Part shown: positions 1 to 64,000 of the stretch, piece by piece
Numbering within the stretch: the first letter of the stretch is position 1
How the letters are laid out: every line of letters starts with the position of its first letter
Assembly: GCF_907164905.1 (NCBI RefSeq)
Contig: NZ_CAJRAF010000002.1
Location: 3,224,001-3,288,000, forward strand
Origin: Dyadobacter sp. CECT 9275
GTDB lineage: Bacteria; Bacteroidota; Bacteroidia; Cytophagales; Spirosomataceae
DNA: 64,000 nucleotides
Reading direction: 5' to 3'
Program-made: the position numbers and the translations under genes
The notes under the pieces: generated by a model
Databases searched by the model: none
What the model saw: the letters and a program-made list of their open reading frames with translations, nothing else
Told to the model about the DNA's origin: nothing

Positions 1-998
1 TTGTTCAGCCAACGGATGCGGAACGCCACCGGATTTTGGAAAGGTTCAGAGCAGGGCTTCTCCGAATGGCCGATAGCGTACGGGTCATGGGTGCCGTTCC
101 GGTATTTACCAATTGTTATCCCCGAAATTCATTCTCGGAAGAGTATTACCAGATCACCCGTCAGATGAATGGCATCATCAATGAATGGCCCGTACCCAGT
201 ATCAACCTGCTGGGTACGGTCGATGACGGTACGGGAAAATGGGTAAAAGGGTTTGAATATAACGGTGGACATCCGAACGCCCTTGGCTACGAAGAGATGA
301 GCCGTGCCGTCGTTCCCACACTTTTTGATGCACTGGAAGCAAAAAAGCCGGTGCCTTATAGAAACTGGACGAGCGATCACACACGCTTTTTCAACATACG
401 CAATACAACTCCTGTGTTACAGGTCACCACCGATACACTCATCCGTTCCTTTTCCGAAAGCTTTATGTTTCAGGTAGCAGGTGAGGGTGTAATTGCGGCC
501 GTGATGCACAGGAGCGGTGTTTCAGTCATTAAGTGGGAAGGCGGGAAAGTGATTTATCAAAGCGGGTCGCTAAGTACACATCTTTCCGTTCCGGAGGTTA
601 CCCGGGGACAATGGGTTTACCTGACGTTGGCGCACAGGCATGCGGCGGGAGAGACTTTTTTGTATATCAACGGAAAAGAGAGTAATCCCGTTAAAGAGAG
701 GCTTAAACCAAATGCTTTTTTGCTGGGAGGCTTTCCTGGTAATCCGGCAGGCGTACCCGACTCACTGTCTTTCAAGGATTGGATGATACATCGTTCCGCA
801 TTGAACGCCAGTGAGGCATCCGACTACATGAAATGGAAAATGCTCAGGTCCAGTCTGGAAATGTATGCTCCTCTCTCAGAGATAATCACAACGCCGGTAA
901 CCGAGTTGCGGAACGAAGCCCAGAGTTTTACGCGGGTTCTCTTAGGAAAGGATGCAAAATTTCAGGTGGTGAGATTGGGCATGCAAAAGGATTTATAA
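1..998 (+). CDS. SGNH/GDSL-type esterase, 5' end outside window
   Basis: The frame is open from base 3 with no stop before 998, so the gene begins upstream and only about 331 C-terminal residues are visible. The first third looks like the end of an SGNH hydrolase, with a 'GGHPNALGYEEM' block holding the catalytic His (codon at 270-272). The family usually has Asp three residues before this His; here it is Asn. From about codon 120 the protein resembles a LamG/concanavalin-like beta-sandwich ('GQWVYLTLAHRH', 'FLYINGKE'). It probably removes acyl groups from a polysaccharide outside the cytoplasm, judging by the lyase and galactosidases directly downstream. The next gene starts 11 bases after the stop, so the two are likely cotranscribed. 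SGNH assignment is fairly firm; substrate is unknown. Confidence 0.7.
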   Translation, partial: VQPTDAERHRILERFRAGLLRMADSVRVMGAVPVFTNCYPRNSFSEEYYQITRQMNGIINEWPVPSINLLGTVDDGTGKWVKGFEYNGGHPNALGYEEMSRAVVPTLFDALEAKKPVPYRNWTSDHTRFFNIRNTTPVLQVTTDTLIRSFSESFMFQVAGEGVIAAVMHRSGVSVIKWEGGKVIYQSGSLSTHLSVPEVTRGQWVYLTLAHRHAAGETFLYINGKESNPVKERLKPNAFLLGGFPGNPAGVPDSLSFKDWMIHRSALNASEASDYMKWKMLRSSLEMYAPLSEIITTPVTELRNEAQSFTRVLLGKDAKFQVVRLGMQKDL

Positions 999-1009
999 AA
1001 ACAACTAAC

Positions 1010-2920
1010 ATGGTTTCAGGACGTATTCCTTCACTTTATAAGATCATTTTTTTCGCCTGGTTAGCCGGGCTATGCTCCCAGGTGCTTGCACAGGAGGTAT
1101 ATGCTCCCACACCAGCTGCCGATTTGTCGAAACTCAAAACAGGGCATCCAAGGATATTACTTCTGAAAGGAGAAGAAAAGCGAATTTTAGATCAGGTACA
1201 AAAACATCCGCAATGGCGGGCCGTGCATGAAGCCATTTTGCACGAGTGTGATACCATACTCGGATTGGCTCCTTTGACCAGGGAGATGACCGGCAAAAGA
1301 CTTTTGGGTGCCCAGGAATGTCTGCGAAGGGTATTTCAGCTGTCTTATGCCTACCGGACCACGCGCAACCCGGCCTATCTGAACAGAGCAGAAAATGAAA
1401 TGCTTTCAGTAGCGAGGTTTTCTGACTGGAACCCGTCCCATTTTCTGGATACGGCTGAAATGACGATGGCCGTGGCAATCGGATACGATTGGCTCTACCA
1501 TGATTTGCCCGCTGCAACGAAAGATACCCTGCGTCTTGCTCTGGTTGAGAAGGGTATCAGAATCTCCTTTGACAGCAAATACAACAGGTTCGTCACCTCC
1601 GAACACAACTGGAATCAGGTTTGTAATTCGGGGATGGTTTTTGGTGCGTTGGCGATAGCTGAAGACGAGCCGGAATTGGCACAAAATATTATAAACCGCG
1701 CATTACAAAGCGTGCCAAAAGTGATGAATGCCTCCTACAAGCCAGATGGTGCTTACCCGGAAGGATACGCGTACTGGGAATACGGAACAAGTTTTAATGT
1801 GTTACTCATCAGTGCTTTGGAGAAGGCGCTAGGTGAGGATTATGGACTATCTGCCATGCCCGGTTTTCTTAAAACCGCTGCATTTATCCTAAATATTACC
1901 GGCCCTATCAATGAAGTACACAACTGGGGCGATTGTGGCGAAAAGTTGGCAGGATTTAGTCCGGCGTCGTTTTGGTTCGCATCAAAAACCGGTGACAATT
2001 CGGTTCTTTTTCAGCAGACGCAGTTCATGAATACCCGGAAGGCACCCGGGCAGGTTACCAACCGGCTTTTACCGGCGGCGCTGATATGGGGAACACAGCT
2101 TGACATTTCGCGAATAAAAAAGCCGGAGAAAAAAGTTTGGATAGGACAAGGCACTAACCCAGTAGGTTTTATGAGGACTTCCTGGACCAATCGTAACGCC
2201 ATCTTTATCGGGTTCAAAGCAGGTACACCCGATATGAGCCATGGCCAGATGGATGTAGGCTCCTTTGTGCTGGATGCCTACGGTGAAAGATGGGCGATGG
2301 ATTTCGGTTCTCAGGATTATTATAGCCTGGAAAGGAGGGGAGTAAGAGTGTTCGGACATACGCAAGATGCCCAAAGATGGCAGATCTTCAGATACAATAA
2401 CCTGGTTCACAATACACTTACTATAAACGGACAGCATCAGCGGGTAGATGGCTATGCCAAAATCGACAACTGGTCGGAAAGCTCCAGCCGCATGTCGGTT
2501 ATCTCAGATATCAGCACGGTATATCGGGGGCAGTTGCAAAGCGCCAAACGCGGTATATCCATCATCGACAACCGTGAAGTCGTGATTCGGGACGAAGTAA
2601 AAGCCCCTGACCGCAATACCACATTGAGATGGACGCTGTTAACACCTGCCCATGTAAAAGTTCTGGACAAAAAGACCGTAGAACTGACGCAAAATGGTAA
2701 AACAATGTATCTGATTTTTGACTCTGAACTTCCCATATCTATCAAGACCTGGCCGACTACGCCTCCCAAAGACTACGATGCACCTAATCCCGGTACCGCT
2801 TTGGTAGGTTTTGAAGCCAATATCCCTGCAGGCACGGAACAGTATTTCAATACCTTTTTCTCCAAAAACAGAACAGGTTTTCCTCCTATTGGAAAACTGG
2901 ATAGCTGGAATGGCAAGTAG
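1010..2920 (+). CDS. Heparinase II/III-family polysaccharide lyase, exported
   Basis: A 636-residue exported protein. The frame is open further upstream (from 833), but the ATG at 1010 is chosen because it gives a clean signal peptide (hydrophobic run, then 'SQVLAQ') and follows the upstream stop by 11 bases. The N-terminal half is an alpha-helical toroid like alginate/heparinase lyases, with 'EHNWNQVCNSG' (His about 199) and 'YPEGYAYWEYG' (about 249). The C-terminal half has the heparinase II/III beta-sheet signature 'PDMSHGQMDVGSF' (His about 411). Such enzymes cleave uronic-acid-containing polysaccharides by beta-elimination; the actual substrate cannot be read. It sits between an esterase and alpha-galactosidases, consistent with a polysaccharide-utilisation locus. 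Confidence 0.82.
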   Translation: MVSGRIPSLYKIIFFAWLAGLCSQVLAQEVYAPTPAADLSKLKTGHPRILLLKGEEKRILDQVQKHPQWRAVHEAILHECDTILGLAPLTREMTGKRLLGAQECLRRVFQLSYAYRTTRNPAYLNRAENEMLSVARFSDWNPSHFLDTAEMTMAVAIGYDWLYHDLPAATKDTLRLALVEKGIRISFDSKYNRFVTSEHNWNQVCNSGMVFGALAIAEDEPELAQNIINRALQSVPKVMNASYKPDGAYPEGYAYWEYGTSFNVLLISALEKALGEDYGLSAMPGFLKTAAFILNITGPINEVHNWGDCGEKLAGFSPASFWFASKTGDNSVLFQQTQFMNTRKAPGQVTNRLLPAALIWGTQLDISRIKKPEKKVWIGQGTNPVGFMRTSWTNRNAIFIGFKAGTPDMSHGQMDVGSFVLDAYGERWAMDFGSQDYYSLERRGVRVFGHTQDAQRWQIFRYNNLVHNTLTINGQHQRVDGYAKIDNWSESSSRMSVISDISTVYRGQLQSAKRGISIIDNREVVIRDEVKAPDRNTTLRWTLLTPAHVKVLDKKTVELTQNGKTMYLIFDSELPISIKTWPTTPPKDYDAPNPGTALVGFEANIPAGTEQYFNTFFSKNRTGFPPIGKLDSWNGK

Positions 2921-2987
2921 GAAGTCGGGGTGATTTTTAGAAATGACCATCATGGTAAAACTTGTTAATCAGTGATTTAAAAAACTT

Positions 2988-5270
2988 ATGCGTAAATTGT
3001 TCCGACATAGCTTTTTGTTTTTACTCCTTTGCCAAGCCTCAGTTATGGCACAGGGCAACTGGGGGATACTACGTAACGGCAATGAACTGATCATACAAGC
3101 CGGTATCCTGGAAAGAAAGATCAGGATGAGTGATCTGGTAACCTCTGCGGTGTCCGTTTCCGGATCAGAGGTGGCGAAAGACAAAGGCAGCGGCTTTTCG
3201 GTCTCGCTTTGGAAAGCCAGCCCGAACGTCATGCCCATGGGGATTTCCCACACCGGCCAGGCAGGCGTGGAGCAAAGTGAAACGATTCAGGACCAAACCG
3301 ATGCGCTGCATTTAAAAACAGGAAAAGCGCTTGTTGAACAAAACGTAAAGTGGGTTGATTCCTTGCGGGTAAGCGGAAGCAGCTTTCGTACCATTTTCGA
3401 TGAATATTACGTCACGGTTTCCGCACCGTACAGCGAGAAAAAAGAACTGATCATTCGTTTTCGTGGCTCGTCCCAATCAGGCTGGCAACATCTTTCGGCT
3501 GAGGTGATCTACGAAATCTATCAAGGATTCCCGGCAATCCGAAAAAAGATAAGGTTTCACAACAACAGTGCACAGTGGATTAAAATCAGCCATTTGGTGC
3601 TTGACGATATTGCGGTAATGACCGGTGTGCAGACCAGAACATTGCTGACGCCTCAGGAAAGAGGAGTCGGATCGAGTATTGTGGCATTCAGTGACAAGTC
3701 CTTTGAAACGGGAATACTGGTTGTCAACGAAATACCTTCCATGTTACGTACCATCTCTGACCAGGGTGCCGCCGGTTACTCCAGCGAATATTTTGAGTGG
3801 GTCATTGGCCCATCGGAAAGTTTTGAATCTGAACCGGTTTTCATGTATGCCTTCAGTGGTAAGTCCTATCCGACCGTTTCGGCCGTTTCAACGGCGCTGG
3901 ACCGCTGCGTGGAGGCTGATTTTAAGCGATTTTTAAAAAAACACGTTTTGCTTCCGTTCCCCTCAGAACGTACCCCTGCGCCGCTCTGGTGCTCATGGAC
4001 CAATTATGCCGCCGGGGTAAATGAAGGAAATATGCGGCAGGCGGCAGCTATTGCCGAACGAATGGGATTCAAATGTTTTCAGATAGATGCCGGATGGTAC
4101 GATCAGGGCCCCGGCGGTGGCTGGGCTCCTTCCAGTAGAAATCCGAATCTTTCCAATTTTCCTGACCTGAAAAGTTTTGGCAATTATCTGCATAACAAAG
4201 GCATGAAGCTTGGGCTGTGGGTTTCCGTTTTTCGGAATGAGAAACAAAGCGATGACCTGACCGCCATGCCGGGAGCCGCCAGCCTGCCTTTGATCCGGCG
4301 AAGCGGTGGCGTAGGAATGAGCCTGGCAAGTTCCTGGAAAGACTACTATGCCCAGGACCTGATATATCTGCACGATACCTATGGAGCGGTCTATTTTAAG
4401 CAGGACCTGAGTAATATCTGCTATGGCGACATAGCCATGGGACATGACAGCCGAACGCTCAAAGAATCTTACTTACGCGGCCTGCGGGGATTACTGGCTG
4501 CCCAGGACAAAGTTCATCAGTCGGCACCGAATGTCTTTCTTCAGTTGTCGCATGAAATTTACTGGAAAACTCCCGGCCCGCCCGGGGACGTTGCCGTGCT
4601 GAAACATGCAGACTCCTACCACGCTGCGCCCAATGAATACTGGGGAGCCGGGAATCGTAGCAAGCTCGTTTCCACCGATTGGAATTATAAGCCCGACAGC
4701 CTCTCCCGCGCTTTGCTAAAAGGAGCATTCCGGGCAAGAAATCTCTTGTACAAGCACAGAGGCCTGCCTTTGGACAGAATAGAGGTATTCGGAGCAGTAA
4801 CTACCAACTTTAACGGGAGTTTATCCCCAAAAATCCTTGACAGGCAGATTTGCAGCTGGATGATGGGATCACCTTTGTCTTTCTCGGGTGACCTCACCTC
4901 GTTAACAGATCAGAACATAGCACAATATCGTCTCCGATTCGACGCCTTCGCGCGGATGCAGGCATCATACAATATTTACGCTCATTTCCAGTACAGTGGC
5001 GTTCCGGCACCGTCCGATTCCGATTGGCATTGGTGGGGAAAGCTGAATGAGCAGGGACATGGCGTGGTGGTGGTGTTACGGGGAACCGACGGACTGCCTT
5101 CACGAAAAATCAATATCCCGTGGGTAGCTCCCCATAACAGGTATCGGGTTCGATTATCTTTTTCAGGCAGGGATCTGGGTTTTTTTACCGGAAAACAATT
5201 ACAGCAAGGAAGGCTGGAACTGGAACTGCCTGTGCTGAGCCAGGAGGTAATAGAGCTGTCTGAGAAATAG
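2988..5270 (+). CDS. Alpha-galactosidase-like glycoside hydrolase (GH36/GH27 clan D), exported
   Basis: 760 residues with an N-terminal signal peptide ending 'ASVMAQ'. An N-terminal beta-supersandwich (about 25-310) precedes a TIM barrel carrying 'FQIDAGWYD' and 'KGMKLGLWVS', typical of clan GH-D. The nucleophile is probably Asp473 in 'YFKQDLSNI'; the acid/base is perhaps Asp542 in 'KHADSYH'. A short beta-domain closes the protein. It should release alpha-linked galactose or a related sugar from oligosaccharides in the periplasm. It lies 67 bases downstream of the lyase on the same strand. It is quite different in sequence from the second GH36-like protein at 6564-8711, so the two may act on different linkages. 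Family assignment is good; exact specificity is inference. Confidence 0.78.
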   Translation: MRKLFRHSFLFLLLCQASVMAQGNWGILRNGNELIIQAGILERKIRMSDLVTSAVSVSGSEVAKDKGSGFSVSLWKASPNVMPMGISHTGQAGVEQSETIQDQTDALHLKTGKALVEQNVKWVDSLRVSGSSFRTIFDEYYVTVSAPYSEKKELIIRFRGSSQSGWQHLSAEVIYEIYQGFPAIRKKIRFHNNSAQWIKISHLVLDDIAVMTGVQTRTLLTPQERGVGSSIVAFSDKSFETGILVVNEIPSMLRTISDQGAAGYSSEYFEWVIGPSESFESEPVFMYAFSGKSYPTVSAVSTALDRCVEADFKRFLKKHVLLPFPSERTPAPLWCSWTNYAAGVNEGNMRQAAAIAERMGFKCFQIDAGWYDQGPGGGWAPSSRNPNLSNFPDLKSFGNYLHNKGMKLGLWVSVFRNEKQSDDLTAMPGAASLPLIRRSGGVGMSLASSWKDYYAQDLIYLHDTYGAVYFKQDLSNICYGDIAMGHDSRTLKESYLRGLRGLLAAQDKVHQSAPNVFLQLSHEIYWKTPGPPGDVAVLKHADSYHAAPNEYWGAGNRSKLVSTDWNYKPDSLSRALLKGAFRARNLLYKHRGLPLDRIEVFGAVTTNFNGSLSPKILDRQICSWMMGSPLSFSGDLTSLTDQNIAQYRLRFDAFARMQASYNIYAHFQYSGVPAPSDSDWHWWGKLNEQGHGVVVVLRGTDGLPSRKINIPWVAPHNRYRVRLSFSGRDLGFFTGKQLQQGRLELELPVLSQEVIELSEK

Positions 5271-5328
5271 TAACAACCGGCAAAATGCTCTTCTGATTCA
5301 TAAAAAACAAAAATTCAAGCCGGCGCCA

Positions 5329-6474
5329 ATGTCAGTACTACGTAACCTCCTTCTGCTAGCCGCAGCCTTACTGCTCAGCCAATGTCAAGCAGGGAAAACT
5401 ACCACGAAACCACTGTTTCCAGCTTTCAGTGAGCATTACGACGACGTAAAAACTTCCTCAGCCATGTTTGGCGTCGCCGACATGAAATTCGCTTTCAGGG
5501 GTAAAACCAAATCTGATTTTGAGAAATGGCAAAATGCTTTCAGACCCGAGCTAAAGAAAACCCTGGGGCTGGCTATTCTGGAAACTCAGTTGGCGGGTTT
5601 TAAACCCAGGGCCGAAAGGATATCGTCTGAAGATATTGGATTTGCCATACGGGAGAAATGGCGGATCTGGACTGAACCTACGGTCCCATTACCCTTTATT
5701 TTACTTCGTCCGAAAGGGCCGGAACGGCAGCGTGGACTTGTTATTGCACCACATGGGCATTCGAAAAATACGGAGATGTACGCCGGTATTTATTATAACG
5801 ATCATGACAAGGAACACGCTGAAGCTGGGGAAAGAGATGTGGCCATACAGGCCGTGAAGGAAGGATATATCGCAATAGCACCTACTGCAAGGGGGTTCGG
5901 GGAGACCCGAACGGCAACAGACCTGAAAGCTGATGCCGACAGATCATGCAGAACCTTGCTCCTGCACAATATTCTGGTGGGTCGCACAGCGGTTGGCGAT
6001 CGTGTATGGGATGTTTCGAAGATTATCGACTGGGCACTGGCGGAATTACACATTGATCCCAAAAAAATAGTTGTTACCGGAAATTCGGGCGGAGGCACCA
6101 CTACCCTTTTCGCTGCGGCCTGTGACACACGTATTGCTGCGGGTATTCCAGCCTCCTACTTCAATACGTTTTCGGGCAGTATCGGTACATTCCGGCATTG
6201 TGAGTGCAACTACATTCCAGGTATTTTAAACCTGGGAGAAATGGGTGACATCGCAGGGCTAATTGCTCCCCGGCTTTTTTGTGCGATCAACGGAAAGCTC
6301 GATAAAAATTTCCCGATCATAGAAGCACGGAAGTCTTTTCAGCGTGCGAAGGATATCTATCAGGTGGCCGGAGCGCCCGGTAATTGTGAGTTCTATGAAG
6401 GTGCCGAAGGGCACAGGTATTACAAGGCCGGAGCCTGGCCCTTTTTAAACAGGCATTGGGGAGGAGCCTTTTGA
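5329..6474 (+). CDS. Alpha/beta-hydrolase esterase, lipoprotein
   Basis: 381 residues with a lipoprotein signal ending in 'LLLSQCQ', so it is probably membrane-anchored through the Cys. The hydrolase core has the nucleophile elbow 'GNSGGG' (Ser253), an acid in 'GKLDKNFP' (Asp325) and a base in 'EGAEGHRYY' (His362), a complete Ser-Asp-His triad in the right order. A 'HGHSKNTEMY' block near residue 143 could supply the oxyanion region. The fold resembles the acetyl-xylan-esterase / Abhydrolase_7 group, which deacetylates carbohydrates. It lies 58 bases after the first GH36-like gene and 89 bases before the second, all on the plus strand, supporting a role in removing esters from the same glycan. 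A peptidase-like activity cannot be excluded. Confidence 0.75.
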   Translation: MSVLRNLLLLAAALLLSQCQAGKTTTKPLFPAFSEHYDDVKTSSAMFGVADMKFAFRGKTKSDFEKWQNAFRPELKKTLGLAILETQLAGFKPRAERISSEDIGFAIREKWRIWTEPTVPLPFILLRPKGPERQRGLVIAPHGHSKNTEMYAGIYYNDHDKEHAEAGERDVAIQAVKEGYIAIAPTARGFGETRTATDLKADADRSCRTLLLHNILVGRTAVGDRVWDVSKIIDWALAELHIDPKKIVVTGNSGGGTTTLFAAACDTRIAAGIPASYFNTFSGSIGTFRHCECNYIPGILNLGEMGDIAGLIAPRLFCAINGKLDKNFPIIEARKSFQRAKDIYQVAGAPGNCEFYEGAEGHRYYKAGAWPFLNRHWGGAF

Positions 6475-6563
6475 CCTGCCGGATGCAGTCTAAACCCTGA
6501 CAAGTTGATTCATAATAACCAAACAATCAACACTTAATTTTAAACATTCCTTATTCGTTGAAT

Positions 6564-8711
6564 ATGCGCCGCTTCCCACTGTTTTTGATATTCATTGCCT
6601 GTATAAAAGGCCACCTGGTTTCCGGCCAGTCGGCAGGGAAGGAGACGCTGGATCTTACTCTTTTTAAGATTTCCTGGTCGTCGTCACACGTTGATTCCTG
6701 GCAGTATACGCTTGCGAACGGCGAACGGCTCCGGCTTCGTTTACCCGTTTTTGAAATAAATGGGAAGGAAACGCCCGTTATCCTGCAATACCTGCGAGCG
6801 GCTGGTGCCGTGCAAGCCTTACCCAACGGCGTGAAGGAATACCTTTATGAAGGGCCTTTTGAAGCGAATGCCGGTTTACGCTTTCAGATGAAAATCCGGG
6901 CAGCGGCGGACAATCCCATCGTCCGCTTCAGCTACTCGTTAAAAGCCGGAAACGCCATCTTATCCCAAAAAACAGGAAAGAATCAGCTCACCTATCTGTC
7001 TGCGTCTTTGCAGGATTTTTCAAAAGTGAAGGAAGTACGGCTTGCCGTTTTTAATGAAATGATCCATTCCTGTAACCTTTCGGAAGTACCGGTTACCAGG
7101 GCTGATTTTGAGAATGGCGGATCTGCTGCCGGGCCCGTTTTAGTTGCCGCCAACGGGAAATCATGCTTTTTACTGGCTTATGAACATGACTCCATGTATC
7201 CGAACCGGTTCCTGGAATACCGGTTTGGGGAAGACAGTACTGCCAGCCTTACGGCCGTCAAGGGTAACTATTATGAAGGACAACAGGCCGATGGTTATTC
7301 CACGATATGGCTGGAAGCTGGCGGAGTTGCTGGTGATGAAGAGAAGCTGGCTGCTGATTATCGTCGGTTCATGGCACAATACATTTCTCAAAATATGGAG
7401 AGCCGCAAACCCTACATTTATTACAATACCTGGGGGCGTCAGGAGAGGGACAAATGGGCGGGTGGCCAGTATCTTTCCAACATGAATCTGGAATACACGT
7501 TGAAGGAAATAGACCGCGCCAGCGACATGGGTATAGAGGTATATGTAATTGATGCAGGCTGGTTTGATAAGACAGGCGACTGGGGTATACATCCGAAGAA
7601 TTTCCCAGATGGTTTTCGTCAGATCCGAAGAAAAGCAGAGGGTTATGGCATGAAGCTGGGTGTATGGATGGACCCGGAAAAAGCTGCTGTGTCAAGCCGG
7701 GCTTTGCAGCAAAACAAAAAGTACCTGAAGACCTCCAACGGCAAACACGGACAGCCTTCGCCCGTTTGGGAGACGGAAGAAAGCGTGGATATGTGCCCGG
7801 TGAGTCCCTACTGGGAATATTACGCGGCCGAATTGATCCGTCTCTATAAAGAAACGGGTATCCATTATTTTTATTTGGATGGAGTAGGCCAAACAGGCTG
7901 CGACGATCCCGGTCATTTCCACGGTACATCTTCCAATACACGGGAAGAGCGGCAGCAATCGTATGGTTTTCTGATACCGGTTTTTTTGGGTAAAATCATA
8001 GAGAAAGTAAGTGCTGCCTGTCCTGCAGTTATTTTCGATTTCGATGTTACCGAGGCCGGGAGGATTGGTGCCGGTTTGCAGTTTCTGGCCTCGGGACGCT
8101 ACTTTATCCTGAACAATGGCCCCTATTACCATAATTTCGATCTTACCAAAAAGGGGAGCAGCCTTTTGCCCAACGGCAACCGGAATATCTTTGTGCAGCC
8201 GGGACCCGCCCGAACCTGGTTTATGCGTTCGGTACTGGACTATGACAAATGGATTCCTTCCAATTTGTTCCTGGCCAACTATCAGCCCGACGATCCCGGA
8301 AGTTCTCAGATCATTAACCTGGCTTCGCTGGTATTGGGGCAGAACTCGATTTGGGGAGATATCCTGAAAACATCTCCCGAAGGCGTAGGGCGATTTGCCA
8401 AAATACTGAGCAAATACAAAGAGGTCAGGGATGATATCGCGAAGGCAGATCCCGTACGGGTAGGAAGGCCTGGTGATACACCGGAGATTTACGAAAAAAT
8501 AAACCCTTTAACCGGGAAAGGGGTGGTTGTTATTTTTGCCAATGCAAAAGGGCAGTTTTCCTACATTACCAGAGGTAAGGTAAACCACCATTCCTGGACC
8601 AATGAAGGCGCGACTGTCAAAAAAGGAGCAAACGGCCATGCCCAGATTGATGTTACGTTTGAAGAAGCATCTGCAAAGATTATATTCTTTGGGGTGAACA
8701 ATGGCTCGTAA
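6564..8711 (+). CDS. GH36 alpha-galactosidase-like hydrolase, exported
   Basis: 715 residues from the ATG at 6564; a TTG two codons earlier is a less likely start. The signal peptide ends near 'LVSGQSA'. After an N-terminal beta-sandwich (to about 270), the catalytic barrel shows 'YVIDAGWF', 'GDWGIHPKNFPDGF', 'GMKLGVWMDPEKAA' and 'YFYLDGVGQTG', the standard GH36 order. Asp439 in 'YLDG' is the probable nucleophile. The usual Glu of the GH36 'W.EPE' motif reads Asp here. It follows the esterase on the same strand and ends 26 bases before a convergent gene. Alpha-galactosidase is the default reading; a related alpha-linked sugar is possible. Confidence 0.8.
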   Translation: MRRFPLFLIFIACIKGHLVSGQSAGKETLDLTLFKISWSSSHVDSWQYTLANGERLRLRLPVFEINGKETPVILQYLRAAGAVQALPNGVKEYLYEGPFEANAGLRFQMKIRAAADNPIVRFSYSLKAGNAILSQKTGKNQLTYLSASLQDFSKVKEVRLAVFNEMIHSCNLSEVPVTRADFENGGSAAGPVLVAANGKSCFLLAYEHDSMYPNRFLEYRFGEDSTASLTAVKGNYYEGQQADGYSTIWLEAGGVAGDEEKLAADYRRFMAQYISQNMESRKPYIYYNTWGRQERDKWAGGQYLSNMNLEYTLKEIDRASDMGIEVYVIDAGWFDKTGDWGIHPKNFPDGFRQIRRKAEGYGMKLGVWMDPEKAAVSSRALQQNKKYLKTSNGKHGQPSPVWETEESVDMCPVSPYWEYYAAELIRLYKETGIHYFYLDGVGQTGCDDPGHFHGTSSNTREERQQSYGFLIPVFLGKIIEKVSAACPAVIFDFDVTEAGRIGAGLQFLASGRYFILNNGPYYHNFDLTKKGSSLLPNGNRNIFVQPGPARTWFMRSVLDYDKWIPSNLFLANYQPDDPGSSQIINLASLVLGQNSIWGDILKTSPEGVGRFAKILSKYKEVRDDIAKADPVRVGRPGDTPEIYEKINPLTGKGVVVIFANAKGQFSYITRGKVNHHSWTNEGATVKKGANGHAQIDVTFEEASAKIIFFGVNNGS

Positions 8712-8737
8712 ACATCAGATTTAGATGGTAGATGTCC

Positions 8738-10681
8738 TTATTCATTCACCAGGAAATGAACAATTCTGCAGGCGTTACCGGTACCTTTTTCATTTTTATC
8801 CTGTAAAATTTCGACATGTAAAATATGCTTGCCGGAAGAGAGTTCATCTGCCAGCATCAGATACCAGGGAAGATGTAACTGGGTGCTCCACCGGGTAAAC
8901 AGATCCAGCGACTGCACTTTTTTCCCATCTATGGTATAGGCAATCTTTCCGGCGTCTGCCCCTGAAATGATTGCTATCCCAACGGCCCGGCCTTTAAATT
9001 CGAAGTCGAACGATGAACCCGGCGCTTCGCCTACCAGCATGGGTACTTCTACAAATCCAGCTCTGGTGGATGTTTTGTCCTTCGGTTTCCAGTTTGGATC
9101 TACGGCAAAACCTTTTAACTTTTTGGCTTCCGTAACAGGATGATACCGCGCCTTTTCATACGAAAATCTGTCAAGAGACGCAGGCAGCTTACCTGAGCCA
9201 TTATCAGCAGGGGTACGTTTCAGCAATTCCTTGATGGTCTGAAAATAAACTTCCTGCCCATATGGAGAAGGATGTAGATCCTTAAAATCATATTTCCAGG
9301 AAAACTCTCCGGCCGCGATACGGTCATGCACTTCTTTGGCCAGATTGATATAGGAAGCACCATAATGTTTGGCAACCCTCTGATGAACAGACACTTCAAC
9401 AGGTACCCTACCCGCATCATAATCTTCATTCTTGGCCGGTTCCGCAAATGCCATCAGTACCACATCCGCGTTTGGATTTTTGAAATGCATTTGCCTCAAA
9501 ATTCCCTCCAGCGCTTTTACCTGCGCCTTTTCGCTAAACCCATTTCCCCTATCGTTCACGGCAGCTTCTACAAACAGCAGGTCAGGAGTGCCTTTTGCAA
9601 GTACATCCCTTTCAAATCTGAAAGCATGGGGTGTACTTCCAAGCGAAGGAATACCGGCTGCAATGAAGGTAAACTCAGTATCTGGAAATTTCTCCCGCAG
9701 GTATTGAGCGGTTTTGGTGCGCCATCCCGGATTGTAGGTAATTGATCCGCCCAGAAAAGCAACTGTTCCCTTACGTTCATTTTTAAATTTGGCAAAAGCG
9801 CGGGAAAGACCTGCGTTAACTTCGATATAAGGTGTACGATCTACCGGCCTAAGGACAGGGACACTATTGTGATAAATGAAATTGGCGAGTAAATCCGGCC
9901 TTTCAATCGGAAAATGATGGCCATCCAGCTTTTGTTCTCCGCGGGTCATGGGATAAACACTGGCCGGTCCGCCCAGTTTAGTATAGTTTTGGATGAGTAT
10001 ATCCGAATTTTCCGAAGGCGGAACAATTTTATCGTTCAACCCGATCACGTGCAGAATGGGTACTTTAAATGCTGCAAGTCCTTCCAGATCTTTCAGGGGG
10101 ATATCTGTAAAATTACCGGCCTGCTCTTCGGTGAGTTTATACTGGCTGAGCCATGACGCCCAGTCCTTTTCAGACCCAGGCCCTTTGCCTTTTCCTCCTG
10201 GCCAGCTGCGGGGATCGCATACGGGCGCTTCCGCATAAATACAGCTTATCTTATCTGGATTTCGTTTGGCCCAGTTATATACATATAATCCGCCGCGGCT
10301 CACGCCCTCAAGCGCCACTTTGGGAGCAAACTGTTTTTGCTTTACCAGGAAGTCGTAAAAGTTATCCCAAACCTGCATAGCTTCGGGATTCCCGAACATA
10401 TCATTGGTGTTGACATATACCACATGAAACCCGCGTGACAGCAGTATACTGTCCATTTCGGTATGCCAGCCTGGAAAATGGGCACGCCATACCCATGGAT
10501 TACCCGGCACAGGACTTTTTGGTTTTACATACCAGGCTTCCCGGTTTTCAAATTTGAAGGATACCTTTTCAAAGCCTTTCCAGTTTGATGAAACAGTTGC
10601 CGGAACACTTCCGGACTGAGCAAAAACGGACAAGTAACCTATCAACTGGATGTAAATTGCAAGCGCTGTTATCTTTTTCAT
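8738..10681 (-). CDS. Two-headed esterase: alpha/beta-hydrolase domain + SGNH hydrolase domain, exported
   Basis: 647 residues from the ATG at 10681, chosen over an ATG nine codons upstream because it starts a canonical signal peptide ('MKKITALAI...VFAQ'). Residues about 35-300 form an alpha/beta-hydrolase with the nucleophile elbow 'GVSRGG' (Ser128), 'GLNDKIVPP' and 'DGHHFP'. Residues about 305-500 form an SGNH hydrolase with 'GGSITYNPGW' (Ser313), 'AAVNDRG' and 'DLHPSPYGQ'; Asp lies two, not three, residues before the His. A C-terminal beta-domain (about 530-647) resembles the accessory region of sialate-type esterases. Two esterase active sites in one chain suggest removal of two ester types or cooperative action on one glycan. 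The gene is convergent with the GH36 gene and probably belongs to the same utilisation locus. Confidence 0.75.
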   Translation of the reverse strand: MKKITALAIYIQLIGYLSVFAQSGSVPATVSSNWKGFEKVSFKFENREAWYVKPKSPVPGNPWVWRAHFPGWHTEMDSILLSRGFHVVYVNTNDMFGNPEAMQVWDNFYDFLVKQKQFAPKVALEGVSRGGLYVYNWAKRNPDKISCIYAEAPVCDPRSWPGGKGKGPGSEKDWASWLSQYKLTEEQAGNFTDIPLKDLEGLAAFKVPILHVIGLNDKIVPPSENSDILIQNYTKLGGPASVYPMTRGEQKLDGHHFPIERPDLLANFIYHNSVPVLRPVDRTPYIEVNAGLSRAFAKFKNERKGTVAFLGGSITYNPGWRTKTAQYLREKFPDTEFTFIAAGIPSLGSTPHAFRFERDVLAKGTPDLLFVEAAVNDRGNGFSEKAQVKALEGILRQMHFKNPNADVVLMAFAEPAKNEDYDAGRVPVEVSVHQRVAKHYGASYINLAKEVHDRIAAGEFSWKYDFKDLHPSPYGQEVYFQTIKELLKRTPADNGSGKLPASLDRFSYEKARYHPVTEAKKLKGFAVDPNWKPKDKTSTRAGFVEVPMLVGEAPGSSFDFEFKGRAVGIAIISGADAGKIAYTIDGKKVQSLDLFTRWSTQLHLPWYLMLADELSSGKHILHVEILQDKNEKGTGNACRIVHFLVNE

Positions 10682-10789
10682 ATCTCGGAAAAGCACAGCA
10701 AATGCCATTTTTACCGCTTGAAAAGGCGGTTTATTAACAGTAAGCGGGGCACTGTCCGATCATGTACTTTATTTTCCAAATAAAACTCG

Positions 10790-10813
10790 GGGAAACCGGA
10801 AAAATGGTTTCCC
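10790..10813 (-). terminator. Possible terminator of the dehydrogenase gene
   Basis: An 8-bp inverted repeat, GGGAAACC/GGTTTCCC, lies 14 bases beyond the stop of the gene at 10827-11705. Read on the minus strand it is followed by a T-rich stretch (CGAGTTTTATTT). The T tract is imperfect, so efficiency is uncertain. Confidence 0.5.
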
Positions 10814-10826
10814 TCTCACACCGCAC

Positions 10827-11705
10827 TTACATCCCTGCGTCATCCGAAGCCCCCAGGGCAAGGGCTCCCCAGTCCAGGTTATCTCTCCCCTTTGCCAGTG
10901 CCGATATAAAACGGTTCCTGACCAGGTCAGCTATGGGCATCGGAACATTTACTTTTGTGGCGGTCTGTAAAGTAAGATTAACGTCTTTCAGCCCTAATGG
11001 CAGTCTAAATGCTACCGGTTCATAGGCATGATTGGCAACGATTCTTCCGTAATTCTGAAAAATAGGGGCTGCAAAAAGTGTCTGGGTCAGCATCTCATAA
11101 ATCTGCTGCCTGCCTATCCCACTCTTTTCAGCAACGGTAAATGCTTCAGCCATCATTTCAATGCTGGCACCAATCATAAAATTACCCAGCAGTTTCACCA
11201 CATTAGCAGCTCCCGGGTCTTCCCCGAAATCATAAATACCCTTCACGAAATTTTGTAAAACGGGTTTCACTGCTTCCCTGGCCTTCGCATCCCCAGAAAT
11301 ACATATATTTCCTACCTTGGCCACCACAGCCTCGGGCCGTGCAAAAATAGGGGCTGCAACATAAGACGACCCCGCGGCAGTATGTAATCCTGCCAATTTC
11401 CGAGATGTATCGGGGGAGATGGTGCTCATGGAAATATGAATTCCGCTACCCAGTTTTTCAAGAAACCCGGCCGAAACAACTTCCTCCAGCGCAGCATCGT
11501 CTGCCAGTACCGATATTACCAAGGCACCCGGAGTAATTGCATCTACCAGGTTTTCTGTTTGTTTAGCACCAAGGTCTACCAAAGGTTTTGCTCTGGATGC
11601 TGTCCTGTTCCAGACTGTCAGGTGATAACCTGCTTGTAACAAATTTTCTGCTATGGGTGTCCCCAGGTTTCCCAAACCAAGAAATGCTATCTGTTTTAAA
11701 TCCAT
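10827..11705 (-). CDS. NAD(P)-dependent 3-hydroxyisobutyrate-dehydrogenase-family oxidoreductase
   Basis: 292 residues, the usual family length. The N-terminal Rossmann fold opens with 'IAFLGLGNLGTPIAENL' (GxGxxG) and 'WNRTASRAKPL', where the Arg after the second strand suggests a preference for NADPH. A conserved Ser/Thr block 'HISMSTISPDTSR' and the catalytic Lys in 'ANVVKLLGNF' are present, followed by the all-helical C-terminal domain. The family oxidises or reduces small beta-hydroxy acids (3-hydroxyisobutyrate, tartronate semialdehyde) and includes imine-reductase-like members; substrate cannot be fixed from sequence. It lies 44 bases downstream of the carboxylase beta subunit on the same strand, so the two may form one unit linked to branched-chain acid breakdown. 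That link is inference. Confidence 0.8.
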   Translation of the reverse strand: MDLKQIAFLGLGNLGTPIAENLLQAGYHLTVWNRTASRAKPLVDLGAKQTENLVDAITPGALVISVLADDAALEEVVSAGFLEKLGSGIHISMSTISPDTSRKLAGLHTAAGSSYVAAPIFARPEAVVAKVGNICISGDAKAREAVKPVLQNFVKGIYDFGEDPGAANVVKLLGNFMIGASIEMMAEAFTVAEKSGIGRQQIYEMLTQTLFAAPIFQNYGRIVANHAYEPVAFRLPLGLKDVNLTLQTATKVNVPMPIADLVRNRFISALAKGRDNLDWGALALGASDDAGM

Positions 11706-11749
11706 TTGTACGCAATTTTCAACGTTGACTTTATACTCAGTAATGATAT

Positions 11750-13363
11750 CTATACCTGAATGACCCCGACATTGAAGGGTTTTTCAACCGGTGCCTGGTT
11801 TGCTGCTTCAATACCGGCTGAAATAATCCGCCGCGTATCTGTAGGATCAATGATCCCGTCAACCCAAAGACGTGCCGCTGCATAGTAAGGGGAGAGTTCC
11901 TGATTATACTTGGCACTGATATCTTCCAGAATCTGTTTTTCAGTTTCGGCAGTAATCATTTCCCCTTTTGCCTTTAAGGCCGCCGTCTGTATCTGCAAGA
12001 GCGTTTTAGCCGCACTGGCGCCGCTCATCACAGCCATTTGTGCCGTTGGCCAGGCAAATATCAGCCTGGGATCATAGGCCTTTCCGCACATGGCATAATT
12101 CCCCGCTCCATAGGAATTCCCAACGATGAAAGTAAATTTGGGCACTACGGAATTGGCTACGGCGCTCACCATCTTGGCTCCATCTTTGATAATCCCACCT
12201 TGTTCTGCCCTGCTGCCTACCATAAAACCCGTAACATCCTGAAAGAACACCAGCGGTATCTTCTTCTGGTTACAATTCATGATAAATCTGGCCGCTTTGT
12301 CAGAGGATTCCCCATATATTACCCCGCCCATTTGCATTTCCCCCTTGCCCGACTTCACCATTGTCCGCTGATTTGCCACAATTCCTACTGCCCAGCCATC
12401 CACCCTGGCATAAGCACAAATAATTGTTTTCCCGTAGTCAGGTTTATATTCGTCCAGCTCCGAGGCATCGGTAATGCATTCCAGAATCGGACGCATGTCA
12501 TACGGCTTCAATCGGTCAACGGGTAAAATATCATATATTTCCTCAGGCAAACGGGCCGGAGTTACCGCGATGGTCCGGTTAAATCCTGCACTGGCCGGCT
12601 GGCCAATTTTGTCAATATACCGTTTGATCGCGTCCAGACAGCTTTTGTCGTCCGGGAATTTATTATCCGTCACACCCGAGATTTCGCAATGCATCGTCGC
12701 TCCGCCCAGTGTTTCAGAATCGATATCTTCTCCAATGGATGATTTGACGAGATAAGGTCCGGCCAGATAAACCGACCCGGTTCCTTCAACGATAAAGGCT
12801 TCATCGGACATGACCGGCAAATATGCTCCACCTGCCACGCAGCTTCCCATAATGGCCGATATCTGAACGATACCCATAGATGACATACGTGCATTATTTC
12901 TGAATATCCGTCCGAAATGCTCTTTATCCGCAAACACTTCGGCCTGCATCGGAAGATATACGCCGGCACTATCCACCAGATAAATCACAGGGAGCCGGTT
13001 TTCCATTGCAATTTCCTGAGCGCGCAGGTTCTTCTTTGCGGCAAGCGGAAACCATGCGCCCGCTTTCACAGTCGCATCGTTGGCCACAATAACGCATTGT
13101 CTCCCCGCTACATAACCTACCACTACAACCACACCTGCCGACGGACAACCACCTTCTTCCTCATACATATGATCCGCGGCAAAAGCTCCTATTTCCAGAA
13201 ACCAGGAACCGTCATCCACGAGATAATCTATCCTTTCTCTGGCAGTAAGCTTACCTTTTTGGTGTTGTGTCTGTATTTTTTTTGTACCACCGCCCATTTT
13301 CACTTCATCATACTTCCGGTGAAGGGTTTCTAACAACTGGGATATCGTTTGTTGATGTGCCAT
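11750..13363 (-). CDS. Acyl-CoA carboxylase carboxyltransferase (beta) subunit, methylcrotonyl-CoA type
   Basis: 537 residues from the ATG at 13363; the frame is open 22 codons further, but only this start gives the family N-terminus ('MAHQQTISQLLETLHRKY'). Crotonase-fold halves show 'GGCPSAGVVVVVGYV', 'MGSCVAGGAYLPVMSDE', 'GNSYGAGNYAMCG' and 'FAWPTAQMAVMSG', the standard biotin carboxyl-transfer architecture. 'ISGVTD' resembles the 'SGVTD' of methylcrotonyl-CoA carboxylase more than propionyl-CoA carboxylase, so a role in leucine breakdown is favoured. The partner biotin carboxylase/carrier subunit is not in this window. The dehydrogenase gene follows after 44 bases. Family is certain; exact acyl-CoA is moderately supported. 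Confidence 0.88.
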   Translation of the reverse strand: MAHQQTISQLLETLHRKYDEVKMGGGTKKIQTQHQKGKLTARERIDYLVDDGSWFLEIGAFAADHMYEEEGGCPSAGVVVVVGYVAGRQCVIVANDATVKAGAWFPLAAKKNLRAQEIAMENRLPVIYLVDSAGVYLPMQAEVFADKEHFGRIFRNNARMSSMGIVQISAIMGSCVAGGAYLPVMSDEAFIVEGTGSVYLAGPYLVKSSIGEDIDSETLGGATMHCEISGVTDNKFPDDKSCLDAIKRYIDKIGQPASAGFNRTIAVTPARLPEEIYDILPVDRLKPYDMRPILECITDASELDEYKPDYGKTIICAYARVDGWAVGIVANQRTMVKSGKGEMQMGGVIYGESSDKAARFIMNCNQKKIPLVFFQDVTGFMVGSRAEQGGIIKDGAKMVSAVANSVVPKFTFIVGNSYGAGNYAMCGKAYDPRLIFAWPTAQMAVMSGASAAKTLLQIQTAALKAKGEMITAETEKQILEDISAKYNQELSPYYAAARLWVDGIIDPTDTRRIISAGIEAANQAPVEKPFNVGVIQV

Positions 13364-13413
13364 AATTCCCTGGTGATAATTAATACAGAAATGTATAAAA
13401 AGCTTAGTCAAAT

Positions 13414-13457
13414 AAAAAACGAAGGCCACCTACTGATGCAAGCGACCTTCGTTTTTT
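13414..13457 (-). terminator. Rho-independent terminator after the amidase-MCE unit
   Basis: AAAAAACGAAGG pairs perfectly with CCTTCGTTTTTT (12 bp) around a 20-base loop. It lies 27 bases past the stop of the MCE gene on the minus strand, with a T tract on that strand. The mirrored A/T tracts would let it work on either strand. Confidence 0.8.
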
Positions 13458-13484
13458 AGCGGCGGGAAATTCGGAACATCACGG

Positions 13485-14453
13485 CTATTTTATGACCGTA
13501 GCAGTGTCCAGCGGTGATTCCTTCGGGCCTTTATCCTTCTTGCCAAACACCGAAACATGCACGTATCTTTTAGGTTCTTCCCGGAAATTGGTCAGCAGTT
13601 TATTCAGGCTGACCATTGTTTTATTGAGGTTATTGTATAGTGTTTCATCCTTCACAAGTTTCCCGGCGGTACCGTTCCCGGCCTCCACACTGGCCAGTAT
13701 CTGCCGTAGCTCTGCAATGGTTTTGTTTGCGCCCTGAATGGTCTCCCCCAGTCGCAACGCGTTGAGAGAATCAGCCAGGGTACTTGTTTTGGAAAGCAGC
13801 GGTTTTAACTCCTTTTCTGTCTCGACCAGCGAAGTGGTAAGTTTGTTAAGATTGCTGGTCATGGCCAGCAGGTTTTTCCGGTTCTCACCCAGCAGGCCCT
13901 GTAAGCTGTTTCCCGTCTGATCGTAGTTTTGCAGGACCTGGTTCAGTATTTTACCTGTTTCCGCAAAACCCATGACCACAATGTTCAGGTTACGGATCAG
14001 GGAGTCGGCATGGGTAACAACGGGTAACGCTTTTTCCTGCAGGAGCGCTGAAATTCCCGCTTCCTTACTTCCCGCCAGCGTGTCTTCTTCGTTCAGGATA
14101 TTTGGAAGTGTACCCATCGACAAGCGAATCACCTTACCTCCCAGCAGGCCTCCGTCTGCGAGCAGCGCAGTTGAGCCACCCGGTAAGCGAATGCCTTTCT
14201 GAATATCCAGGGATACCAGCAGATGGTTTTTCCGATTTTGCAAAAGCTTTATTTCCTGTACCCTCCCTACATTCAAACCATTGAGCAGCACGGGGTTAGA
14301 GGCCGTCAACCCATCTATATTGTCATATATGACATAGTAACGGTGTGTTCTTGAAAAGAGATCTGATCCTTTAAGCAGATGAAACCCGAAATACAACATC
14401 ACGATCGCGAACATTGCCATTATTCCGACCTTCGTTTCTTTTGATATTTTCAT
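13485..14453 (-). CDS. MCE/MlaD-domain lipid-transport protein
   Basis: 322 residues. One N-terminal membrane helix (about 8-26, 'VGIMAMFAIVMLYFGF') anchors the protein in the inner membrane. It is followed by an MCE domain (about 38-115: 'YYVIYDNIDGLTASNPVLLNGLNVGRV' region, then 'GGLLGGKVIRL'). The rest (about 150-290) is a predicted helical/coiled segment rich in Leu, Asn and Lys, as in other MlaD-like substrate-binding subunits. Such proteins form hexameric rings that pass phospholipids between membranes. No MlaE permease or MlaF ATPase is adjacent. It follows the amidase gene after 64 bases and a strong terminator closes the unit. Confidence 0.85.
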   Translation of the reverse strand: MKISKETKVGIMAMFAIVMLYFGFHLLKGSDLFSRTHRYYVIYDNIDGLTASNPVLLNGLNVGRVQEIKLLQNRKNHLLVSLDIQKGIRLPGGSTALLADGGLLGGKVIRLSMGTLPNILNEEDTLAGSKEAGISALLQEKALPVVTHADSLIRNLNIVVMGFAETGKILNQVLQNYDQTGNSLQGLLGENRKNLLAMTSNLNKLTTSLVETEKELKPLLSKTSTLADSLNALRLGETIQGANKTIAELRQILASVEAGNGTAGKLVKDETLYNNLNKTMVSLNKLLTNFREEPKRYVHVSVFGKKDKGPKESPLDTATVIK

Positions 14454-14517
14454 GGACTATACGATCGAAAGCCAGCGAGGCTTTCGCAGTGTTTTTTAAT
14501 ATTAAACCGGATAAGAA

Positions 14518-15333
14518 CTACCTGTCCATATCTTTTTTGTAAGACTTAAATGCCTGTAAAATCGACTCGGCCACTTCTGCCTGCCCTTCTTCCGAACTTA
14601 AATACTCTTCTTCCTCAGGAGAAGATAAAAATCCTGTTTCAATTAATACGCTTGGCATGGCTGCCCGCCACAGTACCAGAAACCCTGCCTGTTTTACCCC
14701 TCTGCTCTCCCTGTCGGATACCGACTGAAACTTTTTTTCCACCAGATCGGCAAACCGAAGACTGCTTGAAATAAAAGCGCTCTGATAATTTGCCAGCATA
14801 ATATGTGCAAGCGGCGAGTTAGGGTCAAAGCCCTTATATTTCTGCTTGTAATTGGTTTCCTGCAAAATTACAGAGTTTTCCCTTTTTGCAACTTCCAGAT
14901 TACCTTCCGTTTTATGTAAACCCATCACGAAGGTTTCCGTTCCCTTTACACTATGCGAACGGGGCGTAGCATTACAATGTATTGAAATGAAAAGGTCAGC
15001 CTGATTCCGGTTTGCAAATGCGGAGCGTTCGCCAAGCTCTATAAAAACATCCGTAGAGCGCGTGTAGAGCACTTTTACCTCTGGCATTTCCTCTTTAATC
15101 CGACGGCCGAGTTCCAGAGCCACACTTAAAGCTACGTCTTTTTCTTTGGTGGTCCTACCCCTGGTACCCGGATCTTTCCCTCCGTGCCCTGCGTCAAGGA
15201 CAACGGTATTCACTGTAGAAAGGGGTTTAATTTTATTTACCGGTCTTACCTCCGTAGTAGGATCATGAAAAGCAAAGGCCAGGGTAACTAACAGGAAACT
15301 TGCTGCAATGATGGTTTTAAGAACTTTTAACAT
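14518..15333 (-). CDS. N-acetylmuramoyl-L-alanine amidase (Amidase_3), exported
   Basis: 271 residues with a short signal/anchor ('IIAASFLLVTLAFAF'). The Amidase_3 zinc site is complete: 'VVLDAGHGGKDPGTRG' (first His), the Glu in 'ALELGRRIKEE', 'FISIHCNATP' (second His) and 'SVLIETGFLSSPEE' (catalytic Glu). It should cut the bond between MurNAc and L-Ala in peptidoglycan, in the periplasm, during division or wall remodelling. The MCE gene follows on the same strand, and lptD is divergent 74 bases away, so the neighbourhood is devoted to the envelope. Confidence 0.9.
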   Translation of the reverse strand: MLKVLKTIIAASFLLVTLAFAFHDPTTEVRPVNKIKPLSTVNTVVLDAGHGGKDPGTRGRTTKEKDVALSVALELGRRIKEEMPEVKVLYTRSTDVFIELGERSAFANRNQADLFISIHCNATPRSHSVKGTETFVMGLHKTEGNLEVAKRENSVILQETNYKQKYKGFDPNSPLAHIMLANYQSAFISSSLRFADLVEKKFQSVSDRESRGVKQAGFLVLWRAAMPSVLIETGFLSSPEEEEYLSSEEGQAEVAESILQAFKSYKKDMDR

Positions 15334-15374
15334 TATTTTTCAGTTACGGCGGTACTCGTTCAAGCTTTCTCTGC

Positions 15375-15401
15375 TATTTTTGAGATTCTATTGCAAAAAT
15401 A
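15375..15401. promoter_or_regulatory. Divergent Bacteroidota -7 elements for lptD and the amidase
   Basis: TATTTTTG at 15375-15382 on the plus strand and TATTTTTG on the minus strand (15394-15401) both match TAnnTTTG. Neither has a clear TTTG at the -33 spacing. Placement fits leaders of about 20 bases for lptD and 55 bases for the amidase. Close packing would make the two promoters compete. Confidence 0.4.
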
Positions 15402-15407
15402 CGCTAT

Positions 15408-18272
15408 TTGTTAGAACTGAAAAGAAAGGCGATTATTATATCGCTCATATTGGTGTCGTTTCTTTTATTCGGCACGATGGCTTGTGTTAAACAACGTCCC
15501 ACACGAAAAAGCGTCAGCCTCCCCACTGCAGGAAGCAAAGACCTTGTATCGAAAACGGTGGACAGTACTGCTATATCCAAAACCCTGCCGGATACCGCAG
15601 GTACTAAACGCCCGGCTGCCGTCCCAGACAGTGTCTCCGTTAACGGTAAGATGGTTGCCGTTACCGACAGCGCTGCACGCGATACGCTTTCCAGCCCGGA
15701 TGACCTCCAGTTTGTAGTCAAATATACTGCCAGAGACTCCACCATTATGGAAACCCTGGCGAAAGAAGTTCACATGTATGGCGATGCCGAGGTAACCTAC
15801 GGAACCATTAATCTGAAAGCCGACTACATCCGTCTTAACTGGATCACCAACGAAGTCTACGCAAGGGGTACTTATGACTCCACCGCCAAAAAGATGGTAG
15901 GGGAGCCTATTTTTCAGGATGGGGGTACCACTTATAATACCAAGGAGATCCGGTATAATTTTGAGTCTAAAAAGGCGATTATCAAAGGGATTATCACCCA
16001 GGAGGGCGATGGAAATATCCGGGGCAACAAGGTAAAAAAGGATACGGAAGGGAATTTCTATATCCAGAAAGCAATGTATACGACCTGTAATCTCACGCAT
16101 CCTCACTTTTATATTAATGCTCCGAAAATCAAACTGGTTCATCAGAAACAGGTCATATCCGGTCCCTTCAATCTGGTGATCAGTGATGTCCCCTTGCCTA
16201 TTGCGCTTCCTTTCGGGTTTTTTCCATTTCCTAAGAAGAAAGAAATCGGTACGTCGGGAATCATTTTTCCAACTTATGGAGAAGAACCTAATGGGCGGGG
16301 TTTTTATCTGAGAAATGGAGGATACTATTTCGCGATCAGCGAATATATTAACGCACAGGTAACCGGGCAGATCTACTCAACCGGCAGCTGGGGTCTGGGC
16401 GTAGCTTCCACCTATATATCAAGATACCGATATAATGGCAGTTTATCCCTCAACTTTAACCGAAACCGTTCCAGCGACGAAATCGACCAGCTTATCAAAA
16501 AAGGGATCACCAACGATTTCAGCATCCAATGGTCCCACACACCCAAGCCTCGCGGCAATTCTACGTTTTCGGCCAATGTTAACGTGAGCAGCAATAGTTA
16601 CAATCAGTTTCAGGAATTTGATACACAAAAATACATTTCCAATGTGGCAAGCTCATCGGTGCAGTACAACCGCACCATGGGACAATACCTGCGAGGAGCG
16701 GCCAGCTTACGCGTTAACCAAAACTTTGGTCAAATAAGCGCCGAAACAGGAAGGAGGGAAAATGGGAAAACCAACATCAGTTCGGACTTCAGCTTCGGGG
16801 TGAATCAGATCGCCCCGTTTGCGCTCAATAACCCGAGAGGCCGCTGGTACGAAAGTTTCCGGATGGGATTGGATTTCAGCGGAAATTATACATTGACCAA
16901 TGTGCTCTCCACCATTGACACCAGCTATACGAGCCTGGGCTTCAGGCTTACCAACACGATTGATACCGCACGGATCGGCAAACAGGAAATACTGCCCTTT
17001 AACACCGGAAGTCTTCCGGATATGCTAAAGGACGCACAGTTCACAGGCCGATACAGTTTACCAATATCTTTGCCTAACTTCAAGATTTTAAGATTTCTGA
17101 ATTTTACGCCAAGCATGTCTCTGAACGGCGAAGTTTTTACGAAACAGTACCGATATTCCGTTGCAGGCCAGGGTCTTATCAAGATGGATACGCTTCAGAA
17201 AGCAGGTACGCAGTATTCTTACAATTTTGGTGCGGGGCTCAATACACGTTTTTACGGAACCTTCTTTGTCAGAGGAAAAAGGCTTGAGGCGATCAGACAC
17301 ACGGTGATTCCTTCTATGTCATTTACCTACACGCCCGACTTCACCGGTGACGCATTCGGGTTTTACCAACGCCTTCAGATTACCGATGACGAAGGTACTG
17401 TGAAGGAACTTGCGCTGTCAAAATTTCGCGGAATCGGCAGCGGTGTCAGTAATGGAAAAGCTTCAAGCGTGGTATCTTTCAGTCTGAACAACTCGTTTGA
17501 AATGAAACTAAAATCCAAAAGCGATACAGCCTCTACACAGTTTGAGAAAATATCACTGCTGGACAATTTCAGCTTAGGAGGTAACTACAACCTGCTTGCA
17601 GACTCCCTCAATCTGTCCAATATCACGGTCAATGCCAATGCAAGAATCGGCAAAAACCTGAACCTCAACTTCAATATGAATCTGGACCCGTATACTTACG
17701 TTCCGGATAAATCATCGACGGCTGGCAGAAAGATCAACAAATATGCCATCACCCAGGGACAGGGATTGGCAAGCCTGCAGAACCTGGGTTTCACATTAGG
17801 TACCAATTTTTCTCCTAAGAAAACGGATAGCAAAAATAAGCCTGCAACAGGGGCCAATAGTACGGCTACACCCGAACAACGAGAATTTGTGGAACAGCAT
17901 CCGGAGTTATACGTAGATTTTACCATCCCCTGGAATGTATCGCTGAACTACAACTTCAACCTGTCCAAACCGGGGCTTTCTAAAACAACGATCATACAGG
18001 CGGTGAATGTGACCGGGGATTTGAGCCTTACCAAAAACTTCAAGATCACAGCCAGTACCGGTTTTGACTTCTCAGCCTTTCAGCCTACCATCACACAGCT
18101 ATCGCTCATGCGTGACTTGCACTGCTGGGATATGAGCCTGAGCTGGACGCCGTTTGCCGGCAGCAGGACGCGTGTCAGCAATTACAGCTTCACGCTTAAG
18201 GTGAAGTCCAGTATCCTGCAAGACCTGAAAGTTTCACGGCGACGTTCATTCTACGACCAATCCGCATACTAA
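15408..18272 (+). CDS. lptD: LPS assembly outer-membrane protein LptD-like
   Basis: 954 residues from a TTG at 15408. No ATG lies between the upstream in-frame stop (15381) and residue 24, and the TTG start keeps a hydrophobic N-terminus ('AIIISLILVSFLLFG'). Residues about 100-270 form the OstA/LptA-like beta-jellyroll ('AEVTYGTINLKADYIRLNW', 'GEPIFQDGGTTYNTKEI'). The remainder is a large outer-membrane beta-barrel with alternating aromatic strands, including 'SGIIFPTYGEEPNGRGFY' at the junction. In its family it receives LPS from the periplasmic bridge and inserts it into the outer leaflet with LptE. Bacteroidota homologues are longer than the E. coli protein, as here. An amidase/MCE pair is divergent from it. 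Confidence 0.87.
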   Translation: MLELKRKAIIISLILVSFLLFGTMACVKQRPTRKSVSLPTAGSKDLVSKTVDSTAISKTLPDTAGTKRPAAVPDSVSVNGKMVAVTDSAARDTLSSPDDLQFVVKYTARDSTIMETLAKEVHMYGDAEVTYGTINLKADYIRLNWITNEVYARGTYDSTAKKMVGEPIFQDGGTTYNTKEIRYNFESKKAIIKGIITQEGDGNIRGNKVKKDTEGNFYIQKAMYTTCNLTHPHFYINAPKIKLVHQKQVISGPFNLVISDVPLPIALPFGFFPFPKKKEIGTSGIIFPTYGEEPNGRGFYLRNGGYYFAISEYINAQVTGQIYSTGSWGLGVASTYISRYRYNGSLSLNFNRNRSSDEIDQLIKKGITNDFSIQWSHTPKPRGNSTFSANVNVSSNSYNQFQEFDTQKYISNVASSSVQYNRTMGQYLRGAASLRVNQNFGQISAETGRRENGKTNISSDFSFGVNQIAPFALNNPRGRWYESFRMGLDFSGNYTLTNVLSTIDTSYTSLGFRLTNTIDTARIGKQEILPFNTGSLPDMLKDAQFTGRYSLPISLPNFKILRFLNFTPSMSLNGEVFTKQYRYSVAGQGLIKMDTLQKAGTQYSYNFGAGLNTRFYGTFFVRGKRLEAIRHTVIPSMSFTYTPDFTGDAFGFYQRLQITDDEGTVKELALSKFRGIGSGVSNGKASSVVSFSLNNSFEMKLKSKSDTASTQFEKISLLDNFSLGGNYNLLADSLNLSNITVNANARIGKNLNLNFNMNLDPYTYVPDKSSTAGRKINKYAITQGQGLASLQNLGFTLGTNFSPKKTDSKNKPATGANSTATPEQREFVEQHPELYVDFTIPWNVSLNYNFNLSKPGLSKTTIIQAVNVTGDLSLTKNFKITASTGFDFSAFQPTITQLSLMRDLHCWDMSLSWTPFAGSRTRVSNYSFTLKVKSSILQDLKVSRRRSFYDQSAY

Positions 18273-18275
18273 AAA

Positions 18276-18297
18276 AGGCCGACCATGGGGCCAGCCT
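18276..18297 (-). terminator. Bidirectional terminator between lptD and the DUF1573 gene
   Basis: A 9-bp stem (AGGCCGACC with GGCCAGCCT) closes fully on the minus strand through two G-U pairs and is followed there by six T. On the plus strand two mismatches weaken it, but a T tract follows after a gap. It sits between the convergent ends of lptD and the DUF1573 gene. Confidence 0.65.
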
Positions 18298-18322
18298 CTC
18301 AATTTTTTTCTAAAACCTCTTC

Positions 18323-18721
18323 TTATTTCGAAGAAGGTTTGGCAGCTTGTTTCGGAACAACCTCGCCATTCAGGTAAAGGGTAATAGAGCCTCCTTCGGT
18401 ATTGCTGAAAACGGTAACGGGCTTATTGAAAGGACCTGCAGCGGCAGCATTAAAAGTTGCTTTTACGGTTCCGGTTTTGCCGGGAGCTACGGGTTCCTTG
18501 GACCATACAGGAGTAGTACACCCACAGGAAACGGTTACGTTAGAGATAACCACGGGGTCAGTACCGGTATTGGTGAAAACAAATTCATTCGTTACAGGAG
18601 TGCCTTGTGGTACTTTACCAAACTTGTGTGATTCCTCTTTAAACTTCAGAACACCTTTTTGCGCGAAACTCACGGTGGACAGGCCAACCAGCAAAACCAA
18701 CGCTGAAAAAAATAATTTCAT
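18323..18721 (-). CDS. DUF1573-domain exported protein
   Basis: 132 residues with a clear signal peptide ending 'STVSFAQ'. The body is one immunoglobulin-like DUF1573 domain: 'FKEESHKFGKVPQGTPV', 'FTNTGTDPVVISNVTVSCGCTTP' and 'APGKTGTVKATF'. The CGC pair in the middle is typical of the family. The role is not established; members are abundant periplasmic or outer-membrane-associated proteins of Bacteroidota. It stands alone, convergent with lptD, with a terminator between them. Confidence 0.88.
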   Translation of the reverse strand: MKLFFSALVLLVGLSTVSFAQKGVLKFKEESHKFGKVPQGTPVTNEFVFTNTGTDPVVISNVTVSCGCTTPVWSKEPVAPGKTGTVKATFNAAAAGPFNKPVTVFSNTEGGSITLYLNGEVVPKQAAKPSSK

Positions 18722-18839
18722 GATTGCTGTATTACATTTAGTGGTGGAAAATGATTTCGAAAAACAAGATTAACGTATAAAAATTAAAATTAATAAACAT
18801 TAACCAATATTAACAAAGGATTTAAACTTCGCTCAATAA

Positions 18840-18872
18840 TTGTTATGAATATTATTTTCCTGCATAATTTTG
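18840..18872 (+). promoter_or_regulatory. Probable promoter of the fused E1 gene
   Basis: TAATTTTG at 18865-18872 matches the TAnnTTTG -7 element; a TTG at 18840-18842 lies 22 bases upstream, slightly longer than the usual spacing. Transcription from about 18879 gives a leader of about 50 bases and supports the ATG at 18930 over the upstream TTG at 18870. Confidence 0.5.
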
Positions 18873-18929
18873 GCACGCATTACAAAAAAATGTAATTTAA
18901 CTACGGATTCATGCCCGTATATTTTGCTT

Positions 18930-21338
18930 ATGCTTCTAAATGATAGTTTGACCGGTACCAGTGTATTAAATCAAGAGGATATTATCAACGACTACCGTCT
19001 GGCATGTGAAAGCCGACAGGTGAGTTTACTGGGAAGGAAAGATACAATGGGAGGCCGGTCCAAATTCGGCATTTTCGGAGATGGCAAGGAACTGGCCCAG
19101 CTGGCCATGGCGCATGTATTTCGTCCGGGAGATTTTCGTTCCGGATACTATCGTGACCAGACCATCGAAGCTGCACTGGGGAATCTTACCTGGCAGCAGC
19201 TTTTTGCACAGATGTATGCCCATGCAGATATTGAACACGAGCCTAGCACCGGTGGCAGGTCTATGAACGGCCATTTCTCTACAAGGTGGATAGACGAAAA
19301 CGGCAAATGGCTGGATCAGACAAAACTTTACAATTCGGTTTGTGATATATCCTCTACTGCCGGGCAAATGCCCCGTGCTGTTGGCCTGGCTTATGCTTCC
19401 AAACTTTATAAAACCAACCAGGATATTCAGTACCTGACTACCTTTTCCCGTCAGGGAAATGAAATTATTTTTGCCACCATCGGGGATGCCTCAACTTCGC
19501 AGGGGATGTTTTTTGAAGCGATGAATGCCGCAGGGGTTTTACAGATTCCTTTGCTGACTTCCGTATGGGACGATGGTTACGGAATTTCGGTACCCGTTGA
19601 ATACCAGACTACCAAGGGAAGCATTTCCAAAGCGCTTGCCGGGCTGCAGAGAAATCAAGACGGGCCTGGCCTGGAAATCATGACCGTGAATGGCTGGGAC
19701 TACCCCGCACTCATCGAGACCTACCAAAAAGCAGCCGACCTTTGCCGCAGAAAGCATATCCCGGTTTTGGTGCATGTTACCGAGCTTACCCAGCCTCAGG
19801 GGCATTCCACTTCGGGATCTCATGAAAGGTATAAGTCAAAATCAAGGCTTCAGTGGGAACAGGATCATGATTGCAATGCTCGGTTTCGTAAATGGATACT
19901 GGAAAACGGGTTTTCAACAGGTGATGAGCTCGAAAAAATTGAGGCAGAAGCAAGGGAAACCGCGTATCAGCAGCGTAACCTCGCATGGCAGGCCTACCGG
20001 AAAGACCTGGATAAGGAATACATCGAAACAATACAGCTTCTGCAGGATTTCATGCGTGAAAGCCGGTTTTCTTCTGAAATCAGCAACATTATACTAGAGC
20101 TTTCAAAAACATATCTTCCTGTCAGAAGGGATATCACAGGGAGTATCAGAAAAGTGCTCAGAATAACCAGAAATGAAATTCACCCCGTTAGAGATAAACT
20201 GAGCGACTTGCTGAAGACCTTCTTTAAAGATAATACTGAGCGGTTCAGTACCCATTTGTATAGCGAATTTGACGACTCTCCCTTAAACGTCCCCCCTGTT
20301 TTCCCTGTATTTTCTGAGGATAGCCCTACGGTGGACGGAAGGGAAATTATCCGGTCATTTTTCAATGAATTATTTGAAAAGGATCCCCGCGTTGTTGCCC
20401 TTGGTGAGGATGTTGGCAGCATAGGAGATGTGAACCAGGGAATGGCCGGCTTACAGGAGAAATTCGGGGAACTCAGAATTACTGACACCGGTATCCGTGA
20501 AACCACCATCATTGGCCAGGGAATAGGGATGGCCATGCGCGGATTGAGGCCCATTGTTGAAATACAATATTTTGATTATATCTATTACGCCCTTTCCATA
20601 CTCACGGACGACCTGGCCACGCTCAGATACCGAACCGCAGGCGGCCAAAAAGCTCCTCTGATCGTCAGGACTAGAGGGCACCGTCTGGAAGGAATATGGC
20701 ACTCGGGCTCTCCTATGGGGACGATACTGGGAAGCCTCCGGGGTATGCATGTGATCGTACCCCGGAACTTTACCCAAGCCGCCGGATTTTACAATACACT
20801 TCTGCGTGGTGACGACCCCGCTCTTGTGGTGGAACCATTGAACTCCTACCGCCAAAAAGAAGTCCTTCCTGATAATATTGGAGAGATATGCCTCCCCTTG
20901 GGTGTGCCGGAAATACTCAAAGAAGGAGAGGATATCACCATCGTTACCTATGGATCCATGTGCAGAATTGTTAGTGAAGCGGCTTCTCAGTTAAGTCTGA
21001 TGGGTATTGAGGCAGAAGTGATTGATGTACAAACCCTGCTGCCATTTGACATCCACTCGTCCATTCTGACATCTGTTAAAAAGACCAGCCGTATTATTTT
21101 TGCAGACGAAGATCTGCCTGGCAGCGCCTCCGGTTATATGATGCAGCAGGTTTTGGAAAAACAAAATGCTTACCGCTGGCTGGACTCCCCTCCGGTTACC
21201 ATTTCGGCCAAAGCGCACAGGCCTCCCTACGGATCCGACGGCGATTATTTCTCCAAACCCAATGTCGATGACATCATTGAAAAGGTTTACCAGATCATCT
21301 CCGAAACTGATCCATCCCGTTTTCCTGCGCTTTATTGA
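18930..21338 (+). CDS. Fused 2-oxoacid dehydrogenase E1 component (alpha + beta)
   Basis: 802 residues carrying both E1 subunits in one chain. The ATG at 18930 is preferred because the putative promoter overlaps the upstream TTG. The alpha half (about 20-390) has 'GKELAQLAMAHVFRPGDF', 'GGRSMNGHFS' and the thiamine-diphosphate-binding 'IGDASTSQGMFFEAMN'. The beta half (about 470-800) has 'VALGEDVGSIGDVNQGM', 'ITDTGIRE', 'PIVEIQYFDYIYYA' and 'EDLPGSASGY'. It should decarboxylate a 2-oxo acid (branched-chain or pyruvate) and pass the acyl group to a lipoyl E2. E2 and E3 are not in the window. The fusion is known in Bacteroidota. The sugar-transferase gene starts 59 bases later. Confidence 0.88.
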   Translation: MLLNDSLTGTSVLNQEDIINDYRLACESRQVSLLGRKDTMGGRSKFGIFGDGKELAQLAMAHVFRPGDFRSGYYRDQTIEAALGNLTWQQLFAQMYAHADIEHEPSTGGRSMNGHFSTRWIDENGKWLDQTKLYNSVCDISSTAGQMPRAVGLAYASKLYKTNQDIQYLTTFSRQGNEIIFATIGDASTSQGMFFEAMNAAGVLQIPLLTSVWDDGYGISVPVEYQTTKGSISKALAGLQRNQDGPGLEIMTVNGWDYPALIETYQKAADLCRRKHIPVLVHVTELTQPQGHSTSGSHERYKSKSRLQWEQDHDCNARFRKWILENGFSTGDELEKIEAEARETAYQQRNLAWQAYRKDLDKEYIETIQLLQDFMRESRFSSEISNIILELSKTYLPVRRDITGSIRKVLRITRNEIHPVRDKLSDLLKTFFKDNTERFSTHLYSEFDDSPLNVPPVFPVFSEDSPTVDGREIIRSFFNELFEKDPRVVALGEDVGSIGDVNQGMAGLQEKFGELRITDTGIRETTIIGQGIGMAMRGLRPIVEIQYFDYIYYALSILTDDLATLRYRTAGGQKAPLIVRTRGHRLEGIWHSGSPMGTILGSLRGMHVIVPRNFTQAAGFYNTLLRGDDPALVVEPLNSYRQKEVLPDNIGEICLPLGVPEILKEGEDITIVTYGSMCRIVSEAASQLSLMGIEAEVIDVQTLLPFDIHSSILTSVKKTSRIIFADEDLPGSASGYMMQQVLEKQNAYRWLDSPPVTISAKAHRPPYGSDGDYFSKPNVDDIIEKVYQIISETDPSRFPALY

Positions 21339-21397
21339 TACCCTAAAATCCATCATTAAGATACCCACAGCTCAATTAAACAATACCCTTTGGTCGC

Positions 21398-22000
21398 ATG
21401 TACAGAAGATTTGGAAAAAGATTGATTGATATTATGATCGCGGTTACGGTCCTGGTATTACTTCTCCCATTCCTCACCATTATTACTATTCTTTTATCGA
21501 TTTCAAATAACGGCAAGCCCTTTTTCGTCCAGCTAAGGCCGGGAGCAGGAGAGAAACTATTCACGCTGGTAAAATTCAAAACCATGAACGACCAGAGCGA
21601 TGCTTCCGGCAACCTTTTACCAGACCATGAAAGAGTTACCCGCTTAGGGCATTTTATAAGAAAAACTTCCATTGATGAACTACCCCAGTTATGGAATGTG
21701 ATCTGTGGCCAAATGAGCCTGATCGGCCCGAGGCCTCTTCTGCCTGAATACCTGCCGCTTTACAATACGCGGCAGAGGCTAAGACATTCCGTACGGCCTG
21801 GCATCACCGGCTTGGCGCAAATCAATGGGCGAAACTCCATTTCATGGGCAGAAAAATTTGAACTGGATGTCTGGTATGTTGAAAATCTCTCATTAACACT
21901 GGACCTAAAAATCGCTTTCCTCACCATTTTTAAAGTTATTCGCCGGGATGATGTAAATTCGTCAGAATTGGTAACTATGGAAAAATTTACCGGATCCTGA
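21398..22000 (+). CDS. Polyprenyl-phosphate sugar-1-phosphate transferase (PglC/WcaJ C-terminal type)
   Basis: 200 residues, the short monotopic form of bacterial sugar transferases. A reentrant hydrophobic helix (about 12-34, 'MIAVTVLVLLLPFLTIITI') is followed by 'LVKFKTMN', the catalytic Asp-Glu of 'KTSIDELPQLWNV', 'GQMSLIGPRPLLPEY' and 'RPGITGLAQINGRN', the complete family pattern. It loads the first sugar phosphate of a glycan onto undecaprenyl phosphate at the inner membrane. The acetyltransferase (39-base gap) and aminotransferase that follow match a PglC-PglD-PglE set, suggesting the first sugar is a diacetamido sugar such as bacillosamine. Confidence 0.88.
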   Translation: MYRRFGKRLIDIMIAVTVLVLLLPFLTIITILLSISNNGKPFFVQLRPGAGEKLFTLVKFKTMNDQSDASGNLLPDHERVTRLGHFIRKTSIDELPQLWNVICGQMSLIGPRPLLPEYLPLYNTRQRLRHSVRPGITGLAQINGRNSISWAEKFELDVWYVENLSLTLDLKIAFLTIFKVIRRDDVNSSELVTMEKFTGS

Positions 22001-22039
22001 GATTTCTTCTCCTGACTATACCCATTTCGGTACCCCTAT

Positions 22040-22636
22040 ATGATCCTTTACGGTGCAAGCGGCCACGCCAAAGTAATCATCAGTTGTCTGCAGGCAGGCG
22101 GACTGAGCGTTACAGCTGTTTTTGATGATGATCTTTCCAAAACAGAGATTTCCGGGATAAAAGTGATTGGCCCGTACCAATCTAGGGCACATGCCTCAGA
22201 GCCTCTCATTATTGCGATCGGAGACAATCAGATCCGGCGCAGGATTGCAGCAGGCATAACGCATACCTTTGGAATTGCAGTACACCCTTCTGCTCTTGTT
22301 GACAAAACTGTCATCATTGGCGAAGGTACGGTTATCATGCACCGGGCTGTTGTGCAGGCTGATACCTCATTGGGGAAACATGTAATCATTAATACCACAG
22401 CGTCCATTGACCACGACTGCCGGATAGGCGATTTCGTTCACATAGCACCCGGAGTGGTGTTGTGCGGAAACGTACAAGTAGGTGAAAATACCCTGATTGG
22501 CGTAGGCAGCGCGGTAGTACCCAACATAACGATCGGAAAAAACTGCCTGCTCACTGCAGGATGTGTGGTGACACAAAATGTCCCGGACGGATCAGTGGTC
22601 CGGGGTAATCCAGCAAGAATTGTCAGCAACCTTTAA
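22040..22636 (+). CDS. Sugar O/N-acetyltransferase, NeuD/PglD family
   Basis: 198 residues with the two-part NeuD/PglD build. An N-terminal Rossmann-like segment ('MILYGASGHAKVIISCL', then 'PLIIAIGDNQIRRRIA') binds the nucleotide sugar. The C-terminal left-handed beta-helix of hexapeptide repeats includes 'TTASIDHDCRIGDFVHIAPG' with the catalytic His, 'VGVGSAVVPNITIG'-like turns and the closing 'VRGNPARIV'. Between a PglC-like transferase and a PglE-like aminotransferase, the likely reaction is acetyl-CoA-dependent N-acetylation of a UDP-4-amino sugar. Sialic-acid O-acetylation is the alternative within the family but no sialic acid genes are present. Confidence 0.87.
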   Translation: MILYGASGHAKVIISCLQAGGLSVTAVFDDDLSKTEISGIKVIGPYQSRAHASEPLIIAIGDNQIRRRIAAGITHTFGIAVHPSALVDKTVIIGEGTVIMHRAVVQADTSLGKHVIINTTASIDHDCRIGDFVHIAPGVVLCGNVQVGENTLIGVGSAVVPNITIGKNCLLTAGCVVTQNVPDGSVVRGNPARIVSNL

Positions 22637-22653
22637 TAGTCCTTACAGATACC

Positions 22654-23799
22654 TTGAGCGCACAATCCAATACCTCCCGCATATGGCTGTCGTCTCCCCA
22701 CCTGAGCGGCCGGGAGATCAGATACGTCCAAGAAGCTTTTGAAACCAACTGGATAGCTCCACTGGGACCGAATGTGGACAATTTTGAAAAAGAGCTTGGA
22801 GAATATATAGGAAGCCCGCATGTGGCCGCGTTATCATCCGGTACTGCCGCCTTGCACCTTGCACTGATCTTGTCGGGGGTCAAAACAGGAGACATTGTAC
22901 TCTGCCAGAGTTTCACATTTTCGGCGAGTGCCAATCCGATTGTTTACCAGGGTGCTATACCCGTATTCATTGATTCTGAACCGGATACCTGGAATATCTG
23001 TCCGCAGGCGCTGGAAGAGGCAATCGTTCATTTTTTAAAAAGGAGACAAAAACCTAAAGCAGTCATACTGGTTCATTTGTACGGAATGCCTGCACAGCTC
23101 GATGAGGTACTGGCTCTGTGCGCCACCCATGATATCCCGGTTATCGAAGACGCCGCCGAAGCGCTGGGGTCAGCATATAAAGCAAAGCGCGTTGGAGTTT
23201 TCGGGAAATTCGGCATACTGTCTTTCAATGGGAACAAAATCATCACCACTTCCGGGGGCGGTGCTTTACTTTCAGCTGATGAAAAGGCTATATCCCAATC
23301 CCGGTTTCTGGCTACACAAGCCCGCGACAATGCGCCGCATTACGAACATACCCAGATTGGCTATAATTATCGCATGAGCAATGTTTGCGCCGGCATTGGC
23401 CGCGGCCAGCTGGAAGTAATTGCGGAACGGGTACATCAACGCAGGAAAAATTTCGATTTTTACAAAAACCATCTGGCCGCCCTGCCGGGTATCAGATTTC
23501 AAAACGAACCCGAAGGTTTTTTCTCCAACCGATGGCTCACAGCACTAACCGTTGACCCCGTACTTTCGGGAGGAGTAACCAGAGAAAACATCAGGCTGAA
23601 ATTACTCGAAGAAAATATAGAATCCCGTCCCCTCTGGAAACCTATGCATCTGCAGCCAGTTTTTGAAGGAGCGCCTTATTTTGGGGGAAAGGTGTCCGAA
23701 AAGCTTTTTGAAACCGGTTTATGCTTACCCTCCGGGTCAAATTTAAGCGAAACAGACATGGAACGGGTGGTACTAAGTATTAAAAAATGTTTTGATTAA
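22654..23799 (+). CDS. DegT/DnrJ/EryC1 aminotransferase, PglE-like
   Basis: 381 residues from a TTG at 22654, 17 bases after the acetyltransferase. No in-frame ATG exists between the upstream gene and the conserved block 'RIWLSSPHLSGREIRYV', so TTG is the likely start. PLP-dependent fold type I features are clear: 'ALSSGTAALHLAL', 'QSFTFSASANPIVYQGA', 'VIEDAAEALGS' and the Schiff-base Lys195 in 'SFNGNKIITTSGGG'. 'SPHLSGREIRYVQEAF' is typical of the PglE subgroup, which aminates UDP-4-keto-6-deoxy-GlcNAc at C4. The dehydratase (PglF-like) that would supply the substrate is not in the window. Confidence 0.87.
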   Translation: MSAQSNTSRIWLSSPHLSGREIRYVQEAFETNWIAPLGPNVDNFEKELGEYIGSPHVAALSSGTAALHLALILSGVKTGDIVLCQSFTFSASANPIVYQGAIPVFIDSEPDTWNICPQALEEAIVHFLKRRQKPKAVILVHLYGMPAQLDEVLALCATHDIPVIEDAAEALGSAYKAKRVGVFGKFGILSFNGNKIITTSGGGALLSADEKAISQSRFLATQARDNAPHYEHTQIGYNYRMSNVCAGIGRGQLEVIAERVHQRRKNFDFYKNHLAALPGIRFQNEPEGFFSNRWLTALTVDPVLSGGVTRENIRLKLLEENIESRPLWKPMHLQPVFEGAPYFGGKVSEKLFETGLCLPSGSNLSETDMERVVLSIKKCFD

Positions 23800-23805
23800 A
23801 AAAGA

Positions 23806-23838
23806 AAGCCTCCCGCCCGTATGACTGGCAGGAGGCTT
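23806..23838 (-). terminator. Terminator between the aminotransferase and FKBP genes
   Basis: An AAGCCTCC/GGAGGCTT stem with a 17-base loop lies 22 bases past the FKBP stop on the minus strand, where TTCTTTTTT follows. On the plus strand it also follows the aminotransferase stop, with a looser T-rich tail, so it may serve both convergent genes. Confidence 0.75.
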
Positions 23839-23860
23839 GGATTATTTTACCCGGGGTATT

Positions 23861-24715
23861 TTATAAAATCTCAATTTCAAACTGCAGGGGAGTGTAAGGC
23901 ATAATTGGGCCTTTTCCTGTAGCTCCATAACCCAAAGAAGAAGGGAAAACAATAATAGCCTTTCCTTTAGCTGGTAATTTCTGAATGGCCAGATCAAATC
24001 CTTTTGCCCACTGCCCCGTATTGGTTGTTACCGTCGGAGTATCTTCATCAAATTTTGTCCCGTCCAAAAAGCGACCTACGTATTTCACTCTTACAGATTT
24101 CCCAGAGCCAATCGGCGGACCGGTGGTAGTATCCGTACGGATGATGAACAGATTTTCAGGCGTACGTTCCGTTACCACAAACTTTTTCTCCAGGATATAT
24201 TCATCAATCTGCTGAAGTTCAGTCCTGGTTTTTATCAGCTCCATTTCGAGGCGGATGGGAGAATAAGCAGGGACATTGGTGCGTGCCTCTGCTCCATAGG
24301 CCAGATAATACGGCAAAAGAAATGTGGTTTTCTCCCCGGTTCTCATCAGAAACGGACTCCGCTCAATGCCACCTAACAATACAAACCCGCCAACCGAGAA
24401 AGAAATGGGCTTGTCGTCCACTGCTGATATAACTTTTGTTCCATTGGACAGCAAATAGCCAGAGATTTTGACCGTTGCGGCATCCCCAACCTTAGGTTTT
24501 TCCCCGGTAGGATTCGGCTTCCGGGTAATGTAGTACAAACCCGTGGTATCCTTGATAACCCTGCTGCCAAGGCTATCTGCTTTTAAATAACTTTCAATAG
24601 CCATCTCATTTTCCCTGATCATCTCCTCATCCCGATTATTGTCCGATTTAAGGCAGCCTGACAAACTCACAACCATTGTCGCCGAGAGACACAATAATAA
24701 ATAGATACGATTCAT
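23861..24715 (-). CDS. Double-domain FKBP-type peptidyl-prolyl isomerase, lipoprotein
   Basis: 284 residues with a lipobox at 'VSLSGCLKS'. Two FKBP domains follow. The first (about 75-165: 'VGDAATVKISGYLLSNG', 'LLPYYLAYGAEA') is more diverged. The second (about 195-284: 'GKSVRVKYVGRFLDGTKFDE', 'WAKGFDLAIQKL', 'FPSSLGYGATGKGPIMPYTPLQFEIEIL') keeps most family positions. The protein should catalyse prolyl cis-trans isomerisation or act as a chaperone for exported proteins, attached to a membrane facing the periplasm. It is a single-gene unit closed by a terminator. Confidence 0.88.
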   Translation of the reverse strand: MNRIYLLLCLSATMVVSLSGCLKSDNNRDEEMIRENEMAIESYLKADSLGSRVIKDTTGLYYITRKPNPTGEKPKVGDAATVKISGYLLSNGTKVISAVDDKPISFSVGGFVLLGGIERSPFLMRTGEKTTFLLPYYLAYGAEARTNVPAYSPIRLEMELIKTRTELQQIDEYILEKKFVVTERTPENLFIIRTDTTTGPPIGSGKSVRVKYVGRFLDGTKFDEDTPTVTTNTGQWAKGFDLAIQKLPAKGKAIIVFPSSLGYGATGKGPIMPYTPLQFEIEIL

Positions 24716-24799
24716 TTCTTTTGTTTTTTCTTTAAATTAATGGGTAGTTCTACACCTATTGATCCAGACACGGCATGAGGTGAAAAGGTTGTAAATTGG

Positions 24800-25456
24800 T
24801 CAGAAAACTGTGGTCTTTTGCAGCTTTTCATAGTACTGGCATATCGGGGTAAGCTTGCAGATTTTACATTGTGGACTACGTGCCAGACACACATATCTTC
24901 CATGCAGGATCAGCCAGTGGTGCGCCTTAGGAACCAGTTCAGTGGGAATATGTTTCATTAATTCCTTTTCCACGGCAAGTGGTGTGGTGGCCGTTTTAGG
25001 AACCAGTCCAAGCCTGTGCGATACCCTGAAGACATGTGTATCTACCGCCATCGCAGGCTGATTAAAAACTACCGACGCTATTACATTCGCCGTTTTCCGG
25101 CCTACTCCGGGTAGCTTCTGAAGCTCGTCAATGGATGCCGGAATCTCCGAACCAAACTGCTCCACCAGCATTCTGCCCAAGCCCGCCAGATGTTTACTCT
25201 TGTTATTTGGATAGGAGATGGACCTTATATAGGTAAAAATTTCTTCTGCATTGGATAATGCCAGCGATTGCGCGTCAGGAAACCGTTCAAAAAGGGCGGG
25301 TGTTACCATATTGACCCGTTTATCGGTACATTGCGCTGAGAGAACCACTGCAACCAGCAACTGAAACGGATCTTTATAATGCAACTCCGTCTCCGGTTCG
25401 GGGAAATTGGAAGTGAAATAATCTAAAAACCTTCTGAATCTTTCTTTTTTTAACAT
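24800..25456 (-). CDS. nth: Endonuclease III, DNA glycosylase/AP lyase
   Basis: 218 residues, standard length. The helix-hairpin-helix 'LPGVGRKTANVIASVVF' contains the catalytic Lys, and 'AMAVDTHVFRVSHRLGL' contains the catalytic Asp. The iron-sulfur loop is intact: Cys-x6-Cys-x2-Cys-x5-Cys in 'CLARSPQCKICKLTPIC'. It removes oxidised pyrimidines and nicks abasic sites in base-excision repair. It stands alone on the minus strand, between the FKBP lipoprotein and the ECF sigma unit. Confidence 0.95.
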   Translation of the reverse strand: MLKKERFRRFLDYFTSNFPEPETELHYKDPFQLLVAVVLSAQCTDKRVNMVTPALFERFPDAQSLALSNAEEIFTYIRSISYPNNKSKHLAGLGRMLVEQFGSEIPASIDELQKLPGVGRKTANVIASVVFNQPAMAVDTHVFRVSHRLGLVPKTATTPLAVEKELMKHIPTELVPKAHHWLILHGRYVCLARSPQCKICKLTPICQYYEKLQKTTVF

Positions 25457-25534
25457 AATCTAACCCATGAAGACCTGTCTGCACGGTATGATGCTCATAA
25501 TGAGGTGGTGAACTTGTCGTTTTGTAAGGATATT

Positions 25535-25575
25535 AAAAAAATTACCAGCTATTGATAACAGCTGGTAATTTTTTT
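25535..25575 (-). terminator. Strong terminator after the sigma-factor unit
   Basis: A perfect 16-bp inverted repeat (left arm 25535-25550, right arm 25560-25575) with a 9-base loop, flanked by A and T runs on both sides. It lies 14 bases past the stop of the 81-residue gene on the minus strand. Confidence 0.88.
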
Positions 25576-25589
25576 AGTCCTTCCCGATG

Positions 25590-25835
25590 CTAATACGAAA
25601 GCGCGGGCATTTCAGTTGAAAACTGTTGTGAATAACTGAGAATTCCTGCAATGGTATTGTCAGACGGAACTCTGACAATTTTGTTCATCTGGCTTTTTAT
25701 TTCCAGAGAATCAAGATAGAAATTCATTAAATCATCGTCGAGTGCTAATGCTTCAACAATCAGTTCATTTTCATTTTCTGTTGTCTCGGCATATAAATAC
25801 CTTACAACGTCATCGTAAGTAAAAGTTTTTGTCAT
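25590..25835 (-). CDS. Small acidic protein coupled to the ECF sigma factor, function unknown
   Basis: 81 residues, acidic, with no signal peptide, membrane segment or cysteine. The ATG at 25835 lies 26 bases inside the 3' end of the sigma-factor gene, so translation is likely coupled. Visible features are a predicted helical N-terminal half ('DDVVRYLYAETTENENE', 'ALDDDLMNFYLDSLE') and a C-terminal 'PSDNTIAGILSYSQQF' block. I do not recognise a named domain. Its position invites the idea of a cytoplasmic sigma regulator, but it lacks the ZAS zinc motif of classic anti-sigma factors. A strong terminator follows. Confidence 0.75.
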   Translation of the reverse strand: MTKTFTYDDVVRYLYAETTENENELIVEALALDDDLMNFYLDSLEIKSQMNKIVRVPSDNTIAGILSYSQQFSTEMPALSY

Positions 25836-26409
25836 ATTGCGGGGCTCGTTGGTTAAATTGCTTACGCAGGTTAATTAACGCGTAACGCATTCTTCCCAAT
25901 GCCGTATTGATACTCACACCCGTGGCATCCGCAATTTCCTGAAAACTCATGTCCTCGTAGTGGCGCATGATCAGAACCTGCTTTTGCACATCGGGAAGCC
26001 TCTGGATCATCTCCCTCAGCTGCTCATGTGTCTCTTGACGAATCTGAACTGATTCAACGGAATCCTCCGAAAAATCCAGTGTATTAAATACACTGCTTCC
26101 ATCTTCGAACACTACATTGGGGTAGCGTTTATCACGTCTGAAATAATCAATGGCGAGGTTGTGTGCAATCCGTATGATCCAGGGTAAAAATTTACCTTCA
26201 TCATTATATCTACCCGACTTTATCGTGTCAACTGCTTTAATAAATGTATCCTGCAATAAATCTTCGGCTACATATTGATCCTTAACAATCAGATAAATCG
26301 TGGTGTATATTCTTGACTTGTGGCGCTGAACTAACTTTTCAAAAGCCTTTTCATTACCGCGGATATACAATGTTACCAACTCACTGTCGCTAACCAGGAC
26401 TTTCTCCAT
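25810..26409 (-). CDS. ECF-family RNA polymerase sigma factor (sigma-70 family)
   Basis: 199 residues. Region 2 shows 'GNEKAFEKLVQRHKSRIYTT', 'YVAEDLLQDTFIKAVD' and 'FLPWIIRIAHNLAIDYFRR'. Region 4 is a complete helix-turn-helix: 'LPDVQKQVLIMRHYEDMSFQEIADATGVSINTALGRMRYALINLRK'-type sequence at about 135-185. Such sigma factors redirect RNA polymerase to a small regulon, often for envelope or oxidative stress. There is no membrane anti-sigma gene next to it; only the small overlapping 81-residue gene follows. Confidence 0.92.
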   Translation of the reverse strand: MEKVLVSDSELVTLYIRGNEKAFEKLVQRHKSRIYTTIYLIVKDQYVAEDLLQDTFIKAVDTIKSGRYNDEGKFLPWIIRIAHNLAIDYFRRDKRYPNVVFEDGSSVFNTLDFSEDSVESVQIRQETHEQLREMIQRLPDVQKQVLIMRHYEDMSFQEIADATGVSINTALGRMRYALINLRKQFNQRAPQYDKNFYLR

Positions 26410-26788
26410 TTTACTATTCGATTTAGTTAACGTAGAGCGGTGTATCTATATTGTTTTCTCCTTTCTTGTTTGCGTTAAAAAATGAAGTGATCTTCGCGAA
26501 ATGTAATTATACGAATCAAAGAAATAGATTTGGAAAATCATTTGCAAATGTTTGCATTGCTTTTTTTTGTAAAGAATCAATCATTAACAGATGTTAACAA
26601 CATACTGTACCTGCCCGACATCACAAAACATTCAATGGATTTCTATCTCTATCAATGTAAATAATTGAACGAATTAAATAATATACGAAATAATAACGCG
26701 CTTCAGATTTATCTTCACCAGTCTCTGCCCGATTGTTACTTCTGGTATATATTTTTACAAGGATACGCATTTTTGAACTATTACCAGA
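26410..26788. other. AT-rich intergenic region, no gene seen
   Basis: This 379-base stretch lies between the divergent sigma-factor and HAD genes. It is AT-rich, has no convincing open frame on either strand and no tRNA-like or repeat structure that I could see. It presumably holds the promoters of both genes, but no full TTTG/TAnnTTTG pair was found. Confidence 0.6.
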
Positions 26789-27484
26789 ATGAACTACAAG
26801 CATATTTTTTTTGACCTGGACCATACGCTCTGGGACTTCGAGCGGAATTCCTCCGAATCTCTGGACGAAATTTTCACCAATTGGTCACTTCATCAGCATG
26901 GAATTACCTCGGCGCAACATTTTATACAGTGTTTTCTGAGGATCAATACCTCATTATGGGATGCCTTTGACCGGGGAACCCTGCACCATGCCTATATACG
27001 TGAGAACCGCTTCCGGCTAGTGTTTGAAGAACTCGGGGTACCTTGCCATGATGAGCATCTGGCGATCGGAGCGTACTACCTGCAAAGCCTTCCTACCAAG
27101 AAAAACTTACTGGAGGGGGCCATGGAAATACTGAACCATCTTACCTTCCTGGGATATGAACTGCACATCATCACCAACGGATTTGATGAAATTCAGGCCC
27201 AAAAAATAGCCAGTGCAGGAATCAGTCATTTTTTTCGGAATGTGGTCACCTTTGAAACTGCAAAAGCCAAAAAACCGGATCCGCGTATTTTTCAGTATGC
27301 CCTGAAAATTACCCAGGCGGCAGTATCCGAGTGTATGATGGTGGGTGACAATTGGATCGCTGACATCATGGGTGCCAAAAAGGTAGGGATGGACACCGTA
27401 TACCTCAACCCTGCCGGATTAAAGTTCGACGACGCTCCCACCTATGATATCAGGCACTTAAACGAACTCCGGGAAATCTTGTGA
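26789..27484 (+). CDS. HAD-superfamily hydrolase, YjjG-type nucleotidase
   Basis: 231 residues. HAD motifs are in order: 'IFFDLDHTLWDFERN' (nucleophile Asp and +2 Asp), 'LHIITNGFDEIQAQ' (motif II Thr), the Lys in 'KAKKPDPRIF', and 'CMMVGDNWIADIMGAKKVGM' (acidic motif IV). The long helical cap and 'WDFERNSSESL' are typical of YjjG, which dephosphorylates non-canonical pyrimidine nucleotides and keeps them out of DNA. It is a single gene, convergent with the PhyH gene only 7 bases away. Confidence 0.88.
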   Translation: MNYKHIFFDLDHTLWDFERNSSESLDEIFTNWSLHQHGITSAQHFIQCFLRINTSLWDAFDRGTLHHAYIRENRFRLVFEELGVPCHDEHLAIGAYYLQSLPTKKNLLEGAMEILNHLTFLGYELHIITNGFDEIQAQKIASAGISHFFRNVVTFETAKAKKPDPRIFQYALKITQAAVSECMMVGDNWIADIMGAKKVGMDTVYLNPAGLKFDDAPTYDIRHLNELREIL

Positions 27485-27491
27485 AATGCGT

Positions 27492-28325
27492 TTAGTGGTG
27501 ATAACTATACAAAACAGGGTTTAATTCACTATCAGGTGATGTACCTACCTCCTTGGAAGCAAGCCAGGCTTCCCAGTCGGCCTGCTGATAGGAATTTTTG
27601 GGTTGGGTTACCACCTGGTCTGCATCCATGTAGATCATGGTCATGACTTTTCTGGCGCTACCAGAAGTATTGGGACCTGCCCTATGAAATAACCAGCCTG
27701 TATGAAAGCTTACCTCTCCCAGGTCAAACGGTTCTTCGTTGATATGGAACTGCCCCAGTTGCTGCGCCATGATTGCTTCACTTTCGTCGCTGATCTCCAG
27801 GTCCCGCCCTATTTCAACTTCATGACTTTTTTCTGCAAAGGCAAGCGGCCCCATTTCCATGGAGGTCTTTTGAAGCGGTATCCAGACGGTAACTGTTTTG
27901 GGAGAAGATAGCGGCCAATAAAACTGATCAGCATGCCACGGGGTAATCCCGCCGGAGGATTCCTTGTACAGGGCCTGGTCATGATATAACCTGACTGTTT
28001 TCACCTGGAGCAGGTCTGCTGCTATTTTTGCAAGCCTTGCCGAGAACACAAAAGCCTTCGCTTCTTCATCTTCCCGCCAAAGGTTCATAACCTGCAAAAA
28101 CGCCTTTTCGTATGTAGTACGATCAGCCATGGGCTTATCCAGCTTATTCAATTTAAAAACCAGATCTGTAATGATATCGCCATAGTGCTGCAAAATTTCG
28201 GCACTCAGGACATTTTTCAGTTTCACATAACCATGTTCCGTAAAAAACGAAACAGCCTCTTCAGGTAGTGTAAAAGGTGCGGCTAATTCCTTTTCAAATA
28301 AAGCGGATCTCTTGGTTTCCATCAT
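27492..28325 (-). CDS. Phytanoyl-CoA dioxygenase (PhyH)-family Fe/2-oxoglutarate oxygenase
   Basis: 277 residues; two adjacent ATGs (28325 and 28322) are both possible starts. The iron site is visible: His131 and Asp133 in 'TPWHADQFYW' and the distal His214 in 'LFHRAGPNTSG'; the following Arg is the usual 2-oxoglutarate ligand area. The N-terminus opens with 'AVSFFTEHGYVKLKNVLS', the common entry of PhyH proteins. Members hydroxylate lipids, small metabolites or natural products; the substrate here is unknown, and no biosynthetic genes flank it. Confidence 0.85.
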   Translation of the reverse strand: MMETKRSALFEKELAAPFTLPEEAVSFFTEHGYVKLKNVLSAEILQHYGDIITDLVFKLNKLDKPMADRTTYEKAFLQVMNLWREDEEAKAFVFSARLAKIAADLLQVKTVRLYHDQALYKESSGGITPWHADQFYWPLSSPKTVTVWIPLQKTSMEMGPLAFAEKSHEVEIGRDLEISDESEAIMAQQLGQFHINEEPFDLGEVSFHTGWLFHRAGPNTSGSARKVMTMIYMDADQVVTQPKNSYQQADWEAWLASKEVGTSPDSELNPVLYSYHH

Positions 28326-28370
28326 GCGCTCAGCGGATATTTTCTAAATAAAGCATACGAATTTCAAAAC

Positions 28371-29267
28371 CTACCCGATTGAATCCGCTTCATAAAATTT
28401 CACTCTCTTCTCCCGTAAAAATTGCTTGATTAATTCCACATGCACACATTGCCCAACATTCAAAAACGGATAATTTGACACCCGTTTGCGCTGTCCATCC
28501 GTAATTACCTCCCGGTTCACCTGGTCAAAACCCAGGTGAAGGTGACGGGTGGCACTCTGCATGCCGTAAATCACACCGTTTTTATCAAAAAGAGGCCCTC
28601 CGCTTTGCCCTCTCAGGCCCGGGGTACTCATTTCAATACCAACAATTTCATTGGCTTCGCCGATATGCCTGGTTACGATACCATCAATGGGAAAAACAGG
28701 AGTGTTAATCCTGCCTTCCTTATTCCATTCAATGTCGTTACGGCTTTTATTGTAGTGATAGTTGGTAAATTCCGGAAACGGGTACCCCAGGCGGCATAAA
28801 TACTTGCCCGGCTTCACGGTTCTGGAATCCCTGAGGAAAGTGGCAAATCCTTTATACTGAACGGAATCAAAATCGCGAAACTGGATGATGGCCAGATCCT
28901 GCGTCGGATGCAGATGAACGGAAAGACCTTTATGCCCGGAAACACAATTTATAAAATTAAAAATGATCCGGATGACGCTATCGGGGCCGATCTTAAATTT
29001 TGTCTCTAGCAATTGCCTTTGATAAGCAAGACCGGGGTCCTTGTCAAATCTTCTTAGTTCCGCCTGAAATTTAAGATAATTTTCGTAAATAGAATTGGCA
29101 TAAAGTATTTGTCTGGCCACATGCCCGCAGGTGATGGCAAAACCGTCCTCATTTACAAAAAATAAAGTTGCAGTACCCGGCACAATATCACTACCGGTGT
29201 AATAACGCAGGAGAAAATGTATGGGGCGGGTAAACTGGTCTACCTTTTCGATCGCTTCAACAAACAT
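28371..29267 (-). CDS. Trypsin-like serine protease domain protein without signal peptide
   Basis: 298 residues. A chymotrypsin-fold triad is visible in the right order: His49 in 'ITCGHVARQ', Asp124 in 'PTQDLAIIQF' and Ser222 in 'LRGQSGGPLFDKNG'. Unlike HtrA/Deg proteases there is no signal peptide, membrane segment or PDZ domain, so the product is predicted to be cytoplasmic. A roughly 60-residue insertion rich in charged and aromatic residues separates His and Asp. The C-terminus ends with 'HVELIKQFLREKRVKF'. It could be an intracellular protease or a pseudo-protease scaffold. The neighbours (PhyH gene, DUF2911) do not suggest a role. Confidence 0.78.
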   Translation of the reverse strand: MFVEAIEKVDQFTRPIHFLLRYYTGSDIVPGTATLFFVNEDGFAITCGHVARQILYANSIYENYLKFQAELRRFDKDPGLAYQRQLLETKFKIGPDSVIRIIFNFINCVSGHKGLSVHLHPTQDLAIIQFRDFDSVQYKGFATFLRDSRTVKPGKYLCRLGYPFPEFTNYHYNKSRNDIEWNKEGRINTPVFPIDGIVTRHIGEANEIVGIEMSTPGLRGQSGGPLFDKNGVIYGMQSATRHLHLGFDQVNREVITDGQRKRVSNYPFLNVGQCVHVELIKQFLREKRVKFYEADSIG

Positions 29268-29287
29268 AAAAAAGAAGATATTTATGC

Positions 29288-29830
29288 TTACCGTACACGA
29301 ATCGGAATAATGGCTTCGGTCTGATCCCAGCTTAATATCATATCCGCACCGTCCTGCTTTTCTTCAAAATAAATATCAAAAAGCTCCTGAACCACCGGCC
29401 GTATCCTGATAGGGATTTCACTTTTGAGAATATCCTTCCCGTCGTTATATTCCGTGCCCCATTGGCCGGTTTCTGAATTGAGGATCACTTCCCAGCTGCC
29501 CTGCCCGGGGATAGTCCACAAGGAATAGGTACCTGCCGCAACCGGTTTCCCCGCAAAAAGTACTCCCTGCCCAATTTCTATTACAGTGGCTTCATTGGCG
29601 CCAGTCCGCCAGACTTTGCCGTAGGGTACCAGGGCCTTGTCCTGCTCTCTTCCAAAAATGAACCGACCCTTTTTCCCTGGCCTGCTGAAAGTTGCTTTCA
29701 CATCCAGTTGGCTACTTTTAAATTCTGCCTGGGACTCTGGGCTGAATGATTTGGTAAATTTCCTGTACCCAAAAAAAGTTATTGCACAAACGACACAAAC
29801 GGAAAGAATGATAAGGAGAGTTTTATTCAT
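29288..29830 (-). CDS. DUF2911-domain protein, membrane anchored or exported
   Basis: 180 residues from the ATG at 29830, chosen because it follows the upstream stop by seven bases and begins a hydrophobic helix ('MNKTLLIILSVCVVCAITFFGY'). The body is a DUF2911 domain: 'YGKVWRTGANEATVIEIG', 'VAAGTYSLWTIPGQGSWEVILN' and 'FDIYFEE'. The family is widespread in Bacteroidota and its function is not established. It is the last gene of a three-gene run after the two DUF6089 barrels. Confidence 0.82.
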   Translation of the reverse strand: MNKTLLIILSVCVVCAITFFGYRKFTKSFSPESQAEFKSSQLDVKATFSRPGKKGRFIFGREQDKALVPYGKVWRTGANEATVIEIGQGVLFAGKPVAAGTYSLWTIPGQGSWEVILNSETGQWGTEYNDGKDILKSEIPIRIRPVVQELFDIYFEEKQDGADMILSWDQTEAIIPIRVR

Positions 29831-29837
29831 ATACGTA

Positions 29838-30569
29838 CTAAGGGCAGACAATCCTATAAAAGGTGTAAGTTACTGATAAACGCAGGTAATAATATTTATC
29901 TTTCAAAGACGGATTCCCCTGCTGTATTTTATCCACAGAGGCAGGATCTCCTCCCAAATTATCAAGATAATCTGTAAAAGTCTTCCGTGTACCGTATTCC
30001 AGGCCAACAGCCCAGGGCCTTCTGATCTGATACTTTACACCTACACCGTAAGGTAATACAAGCGTATTGGTGCGGTACCCCCCCGAATTTACATTGGGAC
30101 TAAACTTCGCAAGACCCATGCCACCGAAGACATACGGAGTCCAGTTCACTGCAAACCTCCTTTCCTTGTAATCGAGAAAATTGTATTCAGCGGCAACACT
30201 TCCCTCAAAGACTGAAGTACGGAAACTCTGATCCCGCAATACCTGTTGCGGGTCTTTGCTTTCACTGTCTTTTGCACCGATCAATCCGCCCGCCACTTCG
30301 GCCCTTAAAGTCAACGCGCTATTCAGATTATACCGAAAAAAGACGCTACCAGCCGGTTTCAGGAATCTGAACCGGAATGAAGGGGAAATATCTCCGTTAT
30401 AATTGAAGCCGCCCAAACCCACGCCTAATTCAACTTTTTGAGCTGACACTGTTTGCGAGAGCAAAACAAACAACAAAATCCAGGCAGCCAGACTACCTTT
30501 CCGGGATTCTGGAAATCCTGTTTTTAAGGCCTTTTCCAATAGTAATATAATTATTTCAGTGGCGGACAT
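29838..30569 (-). CDS. DUF6089-type outer-membrane beta-barrel protein (copy 2)
   Basis: 243 residues. The ATG at 30569 lies 19 bases inside the 3' end of the upstream barrel gene. The signal peptide has an unusually long N-region before 'LLFVLLSQTVSAQ', so a later non-ATG start is possible. The rest alternates aromatic strands of an 8-10-stranded barrel: 'GVGLGGFNYNGDISPSF', 'FFRYNLNSALTLRAEV', 'WAVGLEYGTRKTFTDYLDN' and a C-terminal 'YYYLRLSVTYTFYRIVCP'. It shares 'FTDYLD' and strand order with its neighbour, so the pair looks like a tandem duplication. Function unknown; related proteins are common around gliding and secretion genes. Confidence 0.8.
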   Translation of the reverse strand: MSATEIIILLLEKALKTGFPESRKGSLAAWILLFVLLSQTVSAQKVELGVGLGGFNYNGDISPSFRFRFLKPAGSVFFRYNLNSALTLRAEVAGGLIGAKDSESKDPQQVLRDQSFRTSVFEGSVAAEYNFLDYKERRFAVNWTPYVFGGMGLAKFSPNVNSGGYRTNTLVLPYGVGVKYQIRRPWAVGLEYGTRKTFTDYLDNLGGDPASVDKIQQGNPSLKDKYYYLRLSVTYTFYRIVCP

Positions 30570-31561
30570 TTGATCTGCGTAGGAAGAATATAATGCAGGT
30601 GTATCATCCCGATCATATAGGTATCCCTCAGTGTGGGGCTGTTACCTCTTTGTGTTCCGGGTGCACCATAGCCCACTGCAGGCAAAACTGACACCGGATC
30701 TTCAGTAGTAATATTATAATTAGCCTGTACAAAACGGGTCAATCCGGGAATACGATCTTTACCCTTACGCGTTGAAACCAAATCAGTGGTCCGGTTTGAT
30801 ACCGCCAGTGCCGTAGGATCATCCGCAAAAAGAGAAGGATCAGCATAGTTCCCGGCAACATCATCCAGATAATCCGTGAAAGTGTACCGAAAACCCAGTT
30901 CGGCAGAAATATCGAACCGGGAATTGATTTTGTATCGAAGTCCTATACCAAAAGGAATAGCAAACTGTACAAGTGAATAAGGTTTTGCATATCCTTCATT
31001 GCCCTGGCCTTCGGTATGAAGCGGTTGTAACCTGACCCAATCCCCCCCCAGAGAATCCAGTGCCTTGGGGTTGTGCGCCGTGAGCGCAACCCCTGCAAAC
31101 AGATAGGCTCCGATTTGTGCCCTGCGATCATAACTCCTGTTATCCGGTATCAGCTTAAATATTCCCTGTACCGAAAACTCTTTGAGGTCGTTCCGAAAGT
31201 GTAAATTTCTGGCAAACAGAATGTTTGTTTCATACTTGGGCGAGTCATTCATTGTAAAATCATCGCCTGCTATTCGGGCATAAGTAAAAGTTGCCCGGGC
31301 TGCCAGCCGCGGGGTAAAGTGGCGTGTATAATTGCCTCCGATACTCCACCTCATCATCTTAAAGGTAGAGGCCAGCGGACGGCTGTAAGAAGCCATATCT
31401 CCGTAATAGTTGGCAGTCCCCAGTCCGAACCCGACAGTCGAGTAAGGAATAAAAATACTTTTGTATTGCGCGTGTGCATTTCCTCCAACAGCAATGAAGC
31501 CGAATACGAACAGCCATACGAGCTTCCCATCAACCTTCTTGTTATTTAAATTTCGGAACAT
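30551..31561 (-). CDS. DUF6089-type outer-membrane beta-barrel protein (copy 1)
   Basis: 336 residues from the ATG at 31561; the frame is open 17 codons further, but this start gives a proper signal peptide ending 'VGGNAHAQ'. Barrel strands include 'GFGLGTANYYGDMASYS', 'RWSIGGNYTRHFTPRLAARA', 'FGIGLRYKINSRFDISAELG' and 'FRYTFTDYLDDVAGNY', ending 'MIGMIHLHYIL'. The domain order and length match DUF6089 proteins of Cytophagales. A weak -7-like TATTTTTG on the minus strand at 31580-31587 has no matching -33. It is overlapped by copy 2 and followed by DUF2911. Confidence 0.82.
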   Translation of the reverse strand: MFRNLNNKKVDGKLVWLFVFGFIAVGGNAHAQYKSIFIPYSTVGFGLGTANYYGDMASYSRPLASTFKMMRWSIGGNYTRHFTPRLAARATFTYARIAGDDFTMNDSPKYETNILFARNLHFRNDLKEFSVQGIFKLIPDNRSYDRRAQIGAYLFAGVALTAHNPKALDSLGGDWVRLQPLHTEGQGNEGYAKPYSLVQFAIPFGIGLRYKINSRFDISAELGFRYTFTDYLDDVAGNYADPSLFADDPTALAVSNRTTDLVSTRKGKDRIPGLTRFVQANYNITTEDPVSVLPAVGYGAPGTQRGNSPTLRDTYMIGMIHLHYILPTQIKCPPLK

Positions 31562-31808
31562 TTTATAGTCGATTTTTTGCAAAAATAAAACAGTTGTTGG
31601 TTTTCTTTTCATTACATCATCTTTTCAACGCTTTTCTGATTAATTTATTTGTACCAACCATTTATTTTAGACTTACGGCAGCACTGAAGAACGGCCAGGA
31701 GGTTATCAAACTATTAATTTATCCCCGCCAGGTAACTATTAGCCTGCCTTTGGGGCCTCAAAACCATCAAACTTCATTATCATTGTAAATAAGTTAATTT
31801 TCCTCACA

Positions 31809-32435
31809 ATGATCATCAGCAGAGATCTTCATTTTTCTTACACACCACAAAAGCAGTTCAGTTTCCCGGACATTGTTTGCCAGGACAACGAAACGCTCCT
31901 CATCCTGGGTCAATCCGGAAAAGGGAAAACGACCTTGCTTCATTTACTGGCGTTGTTACTGAAACCAGATCGGGGAGAGATACACATCGACGGGCAGAAC
32001 CTGAATCATTTGTCGCCGGCACAAATTCTTAACATAAGGGCCCTGAAAGTGGGCATCATTTACCAAAAGGCTCATTTTGTTAGTTCTCTGTCTGTGCTCG
32101 ATAATCTGATACTGGCCAATTATCTGTCCAATCAAAAACAGGATAAGGATAAAGCGGCATATCTGGCAGAACAACTGGGGTTTGCGGGTCATTTGTCAAA
32201 AAAAACTTCGCAGCTCAGCCAAGGAGAGCAACAGCGGGTCAGTATTGCAAGAGCGCTTATGAATAATCCGAAAGTTATTCTGGCAGACGAACCCACTTCC
32301 AACCTGGACGATGTCAACTGCCACAAAGTAATTGGCTTATTAAAGCAGCAGTCGGCCTCCATTGGCGCCAGTCTGTTGGTAGTGACCCATGACCAGCGAC
32401 TGAAAGACGAATTCCCCAATCAGATCTTTTTATAA
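31809..32435 (+). CDS. ABC transporter ATP-binding subunit (LolD/MacB-like)
   Basis: 208 residues, a compact single ATPase domain. Walker A 'LGQSGKGKTTLLHLL' (about 35-45), signature 'LSQGEQQRVSIARAL', Walker B 'VILADEPTSNLDD' and H-loop 'VVTHDQRL' are all present. It follows the LolD/MacB subfamily, which works with FtsX-type permeases for mechanotransmission or extrusion rather than classic import. The permease gene starts 34 bases after its stop, and a DUF3299-like gene follows, which suggests a metal-related three-gene system. Confidence 0.9.
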   Translation: MIISRDLHFSYTPQKQFSFPDIVCQDNETLLILGQSGKGKTTLLHLLALLLKPDRGEIHIDGQNLNHLSPAQILNIRALKVGIIYQKAHFVSSLSVLDNLILANYLSNQKQDKDKAAYLAEQLGFAGHLSKKTSQLSQGEQQRVSIARALMNNPKVILADEPTSNLDDVNCHKVIGLLKQQSASIGASLLVVTHDQRLKDEFPNQIFL

Positions 32436-32469
32436 TTTTTTCAGAACTGATTCATTGAAAGTTATTAAA

Positions 32470-33708
32470 ATGAATATACTCAAAATCAGCATTTCCAATC
32501 TCCGCGAAAAAAAGCTCAACAGCTTTTTGAGTACGATGCTCCTGACACTGGGAATTGGGATGATTTCACTGCTTTTATTGCTGGACAAACAGCTGGACGA
32601 ACAGTTTAAAAGGAATATCAAAGGTATCGATATGGTGGTCGGGGCAAAGGGAAGCCCCCTGCAACTGATACTGTGCAGCATATATCAGATAGACTCCCCT
32701 ACAGGTAATATTCCGCTGGAAGAAGTATCACGTTTGAAAATGAACCCGTTCGTCAAATCCGTAATACCTTTGTCCATGGGAGACAACTACCAGAGCTTCC
32801 GGATTGTAGGTACCACTCCTCAGTACATTCAGCATTTTGGTGCCAAGCTTGCAGTAGGAAAACTATTTACCACTTCCATGGAAGCAGCCATTGGCAGTAA
32901 AGTGGCCAGCACCACCGGACTCAAAGTGGGGGACACATTTTCAAGTTCACACGGCCTGGATGCAGAGGGCGACTCACACGGAGATAATCAATACCGAATA
33001 ACCGGAATTTTTGAAGCAAACGGCTCGGTGATTGATCAGCTCATTGTGACGAGCCTGGAAAGTGTCTGGGCTATTCATGATCATGGCGGCCAGGTGAATA
33101 TGTCTTTGGGCGCAGAAGATTCGGACCATGAGCACCCGGAAGCCGAACTGCACTCTGAAGCAAAAAAAGAGGTAACCAGCGCCTTAATACAGTTCCGTAA
33201 TCCTATGGGACTAATTGCTTTGCCACGCCAGATCAATCAGAATACCTCCATGCAGGCCGCCTTACCCAGTATTGAGATCAACCGGCTGTTCTCCCTGCTC
33301 GGTGTGGGTATCGAAACATTACGGGCACTGGCACTTGTCATTATCAGCATTGCGGGAATTAGTGTTTTCATATCTCTCTATAATTCTTTGAAGGAAAGAA
33401 AATATGAAATGGCCCTGATGTTATCTATGGGTGCCACCAGAACAAGGCTTTTTCTGATGCTCCTGATGGAAGGGATTGTTCTTTCCTTATTGGGCTATCT
33501 AGCTGGTGTAGTAATGAGCCGGTTTGGTCTCTGGCTGTTTGCAAAGGCAGCCGAACAGGACTTTCATTATTCGCTCAACCAGTTTAAGCTGTTGCCCGAA
33601 GAACTATACCTGCTGGCAGCAGCGTTATTTGTTGGGTTGATAGCCGCCATCCTGCCTTCCCTGGGGATCTATCGTCTTAATATCTCCAGAACACTGGCCG
33701 AGGAATGA
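32470..33708 (+). CDS. FtsX-family ABC permease with His/Asp/Glu-rich extracytoplasmic loop
   Basis: 412 residues from the ATG at 32470; a TTG five codons earlier is less likely. One membrane helix near residues 19-38 is followed by a large periplasmic MacB-core domain (about 40-270), then three C-terminal helices (about 280-305, 325-350, 375-400), the MacB/LolCE topology. The periplasmic domain contains clustered metal-type ligands: 'SSSHGLDAEGDSHGDN' (His161 onward), 'IHDHGG' (His203, His205) and 'DSDHEHPEAELH' (His220, His222). These look like a zinc- or other metal-binding segment. It is paired with the upstream ATPase. A role in metal handling is inference. Confidence 0.85.
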   Translation: MNILKISISNLREKKLNSFLSTMLLTLGIGMISLLLLLDKQLDEQFKRNIKGIDMVVGAKGSPLQLILCSIYQIDSPTGNIPLEEVSRLKMNPFVKSVIPLSMGDNYQSFRIVGTTPQYIQHFGAKLAVGKLFTTSMEAAIGSKVASTTGLKVGDTFSSSHGLDAEGDSHGDNQYRITGIFEANGSVIDQLIVTSLESVWAIHDHGGQVNMSLGAEDSDHEHPEAELHSEAKKEVTSALIQFRNPMGLIALPRQINQNTSMQAALPSIEINRLFSLLGVGIETLRALALVIISIAGISVFISLYNSLKERKYEMALMLSMGATRTRLFLMLLMEGIVLSLLGYLAGVVMSRFGLWLFAKAAEQDFHYSLNQFKLLPEELYLLAAALFVGLIAAILPSLGIYRLNISRTLAEE

Positions 33709-33775
33709 TATTCTTTTTAAATTTGTTTGATTTCCTGAGTACCGAAAAGATATAAAAACAAAAAAGTCTGGCCCA

Positions 33776-34225
33776 ATGAAAGTGCTTCGTATCTCCTTGA
33801 TTCTCTTCTGTGTAACATCTCTGTTTGCTTTTACACCCACCGGCAATCCTGTAAAACTTACCTGGGAAACCCTTCGGGATGTAACATTTAAGAAAAAATG
33901 GTATGCCGAAGAATCCATCTACATGCTTCATCCCACCTTCGGAGCGAGCGTCCAGAAACTTAAAAATCAACCTGTTAGTATCACAGGATACGTTTTACCG
34001 GTTGATCTGGATGCCAATCTTTACGTTTTGTCTGCTTTTCCTTTCAGCGCATGTTTCTTTTGCGGGGGCGCTGGGCCAGAAACGGTTATGACATTAAATT
34101 TCAAGAAAAAGGCCCGTAAATTTAAGACAGACGAGCGCCTGACCTTCACGGGTACTTTACAGCTTAATGCTGATGATATCTATAAGATGAATTACATTCT
34201 TGAAAACGCGGAGATAGCGGAATAA
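33776..34225 (+). CDS. DUF3299-like exported protein of the ABC unit
   Basis: 149 residues with a signal peptide ('LFCVTSLFAFTP'). The core reads 'LTWETLRDVTFKKKW', 'PVSITGYVLPVDLDANLYVLSAFP' and 'FSACFFCGGAGPETVMTLNF', resembling DUF3299, where a Cys-x-x-Cys and acidic residue could bind a metal. It lies 67 bases downstream of the permease on the same strand. In gammaproteobacteria, DUF3299 genes occur with an ABC ATPase and FtsX-type permease in zinc-responsive operons, which supports a shared role. The domain match is by eye and should be treated as likely, not proven. Confidence 0.68.
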   Translation: MKVLRISLILFCVTSLFAFTPTGNPVKLTWETLRDVTFKKKWYAEESIYMLHPTFGASVQKLKNQPVSITGYVLPVDLDANLYVLSAFPFSACFFCGGAGPETVMTLNFKKKARKFKTDERLTFTGTLQLNADDIYKMNYILENAEIAE

Positions 34226-34250
34226 ATCCGCCACATTTTCCTGATGGACG

Positions 34251-35336
34251 TTAGACGCCCAGTAACTTCCAAACTCCGGAGATGAAGAACAGGACCAGCC
34301 CGACAGGCGTAAGTACTTTCCAGCCCAGGTACATGAGCTGATCCACCCGGAGGCGCGGCAAGGTCCAGCGTGCCCACATTTGAACCAACACGCCTATCAT
34401 AGCCTTGCCAAGAAGCCAGAAGGCTCCAGAAATATATCCGAACCAGGTTCCAGGCTGCCCGCTCGTCCAGTCGGCAAGTTTAACGGGGCCTATGTTGGGA
34501 AAAGGGGTATTCCAGCTACCCAGAAAAAGAATGGCTCCTAAAAGAGAAACCAGCAACATCATACCGTATTCTGAAAGCATAAATAATGCCCATCGCATAC
34601 CAGAATATTCGGTGTGAAAACCAGCCACAAGTTCCGATTCTCCTTCTGGCAAGTCAAAAGGAGCCCGGTTGCATTCCGCCAGAGAGGCTATAAAGTACAC
34701 GATGTAAGCCAGCAATAAAAAGGGGTTCCTGATGATATTCCAGGACAAAAACCCTCCCACCTGGCTAATATCTATTCCCCATTGCCGGATACCCAAAAGG
34801 TAAACTGTGTCCGCACTGTAAATCCCCTGCTGAAAACTAATGACCTGCAAATCAAGCGTCTGTGATAACATCACCACACAGAGAATGGACAAACCCAAAG
34901 GTATTTCGTAGCTGATGATCTGAGAAACGGCACGCATTGCACCGTACAGTGCATATTTATTGTTTGATCCCCAGCCCGCCATCAGCAGGCCCATTACATC
35001 TACCGATACAATCGTGAGCAGAAAAAACACCCCCACTGCTGCCCCCGAGCCTGCCAGATCAGGAGCAAGCGGCACCACCGCAAAACCTGCGAATACTGAA
35101 ATAAATATGATTACGGGAGCGGCCAGAAAAAGCCATCTGTCCGATGCCTTTGGAACAATATCTTCCTTTTGAAGCAACTTAAGAAGATCGGCAAAGAGCT
35201 GAAGAAGACCCCACTTTCCCACTTCCATAGGCCCAAGCCGGTCCTGTATAAAAGCTGACACTTTGCGTTCGAGATATACACCCACTACAACGAAGCCCGG
35301 TACTGCAAGAAGAAAAATAATAAGCGTGAAAGGCAT
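34251..35336 (-). CDS. nuoH: NADH-quinone oxidoreductase subunit H
   Basis: 361 residues from the ATG at 35336 (a TTG one codon earlier is unlikely). The signature 'VYLERKVSAFIQDRLGPMEVG' and 'LFADLLKLLQKEDIVPKASD' are present, then eight or so membrane helices with 'LMAGWGSNNKYALYGAMRAVSQIISYEIPLG'-type sequence and the acidic loop 'NRAPFDLPEGESELVAGFHTEYS'-type motif that forms part of the quinone site. It belongs to the membrane arm of complex I. No other nuo gene is nearby: neighbours are the DUF3299 gene (convergent) and gldB, so it is detached from the usual operon. Confidence 0.92.
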   Translation of the reverse strand: MPFTLIIFLLAVPGFVVVGVYLERKVSAFIQDRLGPMEVGKWGLLQLFADLLKLLQKEDIVPKASDRWLFLAAPVIIFISVFAGFAVVPLAPDLAGSGAAVGVFFLLTIVSVDVMGLLMAGWGSNNKYALYGAMRAVSQIISYEIPLGLSILCVVMLSQTLDLQVISFQQGIYSADTVYLLGIRQWGIDISQVGGFLSWNIIRNPFLLLAYIVYFIASLAECNRAPFDLPEGESELVAGFHTEYSGMRWALFMLSEYGMMLLVSLLGAILFLGSWNTPFPNIGPVKLADWTSGQPGTWFGYISGAFWLLGKAMIGVLVQMWARWTLPRLRVDQLMYLGWKVLTPVGLVLFFISGVWKLLGV

Positions 35337-35398
35337 CAATTCAAGACCATTATGCGACTCTCAATCCGAGATTCTTTGTACAAAAGTACTTAAAAAAC

Positions 35399-36409
35399 TT
35401 ACTCGTCTTCGTCCTTTTCACCTTTATATCCCGATTCCTGAAACAAATATCCGGCATTATCAATGTTCATAAGTTCGGGTAGGGATAGCTCCGGATGCTC
35501 CGTTGCAAACTTATTGACAATGCGCCAGCCAAGCCAGCGGCCTATGCCACCCGGTACTTCATTTCCTATTTCCACTGTAAAAGGCCTTTCTCCGATATAC
35601 TTCTGCTTTTTCAGATCATTTTTTTCGTACAAAAGCTTGTTGGTAATAAAATAAGCCCAAATATCCTTCTGGCTGTTATAAGTCCTCTGGAGATTTTCTT
35701 CCGAGTATCCCAGCACCAGGCTATCCGGGCATTCTGGAAGTACCTGTTTTACAAACTCGAAACTCTTGCCATACCCTATCATATCCGCCAGCAGGGTGTG
35801 GTCGGCAGGGTTAAGTTTGTTATATTTTCCCGACATATAAAATAGGATTGCCGGTACTATAGATTCCTTCTGGTACCTTCTTAGCTGATAGTCAAATACA
35901 TTGGGACGAAAGCGGGCGGCGGCTCCTCCAAAATAATCAAGCCCGATCACAATGAGCGAATCTGTGATGTAGAGATCGTTTCCGGTAAATCCCGTCATGA
36001 TAAATTTTATTTTTGGTGATCGGAACGAGGGGTAATTTTCCCGAATCCGTTCAAAAGCCGCGGCAAGAGGATCCAGGATGACGGTCTTCTTATCTCCTAT
36101 GATTGAATCCACCTCGCTTTTAAAGGATCTGAAATCCTTATTACCCAGTACTTCAAAGAGGTGAGCAGCGAGCTGAGTACTATCTCCCTGAAAATCGGTG
36201 AAATATCCAGCCCGGAGATAGGAATGGTTATCAAGAAAATTTTCGACATCTTTGACAGACCCAGCTCTGAACAGTTCTTCATCCAGGTTGTCAGCAGATA
36301 GCGCTACTTTTGTGGCAGAAAAGTCTGCCTGGCCCTTTTGACTGTCGCCACATGACAATAGAATGCCGGCAACACCCATCCAAAACAAATATTTAATTTT
36401 ATCGAACAT
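35399..36409 (-). CDS. gldB: Gliding-motility-associated lipoprotein GldB
   Basis: 336 residues with a lipobox 'GILLSCGDS', so the mature protein is a lipoprotein. The GldB core is recognisable: 'FLDNHSYLRAGYFTDFQGD', 'ITDSLIVIGLDYFGGAAARF' and 'YQKESIVPAILFYMSGKY', then 'GGIGRWLGWRIVNKF'. GldB is required for gliding in Flavobacterium and occurs with the type IX secretion machinery. The gene stands alone, 62 bases upstream of nuoH and divergent from an SDR gene by 20 bases. Confidence 0.87.
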   Translation of the reverse strand: MFDKIKYLFWMGVAGILLSCGDSQKGQADFSATKVALSADNLDEELFRAGSVKDVENFLDNHSYLRAGYFTDFQGDSTQLAAHLFEVLGNKDFRSFKSEVDSIIGDKKTVILDPLAAAFERIRENYPSFRSPKIKFIMTGFTGNDLYITDSLIVIGLDYFGGAAARFRPNVFDYQLRRYQKESIVPAILFYMSGKYNKLNPADHTLLADMIGYGKSFEFVKQVLPECPDSLVLGYSEENLQRTYNSQKDIWAYFITNKLLYEKNDLKKQKYIGERPFTVEIGNEVPGGIGRWLGWRIVNKFATEHPELSLPELMNIDNAGYLFQESGYKGEKDEDE

Positions 36410-36429
36410 CAGGGGAAAATCAGTTTAAT

Positions 36430-37296
36430 ATGCCCAACGAAGTACCAAAAATAGAAAAAAAAAGAGTTAGCATACTGGGATGCGGCTGGCTTGGATTCCC
36501 ATTAGCCCAACGATTAAGTGAAAGTCCTATTGCATTTTCCGTTCAGGGAAGCACCACCACCCCAGCTAAAATTGAACAGTTACGCGCAATCGGCGTGGGG
36601 GGATTTCTGTTAACCCTGCATCCGGAAATAGATGGAGACTCGGAACAAATTCGCCAGTTTTTTGAAACAGATATGCTGGTCATTTCAATTCCGCCACGTT
36701 TAAGTAAAAGTGAAGCCGGAAATTATGCTCAGCAGATCCGCTCCGTTGCGGAACAGATCAAAGCCTCGCCGGTCCGGGAGGTCATTTTTATCAGCTCAAC
36801 AGGAGTATACCCGGACCTGAACAGGATAGTGACCGAAGATGATGTGAAACTACCGGAGGAATCCGCATCTCCCGAAATGGTTTCAGCTGAGAATATCATA
36901 CAAACATTACGTCCGCAACGAACGGTTTCCATAGTACGGCTCAGTGGCCTATTGGGTTACAACCGCATCCCGGGGAAATATGTACAGGGCCAGAAAGACA
37001 TGACCACCGGCTCAATTCCGGTAAATTATATTCACCGGGACGATGCTGCGGGAGTAATCCTTGAAATGATCAAAACGGGGATTCACAACGAAACTTTCAA
37101 CATTGTGGCTCCCATACATACCAGCAGAAGACAGGTTTATGAAAAGTCCTGCGAACAATTCGGCTGGGAGTTGCCGACCTTTAAAACGATCGACCCCGGA
37201 CCGGATTTTAAGATTATTTCAGGAGAAAAATTCAGCCGGTTTTACCGTTACAATTTAAAGTACCCCGACCCTCTGGATTTTTTCTATGCGTTATAA
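36430..37296 (+). CDS. NAD(P)-binding SDR/epimerase-family protein, YeeZ-like
   Basis: 288 residues. The dinucleotide-binding motif is 'VSILGCGWLGFPLAQRL', and 'VIFISSTGVYPD' carries the SDR active-site region; 'RTVSIVRLSGLLGYNR' and 'VNYIHRDDAAGVILEMI' follow the epimerase pattern. The GCGWLG form is typical of the YeeZ group, whose substrate is not established. It is a single gene on the plus strand, ending inside a strong bidirectional terminator shared with the convergent thioredoxin gene. Confidence 0.83.
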   Translation: MPNEVPKIEKKRVSILGCGWLGFPLAQRLSESPIAFSVQGSTTTPAKIEQLRAIGVGGFLLTLHPEIDGDSEQIRQFFETDMLVISIPPRLSKSEAGNYAQQIRSVAEQIKASPVREVIFISSTGVYPDLNRIVTEDDVKLPEESASPEMVSAENIIQTLRPQRTVSIVRLSGLLGYNRIPGKYVQGQKDMTTGSIPVNYIHRDDAAGVILEMIKTGIHNETFNIVAPIHTSRRQVYEKSCEQFGWELPTFKTIDPGPDFKIISGEKFSRFYRYNLKYPDPLDFFYAL

Positions 37297-37334
37297 ACAA
37301 AAACACCGGAGGGTCTGCTCCGGTGTTTTTGTTT
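37295..37334. terminator. Perfect 17-bp bidirectional terminator
   Basis: Arms 37295-37311 and 37318-37334 are perfectly complementary around a 6-base loop, with A-rich and T-rich outer parts. It begins inside the stop codon of the SDR gene and lies 12 bases past the thioredoxin stop, so it can stop both convergent transcripts. Confidence 0.9.
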
Positions 37335-37346
37335 ATATATTCCAAT

Positions 37347-38480
37347 TTACTGCGCCCCCAGCAGCTCTGTCAGTTTGGCTTCCAATGCCGGGCCCCGTAA
37401 ATTTTTTGCAATGATTTTCCCCTCTTTGTCCAAAAGAAAAGTAGCCGGGATAGCCTTTACCCCATAAGTTTGCGCTACAGCAGAATTCCAGAACCGAAGG
37501 TCCGAACCATGGAGCCAGGTAAGCCCATCCTTTTTGATAGCGTTCTTCCAGGCAGTGGCTTCCTTATCCAGCGAAACTCCGTAAATCGAAAACCCTTTAT
37601 CTTTAAATTTGCCATACATTCTCACCACATTCGGGTTTTCCTGTCTGCATGGGCCGCACCAGGAAGCCCAAAAGTCAATTAGAACATATTGGCCCTTCAG
37701 CGACGACAGGGCAATCGGTTTGCCTTCCGGGTCATTCAGGGTAAAATCCGGTGCTTGTTCCCCCACAGCCAATCCGGCTATTCTCTTGATCTGCCCTATA
37801 AACCCTTTTGCAATGGTGGGCGTAGGTTCAACTTTTTCAAAATCACCGGCCAGTTTCTTTAAAATACCGAGGTCGGTATCCGGGCTAAGAAAATTATTGG
37901 CCGCAAAAAGAGCAACCAGCGAAGTTCCCATTTCTGGGATCAATTGCCTTATCCTGGCGAGCCTGGCTTCATTTACCTGTGCATAGGCTGCCTGAATCTC
38001 CTGTATTTTTTTGGTATCCTTCTTTTCATTTGCCTTCTCATACTCAGCATTCCATGCGGTAACCTTTGCTGAAAATTCCTGCATCAGGTCATCTATCTTA
38101 GCATAGTACTCCATGTTTCGGGAGCCGGTCACACTGGGTTTAGGCTGATTACCTACCGCAACCTGAAAATCCTCTCCTCCCTCAACCAACAGCACAACAC
38201 GCTGGCGGTCAGCTATATTTATGGTATAAAAGCTACCGCGGTCCTTTTCTTTTGCTTTAATAGTGAAAGTACCATCCGATGCCAAAACCGTCGAATCCAC
38301 TTTAAAAGAGCCCCCCGTTGCCGCCGATTGTGCCAGCACGACTTTTTCTCCTTTCACTCCCCCCGCAACCTTACCTCTGACGGTGAATTCCTTGGGCACC
38401 AGTGACTCCTGAGACCGGGCCGCAAAACTCAACAACCCTAAAAAAAGAACAGAAAATATTTTTTGTGCTACTGCTTTCAT
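37347..38480 (-). CDS. TlpA-like thioredoxin with N-terminal DUF4369 domain, exported
   Basis: 377 residues with a signal peptide ending 'SFAARSQ'. The N-terminal part (about 30-130: 'FTVRGKVAGGVKGEKVVLAQ', 'FKVDSTVLASDGTFTIKAKE') is a DUF4369-type beta-domain. A charged helical linker follows. The C-terminal 140 residues are a TlpA/ResA thioredoxin fold with 'DFTLNDPEGKPIALSSLKGQ' and the redox pair Cys275/Cys278 in 'FWASWCGPCRQENP', then 'TYGVKAIPATFLLDKEG' with the cis-Pro. It probably reduces disulfides in the periplasm. Such proteins are abundant in Bacteroidota; its specific client is unknown. gatB lies upstream on the same strand, 36 bases away. Confidence 0.88.
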   Translation of the reverse strand: MKAVAQKIFSVLFLGLLSFAARSQESLVPKEFTVRGKVAGGVKGEKVVLAQSAATGGSFKVDSTVLASDGTFTIKAKEKDRGSFYTINIADRQRVVLLVEGGEDFQVAVGNQPKPSVTGSRNMEYYAKIDDLMQEFSAKVTAWNAEYEKANEKKDTKKIQEIQAAYAQVNEARLARIRQLIPEMGTSLVALFAANNFLSPDTDLGILKKLAGDFEKVEPTPTIAKGFIGQIKRIAGLAVGEQAPDFTLNDPEGKPIALSSLKGQYVLIDFWASWCGPCRQENPNVVRMYGKFKDKGFSIYGVSLDKEATAWKNAIKKDGLTWLHGSDLRFWNSAVAQTYGVKAIPATFLLDKEGKIIAKNLRGPALEAKLTELLGAQ

Positions 38481-38516
38481 GTTGTTTGAGATTAACCTGC
38501 CTTTAAGGCTATATTT

Positions 38517-40013
38517 TTACTGAAGCTTCTGGGCTAATAACTGGTTCACAAGTTTAGGATCCGCAGTTCCGTTTGATCTTTTCATAACCTCTCCTACAAA
38601 CAACCCCATCAATCCTTTCTTGCCTTTCCGGTATGCTGCAACTTTATCCGGCATAAATCCGATTACCTCATCTACCAACGTTTCCAGCTCATTCGTATTG
38701 CTGTTCTGTATCCAGTTATTTGAAATAGCTATTTCCCTGGGTGAACTTCCCGCTTCGGTGAGCATAACCGGGAATATTTTTTGTACCGCCGTGGAATGGC
38801 TCACAACATCCGACTCACTGAGCTCTATTAATTCCGCGAGCCGGGACGCTGTAATCGGGAACTTGGTGATATCTCCTTCATTTTCATTCAGGAAAGACTT
38901 AACAGGCCCCATTAACCAGTTGGAAATGGCTTTGTAAGAAGTTGATTTGGCACAAACTTCTTCAAAGTACTGAGCCATCTCCCGGGTATCGGTGAGCACG
39001 GCGGCGTCATAAGCAGGAATACCATAATGCGTCACAAATTTCTCACGAAGTTCATGCGGAAGCGCCGGCATACCAGCCTTGATCTCTGCCAACCAGGCGT
39101 CGGATATCACCACAGGACTTAAATCAGGATCCGGGAAATAACGGTAGTCGTTCATGGTTTCTTTTACCCGCATACCATATGTCTCGCCCGATTCAACATC
39201 AAACATCCGCGTTTCCTGATAAATCGGCTCCCCGTTTTCCAATAAAGATATTTGCCTCCTGGTTTCAAAATGAATGGCTTTCATCATGTTCCGGATGGAA
39301 TTCATGTTTTTCACTTCCACTTTAGTACCCAGTTTTTCCGCTCCTTTCTTTCTGACCGACACGTTGACGTCGGCCCTCAGCGAACCTTCCTCCATGTTCC
39401 CGTCGCTGATGCCCAGATACCGCACCAGCCGCCTGATTTCCGTTACAAACGCCCCTGTTTCGTCAGCCGAACGTAAATCGGGTTCCGAAACCATTTCTAT
39501 CAGCGGGGTACCTGCACGGTTATAATCCAGGAGTGTTTCGGTGTCACTGCCGTCATGTACGGATTTGCCCGCATCTTCTTCCAGGTGAATATGATGAAAA
39601 CGGATACGTCTGTCGGCCAGCACTCCGTCCGCACCTTTGGCCGAAATATCAATACCTCCGTCCACACAAATGGGAAACTTATCCTGCGAAATCTGATATC
39701 CCTTCGGGAGATCCGGATAAAAATAATTCTTACGGTCAAAGGTAGTACGGCGGGTAATGGAACAGCCACAGGCCAATCCCATTTTAACCGCATATTCAAC
39801 CGCCTTTTTATTTACCCTGGGCAGGGTACCCGGTAAAGCCAGCGTAAGCGGACCAATATTGGTATTAGGCTCGGTGCCAAATAAATTCCGGTCTCTGGCA
39901 AACAGTTTGGATTCAGTCTGCAGCTGGCAATGTACTTCCAGCCCGATTACAGCTTCATACCGGTCCAGAAAAACGTCGGTTATATCAGCAGGGGTAAGAG
40001 CGTTTTCAGTCAT
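38517..40013 (-). CDS. gatB: Aspartyl/glutamyl-tRNA amidotransferase subunit B
   Basis: 498 residues. The GatB catalytic domain is clear: 'YEAVIGLEVHCQLQTESKLF', 'PLTLALPGTLPRVNKKAVE', 'KNYFYPDLPKGYQISQ', 'HIHLEEDAGKS' and 'DYNRAGTPLIEMVSEPDLRS'. A helical middle and a C-terminal YqeY-like tail (about 350-498, ending 'MKRSNGTADPKLVNQLLAQK') bind tRNA. It converts misacylated Glu-tRNA(Gln) or Asp-tRNA(Asn) with GatA and GatC, which are not in the window. A -7-like element and a striking palindrome lie just upstream. Confidence 0.95.
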   Translation of the reverse strand: MTENALTPADITDVFLDRYEAVIGLEVHCQLQTESKLFARDRNLFGTEPNTNIGPLTLALPGTLPRVNKKAVEYAVKMGLACGCSITRRTTFDRKNYFYPDLPKGYQISQDKFPICVDGGIDISAKGADGVLADRRIRFHHIHLEEDAGKSVHDGSDTETLLDYNRAGTPLIEMVSEPDLRSADETGAFVTEIRRLVRYLGISDGNMEEGSLRADVNVSVRKKGAEKLGTKVEVKNMNSIRNMMKAIHFETRRQISLLENGEPIYQETRMFDVESGETYGMRVKETMNDYRYFPDPDLSPVVISDAWLAEIKAGMPALPHELREKFVTHYGIPAYDAAVLTDTREMAQYFEEVCAKSTSYKAISNWLMGPVKSFLNENEGDITKFPITASRLAELIELSESDVVSHSTAVQKIFPVMLTEAGSSPREIAISNNWIQNSNTNELETLVDEVIGFMPDKVAAYRKGKKGLMGLFVGEVMKRSNGTADPKLVNQLLAQKLQ

Positions 40014-40033
40014 ATTCTACACAAATTCAATTG

Positions 40034-40041
40034 CAAAGATA
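40034..40041 (-). promoter_or_regulatory. gatB: Candidate gatB -7 element
   Basis: TATCTTTG on the minus strand matches TAnnTTTG and would start transcription about 14 bases before the gatB ATG. No TTTG is found at the -33 position; the upstream bases are occupied by the 17-bp palindrome at 40043-40079. Confidence 0.4.
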
Positions 40042-40042
40042 C

Positions 40043-40079
40043 AAATACGGGTCGTCCATGATATGGACGACCCGTATTT
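40043..40079. terminator. Perfect 17-bp palindrome between the cytochrome gene and gatB
   Basis: Arms 40043-40059 and 40063-40079 are perfectly complementary with only a 3-base loop, GC-rich in the core. It lies 20 bases past the cytochrome stop on the minus strand, where a terminator is expected, but on that strand no T run follows. A TTTTAT tail is on the plus strand. It may be a terminator or a protein-binding site over the gatB promoter. Confidence 0.6.
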
Positions 40080-40099
40080 TATATTGAGTCAGTATGTTT

Positions 40100-40630
40100 T
40101 TACAACGTATTGATCCAGTTTGCGATAATAATTATATCCGCTTTAGGAACGTGCGCCAAAGGAGCCATTGGCGGATACCCAGGCCAGTGCTCGGGTTTCG
40201 GACTGTGTACCAGCTCTACGATCATATCGGGCGTATACTTTCTCTTGGCTACTTCCGAATATGCCGGGCCAATCAACTTTTCATACGGCTGGTGGCAGGC
40301 AAAACAGGCATACTTATTAAGTAATGCTGATACCTCGGCGGGTACTGCCTTTTTTGCAGGTTTGGCCTCTGCAGGAGCTTCCGGTGTCTTTTGGGTGCTG
40401 TCAGCAGCGGGTGTTTCCTTGGTTACGGCTGGTGCCGGCGCTGCTGCTTCGGTAGCAGCCGCTTCCTTTTTGTAATTCTGAATATCTGCCAGAGCGGTTT
40501 CTTCACGCACTTTGCTTCCAGAACCATAATAGGTATCATACTTGTCACGATCCTCTTTTGAGGAGCAACCCATCCAGACTGAGGCTACCAGGGCGATAAT
40601 AGCCAAAGAGGTACTTTTGTTAAGAGTCAT
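40100..40630 (-). CDS. Lipoprotein c-type cytochrome with Ala/Pro/Glu-rich linker
   Basis: 176 residues. A lipobox 'ASVWMGCSSK' anchors the protein. Residues about 40-95 are a low-complexity tether rich in Ala, Pro, Glu and Lys. The C-terminal 80 residues are a single-haem class I cytochrome: 'CFACH' (Cys109, Cys112, His113), 'IGPAYSEVAKRK' and a probable sixth ligand Met in 'YPPMAPLAHV' after which 'ADIIIIANWINTL' closes the helix. It should carry electrons at the membrane surface. A TTTG-N21-TATTTTTG promoter lies about 100 bases upstream. No oxidase or other electron-transfer gene adjoins it. Confidence 0.87.
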   Translation of the reverse strand: MTLNKSTSLAIIALVASVWMGCSSKEDRDKYDTYYGSGSKVREETALADIQNYKKEAAATEAAAPAPAVTKETPAADSTQKTPEAPAEAKPAKKAVPAEVSALLNKYACFACHQPYEKLIGPAYSEVAKRKYTPDMIVELVHSPKPEHWPGYPPMAPLAHVPKADIIIIANWINTL

Positions 40631-40729
40631 TTTGAATAAAAATTTTAAGAAATTTCCGCCAGATTATCCTATATACTGATAAATCACCACACGAAGAAAG
40701 CAAGTTTGTTCTAGATTTCCTTACAATCA

Positions 40730-40762
40730 CAAAAATATGATTGGCGCCGAAAATCCAGCAAA
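40730..40762 (-). promoter_or_regulatory. Probable promoter of the cytochrome gene
   Basis: On the minus strand TTTG (40759-40762) is followed after 21 bases by TATTTTTG (40730-40737), a good fit to the Bacteroidota -33/-7 pair. It predicts a leader of about 90 bases. Confidence 0.5.
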
Positions 40763-40880
40763 CATATACAATTAATTGAATATGAGTAGCTTAAATATAA
40801 AAAACAGTGTTTTATCTCACTTATAAATAATCCGGCAGAGGTTTTTTTGTAAATATATATTTTAAAAATAATTTTCATAA

Positions 40881-40911
40881 TTTGCTAATAATCCGAAAGT
40901 TATTACCTTTG
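40881..40911 (+). promoter_or_regulatory. Consensus Bacteroidota promoter of the rpmG cluster
   Basis: TTTG at 40881-40884 and TACCTTTG at 40904-40911 are separated by exactly 19 bases, matching the published TTTG-N19-TAnnTTTG consensus. Transcription should start near 40918, about 23 bases before rpmG. Confidence 0.75.
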
Positions 40912-40940
40912 CAGTCCTATTTGTAAAACGATGTAAAGCA

Positions 40941-41123
40941 ATGGCTAAGAAAGGTAATAGAGTTCAGGTAATTTTGGAATGCACCGAGCAAAAAGAATCA
41001 GGAGTTCCTGGGATGTCCCGTTATGTAACAACAAAGAATCGTAAGAATACTCCGGCTCGTATGGAATTGAAAAAATTCAATTCATTCCTGAGAAGGTATA
41101 CCATCCATAAAGAGATTAAATAG
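40941..41123 (+). CDS. rpmG: 50S ribosomal protein L33
   Basis: 60 residues. '[20 protein letters not shown]' and '[21 protein letters not shown]' are the L33 pattern. Only one cysteine remains, so this is the zinc-free (C-) form; zinc-binding L33 has two CxxC pairs. It is a component of the large ribosomal subunit near the E site. A consensus promoter precedes it, and the DUF4295 gene follows after 96 bases, then ftsY. Confidence 0.95.
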
Positions 41124-41219
41124 TACGTTAAAATGTTAACCGTTATACACTGGTAACGGTAGTGAACATGGAAATGTAACGGATAACTAATTAACTTATA
41201 ACACTAAAAATATACAGAC

Positions 41220-41372
41220 ATGGCAAAGAAAGTTGTTGCTACCCTGAAAAAAGAAGGCGGTAAATCATTTGCCAAAGTGATTAAAGCCGTAAAATCTCCA
41301 AAAACAGGAGCTTATACCTTCAAAGAAGAAATCGTACCGCTTGATGGCGTACAAGGAGCTTTGAAAAACTAA
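41220..41372 (+). CDS. DUF4295 small basic protein
   Basis: A 50-residue gene: 'MAKKVVATLKKEGGKSFAKV' then 'IKAVKSPKTGAYTFKEEIV' and 'PLDGVQGALKN'. It is strongly basic and matches DUF4295, a small family found next to L33 in Bacteroidota and suspected to be ribosome-associated. It is likely cotranscribed with rpmG and closed by the terminator at 41418-41441. Confidence 0.88.
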   Translation: MAKKVVATLKKEGGKSFAKVIKAVKSPKTGAYTFKEEIVPLDGVQGALKN

Positions 41373-41417
41373 GGATATAGCCGCCTTATGTTTTAAAGTT
41401 TTTACTTTGAATAAATT

Positions 41418-41441
41418 AAAGTCCCTTTTGGGACTTTTTTT
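41418..41441 (+). terminator. Terminator after rpmG-DUF4295
   Basis: AAAGTCCC pairs with GGGACTTT around a TTTT loop and is followed by further T residues. It lies 45 bases past the DUF4295 stop and separates the ribosomal pair from ftsY, perhaps only partly. A -7-like TATTTTTG at 41446-41453 directly after it could start ftsY transcription, but its TTTG is only 15 bases upstream. Confidence 0.85.
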
Positions 41442-41537
41442 GTTTTATTTTTGAATTGCAATGCGGCTGATCCGGCCACCGGACATCCCTCTGCAGACAG
41501 ACACCAGACGTTACGGCTTTACCCCATACACTTGATT

Positions 41538-42500
41538 ATGAGCTTATTCGGTTTTTTTTCCAAAGAGAAAAAGGAGACTTTAGATAAAGGATTAGAAAAA
41601 ACAAAGGACAGTTTTTTTGGCAAACTTTCCAGGGCCATCGTGGGCAAAACCACTATTGATGAAGACGTACTGGATGAACTGGAAGATATTCTGGTAAGTT
41701 CCGACGTGGGTGTTGAAACCACCCTGAAGGTCATCAAACGTATTGAAGAAAGGGCGGCAAGGGATAAATATGCCAGCACTGCCGAGCTGGATATCATGCT
41801 GAGAGAAGAAATTGCGGCCCTGCTGACCGAAAACAAATCGGTTGACATTACTGATAGTTTTGAGACGGAGCACTTACCCAAGCCCTACGTGATTATGGTT
41901 GTGGGCGTAAATGGTGTGGGTAAAACCACCACCATCGGAAAGCTGGCTCACCAGTTCCAGCAGCGCGGGCACAAGGTTGTCCTGGGTGCGGCAGACACCT
42001 TCCGGGCGGCGGCGGTGGAGCAGCTTAAGCTTTGGGGGAAACGTGTGGATGTACCGGTTATCGACCACGGAATGAATACCGATCCTTCCGCGGTGGCCTA
42101 CGATGCCCTCAAGAAAGGGACTGAAATTGGCGCGGATGTCATCATCATTGATACGGCCGGACGGCTGCACACCAAGGTAAACCTGATGAACGAGCTGTCC
42201 AAAATTAAACGGGTGATGCAAAAAATTATTCCTTCGGCACCACACGAAGTTCTGCTGGTTTTGGATGGAAGTACCGGCCAAAACGCCGTGATCCAGGCAC
42301 GGGAATTCACCAAGGTTACTGAAATAACAGCCCTCGCCATTACCAAACTGGACGGAACCGCCAAAGGCGGCGTAGTGATAGGAATATCCGATGAATTCAA
42401 AATCCCGGTAAAATACATCGGCGTAGGTGAAAAAATGGATGATCTCCAGGTTTTTGATCGCTCGGAATTTGTTGACTCACTGTTTAAGAAAATTGGCTGA
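41538..42500 (+). CDS. ftsY: Signal recognition particle receptor FtsY
   Basis: 320 residues from the ATG at 41538; the frame is open 29 codons further but those residues do not resemble FtsY. The protein is the short form without the acidic A domain: N domain (about 1-100), then the GTPase with 'VGVNGVGKTTTIGKLA' (P-loop), 'GAADTFRAAAVEQL', 'IDTAGRLHTKVNLM', 'TKLDGTAKGG' and 'YIGVGEKMDDLQVF'. It docks SRP-ribosome complexes at the inner membrane. Its place between ribosomal genes and rimO is conserved in Bacteroidota as far as I know. Confidence 0.95.
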   Translation: MSLFGFFSKEKKETLDKGLEKTKDSFFGKLSRAIVGKTTIDEDVLDELEDILVSSDVGVETTLKVIKRIEERAARDKYASTAELDIMLREEIAALLTENKSVDITDSFETEHLPKPYVIMVVGVNGVGKTTTIGKLAHQFQQRGHKVVLGAADTFRAAAVEQLKLWGKRVDVPVIDHGMNTDPSAVAYDALKKGTEIGADVIIIDTAGRLHTKVNLMNELSKIKRVMQKIIPSAPHEVLLVLDGSTGQNAVIQAREFTKVTEITALAITKLDGTAKGGVVIGISDEFKIPVKYIGVGEKMDDLQVFDRSEFVDSLFKKIG

Positions 42501-42631
42501 TTTTCCCAGAACTTTGCACCCCATTTTGCTATCTCACTATCAGTAACTTGTCCCGTTATATCGGTAGAAATTTTATCCAAACAAAAAATGAAGGCTACAG
42601 GCTTAGCAGTTTTTGCCAATAGCTAATAATC

Positions 42632-43942
42632 ATGAAAACCAAAGGAATAGTAAAGAATAAGGTCAATATAGTAACGCTGGGTTGTTCTAAAAACCTGGTA
42701 GATTCGGAAGTGCTCTACACCCAGCTGCAAGGCAATGGATTCAATGTCGCACACGAGTCAAAAAAAGATGATTCACAAATTGTTGTCATCAACACCTGCG
42801 GGTTTATTGATAATGCGAAGGAAGAATCCATAAACACCATACTGCGTTATGCCGATGCCAAAGCAGCAGGGATGGTGGATAAGGTGTATGTAACAGGCTG
42901 CCTGTCGCACCGCTACAAGGATGAGCTTTCCGTTGAAATTCCTACTGTTGACGCCTGGTTTGGCACCAATGAGCTGCCGCGTTTGCTCAAAACTCTGAAG
43001 GCCGATTACAAACATGAGCTCGTGGGCGAGCGTCTGCTCACAACACCTTCTCATTACGCCTATCTCAAAATTGCCGAAGGCTGTGATCGTCCATGCAGTT
43101 TTTGTGCCATTCCGATCATGCGCGGCGGGCATGTCTCCCGTTCTATCGAAGAGCTGGTCAAAGAAGCGAAATCCCTTGCCAGACGAGGTACAAAAGAGCT
43201 GATACTGATTGCCCAGGACCTTACCTACTATGGGCTGGATATTTACAAAAAAAGAAACCTTTCGGATCTGCTTGCCCAGCTTTCGGACGTGGAAGGTATC
43301 GAATGGATACGCCTGCAGTATGCCTATCCTGCAGGTTTTCCGATGGACATCCTGGATGTCATGAACGAACGAAGTAATATCTGTAAATACCTGGATATGC
43401 CCTTGCAAACGGGTTCTACGGAAATCCTGAAGGCCATGCGCCGCGGGATCACCCGCGAAAAAACCGAGGCCCTCATTACAGACATCCGTGAAAAAGTCCC
43501 CGGCATTACCCTGCGTACCACACTCATTGTAGGACATCCCGGAGAAACGGAGCAACTCTTTGATGAAACCTATGAATTTGTAGAAAAGATGCGTTTTGAC
43601 CGTTTGGGAGCATTTCAATATTCTCATGAAGACAATACCCATTCTTACACCATGCCCGACGACATTCCGGCTGAGGTCAAGCAGGAGCGGGCAGATACCA
43701 TCATGGAATTGCAGCAGGGAATATCTTATGAACTGAATCAGCAAAAAATAGGAAACACCTACAAGGTACTATTCGACCGGAAGGAAGGTGGGCATTTTAT
43801 CGGACGTACCGAATTTGACTCCCCCGAAGTGGATAACGAAGTTTTAATACCTGCCAGCCAATATGTCCGTCTGGGTGATTTTGCAAATGTAAAAATCACC
43901 TCTGCTGAAGAATTTGATTTATACGGAGAACTGGCGGGTTAG
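42632..43942 (+). CDS. rimO: Ribosomal protein S12 methylthiotransferase RimO
   Basis: 436 residues. The N-terminal UPF0004 domain has 'VTLGCSKNLVDSEVL' and 'INTCGFIDNAKEES' plus 'VTGCLSHRYKDEL' (three Cys for the auxiliary cluster). The radical-SAM domain has Cys151, Cys155 and Cys158 in 'EGCDRPCSFCAIPIMRG'. The C-terminal TRAM domain ends 'VKITSAEEFDLYGEL'. It adds a methylthio group to an Asp of S12. The 'SKNLVDSE' motif separates it from MiaB. A 131-base gap precedes it, after ftsY. Confidence 0.95.
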   Translation: MKTKGIVKNKVNIVTLGCSKNLVDSEVLYTQLQGNGFNVAHESKKDDSQIVVINTCGFIDNAKEESINTILRYADAKAAGMVDKVYVTGCLSHRYKDELSVEIPTVDAWFGTNELPRLLKTLKADYKHELVGERLLTTPSHYAYLKIAEGCDRPCSFCAIPIMRGGHVSRSIEELVKEAKSLARRGTKELILIAQDLTYYGLDIYKKRNLSDLLAQLSDVEGIEWIRLQYAYPAGFPMDILDVMNERSNICKYLDMPLQTGSTEILKAMRRGITREKTEALITDIREKVPGITLRTTLIVGHPGETEQLFDETYEFVEKMRFDRLGAFQYSHEDNTHSYTMPDDIPAEVKQERADTIMELQQGISYELNQQKIGNTYKVLFDRKEGGHFIGRTEFDSPEVDNEVLIPASQYVRLGDFANVKITSAEEFDLYGELAG

Positions 43943-43997
43943 AGAATCAGACATTATATTTGTATATTTTTAATATTTATTTTCCGTAATAGCACGT

Positions 43998-44474
43998 ATG
44001 TTACAACGAGTTCAAACCGTATTCCTGGCGATTGTGATGATAGGTATGGGTGTATTCCTTTCTTTTCCGGTATGGCATAAAACAGCAGCCACGGGTGAGC
44101 AGAAGGTGGACCTTACAGCCCTGAAACTGACGCACCAGATAAACGCAGTACAGTCCGAAGTGCAGCCTACTTATTATCTCATGATTGTGGCAATAATAGT
44201 GGCCGGAGTGGCTGCTTATACCATTTTTCAATTCAAAAACAGGATGCTGCAATCTGCTTTATGTGCCGTAAATTCCATCCTGATGACGGTGATTATTGGG
44301 CTGGTCATTTACTTCACCTATTACAAGGCTGCGAAATTTTTTGAGCCAGGAGCCCCCGGAAACTATGATACAGGATTTTACGGATTGGTGGCCTCCATGC
44401 TTGCCAACGTTTTTGCCAACCGTTTTATCAGAAAGGACGAAAAAACCGTTCAGCAGTCAAGCCGTCTCCGATAA
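43998..44474 (+). CDS. DUF4293 four-helix membrane protein
   Basis: 158 residues with four predicted membrane helices (about 6-24, 59-79, 88-108, 125-142). 'MLQRVQTVFLAIVMIGMGV' and the C-terminal 'NRFIRKDEKTV' are typical of DUF4293, a Bacteroidota family of unknown function usually found near rho or translation genes. It follows rimO by 55 bases and ends before a strong terminator, so it may be the last gene of the rimO unit. Confidence 0.87.
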   Translation: MLQRVQTVFLAIVMIGMGVFLSFPVWHKTAATGEQKVDLTALKLTHQINAVQSEVQPTYYLMIVAIIVAGVAAYTIFQFKNRMLQSALCAVNSILMTVIIGLVIYFTYYKAAKFFEPGAPGNYDTGFYGLVASMLANVFANRFIRKDEKTVQQSSRLR

Positions 44475-44490
44475 GTTATTGTGACGATAC

Positions 44491-44534
44491 AAAAGACATG
44501 GAGAACCTGACTTTCAGATTCTCCATGTCTTTTT
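44491..44534. terminator. Bidirectional terminator between DUF4293 and kdsD genes
   Basis: A perfect 15-bp stem (44491-44505 with 44519-44533) and a 13-base loop, A-rich on the left and T-rich on the right. It lies 16 bases past the DUF4293 stop and 14 bases past the convergent kdsD stop. Confidence 0.88.
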
Positions 44535-44547
44535 GGTATCAATCATC

Positions 44548-45522
44548 TCATACCAGCCCTTCACGGAGCAGGTCATGCAGGTGTACAAAGCCCTTCACCT
44601 CACCTTCCTCAACTACAATAACCTGGGTGATACTGCGCGACTGCATCAGCTGGAGCGCGTTGACAGCATACTCGTCAGGATGAACAGACACCGGCCTGGG
44701 CGTCATGATATCAGATGCTTTAAGCCGGAACAGATCCTCCACCCGGTGCTGTTTAAGCATACGTCTCAAATCACCGTCGGTGATGATTCCCGCCATTTTC
44801 CCTTCTGCATTGATGACGGCAGTAGCTCCAAGCCTTTTTGAACTAATTTCCATGATCACCTCCTGAAGGCTGGCCGAGTCATGAATCAGGGGCACGGCAT
44901 TTCCCGGATAGATATCGCAGATTTTGAGATATAACCGCTTTCCAAGCGAACCGCCAGGATGAAATTTAGCAAAATCATCGTGCGTAAAACCCCGGGTTTC
45001 AAGCAAGCAGATCGCCAGAGCATCCCCCAGCGCCATGGTAACGGTAGTACTGGTGGTAGGTGCAAGATTCAGCGGATCGGCCTCGGTGGGCGCATAGGCA
45101 TGTAAAATGTGGTGGGAATTGAGCGCCAGATAAGAATCCCTGTTGCTTACCATGGCTATCATGATTACTCCGGTACGCTTCAGCAGCGGTACCAGAACCT
45201 TTATTTCCGGTGTATCACCACTTTTGGAAATAACAATCACCACATCGTTCTCCTGGATCATGCCCAAATCCCCGTGTATCGCGTCGGCGGCATGCATGAA
45301 TAAGGCCGGCGTACCGGTAGAATTAAGTGTTGCTACGATTTTCTGCCCCACGATCGCGCTTTTGCCAATTCCCGATATCACCACCCTGCCCCCTGAATGA
45401 AGAATGGCATAAACACATTTTTCAAATTGTTCATCAATATGTCCCGCAAGATTTTGTACCGCCAGGGCTTCCTGCTGCAGCACTTCTTTTGCTATTGACT
45501 GAATATTTTTTATTAATTTCAA
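44548..45522 (-). CDS. kdsD: Arabinose-5-phosphate isomerase (KpsF/GutQ family)
   Basis: 324 residues: an N-terminal SIS domain (about 30-170: 'GRVVISGIGKSAIVGQKI', 'SKSGDTPEI', 'TTSTTVTMALGDALA') followed by two CBS domains (about 205-324: 'GAVPLIHDSASL'-like, 'GIITDGDLRRML', 'IVVEEGEVKGFVHLHDLL'). It makes arabinose 5-phosphate for Kdo, and so for LPS core. A -7-like TATCTTTG (45574-45581, minus strand) lies upstream. It is divergent from recQ. Confidence 0.92.
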   Translation of the reverse strand: MKLIKNIQSIAKEVLQQEALAVQNLAGHIDEQFEKCVYAILHSGGRVVISGIGKSAIVGQKIVATLNSTGTPALFMHAADAIHGDLGMIQENDVVIVISKSGDTPEIKVLVPLLKRTGVIMIAMVSNRDSYLALNSHHILHAYAPTEADPLNLAPTTSTTVTMALGDALAICLLETRGFTHDDFAKFHPGGSLGKRLYLKICDIYPGNAVPLIHDSASLQEVIMEISSKRLGATAVINAEGKMAGIITDGDLRRMLKQHRVEDLFRLKASDIMTPRPVSVHPDEYAVNALQLMQSRSITQVIVVEEGEVKGFVHLHDLLREGLV

Positions 45523-45573
45523 ATTTGAATTACAGTTTTAGACAGATCCGATTATAATTATTAATTTCAAAGA

Positions 45574-45581
45574 CAAAGATA
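45574..45581 (-). promoter_or_regulatory. kdsD: Candidate kdsD -7 element
   Basis: TATCTTTG on the minus strand matches TAnnTTTG and predicts a leader of about 45 bases. No -33 TTTG was found at a proper distance. Confidence 0.3.
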
Positions 45582-45615
45582 GAGAACTTTGGGAGAACCC
45601 TTTTGTTGACAAAGT

Positions 45616-47829
45616 ATGGTAAAGAAGGTTGAAAAAGTCGTTTTAGATACGTTAAAAGAAAGGCTTAAAGAGATATTTGGTTACAGCCAGTTCCGGGGAG
45701 ATCAGGAGGTTATTATTCAGAATATCCTCCTCGGAAAGAATACGTTTGTTATCATGCCTACCGGCGCAGGAAAATCATTGTGTTACCAGCTGCCAGCGCT
45801 TGTAAGTGATGGTATGACCATCGTGATATCTCCGCTGATTGCTTTGATGAAAAATCAGGTAGACCAGCTGACTGCATTTGGAATCAATGCCCAATTCTTG
45901 AATTCAACCCTTACCAAAGCAGAAATGACCAGGGTAAAAACCGACGCACTCGACGGTAGCCTGAAACTGCTTTATATAGCACCCGAATCCCTTACAAAGG
46001 AAGATAACCTGGATTTCCTGAAAAAAGTCAAAATCTCCTTTGTTGCCATAGACGAAGCCCACTGTATCTCCGAATGGGGGCACGACTTCCGCCCCGAATA
46101 CCGCCGCATCTATGGAATAATCGAGAATATCGGCCAGCTTCCGATTATTGCACTTACGGCAACCGCTACGCCTAAGGTACAGCAGGATATCCGCAAAAAC
46201 CTGCAGATGGAGGAGGCCGAGACTTTTAAATCGTCCTTTAACCGTAAAAACCTTTATTACGAGATCAGGCCTAAGAAAGATGTAAAAAAACAACTGATCA
46301 AGTATGTCAGGAATAACAAGGGCAAGTCGGGGATCATTTACTGCCTGAGCCGGAAAACGGTTGAAGAAGTTGCCGAGCTGCTGACCGTTAACGACGTAAA
46401 GGCGCTCCCCTACCACGCCGGGCTTGACAGCAACACCAGGATGGCTAACCAGGATGCGTTCCTGAACGAGGAATGTGATGTGATTGTCGCGACGATCGCT
46501 TTTGGAATGGGGATTGATAAGCCCGACGTACGGTTTGTTATTCATTATGACGTCCCCAAATCGCTGGAGGGATATTACCAGGAAACCGGGCGCGCCGGGC
46601 GCGACGGCCTGGAAGGCAACTGTCTGATGTTCTACAGCTATGAGGATATCACCAAACTTGAAAAGTTCAACAAAGACAAAACCGTAACCGAACGTGATAA
46701 TGCCAGGCATCTGCTCAACGAGATGGTGGCCTATTCAACTCTGGGAGTTTGCAGGCGCCGCCAGCTTTTAAGTTATTTCGGCGAATACATGGATAAAGAT
46801 TGTGGCTTCTGCGACAACTGTCTTAAACCAACCGAAAAAAACAAAGTACAGGATGACGTAATTCTGGTGCTCAGGGCCGTGCAGCTTACGGAGCAGCGTT
46901 TTGACGGCGAGCACATTGCAGACCTTCTGACAGCCACTGAAAACCAGTATGTTAAAAGTTACGAGCATGATCAGCTCGACGTTTACGGTAAAGGCCTGGA
47001 ACTGAACGAATCCCGCGATTACTGGATATCAACCATTCGCCAGCTGGTGATATTCAACTACCTCGAAAAAGATATCGAGAACTATGGTATACTTAAAATC
47101 GGAGAAAAAGGCACCAACTACCTCAACGACCCATACCCGGTAACGCTTCATAAGGACCATAACTTTGAAGAAGAGGAAGTGAAGCCGGAAGATGACGACA
47201 AAGATGCCGCAGCCGGTGGAGGAAGTGCACATGCTTACGACGAAGCATTGCTTGGAATGCTGAAGGCTCTCCGGAAAAAAGTGGCCAAAGAAAAAAACCT
47301 GCCTCCCTATGTAATCTTCCAGGATCCGTCCATGGAGGAAATGGCGACTACCTACCCTACCACGCAGCAGGAAATGGCCCAGATCAACGGCGTGGGTATG
47401 GGCAAGGTCCAGAAGTTCGGGCGGCAGTTTATTGACCTGATCACGCGGTACGTGGAAGAGAACGACATCGAAACAGCCAAGGATGTTGTTATTAAGTCGA
47501 CGGTAAATAAGTCGAAAATCAAAATTTATATCATTCAGCAGGTCGACCGTAAGATAAGCCTGGATGAAATTGCGGAAGTAAAAGATCTTGCCCTTGCCGA
47601 CGTCATCGAAGAAGTTGAACATATTTGTTATTCAGGCACCAAGCTTAACCTGGATTACTATATCAATCAGGTGATCGATAAGGAACGCCAGCAGGATATC
47701 TATGATTATTTTATGACCGCCGAAACAGACAATATTGCAGCAGCCTTGACAGAATTTGCCTCCGAAGAAGTGAGTGAAGAAGAGCTGAGACTGATGCGTA
47801 TCAAATTTTTGTCTGAGTTAGCAAATTAA
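45616..47829 (+). CDS. recQ: ATP-dependent DNA helicase RecQ
   Basis: 737 residues. Helicase motifs: 'YSQFRGDQEVIIQNIL' (motif 0), 'VIMPTGAGKSLCYQLPAL' (Walker A), 'VAIDEAHCISEWGHDFRPEY' (DEAH and aromatic loop), 'ALTATATPKV', and 'YYQETGRAGRDGLEGNC' (motif VI). The zinc domain has 'CRRRQLLSYFG' and 'CGFCDNC'. A winged helix and an HRDC domain ('YDEALLGMLKALRKKVAKEK') follow, then an extra 100-residue C-terminal tail with 'VNKSKIKIYIIQQVDRK'-like sequence. It unwinds DNA in repair and fork restart. Confidence 0.95.
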   Translation: MVKKVEKVVLDTLKERLKEIFGYSQFRGDQEVIIQNILLGKNTFVIMPTGAGKSLCYQLPALVSDGMTIVISPLIALMKNQVDQLTAFGINAQFLNSTLTKAEMTRVKTDALDGSLKLLYIAPESLTKEDNLDFLKKVKISFVAIDEAHCISEWGHDFRPEYRRIYGIIENIGQLPIIALTATATPKVQQDIRKNLQMEEAETFKSSFNRKNLYYEIRPKKDVKKQLIKYVRNNKGKSGIIYCLSRKTVEEVAELLTVNDVKALPYHAGLDSNTRMANQDAFLNEECDVIVATIAFGMGIDKPDVRFVIHYDVPKSLEGYYQETGRAGRDGLEGNCLMFYSYEDITKLEKFNKDKTVTERDNARHLLNEMVAYSTLGVCRRRQLLSYFGEYMDKDCGFCDNCLKPTEKNKVQDDVILVLRAVQLTEQRFDGEHIADLLTATENQYVKSYEHDQLDVYGKGLELNESRDYWISTIRQLVIFNYLEKDIENYGILKIGEKGTNYLNDPYPVTLHKDHNFEEEEVKPEDDDKDAAAGGGSAHAYDEALLGMLKALRKKVAKEKNLPPYVIFQDPSMEEMATTYPTTQQEMAQINGVGMGKVQKFGRQFIDLITRYVEENDIETAKDVVIKSTVNKSKIKIYIIQQVDRKISLDEIAEVKDLALADVIEEVEHICYSGTKLNLDYYINQVIDKERQQDIYDYFMTAETDNIAAALTEFASEEVSEEELRLMRIKFLSELAN

Positions 47830-47887
47830 TTTTTCCTGAACCAAAATCCGTAATAGACACCCTTTTGGTGAAATTGTAAAACAAGTT

Positions 47888-49177
47888 ATGAATATACTAA
47901 TATTGGGTTCGGGAGGAAGAGAGCATGCTTTTGCCTGGAAAATTGCTCAAAGCCCCCTTTGCGATAATTTATATGTTGCTCCCGGAAATGCCGGGACGGC
48001 TTCCGTTGCAACCAATTTACCCGTCTCCTATAATGATTTTAAAGCCATTGGTGAAGAAGTAGTCGCCAGGAATATCGAACTGGTAATCGTTGGGCCGGAA
48101 GAGCCGCTGGTGAATGGAATTGTAGATTATTTTGAGACAGAGCCTTCCCTGAAAAAAGTAAAAATTATTGGCCCGAATAAAACCGGCGCACAACTGGAGG
48201 GCAGCAAAGATTTTTCCAAGCAGTTCATGCATAAATATGGCATTCCTACCTCAACCTCACAGAGCTTCACCGCCGAAACCCTTGAAACGGGAGTTGAATA
48301 CCTGGAGCGCCATTCTCTGCCCATCGTACTAAAGGCCGATGGCCTGGCAGCCGGGAAAGGGGTAATCATTGCGGAGAAATACGATGAGGCCGAAAAAGCT
48401 TTCAGGGAGATGCTCGTGGATGGAAAGTTTGGGGAGGCTGGCAACAAAGTAGTTGTGGAACAGTTTTTGAGAGGCATTGAACTTTCCGTTTTTGTATTAA
48501 CCGATGGCGAAAACTATAAAATCCTTCCCGAAGCAAAAGACTACAAAAGGATAGGAGAAAATGATACAGGACTTAATACGGGCGGTATGGGTGCTGTTTC
48601 ACCGGTCGCATTTGCGGATGCCAATTTTCTGAGAAAAGTAGAAGAAAGGGTGGTAAAACCGACACTTGCCGGATTAAAGAGTGAAGGCATCCGTTATGTG
48701 GGTTTCATCTTCATAGGGTTGATGAACGTTAAAGGAGATCCCTATGTCATTGAATATAATGTAAGAATGGGTGACCCGGAAACGGAAGTAGTATTGCCCA
48801 GGATACAATCTGATTTTGCGATGCTTATGGCGGCTACCGCTAAAGGCACGTTACATGACTTTGAAATGAATATATCGCCTCAGGTAGCTGTTACCACGGT
48901 TCTGGTTTCGGGCGGTTATCCGGGTGACTACGAAAAAGGAAAGGTAATTACCGGAAGTGAAAAAGTAGAAGATGTGTATTTATACCACGCAGGTACTACT
49001 TTTAATGGAAATACCGAAGTCGTTACCAATGGAGGACGTGTAATGGCCCTCACCGGCGTTGCCAATTCTCTTGAAAATGCTGTCCATAAATCTCAGCGTG
49101 CTGCGCAGGTAGTACAATATGAAGGGAAATATTTCCGGCACGACATCGGTATGGATTTAATTCGTTATAACGCTTGA
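47888..49177 (+). CDS. purD: Phosphoribosylamine-glycine ligase (GARS)
   Basis: 429 residues, normal length. 'MNILILGSGGREHAFAWKI' opens the N domain; the ATP-grasp part shows 'LPIVLKADGLAAGKGVIIA' and 'FKVVVEQFL'-like 'KVVVEQFLRGIELSVFVL', with 'LNTGGMGAVSP' and 'YNVRMGDPETEVVLPRI' as metal/substrate loops. It performs the second step of purine synthesis. ricT follows after only 16 bases, suggesting cotranscription; recQ precedes it by 58 bases. Confidence 0.96.
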   Translation: MNILILGSGGREHAFAWKIAQSPLCDNLYVAPGNAGTASVATNLPVSYNDFKAIGEEVVARNIELVIVGPEEPLVNGIVDYFETEPSLKKVKIIGPNKTGAQLEGSKDFSKQFMHKYGIPTSTSQSFTAETLETGVEYLERHSLPIVLKADGLAAGKGVIIAEKYDEAEKAFREMLVDGKFGEAGNKVVVEQFLRGIELSVFVLTDGENYKILPEAKDYKRIGENDTGLNTGGMGAVSPVAFADANFLRKVEERVVKPTLAGLKSEGIRYVGFIFIGLMNVKGDPYVIEYNVRMGDPETEVVLPRIQSDFAMLMAATAKGTLHDFEMNISPQVAVTTVLVSGGYPGDYEKGKVITGSEKVEDVYLYHAGTTFNGNTEVVTNGGRVMALTGVANSLENAVHKSQRAAQVVQYEGKYFRHDIGMDLIRYNA

Positions 49178-49193
49178 TGAAGACGACTAAGAT

Positions 49194-50393
49194 ATGGGAT
49201 GTGGATCATGTTCATCCGGCGGCTGTGGCACCAGTGGAACGGCCGTTTCAGGATGTGGAAGCAATGGAACCTGCGGAACAGGTGGATGCAATAAAATGAA
49301 CGTCTTCGACTGGCTAAGCCACATGGATGTGCCTTCCAGCCAGCGTTTTGATGTTGTAGAAGTTAAATTTAAAGGAGGAAGAAAAGAGTATTTCAGGAAT
49401 ATAAATCAGCTGGAATTTTATACCGGCGACTGCGTAGTCTGCGAAATGGCCTCTGGTCAGCATATTGGTACCGTTTCCCTGCAGGGAGAATTGGTGCGGC
49501 TTCAGATGAAACGAAAAAATGTGGTCATCAATGACGACCTGCATGTGATCTACCGCGTTGCCAATGAAAAAGACCTTGATAAACATACCCAGGCAATGGC
49601 CAGGGAAATGCCCACGCTTTACCGCACCAGGGAAATTATCCGGGAATTAAAGCTGAATATGAAGTTGTCCGATGTTGAATTTCAGTCGGATAATACCAAA
49701 ACTACTTTTTACTATTCATCCGAAGAACGCGTTGATTTCCGGGAACTGATCAAATTACTGGCTTCCGAATTTAAAGTGCGTATTGAAATGAGGCAGATCA
49801 GCCTCAGACAGGAAGCCAGCAGGCTCGGCGGGCTCGGCTCTTGCGGAAGAGAACTGTGCTGCTCTACCTGGCTGACGGACTTCAAGAATATTTCAACTTC
49901 GGCAGCCCGCTACCAGAACCTTTCGCTGAATCCTGCTAAACTTTCGGGCCAGTGCGGGAGGCTTAAATGCTGCCTCAATTACGAGCTGGAGACCTACATT
50001 GACGCGCTGAAAGATATACCGGCAGTGGATGCCCCGCTTAAAACCAAAAAGGGCATTGCTACCCTACAGAAAACGGATATCTTTAAGAAAATCATGTGGT
50101 TTGGCTTTGACAAGGAAACCAACTGGTATCCCGTGGCGATTGAAAAAGTACTTGAAATTATTGAGCTCAATAAAAAAGATATTATACCGGAATCGCTGGA
50201 AATTCTTACTCCCGAACCTGACAAAAGTTTGGACAAAGGACCTCAGAAACTGAATAGTGATCTTGAAAACCTTGACCGTAAGTACAGCGAGGAACAGAAA
50301 AAGAAGAAAAAGAAGAAAAACAGGACTGGGAAAAATAAGAACGGAAACAAACCCCAGGCGGCAGCACCGACAACACAACAAAGCAAAATCTGA
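49194..50393 (+). CDS. ricT: RicT-like PSP1-domain protein with Cys-rich N-terminus
   Basis: 399 residues. The first 32 residues are Gly/Ser/Cys-rich with six cysteines (3, 6, 11, 21, 27, 32). The PSP1 domain follows (about 45-270) with 'VVEVKFKGGRKEYF', 'RIEMRQISLRQEASRLGGLG', 'SCGRELCCSTWL' and 'GQCGRLKCCLNYELE', the cysteine pairs known in RicT for iron-sulfur binding. The C-terminus is Lys-rich and probably disordered. In Bacillus the Ric complex affects RNase Y; partners RicA and RicF are not here. It starts 16 bases after purD. Confidence 0.87.
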   Translation: MGCGSCSSGGCGTSGTAVSGCGSNGTCGTGGCNKMNVFDWLSHMDVPSSQRFDVVEVKFKGGRKEYFRNINQLEFYTGDCVVCEMASGQHIGTVSLQGELVRLQMKRKNVVINDDLHVIYRVANEKDLDKHTQAMAREMPTLYRTREIIRELKLNMKLSDVEFQSDNTKTTFYYSSEERVDFRELIKLLASEFKVRIEMRQISLRQEASRLGGLGSCGRELCCSTWLTDFKNISTSAARYQNLSLNPAKLSGQCGRLKCCLNYELETYIDALKDIPAVDAPLKTKKGIATLQKTDIFKKIMWFGFDKETNWYPVAIEKVLEIIELNKKDIIPESLEILTPEPDKSLDKGPQKLNSDLENLDRKYSEEQKKKKKKKNRTGKNKNGNKPQAAAPTTQQSKI

Positions 50394-50433
50394 ACAGACG
50401 GCTCACAAAAAATTCATGTGGGCCGTTTCTGTT
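50393..50433 (+). terminator. Possible hairpin terminator after ricT
   Basis: An imperfect stem (AACAGA-CGGC-TCACA against TGTG-GGCCG-TTTCTGTT) with a two-base bulge starts at the ricT stop. The T tail is poor, so this is a weak call. Confidence 0.35.
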
Positions 50434-50578
50434 ATGCACCTTCTAAAAATAGAACACAGGTACACAAAACAACTTGCCTTGCTCTTGCGACCATACGTTT
50501 CCATGATGATTCATACAAAACGCGATCAGGCTCTGAATTGAAATTGTAACCCAGGCACCCATTACTTAACCATTCCGC

Positions 50579-51775
50579 ATGAAACTGCATATCGATAACC
50601 TGCATACCATAGCCCACAAGGACTCCAGAAACATCATAGGGCTCATGTCAGGTACCTCCTTGGACGGACTGGACGTGGCGTTTTGCAAAATAAAAGGAAA
50701 TGGTACGGAAACCTTATTGAAGGTAGAACAATTCATTACAGTACCTTATGATGAAGCATTTAAGGAAAAAGTGAGGAAAATATTTGCCAAAAGAGAAATT
50801 GACTTTCAGGACCTTTGCCTGCTCAATCCCTATATAGGGACAGAACATGGGAAAATGATCCTGCAGTGCCTGCAAAACTGGCAAATAGAACCCGAAACCG
50901 TTGATCTGATCGCAAGCCATGGGCAAACGGTTTTTCACGCACCAAAAAAACAGCACCGACTGGCAGAATTCCCCAATGGCACCCTCCAGATCGGAGATGG
51001 GGATCATATTGCTGTTACAACCGGTATCACAACGGTAAGTGACTTCAGGCAAAAACACGTAGCGGCAGGGGGCGAGGGGGCTCCACTGGCGGTTTACGGC
51101 GACTACTATCTGTTTTCAAAAAAAGGGGAGAATCGGATTCTCCTCAATATGGGAGGAATCGCCAATTTCACTGTACTCCCCGGAAACATGGATCCCGAGC
51201 TGATTTTCACGACAGATACAGGCCCTGGTAATACCTTGATTGATGCTTACATGCGTCGCTTTTTCAGGAAACCTTATGACGAAAACGGAGAGGCTGCTGC
51301 CAAAGGAACCGTTAACGGGATACTGCTGGATAGCCTTAAGAAGATACCCTTTTTTGACGCACCATTCCCTAAAACCACCGGCCCCGAAGTTTTCAATTTC
51401 GATTATGTGGAGAATGCCATTCAGAAATCAAAGCTTACTTCACTTTCGCGGAATGATATTATCGCAACTTTGACCCAGCTCAGTGCAGATACCATTGTAA
51501 CTTCCATCCAGAAAATAATCGACTCCTCGGATCAGTATACCGTTTACGCCAGCGGCGGAGGCGCTCATAACCCGGTACTGATGGCAGCCATACAAAACCA
51601 GCTTCAGCATTGTTCTGTAAAACAACTGGAAGTGCTGGGAGTATCTGGCGATGCAAAGGAAGCCGTTTTATTTGCGGTACTGGCCAATGAAACAGTTGCC
51701 GGCGCACACATGTCTTTCGGCTCACGGGAAGGCGTACCGGGGATCACCATGGGGAAAATTTCTTTCCCCGGCTGA
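50579..51775 (+). CDS. anmK: Anhydro-N-acetylmuramic acid kinase
   Basis: 398 residues. The ASKHA kinase fold shows 'IIGLMSGTSLDGLDVAFCKI', 'LIASHGQTVFHAP', 'LQIGDGDHIAVTTGITTVSDFR', 'LLNMGGIANFTVLP', 'TDTGPGNTLIDAYMRRF' and 'VYASGGGAHNPVLM'. It phosphorylates and opens anhydro-MurNAc released in cell-wall recycling. A 185-base gap separates it from ricT. It is convergent with the repeat-protein gene at 51800. Confidence 0.94.
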   Translation: MKLHIDNLHTIAHKDSRNIIGLMSGTSLDGLDVAFCKIKGNGTETLLKVEQFITVPYDEAFKEKVRKIFAKREIDFQDLCLLNPYIGTEHGKMILQCLQNWQIEPETVDLIASHGQTVFHAPKKQHRLAEFPNGTLQIGDGDHIAVTTGITTVSDFRQKHVAAGGEGAPLAVYGDYYLFSKKGENRILLNMGGIANFTVLPGNMDPELIFTTDTGPGNTLIDAYMRRFFRKPYDENGEAAAKGTVNGILLDSLKKIPFFDAPFPKTTGPEVFNFDYVENAIQKSKLTSLSRNDIIATLTQLSADTIVTSIQKIIDSSDQYTVYASGGGAHNPVLMAAIQNQLQHCSVKQLEVLGVSGDAKEAVLFAVLANETVAGAHMSFGSREGVPGITMGKISFPG

Positions 51776-51799
51776 TCGCCCCCTTCCTTCACGGCAGTA

Positions 51800-53485
51800 C
51801 TATTTTTTACAGTCGCTTACAATTTTTTTCAGGGTATCTGCAATCTGCCGCCCTGAAACGATATTTTCACATTCAATTTTTACCATGTTGACGTAATCCG
51901 AAGGTGTGTCTCCCTTGAAAGATTTGATCGTCTTTTCCTTATTACGGGTTGAGATATTTACAAATACACTGCTTCCTGCTATTACCATCTCAACCGAAGA
52001 TGCGTCCATTTCCGTTAAGCTCAGTTCATACCTCAGTGGCCCAGCATTTTTTCCGTCCGTGATGGTCCGTTTAAAAACGAGCTGGCACTTTCCCGCTTTT
52101 TCCAATACCTGTGCACCCGCTTTCACGACAATACGGGAGTTGGTCAGCCGCTCATTGATGAACTGGGTTTCCATACCTGGTTTGGGGGACACAGGTTTAA
52201 CAGACGCCCGGCAGTCGGTTATCACCCTTTTCACAATTTCGGGCAAGTAACGAATACTCTCAATATCGTCCGAAATGATATCAAATGAGGAAGTGTAACT
52301 TTGCTTTTCGCCATTCTTCCAGACCTCGATAAATTTTTGCTTGTCTCTGGTTTCAACACTCATTTCGAAGACTTTACCTGACACCTTAATTTTCGGTGAC
52401 GACTCGTTGATATCTCCCCAGGCAAACCGGTATTCGCTTACTTTCCCGTTTTCATTTACAGACAGTATGGCCTGGCACTCCGCAACAATAGACTGACCGA
52501 TTTCCGGTGTATTTTTAACGGCCGTTTTAATCTTTTTCAACCCGTCGGCCAGGGAGGAATACACCGGTTTCAATTCATCACTTACCGGGCCTGCCAGCGG
52601 CAGAAGTTTTTGCAGTATCAGCTTTCCTTCCCGCGCTCTTTCCACATCATCAAAATAAAAACGAACTGATTTTTCATTGCTCTGGACTTTGCCGTTCTTC
52701 ACGTATTTAATGTAACCCTGTTTCGAGCGCGTAGCAAGTTCCAGGTATATCCATTTACCGGAAACGCCCATTTCAACATTACGCTCGTCCATATCTGCCA
52801 GGTTGAAATCAAAAATCTCTTCTTCCACCTTACCCTTGTCACCCGGCTGCAGAATCAGTTTCACTCTCAGATTTTTAAAGCCTTCGGCATAAGTAATACC
52901 CTGCTTGTAACTTTCCCCCGCTGCATTCAGGCTTATTACATTGGCCTTGAGCCAGTCTGTCAGAAAACTGTACTTACTCACAATTTTCAGTTTGCTCTCC
53001 ATTGCCTTCTGCGCCAGCGGAACTGATTTCTGCAGGGCTGCGGTCAGCGCCTTCGCATTGTCTATCTGGTCAGCATATAATGTTATCTCGCTCACGTACT
53101 TCACCTGCTGCTCTCCTTCCTTTTCTTTGATGAACCCGTGTCCCTTGATGGCTTTCATCTTTACGAGCATCTCATCCTTTTTAGCCTCATATTTGATAGA
53201 AGCGGGATCAATGTCGGCCAGATTAAATTCGTAAAGCCGGGTAACGGTTTGTCCCTTTTTATCTGTTCCGGTTATTTCGTAAAATACCTGGTAAGGACGT
53301 AATCCATTGGCGCGTAACGATTGTTTCCATTCATTACCCGAAGTTTTTACTGTTTTTAACTGGGCCGAAACTTCTTTCAGCGTGCTAAGTAAATCGCTCT
53401 GTGCCCGGACAAGGGAGTGTGACAAAATGGTTACCAGCGTCCATAAAAAAGCAGCCCGAAAAAATTTAATACTATTCATCAACAT
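51800..53485 (-). CDS. Exported protein of four diverged internal repeats, function unknown
   Basis: 561 residues with a signal peptide ending 'LVRAQ'. I recognise no named domain. Four copies of a unit of about 130 residues can be seen from their cores: 'YEFNLADID' (85-93), 'FDFNLADMD' (225-233), 'YRFAWGDIN' (352-360) and 'YELSLTEMD' (486-494). Each core is followed at a constant distance by a beta-strand with a Lys-rich turn ('KGHGFIK', 'SKQGYIKYVKNG', 'DKQKFIEVWKNG', 'NKEKTIKSF') and then a helix ending near 'L..L..L'. It is the last gene of the operon at 51800-58383, one base from the vWD gene. A role in surface structure or binding is a guess from context. Confidence 0.8.
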   Translation of the reverse strand: MLMNSIKFFRAAFLWTLVTILSHSLVRAQSDLLSTLKEVSAQLKTVKTSGNEWKQSLRANGLRPYQVFYEITGTDKKGQTVTRLYEFNLADIDPASIKYEAKKDEMLVKMKAIKGHGFIKEKEGEQQVKYVSEITLYADQIDNAKALTAALQKSVPLAQKAMESKLKIVSKYSFLTDWLKANVISLNAAGESYKQGITYAEGFKNLRVKLILQPGDKGKVEEEIFDFNLADMDERNVEMGVSGKWIYLELATRSKQGYIKYVKNGKVQSNEKSVRFYFDDVERAREGKLILQKLLPLAGPVSDELKPVYSSLADGLKKIKTAVKNTPEIGQSIVAECQAILSVNENGKVSEYRFAWGDINESSPKIKVSGKVFEMSVETRDKQKFIEVWKNGEKQSYTSSFDIISDDIESIRYLPEIVKRVITDCRASVKPVSPKPGMETQFINERLTNSRIVVKAGAQVLEKAGKCQLVFKRTITDGKNAGPLRYELSLTEMDASSVEMVIAGSSVFVNISTRNKEKTIKSFKGDTPSDYVNMVKIECENIVSGRQIADTLKKIVSDCKK

Positions 53486-53486
53486 A

Positions 53487-56135
53487 TTACATCAAAGATT
53501 TCATTGTCCAACTGTGCACCAGTACATTCTCACCATATAAGCTCGGAAAAAGCATATTCCTGAAATATTGATTCTGGGTAAAATTTCCGGAAGCAGCCGG
53601 TGCCGAAGCTCCGTCCAAATATATTTTATAATTTCCACTAAAACCATTACCAGCACTGCTCCTGCTCACCACCACACGCAAACGGTGCCGTTGCCCGTCA
53701 AAAACATTCGCAATCATACTGCCGTTGTTGGTAACCTGTCCGCTGGCAACGGCAACACGTGTAGATGTTTTTTTCTGGGCGTTGCTGTCAAACGCTCCTG
53801 AAAGTAAGGTGGAATATACCGAAGGACTCGATGACGAGGCTGTCTCAATTCCACAGACCCCCAGTGAGTTGTCATTCGAGGTGGCCACTACCTTGGTGGC
53901 CGTAAATGTCATTTCGGTTTCAAACCCTTTGGAAAAATCCAGTTTGTCTTTCCAGTATATGGCTGGCAAAGCGCAGGACCCGGAACAGTTAAGGTCATTG
54001 AACCTCACCCCTTCCCCGCTCATTGTAGCTTCATAAAGTCCCACATCGTTACGGAAGTTGTTGAAATTCCCAATCGAAAAATTACGTAAAGCACCATTGT
54101 TCTCACTTACTTCGGCTCGTTGGGCATAGGAATTGTCGCCGGTAAGCGCAACATCCGTGATACAGTTCTGCAGCGTGACCGGGTCCGTCACTCCTTGCTG
54201 CGCACAAATATTGCGTGCCGCCGCCTCCTGTGCCGAGGTAAGATTAACCTGTGTTCTTGGAAAATTACGATCGGTATAGGATTCTGTACTTTTCCCTGAA
54301 TCGTAAATGAACAGCGACTCGGCCTGCTTGATGCGCCAGCTATCGGCGAAGACAGGATATAACGACTGATAGTTGTTCGCAACCGCCTGCCCCGTGCTGG
54401 TCACAAGGTCATTGGCGGCATTCCCGTCATAGTTTCCTATTATTCCTTTCACCTTACTTTTTCTGTTGATATTCAGGGTGATATAGTAGTCCAGATCCTG
54501 TGCAAACAACCGTACCTCCACCTGGTCGCCGTTGGCGTTACGGATGTAGAGCTGCGATCCATCCTTACGGATGGACCCGCCGTTGCTCAGTGCGTAATTT
54601 TCAAAATCAAAAGAAATGGCCTGCTTATTCACAGTGATACGGTTGGGCGGATACACGCAGACAACGTCGTTACCGGTATTCACGGCAACACCCGTATTAA
54701 AGGATACCTGGCCAGAGTTATTTTTGGATGCCACTTCCTGCTGCCGTGCCTGCACTTCAAACTTATCCGTTGTGGATTTCAGGGCCACAAACTCGCCCAC
54801 CGCCATAAAGCTATACCGCGCCCGATCCAGCGTAGTGATGTGAGGGTCGCCGGTACTGATGGAAGTTGGGACAGGCTCAGTGTTGTCGGGGACGGGGTCA
54901 GGTTCATCACCACATAACTCCGATAATAAAGCCCATGGATCAGATTTAGCTTTCCAGTCATAGGAAATGGTCGGTGTGGCCTCTATCAGATCCAGTAATT
55001 TCACATCTACAAAGGCTTTTAATTCTACCCCAAAATAATATATAACATTTAAACCCTTTTGTAAGGTACTGCATGCACCTTCGAACCCTCCAAAAAATTT
55101 CATCCCAACTCCAACAGAAAAGCCATATTCCTTTACTTCACAATCTACATCAAAGAACTGGTAAAAATAATCCTCCATTTTCCCTTCGATTGAGGCTTCG
55201 ACCTTGCCCTTAATTTCAAGACTAACCGGAGCTGGATCCGGTTGGGGGTTCTCTTCATTAATGTCCTGCCAGCATGAAGGTCCACCACATTTATTCCACT
55301 CTTTGCCCGTGGCTGAAGAATGATTAAGAGAAAAAATATTTCCTTCTACCTTGGCACTGCCGTCAAACTCCATTCCTGCATCCAACCTCACAACAGGTGT
55401 AATCATCACTGGTATACCAAAGACCAGAAAGACCTTTGTATTTAATTCCTTACATAACAAATTTTTCTCAAATTTGGCTTTTGCACTTCCTTTCAGAGAA
55501 GCAGATGCATTAAATTTTTTATCAATAGTATGTTTGACCTTGAATTTTTTCCAGTTGGAATCTTCAATAAAAATTTCAATTAAACCCTTGCCCTGGTATT
55601 CACCTGATACCGCAATTTTTCCTTCAACCGTTCCAGACGTAACTCCTCCTGCACCAGTAGTTGTAAGACTGAGTGGAAATTCTGCTGACAACGACTCCGT
55701 ACCAAAAGTAAATTCGAACGTTTTGTGGATCCTTTTGAATATTTTATTCAGCGGAGCGAATTTATACTCCATCCTTATATTACCTGCAACATCTATAATC
55801 CTGGTAATTTCCGCAGCAAAACCTCTTGGTGCCTTTTCTGAAATATATCCTAAAAGAATATCTCCTGTCCTGAGTGATGACATCTGAGCAGTGACTGAAA
55901 TGTGTCCGTTTCCTACTTGTGGATCGCTTTTAAACAACAAGTACGACGGTGTTAATTCAAGTAACTGGTTATTTTGATTGCTGTCCAGCACGTATACATT
56001 TTCATGTATGTCAACAATATTATCTCCGCCAGCCTGCTCGGCTGGTACTTCAACAATCCTTTTACAGGCCGTTGGCCAGAACACGGTTGCCGCAAAAACC
56101 ACCAGCGAAAGCGATATCCTTAAATATTTTTTCAT
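53487..56135 (-). CDS. von Willebrand factor type D domain protein, exported
   Basis: 882 residues. The N-terminus is a signal peptide, possibly a lipoprotein signal ('FWPTACKRI'), though Pro sits at an unusual lipobox position. Residues about 30-400 are beta-rich and not recognised. A vWD domain spans about 428-600: 'STGDPHITTLDRARYSFMAVGEF', 'FEVQARQQEV' and 'VKGIIGNYDGNAANDL' are diagnostic. The last 200 residues resemble a LamG/L-type lectin sandwich ('YEATMSGEGVRF', 'FDGQRHRLRVVV', 'FSGNYKIYLDG'). The DNA encoding the N-terminal part is far more AT-rich than that of the rest. It lies between the DUF2135 lipoprotein and the repeat protein on the same strand. Probably a surface adhesin or matrix protein. 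Confidence 0.83.
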   Translation of the reverse strand: MKKYLRISLSLVVFAATVFWPTACKRIVEVPAEQAGGDNIVDIHENVYVLDSNQNNQLLELTPSYLLFKSDPQVGNGHISVTAQMSSLRTGDILLGYISEKAPRGFAAEITRIIDVAGNIRMEYKFAPLNKIFKRIHKTFEFTFGTESLSAEFPLSLTTTGAGGVTSGTVEGKIAVSGEYQGKGLIEIFIEDSNWKKFKVKHTIDKKFNASASLKGSAKAKFEKNLLCKELNTKVFLVFGIPVMITPVVRLDAGMEFDGSAKVEGNIFSLNHSSATGKEWNKCGGPSCWQDINEENPQPDPAPVSLEIKGKVEASIEGKMEDYFYQFFDVDCEVKEYGFSVGVGMKFFGGFEGACSTLQKGLNVIYYFGVELKAFVDVKLLDLIEATPTISYDWKAKSDPWALLSELCGDEPDPVPDNTEPVPTSISTGDPHITTLDRARYSFMAVGEFVALKSTTDKFEVQARQQEVASKNNSGQVSFNTGVAVNTGNDVVCVYPPNRITVNKQAISFDFENYALSNGGSIRKDGSQLYIRNANGDQVEVRLFAQDLDYYITLNINRKSKVKGIIGNYDGNAANDLVTSTGQAVANNYQSLYPVFADSWRIKQAESLFIYDSGKSTESYTDRNFPRTQVNLTSAQEAAARNICAQQGVTDPVTLQNCITDVALTGDNSYAQRAEVSENNGALRNFSIGNFNNFRNDVGLYEATMSGEGVRFNDLNCSGSCALPAIYWKDKLDFSKGFETEMTFTATKVVATSNDNSLGVCGIETASSSSPSVYSTLLSGAFDSNAQKKTSTRVAVASGQVTNNGSMIANVFDGQRHRLRVVVSRSSAGNGFSGNYKIYLDGASAPAASGNFTQNQYFRNMLFPSLYGENVLVHSWTMKSLM

Positions 56136-56154
56136 GACCCTGAAACGCGCTATT

Positions 56155-57018
56155 TTAGAAACTGTACTGATCTCCGCGTTTTCTGATCGTCACCACGTCC
56201 TTCTGGTCGTCCTCACGTTCCAGTATCCCGTTGTAACTCCTGGATCCCGAGGCAGTATTAATCGTTATGAAATAGCGCGTCCGGGGTGTACCTCCATAGT
56301 AATGCACAAATACCTTGTATTCACCGTCCGGCGCATTTTCCCAAAAAATGTTTTCAGGACCGTAACCATCCGTGTCGTCCCTGTCCAGCTGCCCGCCGGT
56401 GACATTGGAGCGCTTATCTCCAAAATAAATTTCTTCACCGCCAGGCTCAATCACGTGAAGATCTATGTCGGTATTGTCGGTATCCCAAGCCAGATTAACC
56501 TGCAACGAACCGGTACCAAGCTTTTGAATATCCACGCATTGTGTAACAGGAGTACTCACCCGGTTCAGGTCGTCATAGACCCACACATTCACACAGAACC
56601 TTCCGCTCAGGGATGCCGCCGGAATACCGATCGGCAAAGTAAACTGGCCCGGATTGTTTGGGTCTGGCTGCACAACAAAATAGGAATCCGATCCCTCTAC
56701 CTGCACATAAAAGCCTTCAACCGTACTGCCCGAAGGAATATTAAAACCAAACGGAATAGCAACTGTACTACCATTGCTCGAAATGATTACGGTATTCGCC
56801 CCGGCGGTGATGCTGGGCCGAGTGCCCGTCTGGTTTGATGCAGGCGGTGCCCCCACGATACGCACCGTTCCATCTGGCAAAATGATGTACCGGCTGAAAG
56901 AATTGGGATCGGAAGGATCCACCACAATAGGATCAACTTCGATTTCTGTAGTTCGGGTGCAGCTCCCCATCAGGAGGAAAAAAACCGAAACGATAAGGAT
57001 GTAATATGATCGGAACAT
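56155..57018 (-). CDS. DUF2135-domain lipoprotein
   Basis: 287 residues with a lipobox 'FLLMGSCTR'. The N-terminal part (about 45-160) is a beta-domain with 'NTVIISSNGSTVAIPFGFN'. The C-terminal DUF2135 domain (about 170-280) shows 'VNLAWDTDNTDIDLHVIEPG', 'EEIYFGDKRS', 'GPENIFWENAPDGEYKVFVHYYG', a Ca-binding-like Asp cluster ('DRDDTDGYG'). It is the second gene of the four-gene surface operon, 24 bases after the OmpA gene and 19 before the vWD gene. It may assemble with them at the outer membrane; function is not known. Confidence 0.85.
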   Translation of the reverse strand: MFRSYYILIVSVFFLLMGSCTRTTEIEVDPIVVDPSDPNSFSRYIILPDGTVRIVGAPPASNQTGTRPSITAGANTVIISSNGSTVAIPFGFNIPSGSTVEGFYVQVEGSDSYFVVQPDPNNPGQFTLPIGIPAASLSGRFCVNVWVYDDLNRVSTPVTQCVDIQKLGTGSLQVNLAWDTDNTDIDLHVIEPGGEEIYFGDKRSNVTGGQLDRDDTDGYGPENIFWENAPDGEYKVFVHYYGGTPRTRYFITINTASGSRSYNGILEREDDQKDVVTIRKRGDQYSF

Positions 57019-57042
57019 TTTATTTCTTGGGTTTGAGTCCTT

Positions 57043-58383
57043 TTACTTAATTTCTTTTGATTTAAATCCGATCCCGATGCGTAATCCTGCGAAGTGCAGC
57101 GGATCGGTTATCTCACTAAAATCCTTATTGAGTATATAGTGATACTGCGCGGCCACGTCCAGGAAAACCGGGCCGAAATATTTCTCAAAACCTATGGCCG
57201 CACCCACCGCCGGAATAAATCCTTTGGTCGTGATCGTCTGCAGGCCATTGGGGTGCAACTCCGAAGTTTTCGTGGTACGTTTGGTTAGCTGCCCTCCTCC
57301 GAATGGGTTGAAATAAATATTCCGGATAGGATAGAGTTTCAACCCAACCTGAAGGGGAATCCGGGTTACTTTGTCTTCCGCAGTAAACTGTAGTATTTTT
57401 TCCGGCACCATGCTCACATATTTTCTTTCCACCTGCCATTGTGAAAATCCTGTCTGGAAAGTCACGCCTACCTTGCTGGTTAAAAAGTAACTCAGTTGAA
57501 TTCCTCCGCCAAAACCCTGCAGCATTCCAATACCCGTGTTGAGGTCCGACCAGTTTTTAGAAAGACTTTCAATCACATACAGTCCTTCTCCATAAACGGT
57601 TACTCCAAAAGCCTTTCTGGGCTTAGGCGCCGAAGGTGTGAAAGATAAATTTTGATCTCCTGTTGGATCATCGAATTTTTGCTTTATCTCTTCCCTTACA
57701 ATGGGCTGGAATACCACACTGGTACCATCAGCAAACCTGATCTGCGAAACCTCTGTCGTTTTTACTTCCAGCAGGGGCGAGGACTCATTGAGTTTGTAGA
57801 GAATCTTTTTGTTGGCATCATCTCTGTATATGAACAGGACCTCCTCCTTTTGTCCGTTCATGAAAAGAATTTCATTTTTCTGCGTCTGGTCAAGCCCGAC
57901 AAATTCCATTTCCACACGTCTGTTCTGGCTTTTTCCAAACTCCGTTTTGTTGGTGGCCACCGGTCTCAGGGAGCCATAGCCCTGAAAACTCACCCGGCTG
58001 GCTCTGATACGACCGATTGTCACCAAATAATCTCTTACCGATTTAGCCCGGTTTAAAGATAATTTCCTGTTGGCTTCGGCATTTCCGACATTATCCGTAT
58101 GCCCCGTTATTTCAAAAACGATAGAGGGCAACTGATTCAAAACGGAAGCAATCGTATCCAGATATACCTTACTGACCGGCTTGATCGCCGCCGAATTGGT
58201 CTCAAAATTGATGTTCTTCATCTTGATCCTGACACCGGCCATGGATGGTTTTTTACGGAGTGAGTCCAGAATTGTCTCCAGCAGGCCTTGCTGTGGTGCC
58301 GCTGTGGAGGTCCTCAATTTCTGCCCAGCTACTGAACCTGAGAGGATGCAGAGAAAAAAAAGAAATACATAAACTTTTTTCAT
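57043..58383 (-). CDS. OmpA-family protein with N-terminal OmpA domain and C-terminal beta-barrel
   Basis: 446 residues with a signal peptide ending 'GSVAGQ'. The OmpA peptidoglycan-binding domain is near the N-terminus (about 55-165): 'INFETNSAAIKPVSKVYLDTIA', 'FEITGHTDNVGNAEANRKLSLNRAKSV' and 'RVSFQGYGSLRPVATN' with 'GKSQNRRVEMEF'. A linker with a repeated 'EVLFIYRDDANKK'-type segment follows, then an outer-membrane barrel (about 255-446: 'FGVTVYGEGLYVIESL', 'GGGIQLSYFLTSKVGVTFQ', 'GLRIGIGF'). This is the reverse of the usual barrel-then-OmpA order. It is the first gene of the operon and could tie the other products to the outer membrane and wall. Confidence 0.87.
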   Translation of the reverse strand: MKKVYVFLFFLCILSGSVAGQKLRTSTAAPQQGLLETILDSLRKKPSMAGVRIKMKNINFETNSAAIKPVSKVYLDTIASVLNQLPSIVFEITGHTDNVGNAEANRKLSLNRAKSVRDYLVTIGRIRASRVSFQGYGSLRPVATNKTEFGKSQNRRVEMEFVGLDQTQKNEILFMNGQKEEVLFIYRDDANKKILYKLNESSPLLEVKTTEVSQIRFADGTSVVFQPIVREEIKQKFDDPTGDQNLSFTPSAPKPRKAFGVTVYGEGLYVIESLSKNWSDLNTGIGMLQGFGGGIQLSYFLTSKVGVTFQTGFSQWQVERKYVSMVPEKILQFTAEDKVTRIPLQVGLKLYPIRNIYFNPFGGGQLTKRTTKTSELHPNGLQTITTKGFIPAVGAAIGFEKYFGPVFLDVAAQYHYILNKDFSEITDPLHFAGLRIGIGFKSKEIK

Positions 58384-59059
58384 AACCTATTAATTTTTGA
58401 TAATGCCTGTTTTATAAATATGAAGGATGATTTTCCCATGGTGCTGCCAGTATGCTGTTCACTTCAGAAAACGACTTCTTTAAAGCAATCCACCGTTTTT
58501 CTCCGTTTCAGATAAGCACACCTCCCTTCTTCCCCTATTAATAGCTGGAAGGAGCTGCAGGTAACCGCACTTTAAAGAAATTATTTACACCTTTTCGGAG
58601 AATCTGAAACCAATGGCAGCTCAACAGACTCATTTACAATTATTTGATTTACCTTATTAAATGAAGCAGATAGTGGTTTCGAAGGAATTGCCGGAGCAAT
58701 GGCGGAGGCAGTTTTCATACGTAGGCCGATAGCAGGTTATTAGAATTACGAATTTGTAACCAGAACCCGTCTGATTCAACCTACATCTCACGAACCAAGC
58801 ATTTTACCTCATGAAAGGAATAATTTTTCCAATGAAACAGTCCTTGCCGTACTTCATGACCACTTCCAGGATTTGAGACAAGCAGGCTCAATCAAACCCG
58901 CGGGTGGCTTTTGCACACTTCTCCAAAAAAGAGCAGCACAGAACGAAGTTTAGGGTGAGACCTTTGGCCAGCCAATGGTATACAGTATGGGATTATTTCC
59001 CGTGGTGGTGAATTGATACCAACACCCGGGAGGCAATACCACGCATTTAACCAACGGTT
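58384..59059. other. Long intergenic region between the surface operon and the LytTR regulator
   Basis: This 676-base gap separates the divergent operon (minus) and response regulator (plus). No open frame above about 42 codons, and none with a recognisable protein, was found. It holds two copies of the palindrome CTTTAAAG (58478-58485 and 58570-58577) and an inverted 9-mer GTTTCAGAT (58505-58513) / ATCTGAAAC (58602-58610). These could be regulatory sites. It is the only long gene-free stretch of this size in the window. Confidence 0.55.
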
Positions 59060-59806
59060 ATGGACCCGCTGAAAATATTAATTGTAGAGGACGATTTACA
59101 AACTGCCCATGAAATACAAGCCTGCGCAGAGGAAGCAGGACACCAGGTAACAGGTATAGCAAGAGACGCAAAAGGTGCCATGAAACTGGTAAAGAACGAT
59201 CCGCCTGATATTGCAGTAATTGACATCAAACTAGGTAAACTTCCGGAAGCTGGTATTGCTATTGCCCAGGAAATCCTGTCGCAGCACTGGATACCTTTTA
59301 TTTATCTTTCCTCTTACTCCGACCCGGCTACGGTCGAAAAAGCCCGAAAAACGTTTCCCTCTGCTTATTTACTGAAACCCTTCCGGCCGCAGGAACTGCT
59401 CATCCAAATCAGCGTGGCCCATACTAATTTTTTCAACCAGAGCAGAAACATCAATCATCAGACTATGAACCAGAATAACTTTTATCTTCCGTTTGATAAC
59501 GGACATGAACAGATTACCACAAGGGATATTCTCTATCTGGAGGCAAAAGGCGCGTGCGTGAATGTGTATCTGATGAACCGCATAGGTCCCAAAATGATCG
59601 GTATGACACTCGGAAATCTGTCGCAATATTTTACAACACCTAATTTTTTCCGCCTTTCCCGTTCGTTGTTCATCAATATGGATCACCGCAAGCGCATTGA
59701 ACGAACCCATATCTATCTGGGTGATGAAAAAGTTGTTGTAGTAGAGATTTCGGAAGCTAACCGAAAGGAGCTTTTAAAAAAACTTAAAGTAGTGCGCACC
59801 AAATAA
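59060..59806 (+). CDS. LytTR-family response regulator
   Basis: 248 residues. The receiver domain (1-120) has the acidic pair in 'ILIVEDD', the phospho-acceptor Asp55 in 'IAVIDIKLGK', 'FIYLSSYSD' (Ser/Thr position) and Lys106 in 'LLKPFRPQ'. The C-terminal LytTR DNA-binding domain (about 145-245) has 'ILYLEAKGACVNVYL', 'LSQYFTTPNFFRLSRSLFINMDH'-type sequence and 'VEISEANRKELLKKL'. It should bind direct repeats upstream of target promoters. No histidine kinase is adjacent. The operon at 51800-58383 is divergent from it and is a candidate target. Confidence 0.9.
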   Translation: MDPLKILIVEDDLQTAHEIQACAEEAGHQVTGIARDAKGAMKLVKNDPPDIAVIDIKLGKLPEAGIAIAQEILSQHWIPFIYLSSYSDPATVEKARKTFPSAYLLKPFRPQELLIQISVAHTNFFNQSRNINHQTMNQNNFYLPFDNGHEQITTRDILYLEAKGACVNVYLMNRIGPKMIGMTLGNLSQYFTTPNFFRLSRSLFINMDHRKRIERTHIYLGDEKVVVVEISEANRKELLKKLKVVRTK

Positions 59807-59894
59807 TTGCTGACAGCAACAATATCCTTACTGAGAATTACCATTTATTCAGGATCAAGCCGTTTCTTTGCACAGGAAAAGATCAGTAAAAAAC

Positions 59895-61094
59895 ATGTAC
59901 GATATTGTTGTTATCGGTGGCGGGATTGTCGGTCTTGCCACAGCCCTGCGTTTAAAGGAACAGAAACCCTCGCTGAAACTGCTACTACTTGAGAAAGAAA
60001 ACGGTGTGGCCCGGCATCAGACAGGCCACAATAGCGGGGTAATTCATTCGGGACTGTACTATAAACCGGGAAGCCTGAAAGCCACCAACTGTATCCGCGG
60101 TTATCAGATGCTGATCGACTTCTGCAACCGTGAAGGCGTTCCCTATGACCTGTGCGGGAAAGTGGTGGTGGCCACCAGCGAGGAGCAGAGGCCCTTACTG
60201 CGAAATCTGTACGAAAGAGGAATGCAGAATGGGCTGGTAAATAACCGGATGATATCCCAAGCCGAAATAAAGGAAATCGAACCCCATGTGAACGGTCTGG
60301 AAGGTATATGGGTACCTTATACCGGAATTATTGACTACACGGCCGTTTCTGAAAAATATGCCGACTGTCTTCGTAAACTGGAGGGGGAAATCCGTTTCGG
60401 GCAAAAAGTGACGGATATCAAAAACCGCAATACGCACTCAGAAGTAGTTACCGCAAACGGTAGCGTATTTGAAACCAGGCTGGTTGTGAATTGCGCCGGC
60501 CTTTATTCCGATAAAATTGCCCAGCTTACACAGGCTGAAAACATAAAAGTACAGATCATTCCTTTCCGGGGCGAATACTACAAAATACGCCCCGAGAAAC
60601 ATCACCTCGTCAGAAACCTGATATACCCCGTTCCAGACCCCAATTTCCCCTTCCTGGGCGTCCATTTCACAAGGATGATAGAAGGAGGCGTAGAAGCCGG
60701 ACCCAACGCTGTATTTGCCTTCAAACGTGAAGGTTACAAAAAAACGGATATTAATTTTCCGGAACTGCTGGAAGCGTTGGCCTGGCCTGGTTTCAGAAAA
60801 GTAGCCGCCAAATACTGGCGCACCGGTATGGGTGAATATTATCGGTCATTTTCGAAAGCAGCATTTACAAAAGCATTACAGGAACTGATACCGGAAATTG
60901 AAAGTACTGACCTTATTCCGGGTGGAGCAGGCGTGCGGGCACAGGCCTGCGACTATGACGGCGGCCTGCTGGATGATTTTTCGATCATTGAAAACAAAGG
61001 AGCTATCAATGTATGTAATGCTCCCTCTCCGGCGGCAACGTCATCGTTGTCCATTGGACAAACTGTTTCCGAAAGAGTGCTGGCGAGGATCTGA
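59895..61094 (+). CDS. lhgO: L-2-hydroxyglutarate oxidase
   Basis: 399 residues from the ATG at 59895, which starts directly with the FAD motif 'MYDIVVIGGGIVGLATALRL'; the nine upstream codons are not needed. The LhgO signature 'TGHNSGVIHSGLYYKPGSLKA' and 'FRGEYYKIRPEKHHLV', plus 'GGAGVRAQACDYDGGLLDDF' near the C-terminus, are present. It oxidises L-2-hydroxyglutarate to 2-oxoglutarate, passing electrons to the membrane or oxygen. It is a single gene 88 bases after the LytTR regulator, and ends before a terminator. Confidence 0.92.
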   Translation: MYDIVVIGGGIVGLATALRLKEQKPSLKLLLLEKENGVARHQTGHNSGVIHSGLYYKPGSLKATNCIRGYQMLIDFCNREGVPYDLCGKVVVATSEEQRPLLRNLYERGMQNGLVNNRMISQAEIKEIEPHVNGLEGIWVPYTGIIDYTAVSEKYADCLRKLEGEIRFGQKVTDIKNRNTHSEVVTANGSVFETRLVVNCAGLYSDKIAQLTQAENIKVQIIPFRGEYYKIRPEKHHLVRNLIYPVPDPNFPFLGVHFTRMIEGGVEAGPNAVFAFKREGYKKTDINFPELLEALAWPGFRKVAAKYWRTGMGEYYRSFSKAAFTKALQELIPEIESTDLIPGGAGVRAQACDYDGGLLDDFSIIENKGAINVCNAPSPAATSSLSIGQTVSERVLARI

Positions 61095-61207
61095 GTTTCA
61101 GGCGCTCTGTGAGCAATACCTGCACAGCCATTCGTAATATCACTTACATCGGATGTAATTGGTCACCTGCCTTTCAAAACCCTATACATTAACAAGATTT
61201 TTGAAAC

Positions 61208-61251
61208 AAAATAAAAGTGTCCTCCCAAGCCAGGAAGGACACTTTTATTTT
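61208..61251. terminator. Bidirectional terminator between lhgO and the permease
   Basis: AAAATAAAAGTGTCC (61208-61222) pairs with GGACACTTTTATTTT (61237-61251), 15 bp perfect. It lies 20 bases past the permease stop on the minus strand and 113 bases past the lhgO stop. Confidence 0.85.
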
Positions 61252-61271
61252 GCTCGGGAAGATGCTATAAA

Positions 61272-62723
61272 TTATTCGTGCCCGATTTTACTGTGTTTTT
61301 TACCATAGGTAAAATAAACAGCCAACCCAATCGCCAGCCATATTCCAAGACGGTACCAGCTTTCAACCGGCAGGGAATACATCAGATATACACACACTAC
61401 GATACCCATGATCGGTACAAAAGGGACCAGGGGCGTACGGAACGAACGGTGAAGCTCAGGGCGCTTAACACGTAACATCCATACACCTACACACACCAGA
61501 CAGAACGCAAATAGGGTACCGATACTCACCATATGCCCAAGGTCGCTCACCGGAACAAGGCCAGAGAATAAACTCACAAAAAGCATAAAGAAAATATTGG
61601 TTTTGTAAGGTGTGCTGAACTTAGGATGAACCTGGCTAAAGAATTTGGGAAGCAGGCCGTCCTTACTCATGGAATAAAACACCCGGCTTTGTCCCAGTAA
61701 CATGACCAACATCACCGAAGTGTAACCCGCCAGAATGGCGATAATGAGCGCTGTCTGAAGGCCGTCATAACCCGTTTTGGCAAAAGCCGTAGCAGCGGGC
61801 TTGGCATCATTGGCAAATTCAGTATACTTTACAAGACCTGTCATGACGTGGGCAAAGAGCACATACAAAATCGTACAAACGATCAAAGATCCCAGGATAC
61901 CGATAGGCATGCCCTTTTGCGGATTCTTGGCCTCCTGTGCAGCAGTTGACACCGCATCAAAACCGATGAAGGCAAAGAAAACAACTGCGGCTCCTGTAGC
62001 AATACCACTCCAGCCAAAGTTTTCATACTTACCCGTATTTTCAGGAATGTAGGGCACAAAGTTTTCAGGATTAATGTGGCTCCATCCCAGGGATATAAAG
62101 ATGAGTACGACAGCTACTTTAATGACCACCAGAAAGTTGTTCAGAAAAGCTGAGCCCTGCGTTCCTCTCATCAAAAGCAACGACAACAGACATACGACCA
62201 GAATCGCAGGCAGGTTTACAATACCGTTATCGATGATCGTACCATCGCTCAGTTTTACTACTTCAAAGGGCGAACAAACCAGCTGGGCCGGAAGGTGAAT
62301 ACCAAATTTGCTCAGAAACTCAAGGAGATACCTGGACCAGCTCACCGACACCGTTGCTGCACCCAGCGCATATTCAAGCACCAGATCCCAGCCGATGATC
62401 CAGGCTACAAATTCTCCCATAGTCGCATAGGAGTAAGTGTAAGCACTACCGGCAATAGGTATCATAGATGCAAACTCTGCATAACACAACCCTGCAAAAC
62501 CACAACCCACAGCAGCAAGAATAAAAGAAATGGTAACCGCTGGCCCCGAGTGTTCAGCGGCTGCAATACCTGTTAACGAAAAAAGACCCGCGCCGATAAT
62601 TGCCCCGATTCCCAACGCAACCAGGCTAGCGGAACTTAAAGAACGTTTCAACTGATTTCCTTCGCCTGAGGATTCCAGCAACAATTTTTCAATTGGCTTC
62701 TTTATCCAAAGTTGATTTGCCAT
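61272..62723 (-). CDS. APC-family amino-acid permease
   Basis: 483 residues with about 12-14 membrane helices. The first has 'LVALGIGAIIGAGLFSLTG', the APC substrate loop, followed by 'LCYAEFASMIPIAGSAYTYSY', 'GWDLVLEYALGAATVSVSWS' and 'FFAFIGFDAVSTAAQEAKNPQKGMP', a pattern close to the cationic amino acid transporter group. It should carry an amino acid or polyamine across the inner membrane with protons. It is a single-gene unit with the terminator at 61208-61251 downstream. Confidence 0.9.
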   Translation of the reverse strand: MANQLWIKKPIEKLLLESSGEGNQLKRSLSSASLVALGIGAIIGAGLFSLTGIAAAEHSGPAVTISFILAAVGCGFAGLCYAEFASMIPIAGSAYTYSYATMGEFVAWIIGWDLVLEYALGAATVSVSWSRYLLEFLSKFGIHLPAQLVCSPFEVVKLSDGTIIDNGIVNLPAILVVCLLSLLLMRGTQGSAFLNNFLVVIKVAVVLIFISLGWSHINPENFVPYIPENTGKYENFGWSGIATGAAVVFFAFIGFDAVSTAAQEAKNPQKGMPIGILGSLIVCTILYVLFAHVMTGLVKYTEFANDAKPAATAFAKTGYDGLQTALIIAILAGYTSVMLVMLLGQSRVFYSMSKDGLLPKFFSQVHPKFSTPYKTNIFFMLFVSLFSGLVPVSDLGHMVSIGTLFAFCLVCVGVWMLRVKRPELHRSFRTPLVPFVPIMGIVVCVYLMYSLPVESWYRLGIWLAIGLAVYFTYGKKHSKIGHE

Positions 62724-62804
62724 AGAGAGTTATTTATTATAGAGATGATTCCATTATTTCATAAAACTAAAATAAAATTCGCTAACAAAGCATTCTGGTA
62801 GAAT

Positions 62805-62839
62805 AAAAAAGGGAAAGCCTGGTAAGCTTTCCCTTTTTT
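62805..62839 (-). terminator. Terminator after secDF
   Basis: A perfect 14-bp stem (62805-62818 with 62826-62839), 7-base loop, six T on the exit side of the minus strand. It starts eight bases past the secDF stop. Confidence 0.88.
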
Positions 62840-62847
62840 ATTTCTTT

Positions 62848-64000
62848 CTATGCCTTCATTTTCTTTCCAGCCGTTTCCGTCACCGCAGGAGCCGCTGCCA
62901 TTTTCTTGTTATCACGCTGCAGAAGGTCTACCACGATTGGCGCAGCAACAAAAAGCGAAGAATAGGTACCTACGATTACACCCAGCAACATACAGAATGT
63001 AAATCCACGGATCACTTCCCCGCCAAACACGATCAGTACCAAAAGTACCAGAATCACCGAGATACCTGTTACGGCCGTACGGCTCAGGGTACTGTTCAAT
63101 GCGTTGTTGATGACGGTTGGCAGGCTTTCGTTTTTCGCTTTGTCCTGGCTCAGGTAATCCCTGATCCGGTCATAAATCACCACCGTATCATTCATGGAAT
63201 AACCGATCATCGTCAGGATTGCTCCGATAAAAGCCTGGTCAATATCCAGTGAGAAAGGCAGGATACCGTTGAACAGAGAATAAATGGCCAGGATAATGAC
63301 CACGTCGTGGAACAGTGACATCACCGCACCGTAGCTAAATGCCAGTCTTTTAAAACGGATAAAGATATACGCAAAGTTAGCAGCAAGAGCCAGGAGAATT
63401 GCATACACGGCAGAAATCATGGTATCATAAGCCATTGTAGGACCTACTTTGCTGTAACTTACGATTTTGGCCTTATTGTCTTTCATTTTGGAAGCACCTT
63501 CCAGTACCTTGGCCTGAGCCTGCTGGTCTGCATCCGGAGAAGTATTATCAATCAGATAGGCCGTTGTAATCTTTACCTGATCTGACCCGCCAAAAGTTTT
63601 TACTTCGGGGGTTGATTCCAGCGCATCGCTCAAAGCAGAACGCAGTTGGTCTGTCTCTACCGCTTTTTCAAAACGCACAACGTAAGAACGTCCTCCTTTG
63701 AAATCAATACCCAGCCCAAATCCTTTAAAAATAAAGGAACCGATCCCAATCACGATGATCACGGTTGAAATAATGTAAAAACGGCGTCTCTGGGATACAA
63801 AATCAAAATGGTTATCCTTAAACCAGTTTTTGGTAAGAGCCGAATAAAACGCAAATGTTTTGCCTTTCGCTACCTGTGCCTCAAGGAATAAACGAGTAAT
63901 GAAAATAGCAGAAAAAAGCGAGGTGACCAAACCGATTACCAGCGTGGTGGCAAAACCCAGAACCAGCCCTGTTCCGAAAATCCAGAGAATAACCCCTGTT
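62848..64000 (-). CDS. secDF: Protein translocase SecDF fusion, 5' end outside window
   Basis: The frame is open to base 64000, so about 383 C-terminal residues are visible. The first part is the end of SecD ('GFATTLVIGLVTSLFSAIF', then 'ITRLFLE'), joined through a cytoplasmic stretch to SecF: 'FDFVSQRRRFYIISTVIIV', 'GLGIDFKGGRSYVVRFE' (SecF head motif), 'FRLAFSYGAVMSLFHDVVI'-type helices and 'MIGYSMNDTVVIYDRIRDYL' (SecF signature). The product uses the proton gradient to pull exported proteins through SecYEG. Fusion of SecD and SecF is common in Bacteroidota. A clean terminator closes the gene. Confidence 0.94.
   Translation of the reverse strand, partial: TGVILWIFGTGLVLGFATTLVIGLVTSLFSAIFITRLFLEAQVAKGKTFAFYSALTKNWFKDNHFDFVSQRRRFYIISTVIIVIGIGSFIFKGFGLGIDFKGGRSYVVRFEKAVETDQLRSALSDALESTPEVKTFGGSDQVKITTAYLIDNTSPDADQQAQAKVLEGASKMKDNKAKIVSYSKVGPTMAYDTMISAVYAILLALAANFAYIFIRFKRLAFSYGAVMSLFHDVVIILAIYSLFNGILPFSLDIDQAFIGAILTMIGYSMNDTVVIYDRIRDYLSQDKAKNESLPTVINNALNSTLSRTAVTGISVILVLLVLIVFGGEVIRGFTFCMLLGVIVGTYSSLFVAAPIVVDLLQRDNKKMAAAPAVTETAGKKMKA

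Follow-up and report, generated by a model that had tools for sequence, protein, structure and literature searches.

The surface arrival and barrel assembly of the many surface lipoproteins of Bacteroidota have been described as unresolved in a paper that also presents Bt1926, a predicted 8-stranded barrel, as the presumed partner of the S-layer lipoprotein Bt1927, serving as its anchor in the outer membrane or in its secretion (PMC12578637). The lipoprotein export signal (LES) of Bacteroidota is a short motif immediately behind the +1 cysteine (PMC5080379), and the T6SSiii membrane complex TssNQOPR includes the lipoprotein TssR, which contains a vWA-like domain (PMC10781749).

Here we analysed a 64,000-nucleotide stretch of DNA (the window) from Dyadobacter sp. 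CECT 9275, a bacterium related to Runella and Spirosoma; the stretch carries an operon of four genes for exported proteins. With a probability of ca. 0.5, this operon belongs to a modular system of outer-membrane display, in which a peptidoglycan-binding barrel displays interchangeable tagged surface lipoproteins. Like Bt1926/Bt1927 and the complexes of TonB-dependent transporters with lipoproteins, it would pair a barrel with a surface lipoprotein. The present barrel family, however, takes several unrelated lipoproteins with a common tag, the barrel has no match to TonB-dependent receptors in Pfam, and the SusD starts read from this genome are untagged. The tag resembles the LES in its place directly after the +1 cysteine, but it consists of a basic residue followed by alternating hydrophobic and acidic residues, not K-(D/E)2, and is tied to a partner gene.

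A likeness to T6SSiii was seen in Fibrisoma limi, where the barrel and tagged lipoproteins come after gp25-, TssF-, and TssG-like genes (TssG below the Pfam cut-off); in a barrel locus of Spirosoma telluris, gp25 was matched and the rest was alike by eye. Both clusters also contain ClpV-, TssB/C-, and Hcp-like genes, and that of F. limi VgrG- and PAAR-like genes (by eye). T6SS genes were noticed in only these two barrel loci. Since the window genome gave no match to VipB (E. coli control positive) or gp25 (positive in genomes G044 and G197), membership of the window operon in a T6SS was dropped.

Operon structure and gene products

The genes and tags of the operon are as follows.
57043-58383, minus strand: OMP gene; product with a signal peptide, a peptidoglycan-binding domain of the OmpA type (aa 60-155, by Pfam), and a predicted C-terminal barrel (ca. 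aa 236-446)
56155-57018, minus strand: DUF2135-type lipoprotein gene; 287 aa, assigned from a sub-cut-off Pfam match and profiles built here
56929-56961, minus strand: tag of the DUF2135-type lipoprotein, CTRTTEIEVDP; leave-family-out score 6.9
53487-56135, minus strand: VWD lipoprotein gene; 882 aa, VWD domain (aa 428-582, by Pfam) between unassigned N- and C-terminal parts
56037-56066, minus strand: tag of the VWD lipoprotein, CKRIVEVPAE; leave-family-out score 13.2
51800-53485, minus strand: gene of a secreted four-repeat protein (RPT); 561 aa, signal peptide, without lipobox

An earlier note, made from the sequence of the window, had described four same-strand genes with intergenic gaps of 24, 19, and 1 nt and export signals on all four products, and both observations were confirmed. 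The OmpA domain that it placed in the first protein was also recovered (Pfam E 4e-21, 75.6 bits against a cut-off of 27.2). The barrel part of OMP matched OMP_b-brl (E 4.6e-6) with 27.3 bits, slightly below the Pfam cut-off of 28.7, and barrel profile A2 found PDB chain 9wso_C ("Outer membrane protein lom") with E 0.0031 in a profile search. The second protein likewise stayed under the Pfam cut-off for DUF2135 (17.9 bits against 22). In the third protein, called vWD/lectin-like, the VWD domain stood (Pfam E 5e-16), whereas Pfam and NCBIfam offered no family for its C-terminus, supposedly lectin-like; this protein is also a lipoprotein by the lipobox read from its sequence, which corrects the earlier description. 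Its PDB relatives are IgGFc-binding protein, mucins, and von Willebrand factor, and as a query against genome contigs it gave no match. RPT had indeed no Pfam match and no lipobox, and its four repeats are real, with a probability of at least 99.65% in six of six profile-profile comparisons; single-sequence and profile searches with it returned an identical set of 8 proteins. None of the four proteins matched SusD, TonB-dependent receptor, or T9SS C-terminal sorting domain families in Pfam. In NCBIfam, no T9SS sorting domain was matched in three of the proteins, and none was found for OMP among the 25 of 41 models listed.

Distribution of the four genes

The earlier note had suggested that the four proteins may form one surface apparatus, perhaps for adhesion or gliding, in which the barrel protein anchors the outer parts. 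Runella sp. MFBS21 (locus L066) does carry all four genes, arranged as in the window, and mucins and an IgG-binding protein among the VWD relatives would suit this proposal. However, this locus and the window were the only two of 81 neighbourhoods with all four genes. VWD and the repeat protein, expected to accompany the barrel gene, were present in only 7 and 5 of the 34 barrel loci, respectively, and the barrel was absent from 24 of the 31 VWD loci and 20 of the 25 repeat-protein loci. No pointer to gliding was found. We therefore consider such a fixed apparatus very unlikely. The part of the proposal that held up is the position of the barrel/OmpA gene beside genes for surface proteins, and anchoring would be one way to read this order.

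Among the 81 loci, the barrel family was present in 34, and a lipoprotein accepted by our lipobox rule directly followed the barrel gene in 26 of these. The partner lipoproteins belong to at least four families without detectable mutual similarity (VWA, VWD, DUF2135-type, and one of ca. 240 aa); between-family phmmer comparisons of their bodies from +26 onward (E 1e-3) gave no match except among the DUF2135-bearing ones. An OmpA domain was present on 13 of the 34 barrels. In one barrel locus (L167), which is truncated where its contig stops, no tagged lipoprotein was seen. Identical proteins were counted once, L077 was dropped (the gene caller had missed its repeat-protein open reading frame), and loci L068 and L162 overlap by ca. 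5 kb.

A common tag on the partner lipoproteins

After the lipobox cysteine, the partners, including both window lipoproteins, carry a tag of the approximate form C-x-[RK]-x-[VI]-[DE]-[VI]. Each lipoprotein was scored with a profile trained without its own family, and a score of at least 2 was taken as a pass. By this measure 27 of the 28 partners passed, compared with 7 of the 107 other lipoproteins (AUC 0.966); at thresholds of 3, 4, and 5, the counts were 24, 21, and 19 of 28 vs 7, 6, and 4 of 107. Of the seven passing non-partners, six are at most six genes away from a barrel, and the seventh (L101) is in a barrel-less locus. When the DUF2135-bearing rows were merged, the tag was found in 28/28 partners and 8/107 others, and when VWA rows were merged with these, in 27/28 and 9/107.

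The tag followed the barrel within families as well. DUF2135-type proteins were tagged in all five loci whose flank contains a barrel and in one of the nine others, where six loci lacking a called lipobox had been left out; L125 passes (8.4) although no barrel is in its flank, and the second DUF2135-type copy of the window genome is untagged. None of the 15 barrel-less VWD lipoproteins scored above 1.4, and under a looser lipobox rule 1 of 20 such rows passed (L186, 3.4). This contrast counts as one event, because the partnered VWD rows group into a single clade of the VWD tree. A length filter had removed 7 of the 31 rows from this tree, including the partnered L092, L096, and L098, and the tag of L066 was misread in it. 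Some SusD starts of the window genome resemble the tag by eye; none of the 20 read (from 30 loci of 78 matches) passed the profile, and this link was dropped.

In three barrel loci added once the profile had been built, both direct followers of the barrel failed the score (1.3 and -0.7) and were alike only by eye, which lowers our confidence in the tag-barrel reading; a passing lipoprotein (7.6) sits four genes upstream of its barrel. The direct follower in L177 scored 1.9. Weak relatives outside the family carried no clear tag: one score was -6.8, and a distant gene encoded on the opposite strand reached 4.3.

Co-variation of tag and barrel, and readings of the tag

Between loci with partners of different families, tag similarity correlated with barrel identity, with a rho of 0.396 over 338 pairs from 29 loci (p ≤ 0.0002). 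The correlation persisted after thinning to 21, 19, and 16 loci (rho 0.417, 0.376, and 0.307; p ≤ 0.0003, 0.0003, and 0.0033) and with families merged (rho 0.400 and 0.372, p ≤ 0.0005); these permutation p values ignore phylogeny. In a single run on 26 loci (254 pairs), rho was 0.399 for the tag, 0.118 for the signal peptide (p 0.08), 0.096 for residues +13 to +23 (p 0.13), and -0.076 and 0.013 for two further control stretches. The n-region of the signal peptide was too short to serve as a control. Co-inheritance of tag and barrel could result from linkage alone.

Two other readings of the tag were weighed. It might be a local form of a general export signal that guides the lipoproteins to the surface by way of a shared flippase, without binding the neighbouring barrel. 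The published signal also lies just after the cysteine, and KKEVEEE of MucG from C. canimorsus looks similar, the five-residue form KKEVE having worked poorly in the experiments cited (PMC5080379). However, K-(D/E)2 or S-D-D-D-D forms the core of the published signals, and the present tag is seldom found at a distance from barrels and tracks barrel similarity. An adjacent acidic pair in +2 to +8 occurred in 1 of 28 partners and, among lipoproteins remote from barrels, in 13 of 52, a modest contrast because only 2 of 15 barrel-less VWD proteins had one as well; neither window tag has such a pair, and the published consensus may not be that of this bacterial family. On balance, a general export signal seems unlikely. 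Still less probable is that the tag is a functionless relic of gene-body replacement, with new domains pasted behind a conserved N-terminus beside the barrel. Unrelated bodies with a common start at one genomic position would fit this history, but neither the preceding signal peptide nor the following residues track the barrel significantly, and the tag itself therefore seems to be kept by selection.

In the display system that we favour, the constant part would be the barrel, here bearing the peptidoglycan-binding OmpA domain, and the genes behind it would encode unrelated lipoproteins, each tagged just after the lipidated cysteine with the basic residue and the alternating hydrophobic and acidic residues. 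The cognate barrel would read the tag, hold the lipoprotein at the cell surface, and perhaps aid its exposure. In the window, one barrel would serve two tagged lipoproteins (DUF2135-type and VWD), the soluble four-repeat protein being encoded last. We infer the physical contact between tag and barrel, the surface exposure, and the binding to peptidoglycan; the likeliest purpose would be extracellular binding or adhesion. A more specific form, which we advance tentatively, is that each barrel reads its own dialect of the post-cysteine address and that unrelated lipoproteins (VWA, VWD, DUF2135-type, and others) plug in by tag swap alone. Such an exchangeable docking code would be used in free-standing operons, beside caspase-/CHAT-type proteins, and inside T6SSiii-like clusters. 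If the display reading is true, it would provide a modular means of displaying proteins, and an address in the sequence that belongs to a single barrel family would open the question of export and assembly to tag swaps in a small two-gene system.

Genomic insertion and the LytTR-type regulator

The operon lies in an insertion together with a divergent regulator gene that the earlier note had left out.
51776-59830, strand not applicable: insertion between anmK and a FAD oxidase gene; ca. 8 kb, right edge approximate
59060-59806, plus strand: LytTR-type response regulator gene; divergent, 676 bp upstream of the operon, inside the same insertion

The insertion consists of the four-gene cassette and this regulator, and anmK and the oxidase gene are at most 1.5 kb apart in 25 of 29 congeners. 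Base composition gave no signal of foreign origin (operon G+C 0.454, window 0.460). Promoter-like sites numbered 19 against 13.6 (sd 3.5) in shuffles and terminator-like sites 8 against 8.9 (sd 3.1). The operon is presumably co-transcribed and controlled by the LytTR protein. A LytTR regulator lay within four genes at 7 of the 34 barrel loci. It did so at 12 of the 24 loci with VWD only and at none of the 20 with RPT only (VWD-only vs RPT-only, Fisher 1.3e-4). A link of the regulator to the barrel was therefore rejected, and these counts point rather to a link with VWD.

Distribution of the four exported genes

The window carries four genes on the same strand, all with export signals and separated by gaps of 24, 19 and 1 nt, and the sequence and Pfam bear out the earlier note on this point.

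Table. Exported genes of the window (export signals read from the sequence)
OMP: 57043–58383, minus strand; OmpA domain and near-threshold barrel (Pfam); ordinary signal peptide
DUF: 56155–57018, minus strand; sub-threshold DUF2135 (Pfam); lipobox
VWD: 53487–56135, minus strand; VWD domain (Pfam); lipobox
RPT: 51800–53485, minus strand; no Pfam match; ordinary signal peptide

Among the four proteins, OMP alone matched NCBIfam, and the best 25 of the 41 models were all under their own cut-offs. The nearest solved relatives of the VWD protein were IgGFc-binding protein, mucins, and von Willebrand factor. The four repeats of RPT were mutually homologous (six profile comparisons, probability 99.65–99.88), and RPT had no convincing match to solved structures (best E 0.034). 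The RPT gene of Spirosoma telluris (L079, 8366–9865 plus a downstream piece) appears broken, with a single internal stop in the match and a further segment lying apart.

Searches of 200-genome samples from the family Spirosomataceae, with the window genome included in every count, gave VWD in 36 genomes, the part of OMP that follows the OmpA domain in 29, RPT in 25, and all or part of DUF in 16. A profile of this C-terminal barrel (barrel family) matched 32 of 222 family genomes and gave three weak matches outside the family among 390 order-level (Cytophagales) genomes. Genes were called in 80 neighbourhoods of relatives (L-numbers; mostly 20 kb, picked by matches and therefore a non-random sample) and the window, giving 1271 ORFs. 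Of these 81 loci, 34 had a barrel gene, 24 had VWD but no barrel, and 20 had RPT but no barrel. Only the window and L066 (Runella sp. MFBS21) carried the full set of four in order; RPT shared a locus with the barrel in five cases (window, L066, L068, L079, and L085) and VWD in seven. Therefore, the fixed four-part surface apparatus, perhaps for adhesion or gliding, suggested in the earlier note fails as a conserved unit. The note's interpretation holds for a barrel with outer lipoproteins: for 26 of the 34 barrel genes, the very next gene, on the same strand, encodes a lipoprotein (our lipobox rule).

A tag in lipoproteins encoded beside the barrel

The followers were VWA, VWD, and DUF2135-type proteins, a ~240 aa family (no Pfam match for the one member checked), and a 468 aa protein of L181 that matches a DUF2135-bearing protein. 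The bodies (+26 onward) of the VWA, VWD, ~240 aa, and DUF2135-bearing groups had no phmmer match with one another at E 1e-3. The partner lipoproteins nevertheless had in common the start after the lipobox cysteine, roughly C-x-[RK]-x-[VI]-[DE]-[VI] (the tag), e.g., CRREVEVPLP (VWA), CKQVYEVDV (VWD), and CTIKREVIVP (~240 aa); those of the window are CTRTTEIEVDP and CKRIVEVPAE. A lipoprotein of similar start was also the direct follower in L177, missed by the lipobox rule, the second gene in L178, and in the same cluster 4–6 genes from the barrel in L160, L161, L166, L170, and L174; the barrel locus L167 showed none.

We scored the tag with a six-column profile, leaving each lipoprotein family out of the training set when its own members were scored (pass, score 2 or more). 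Among these loci, which are not independent samples because related loci recur, 27 of 28 partners (26 direct followers and the VWD proteins of the window and L066) passed, compared with 7 of 107 other lipoproteins (AUC 0.966). Cut-offs of 3, 4, and 5 retained 24, 21, and 19 partners and 7, 6, and 4 others. The passing others were 6 of 45 inside barrel loci and 1 of 62 (L101) in loci without a barrel. Treating DUF2135-bearing rows as one family gave 28/28 and 8/107 (AUC 0.969), and merging them with VWA gave 27/28 and 9/107 (AUC 0.968). Since the 172 aa protein of L171 also matched the VWA profile, the tests were repeated with it merged or dropped (dropped, 27/27 and 9/107; AUC 0.973). In three family barrel loci fetched after the profile was made, neither of the two direct followers passed (L263, 1.3; L265, −0.7), with part of the pattern kept by eye, and a lipoprotein four genes upstream of the barrel in L264 scored 7.6. 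The tag pattern was not clearly seen at the weak barrel relatives outside the family.

The starts were also compared within lipoprotein families. VWD lipoproteins without a barrel neighbour (n = 15) had starts like CKQKDSDPAATS and scored at most 1.4; when the lipobox rule was relaxed and the full profile used, 1 of 20 such rows passed (L186, 3.4). All partnered VWD rows in the tree, which held four of the seven, fall in a single clade, so this contrast counts as one event. Among DUF2135-type rows with a called lipobox (six further loci had none), 5/5 with a flanking barrel passed versus 1/9 without (L125), the five positives being in the training set; left out, 4/5 passed (L173, 1.2). Two of the six without a called lipobox, L118 and L121, are in barrel-containing clusters, and their DUF2135-type starts are alike by eye. 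The barrel profile found a single barrel in the window genome, whose second DUF2135 protein (L123) is untagged. A ~240 aa protein of L176 that does not follow the barrel scored 0.1, and a similar one in L164 scored 1.6 when left out and passed with the full profile.

Were the tag a property of the barrel, similar barrels would be expected to have similar tags even on unrelated lipoproteins. Across pairs from different lipoprotein families in 29 loci (those of the 26 followers together with L177, L263, and L265), tag score correlated with barrel identity (Spearman 0.396 over 338 pairs; p ≤ 0.0002 by 4000 permutations). The correlation was 0.310 when L160, L161, L166, L170, L174, L178, and L264 were added (36 loci, 535 pairs), 0.417, 0.376, and 0.307 after thinning to barrels below 60, 50, and 45% identity, 0.400 and 0.372 with lipoprotein families merged, and 0.381 without L171. 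For the 26 followers alone, the tag gave 0.399, whereas control stretches gave 0.118 (signal peptide), 0.096 (+13 to +23), −0.076 (+24 to +34), and 0.013 (C-terminus). On the DUF2135-type protein of L176, the tag (TIRREYVVP) resembles those of the ~240 aa proteins encoded after related barrels in L068 and L175 and differs from that of the window's DUF2135-type protein.

As a sequence pattern, the tag has good support in the examined loci; as a docking signal, it is putative. It partially resembles the lipoprotein export signal of MucG (KKEVEEE; PMC5080379). No description of the barrel family or tag was recognised in titles and abstract openings, preprints and most subscription papers aside; the barrel-linked tag is a new element.

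Wider company of the barrel family

Using profiles grown here from Pfam-identified seeds, we compared the 34 barrel loci with the remaining 47, which had been selected through RPT, VWD, or DUF matches. VWA proteins occurred in 14 barrel loci (L156 and L171 counted by a short DUF2135 protein), a ~955 aa TPR protein in 12, CHAT-type proteins in seven (L068, L091, L092, L160, L162, L172, and L175), and CsgG-type proteins and caspase-type (C14) peptidases (L068, L164, L172, and L176) in four each; none occurred in the others. For caspase/CHAT, Pfam was run on three seeds only; by eye, signal peptides are present on such proteins in L068 and L172. An exported set of barrel, ~380–460 aa protein, often a ~250–290 aa protein, ~950 aa TPR protein, and nearby lipoprotein recurred in L160, L161, L164, L168, L170, L174, L264, L266, and L268 (grouping partly by eye) and has look-alikes outside the family.

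In Fibrisoma limi (L156/L197), gp25-, TssF-, and TssG-like genes precede the barrel, and in S. telluris (L079/L196) a gp25 match lies near it; further genes of both clusters are T6SS-like by eye. The barrel and tagged lipoproteins sit in a T6SSiii-like cluster in both species. Since T6SSiii includes a lipoprotein that has a vWA-like domain, TssR (PMC10781749), the VWA lipoprotein of S. telluris is a candidate for an analogous role. The window genome had no VipB or gp25 match.

Insertion site and LytTR regulator

An FAD oxidase gene is no more than 1.5 kb away from anmK in 25 of the 29 other Dyadobacter genomes with the locus returned; of the remaining four, three have unrelated genes at this site and one is cut off by a contig end. 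Between these two genes, the window has the four exported genes and a LytTR regulator gene. The right edge of the insert is placed near 59830, from a likeness seen by eye between the stretch just before the oxidase gene and its counterpart in some congeners. As anmK and the oxidase gene lie close together in most congeners and RPT had no match in the other sampled genomes of the genus, the regulator and operon probably arrived together. The regulator may control the operon. Other genes stand at this junction (window 51776–59830) in 3 of 29 congeners, so it may take up variable inserts in the genus. A LytTR gene was also found within four genes in 12 of 24 VWD-only loci (e.g., L095, L103, and L184–L192), versus 0 of 20 RPT-only loci.
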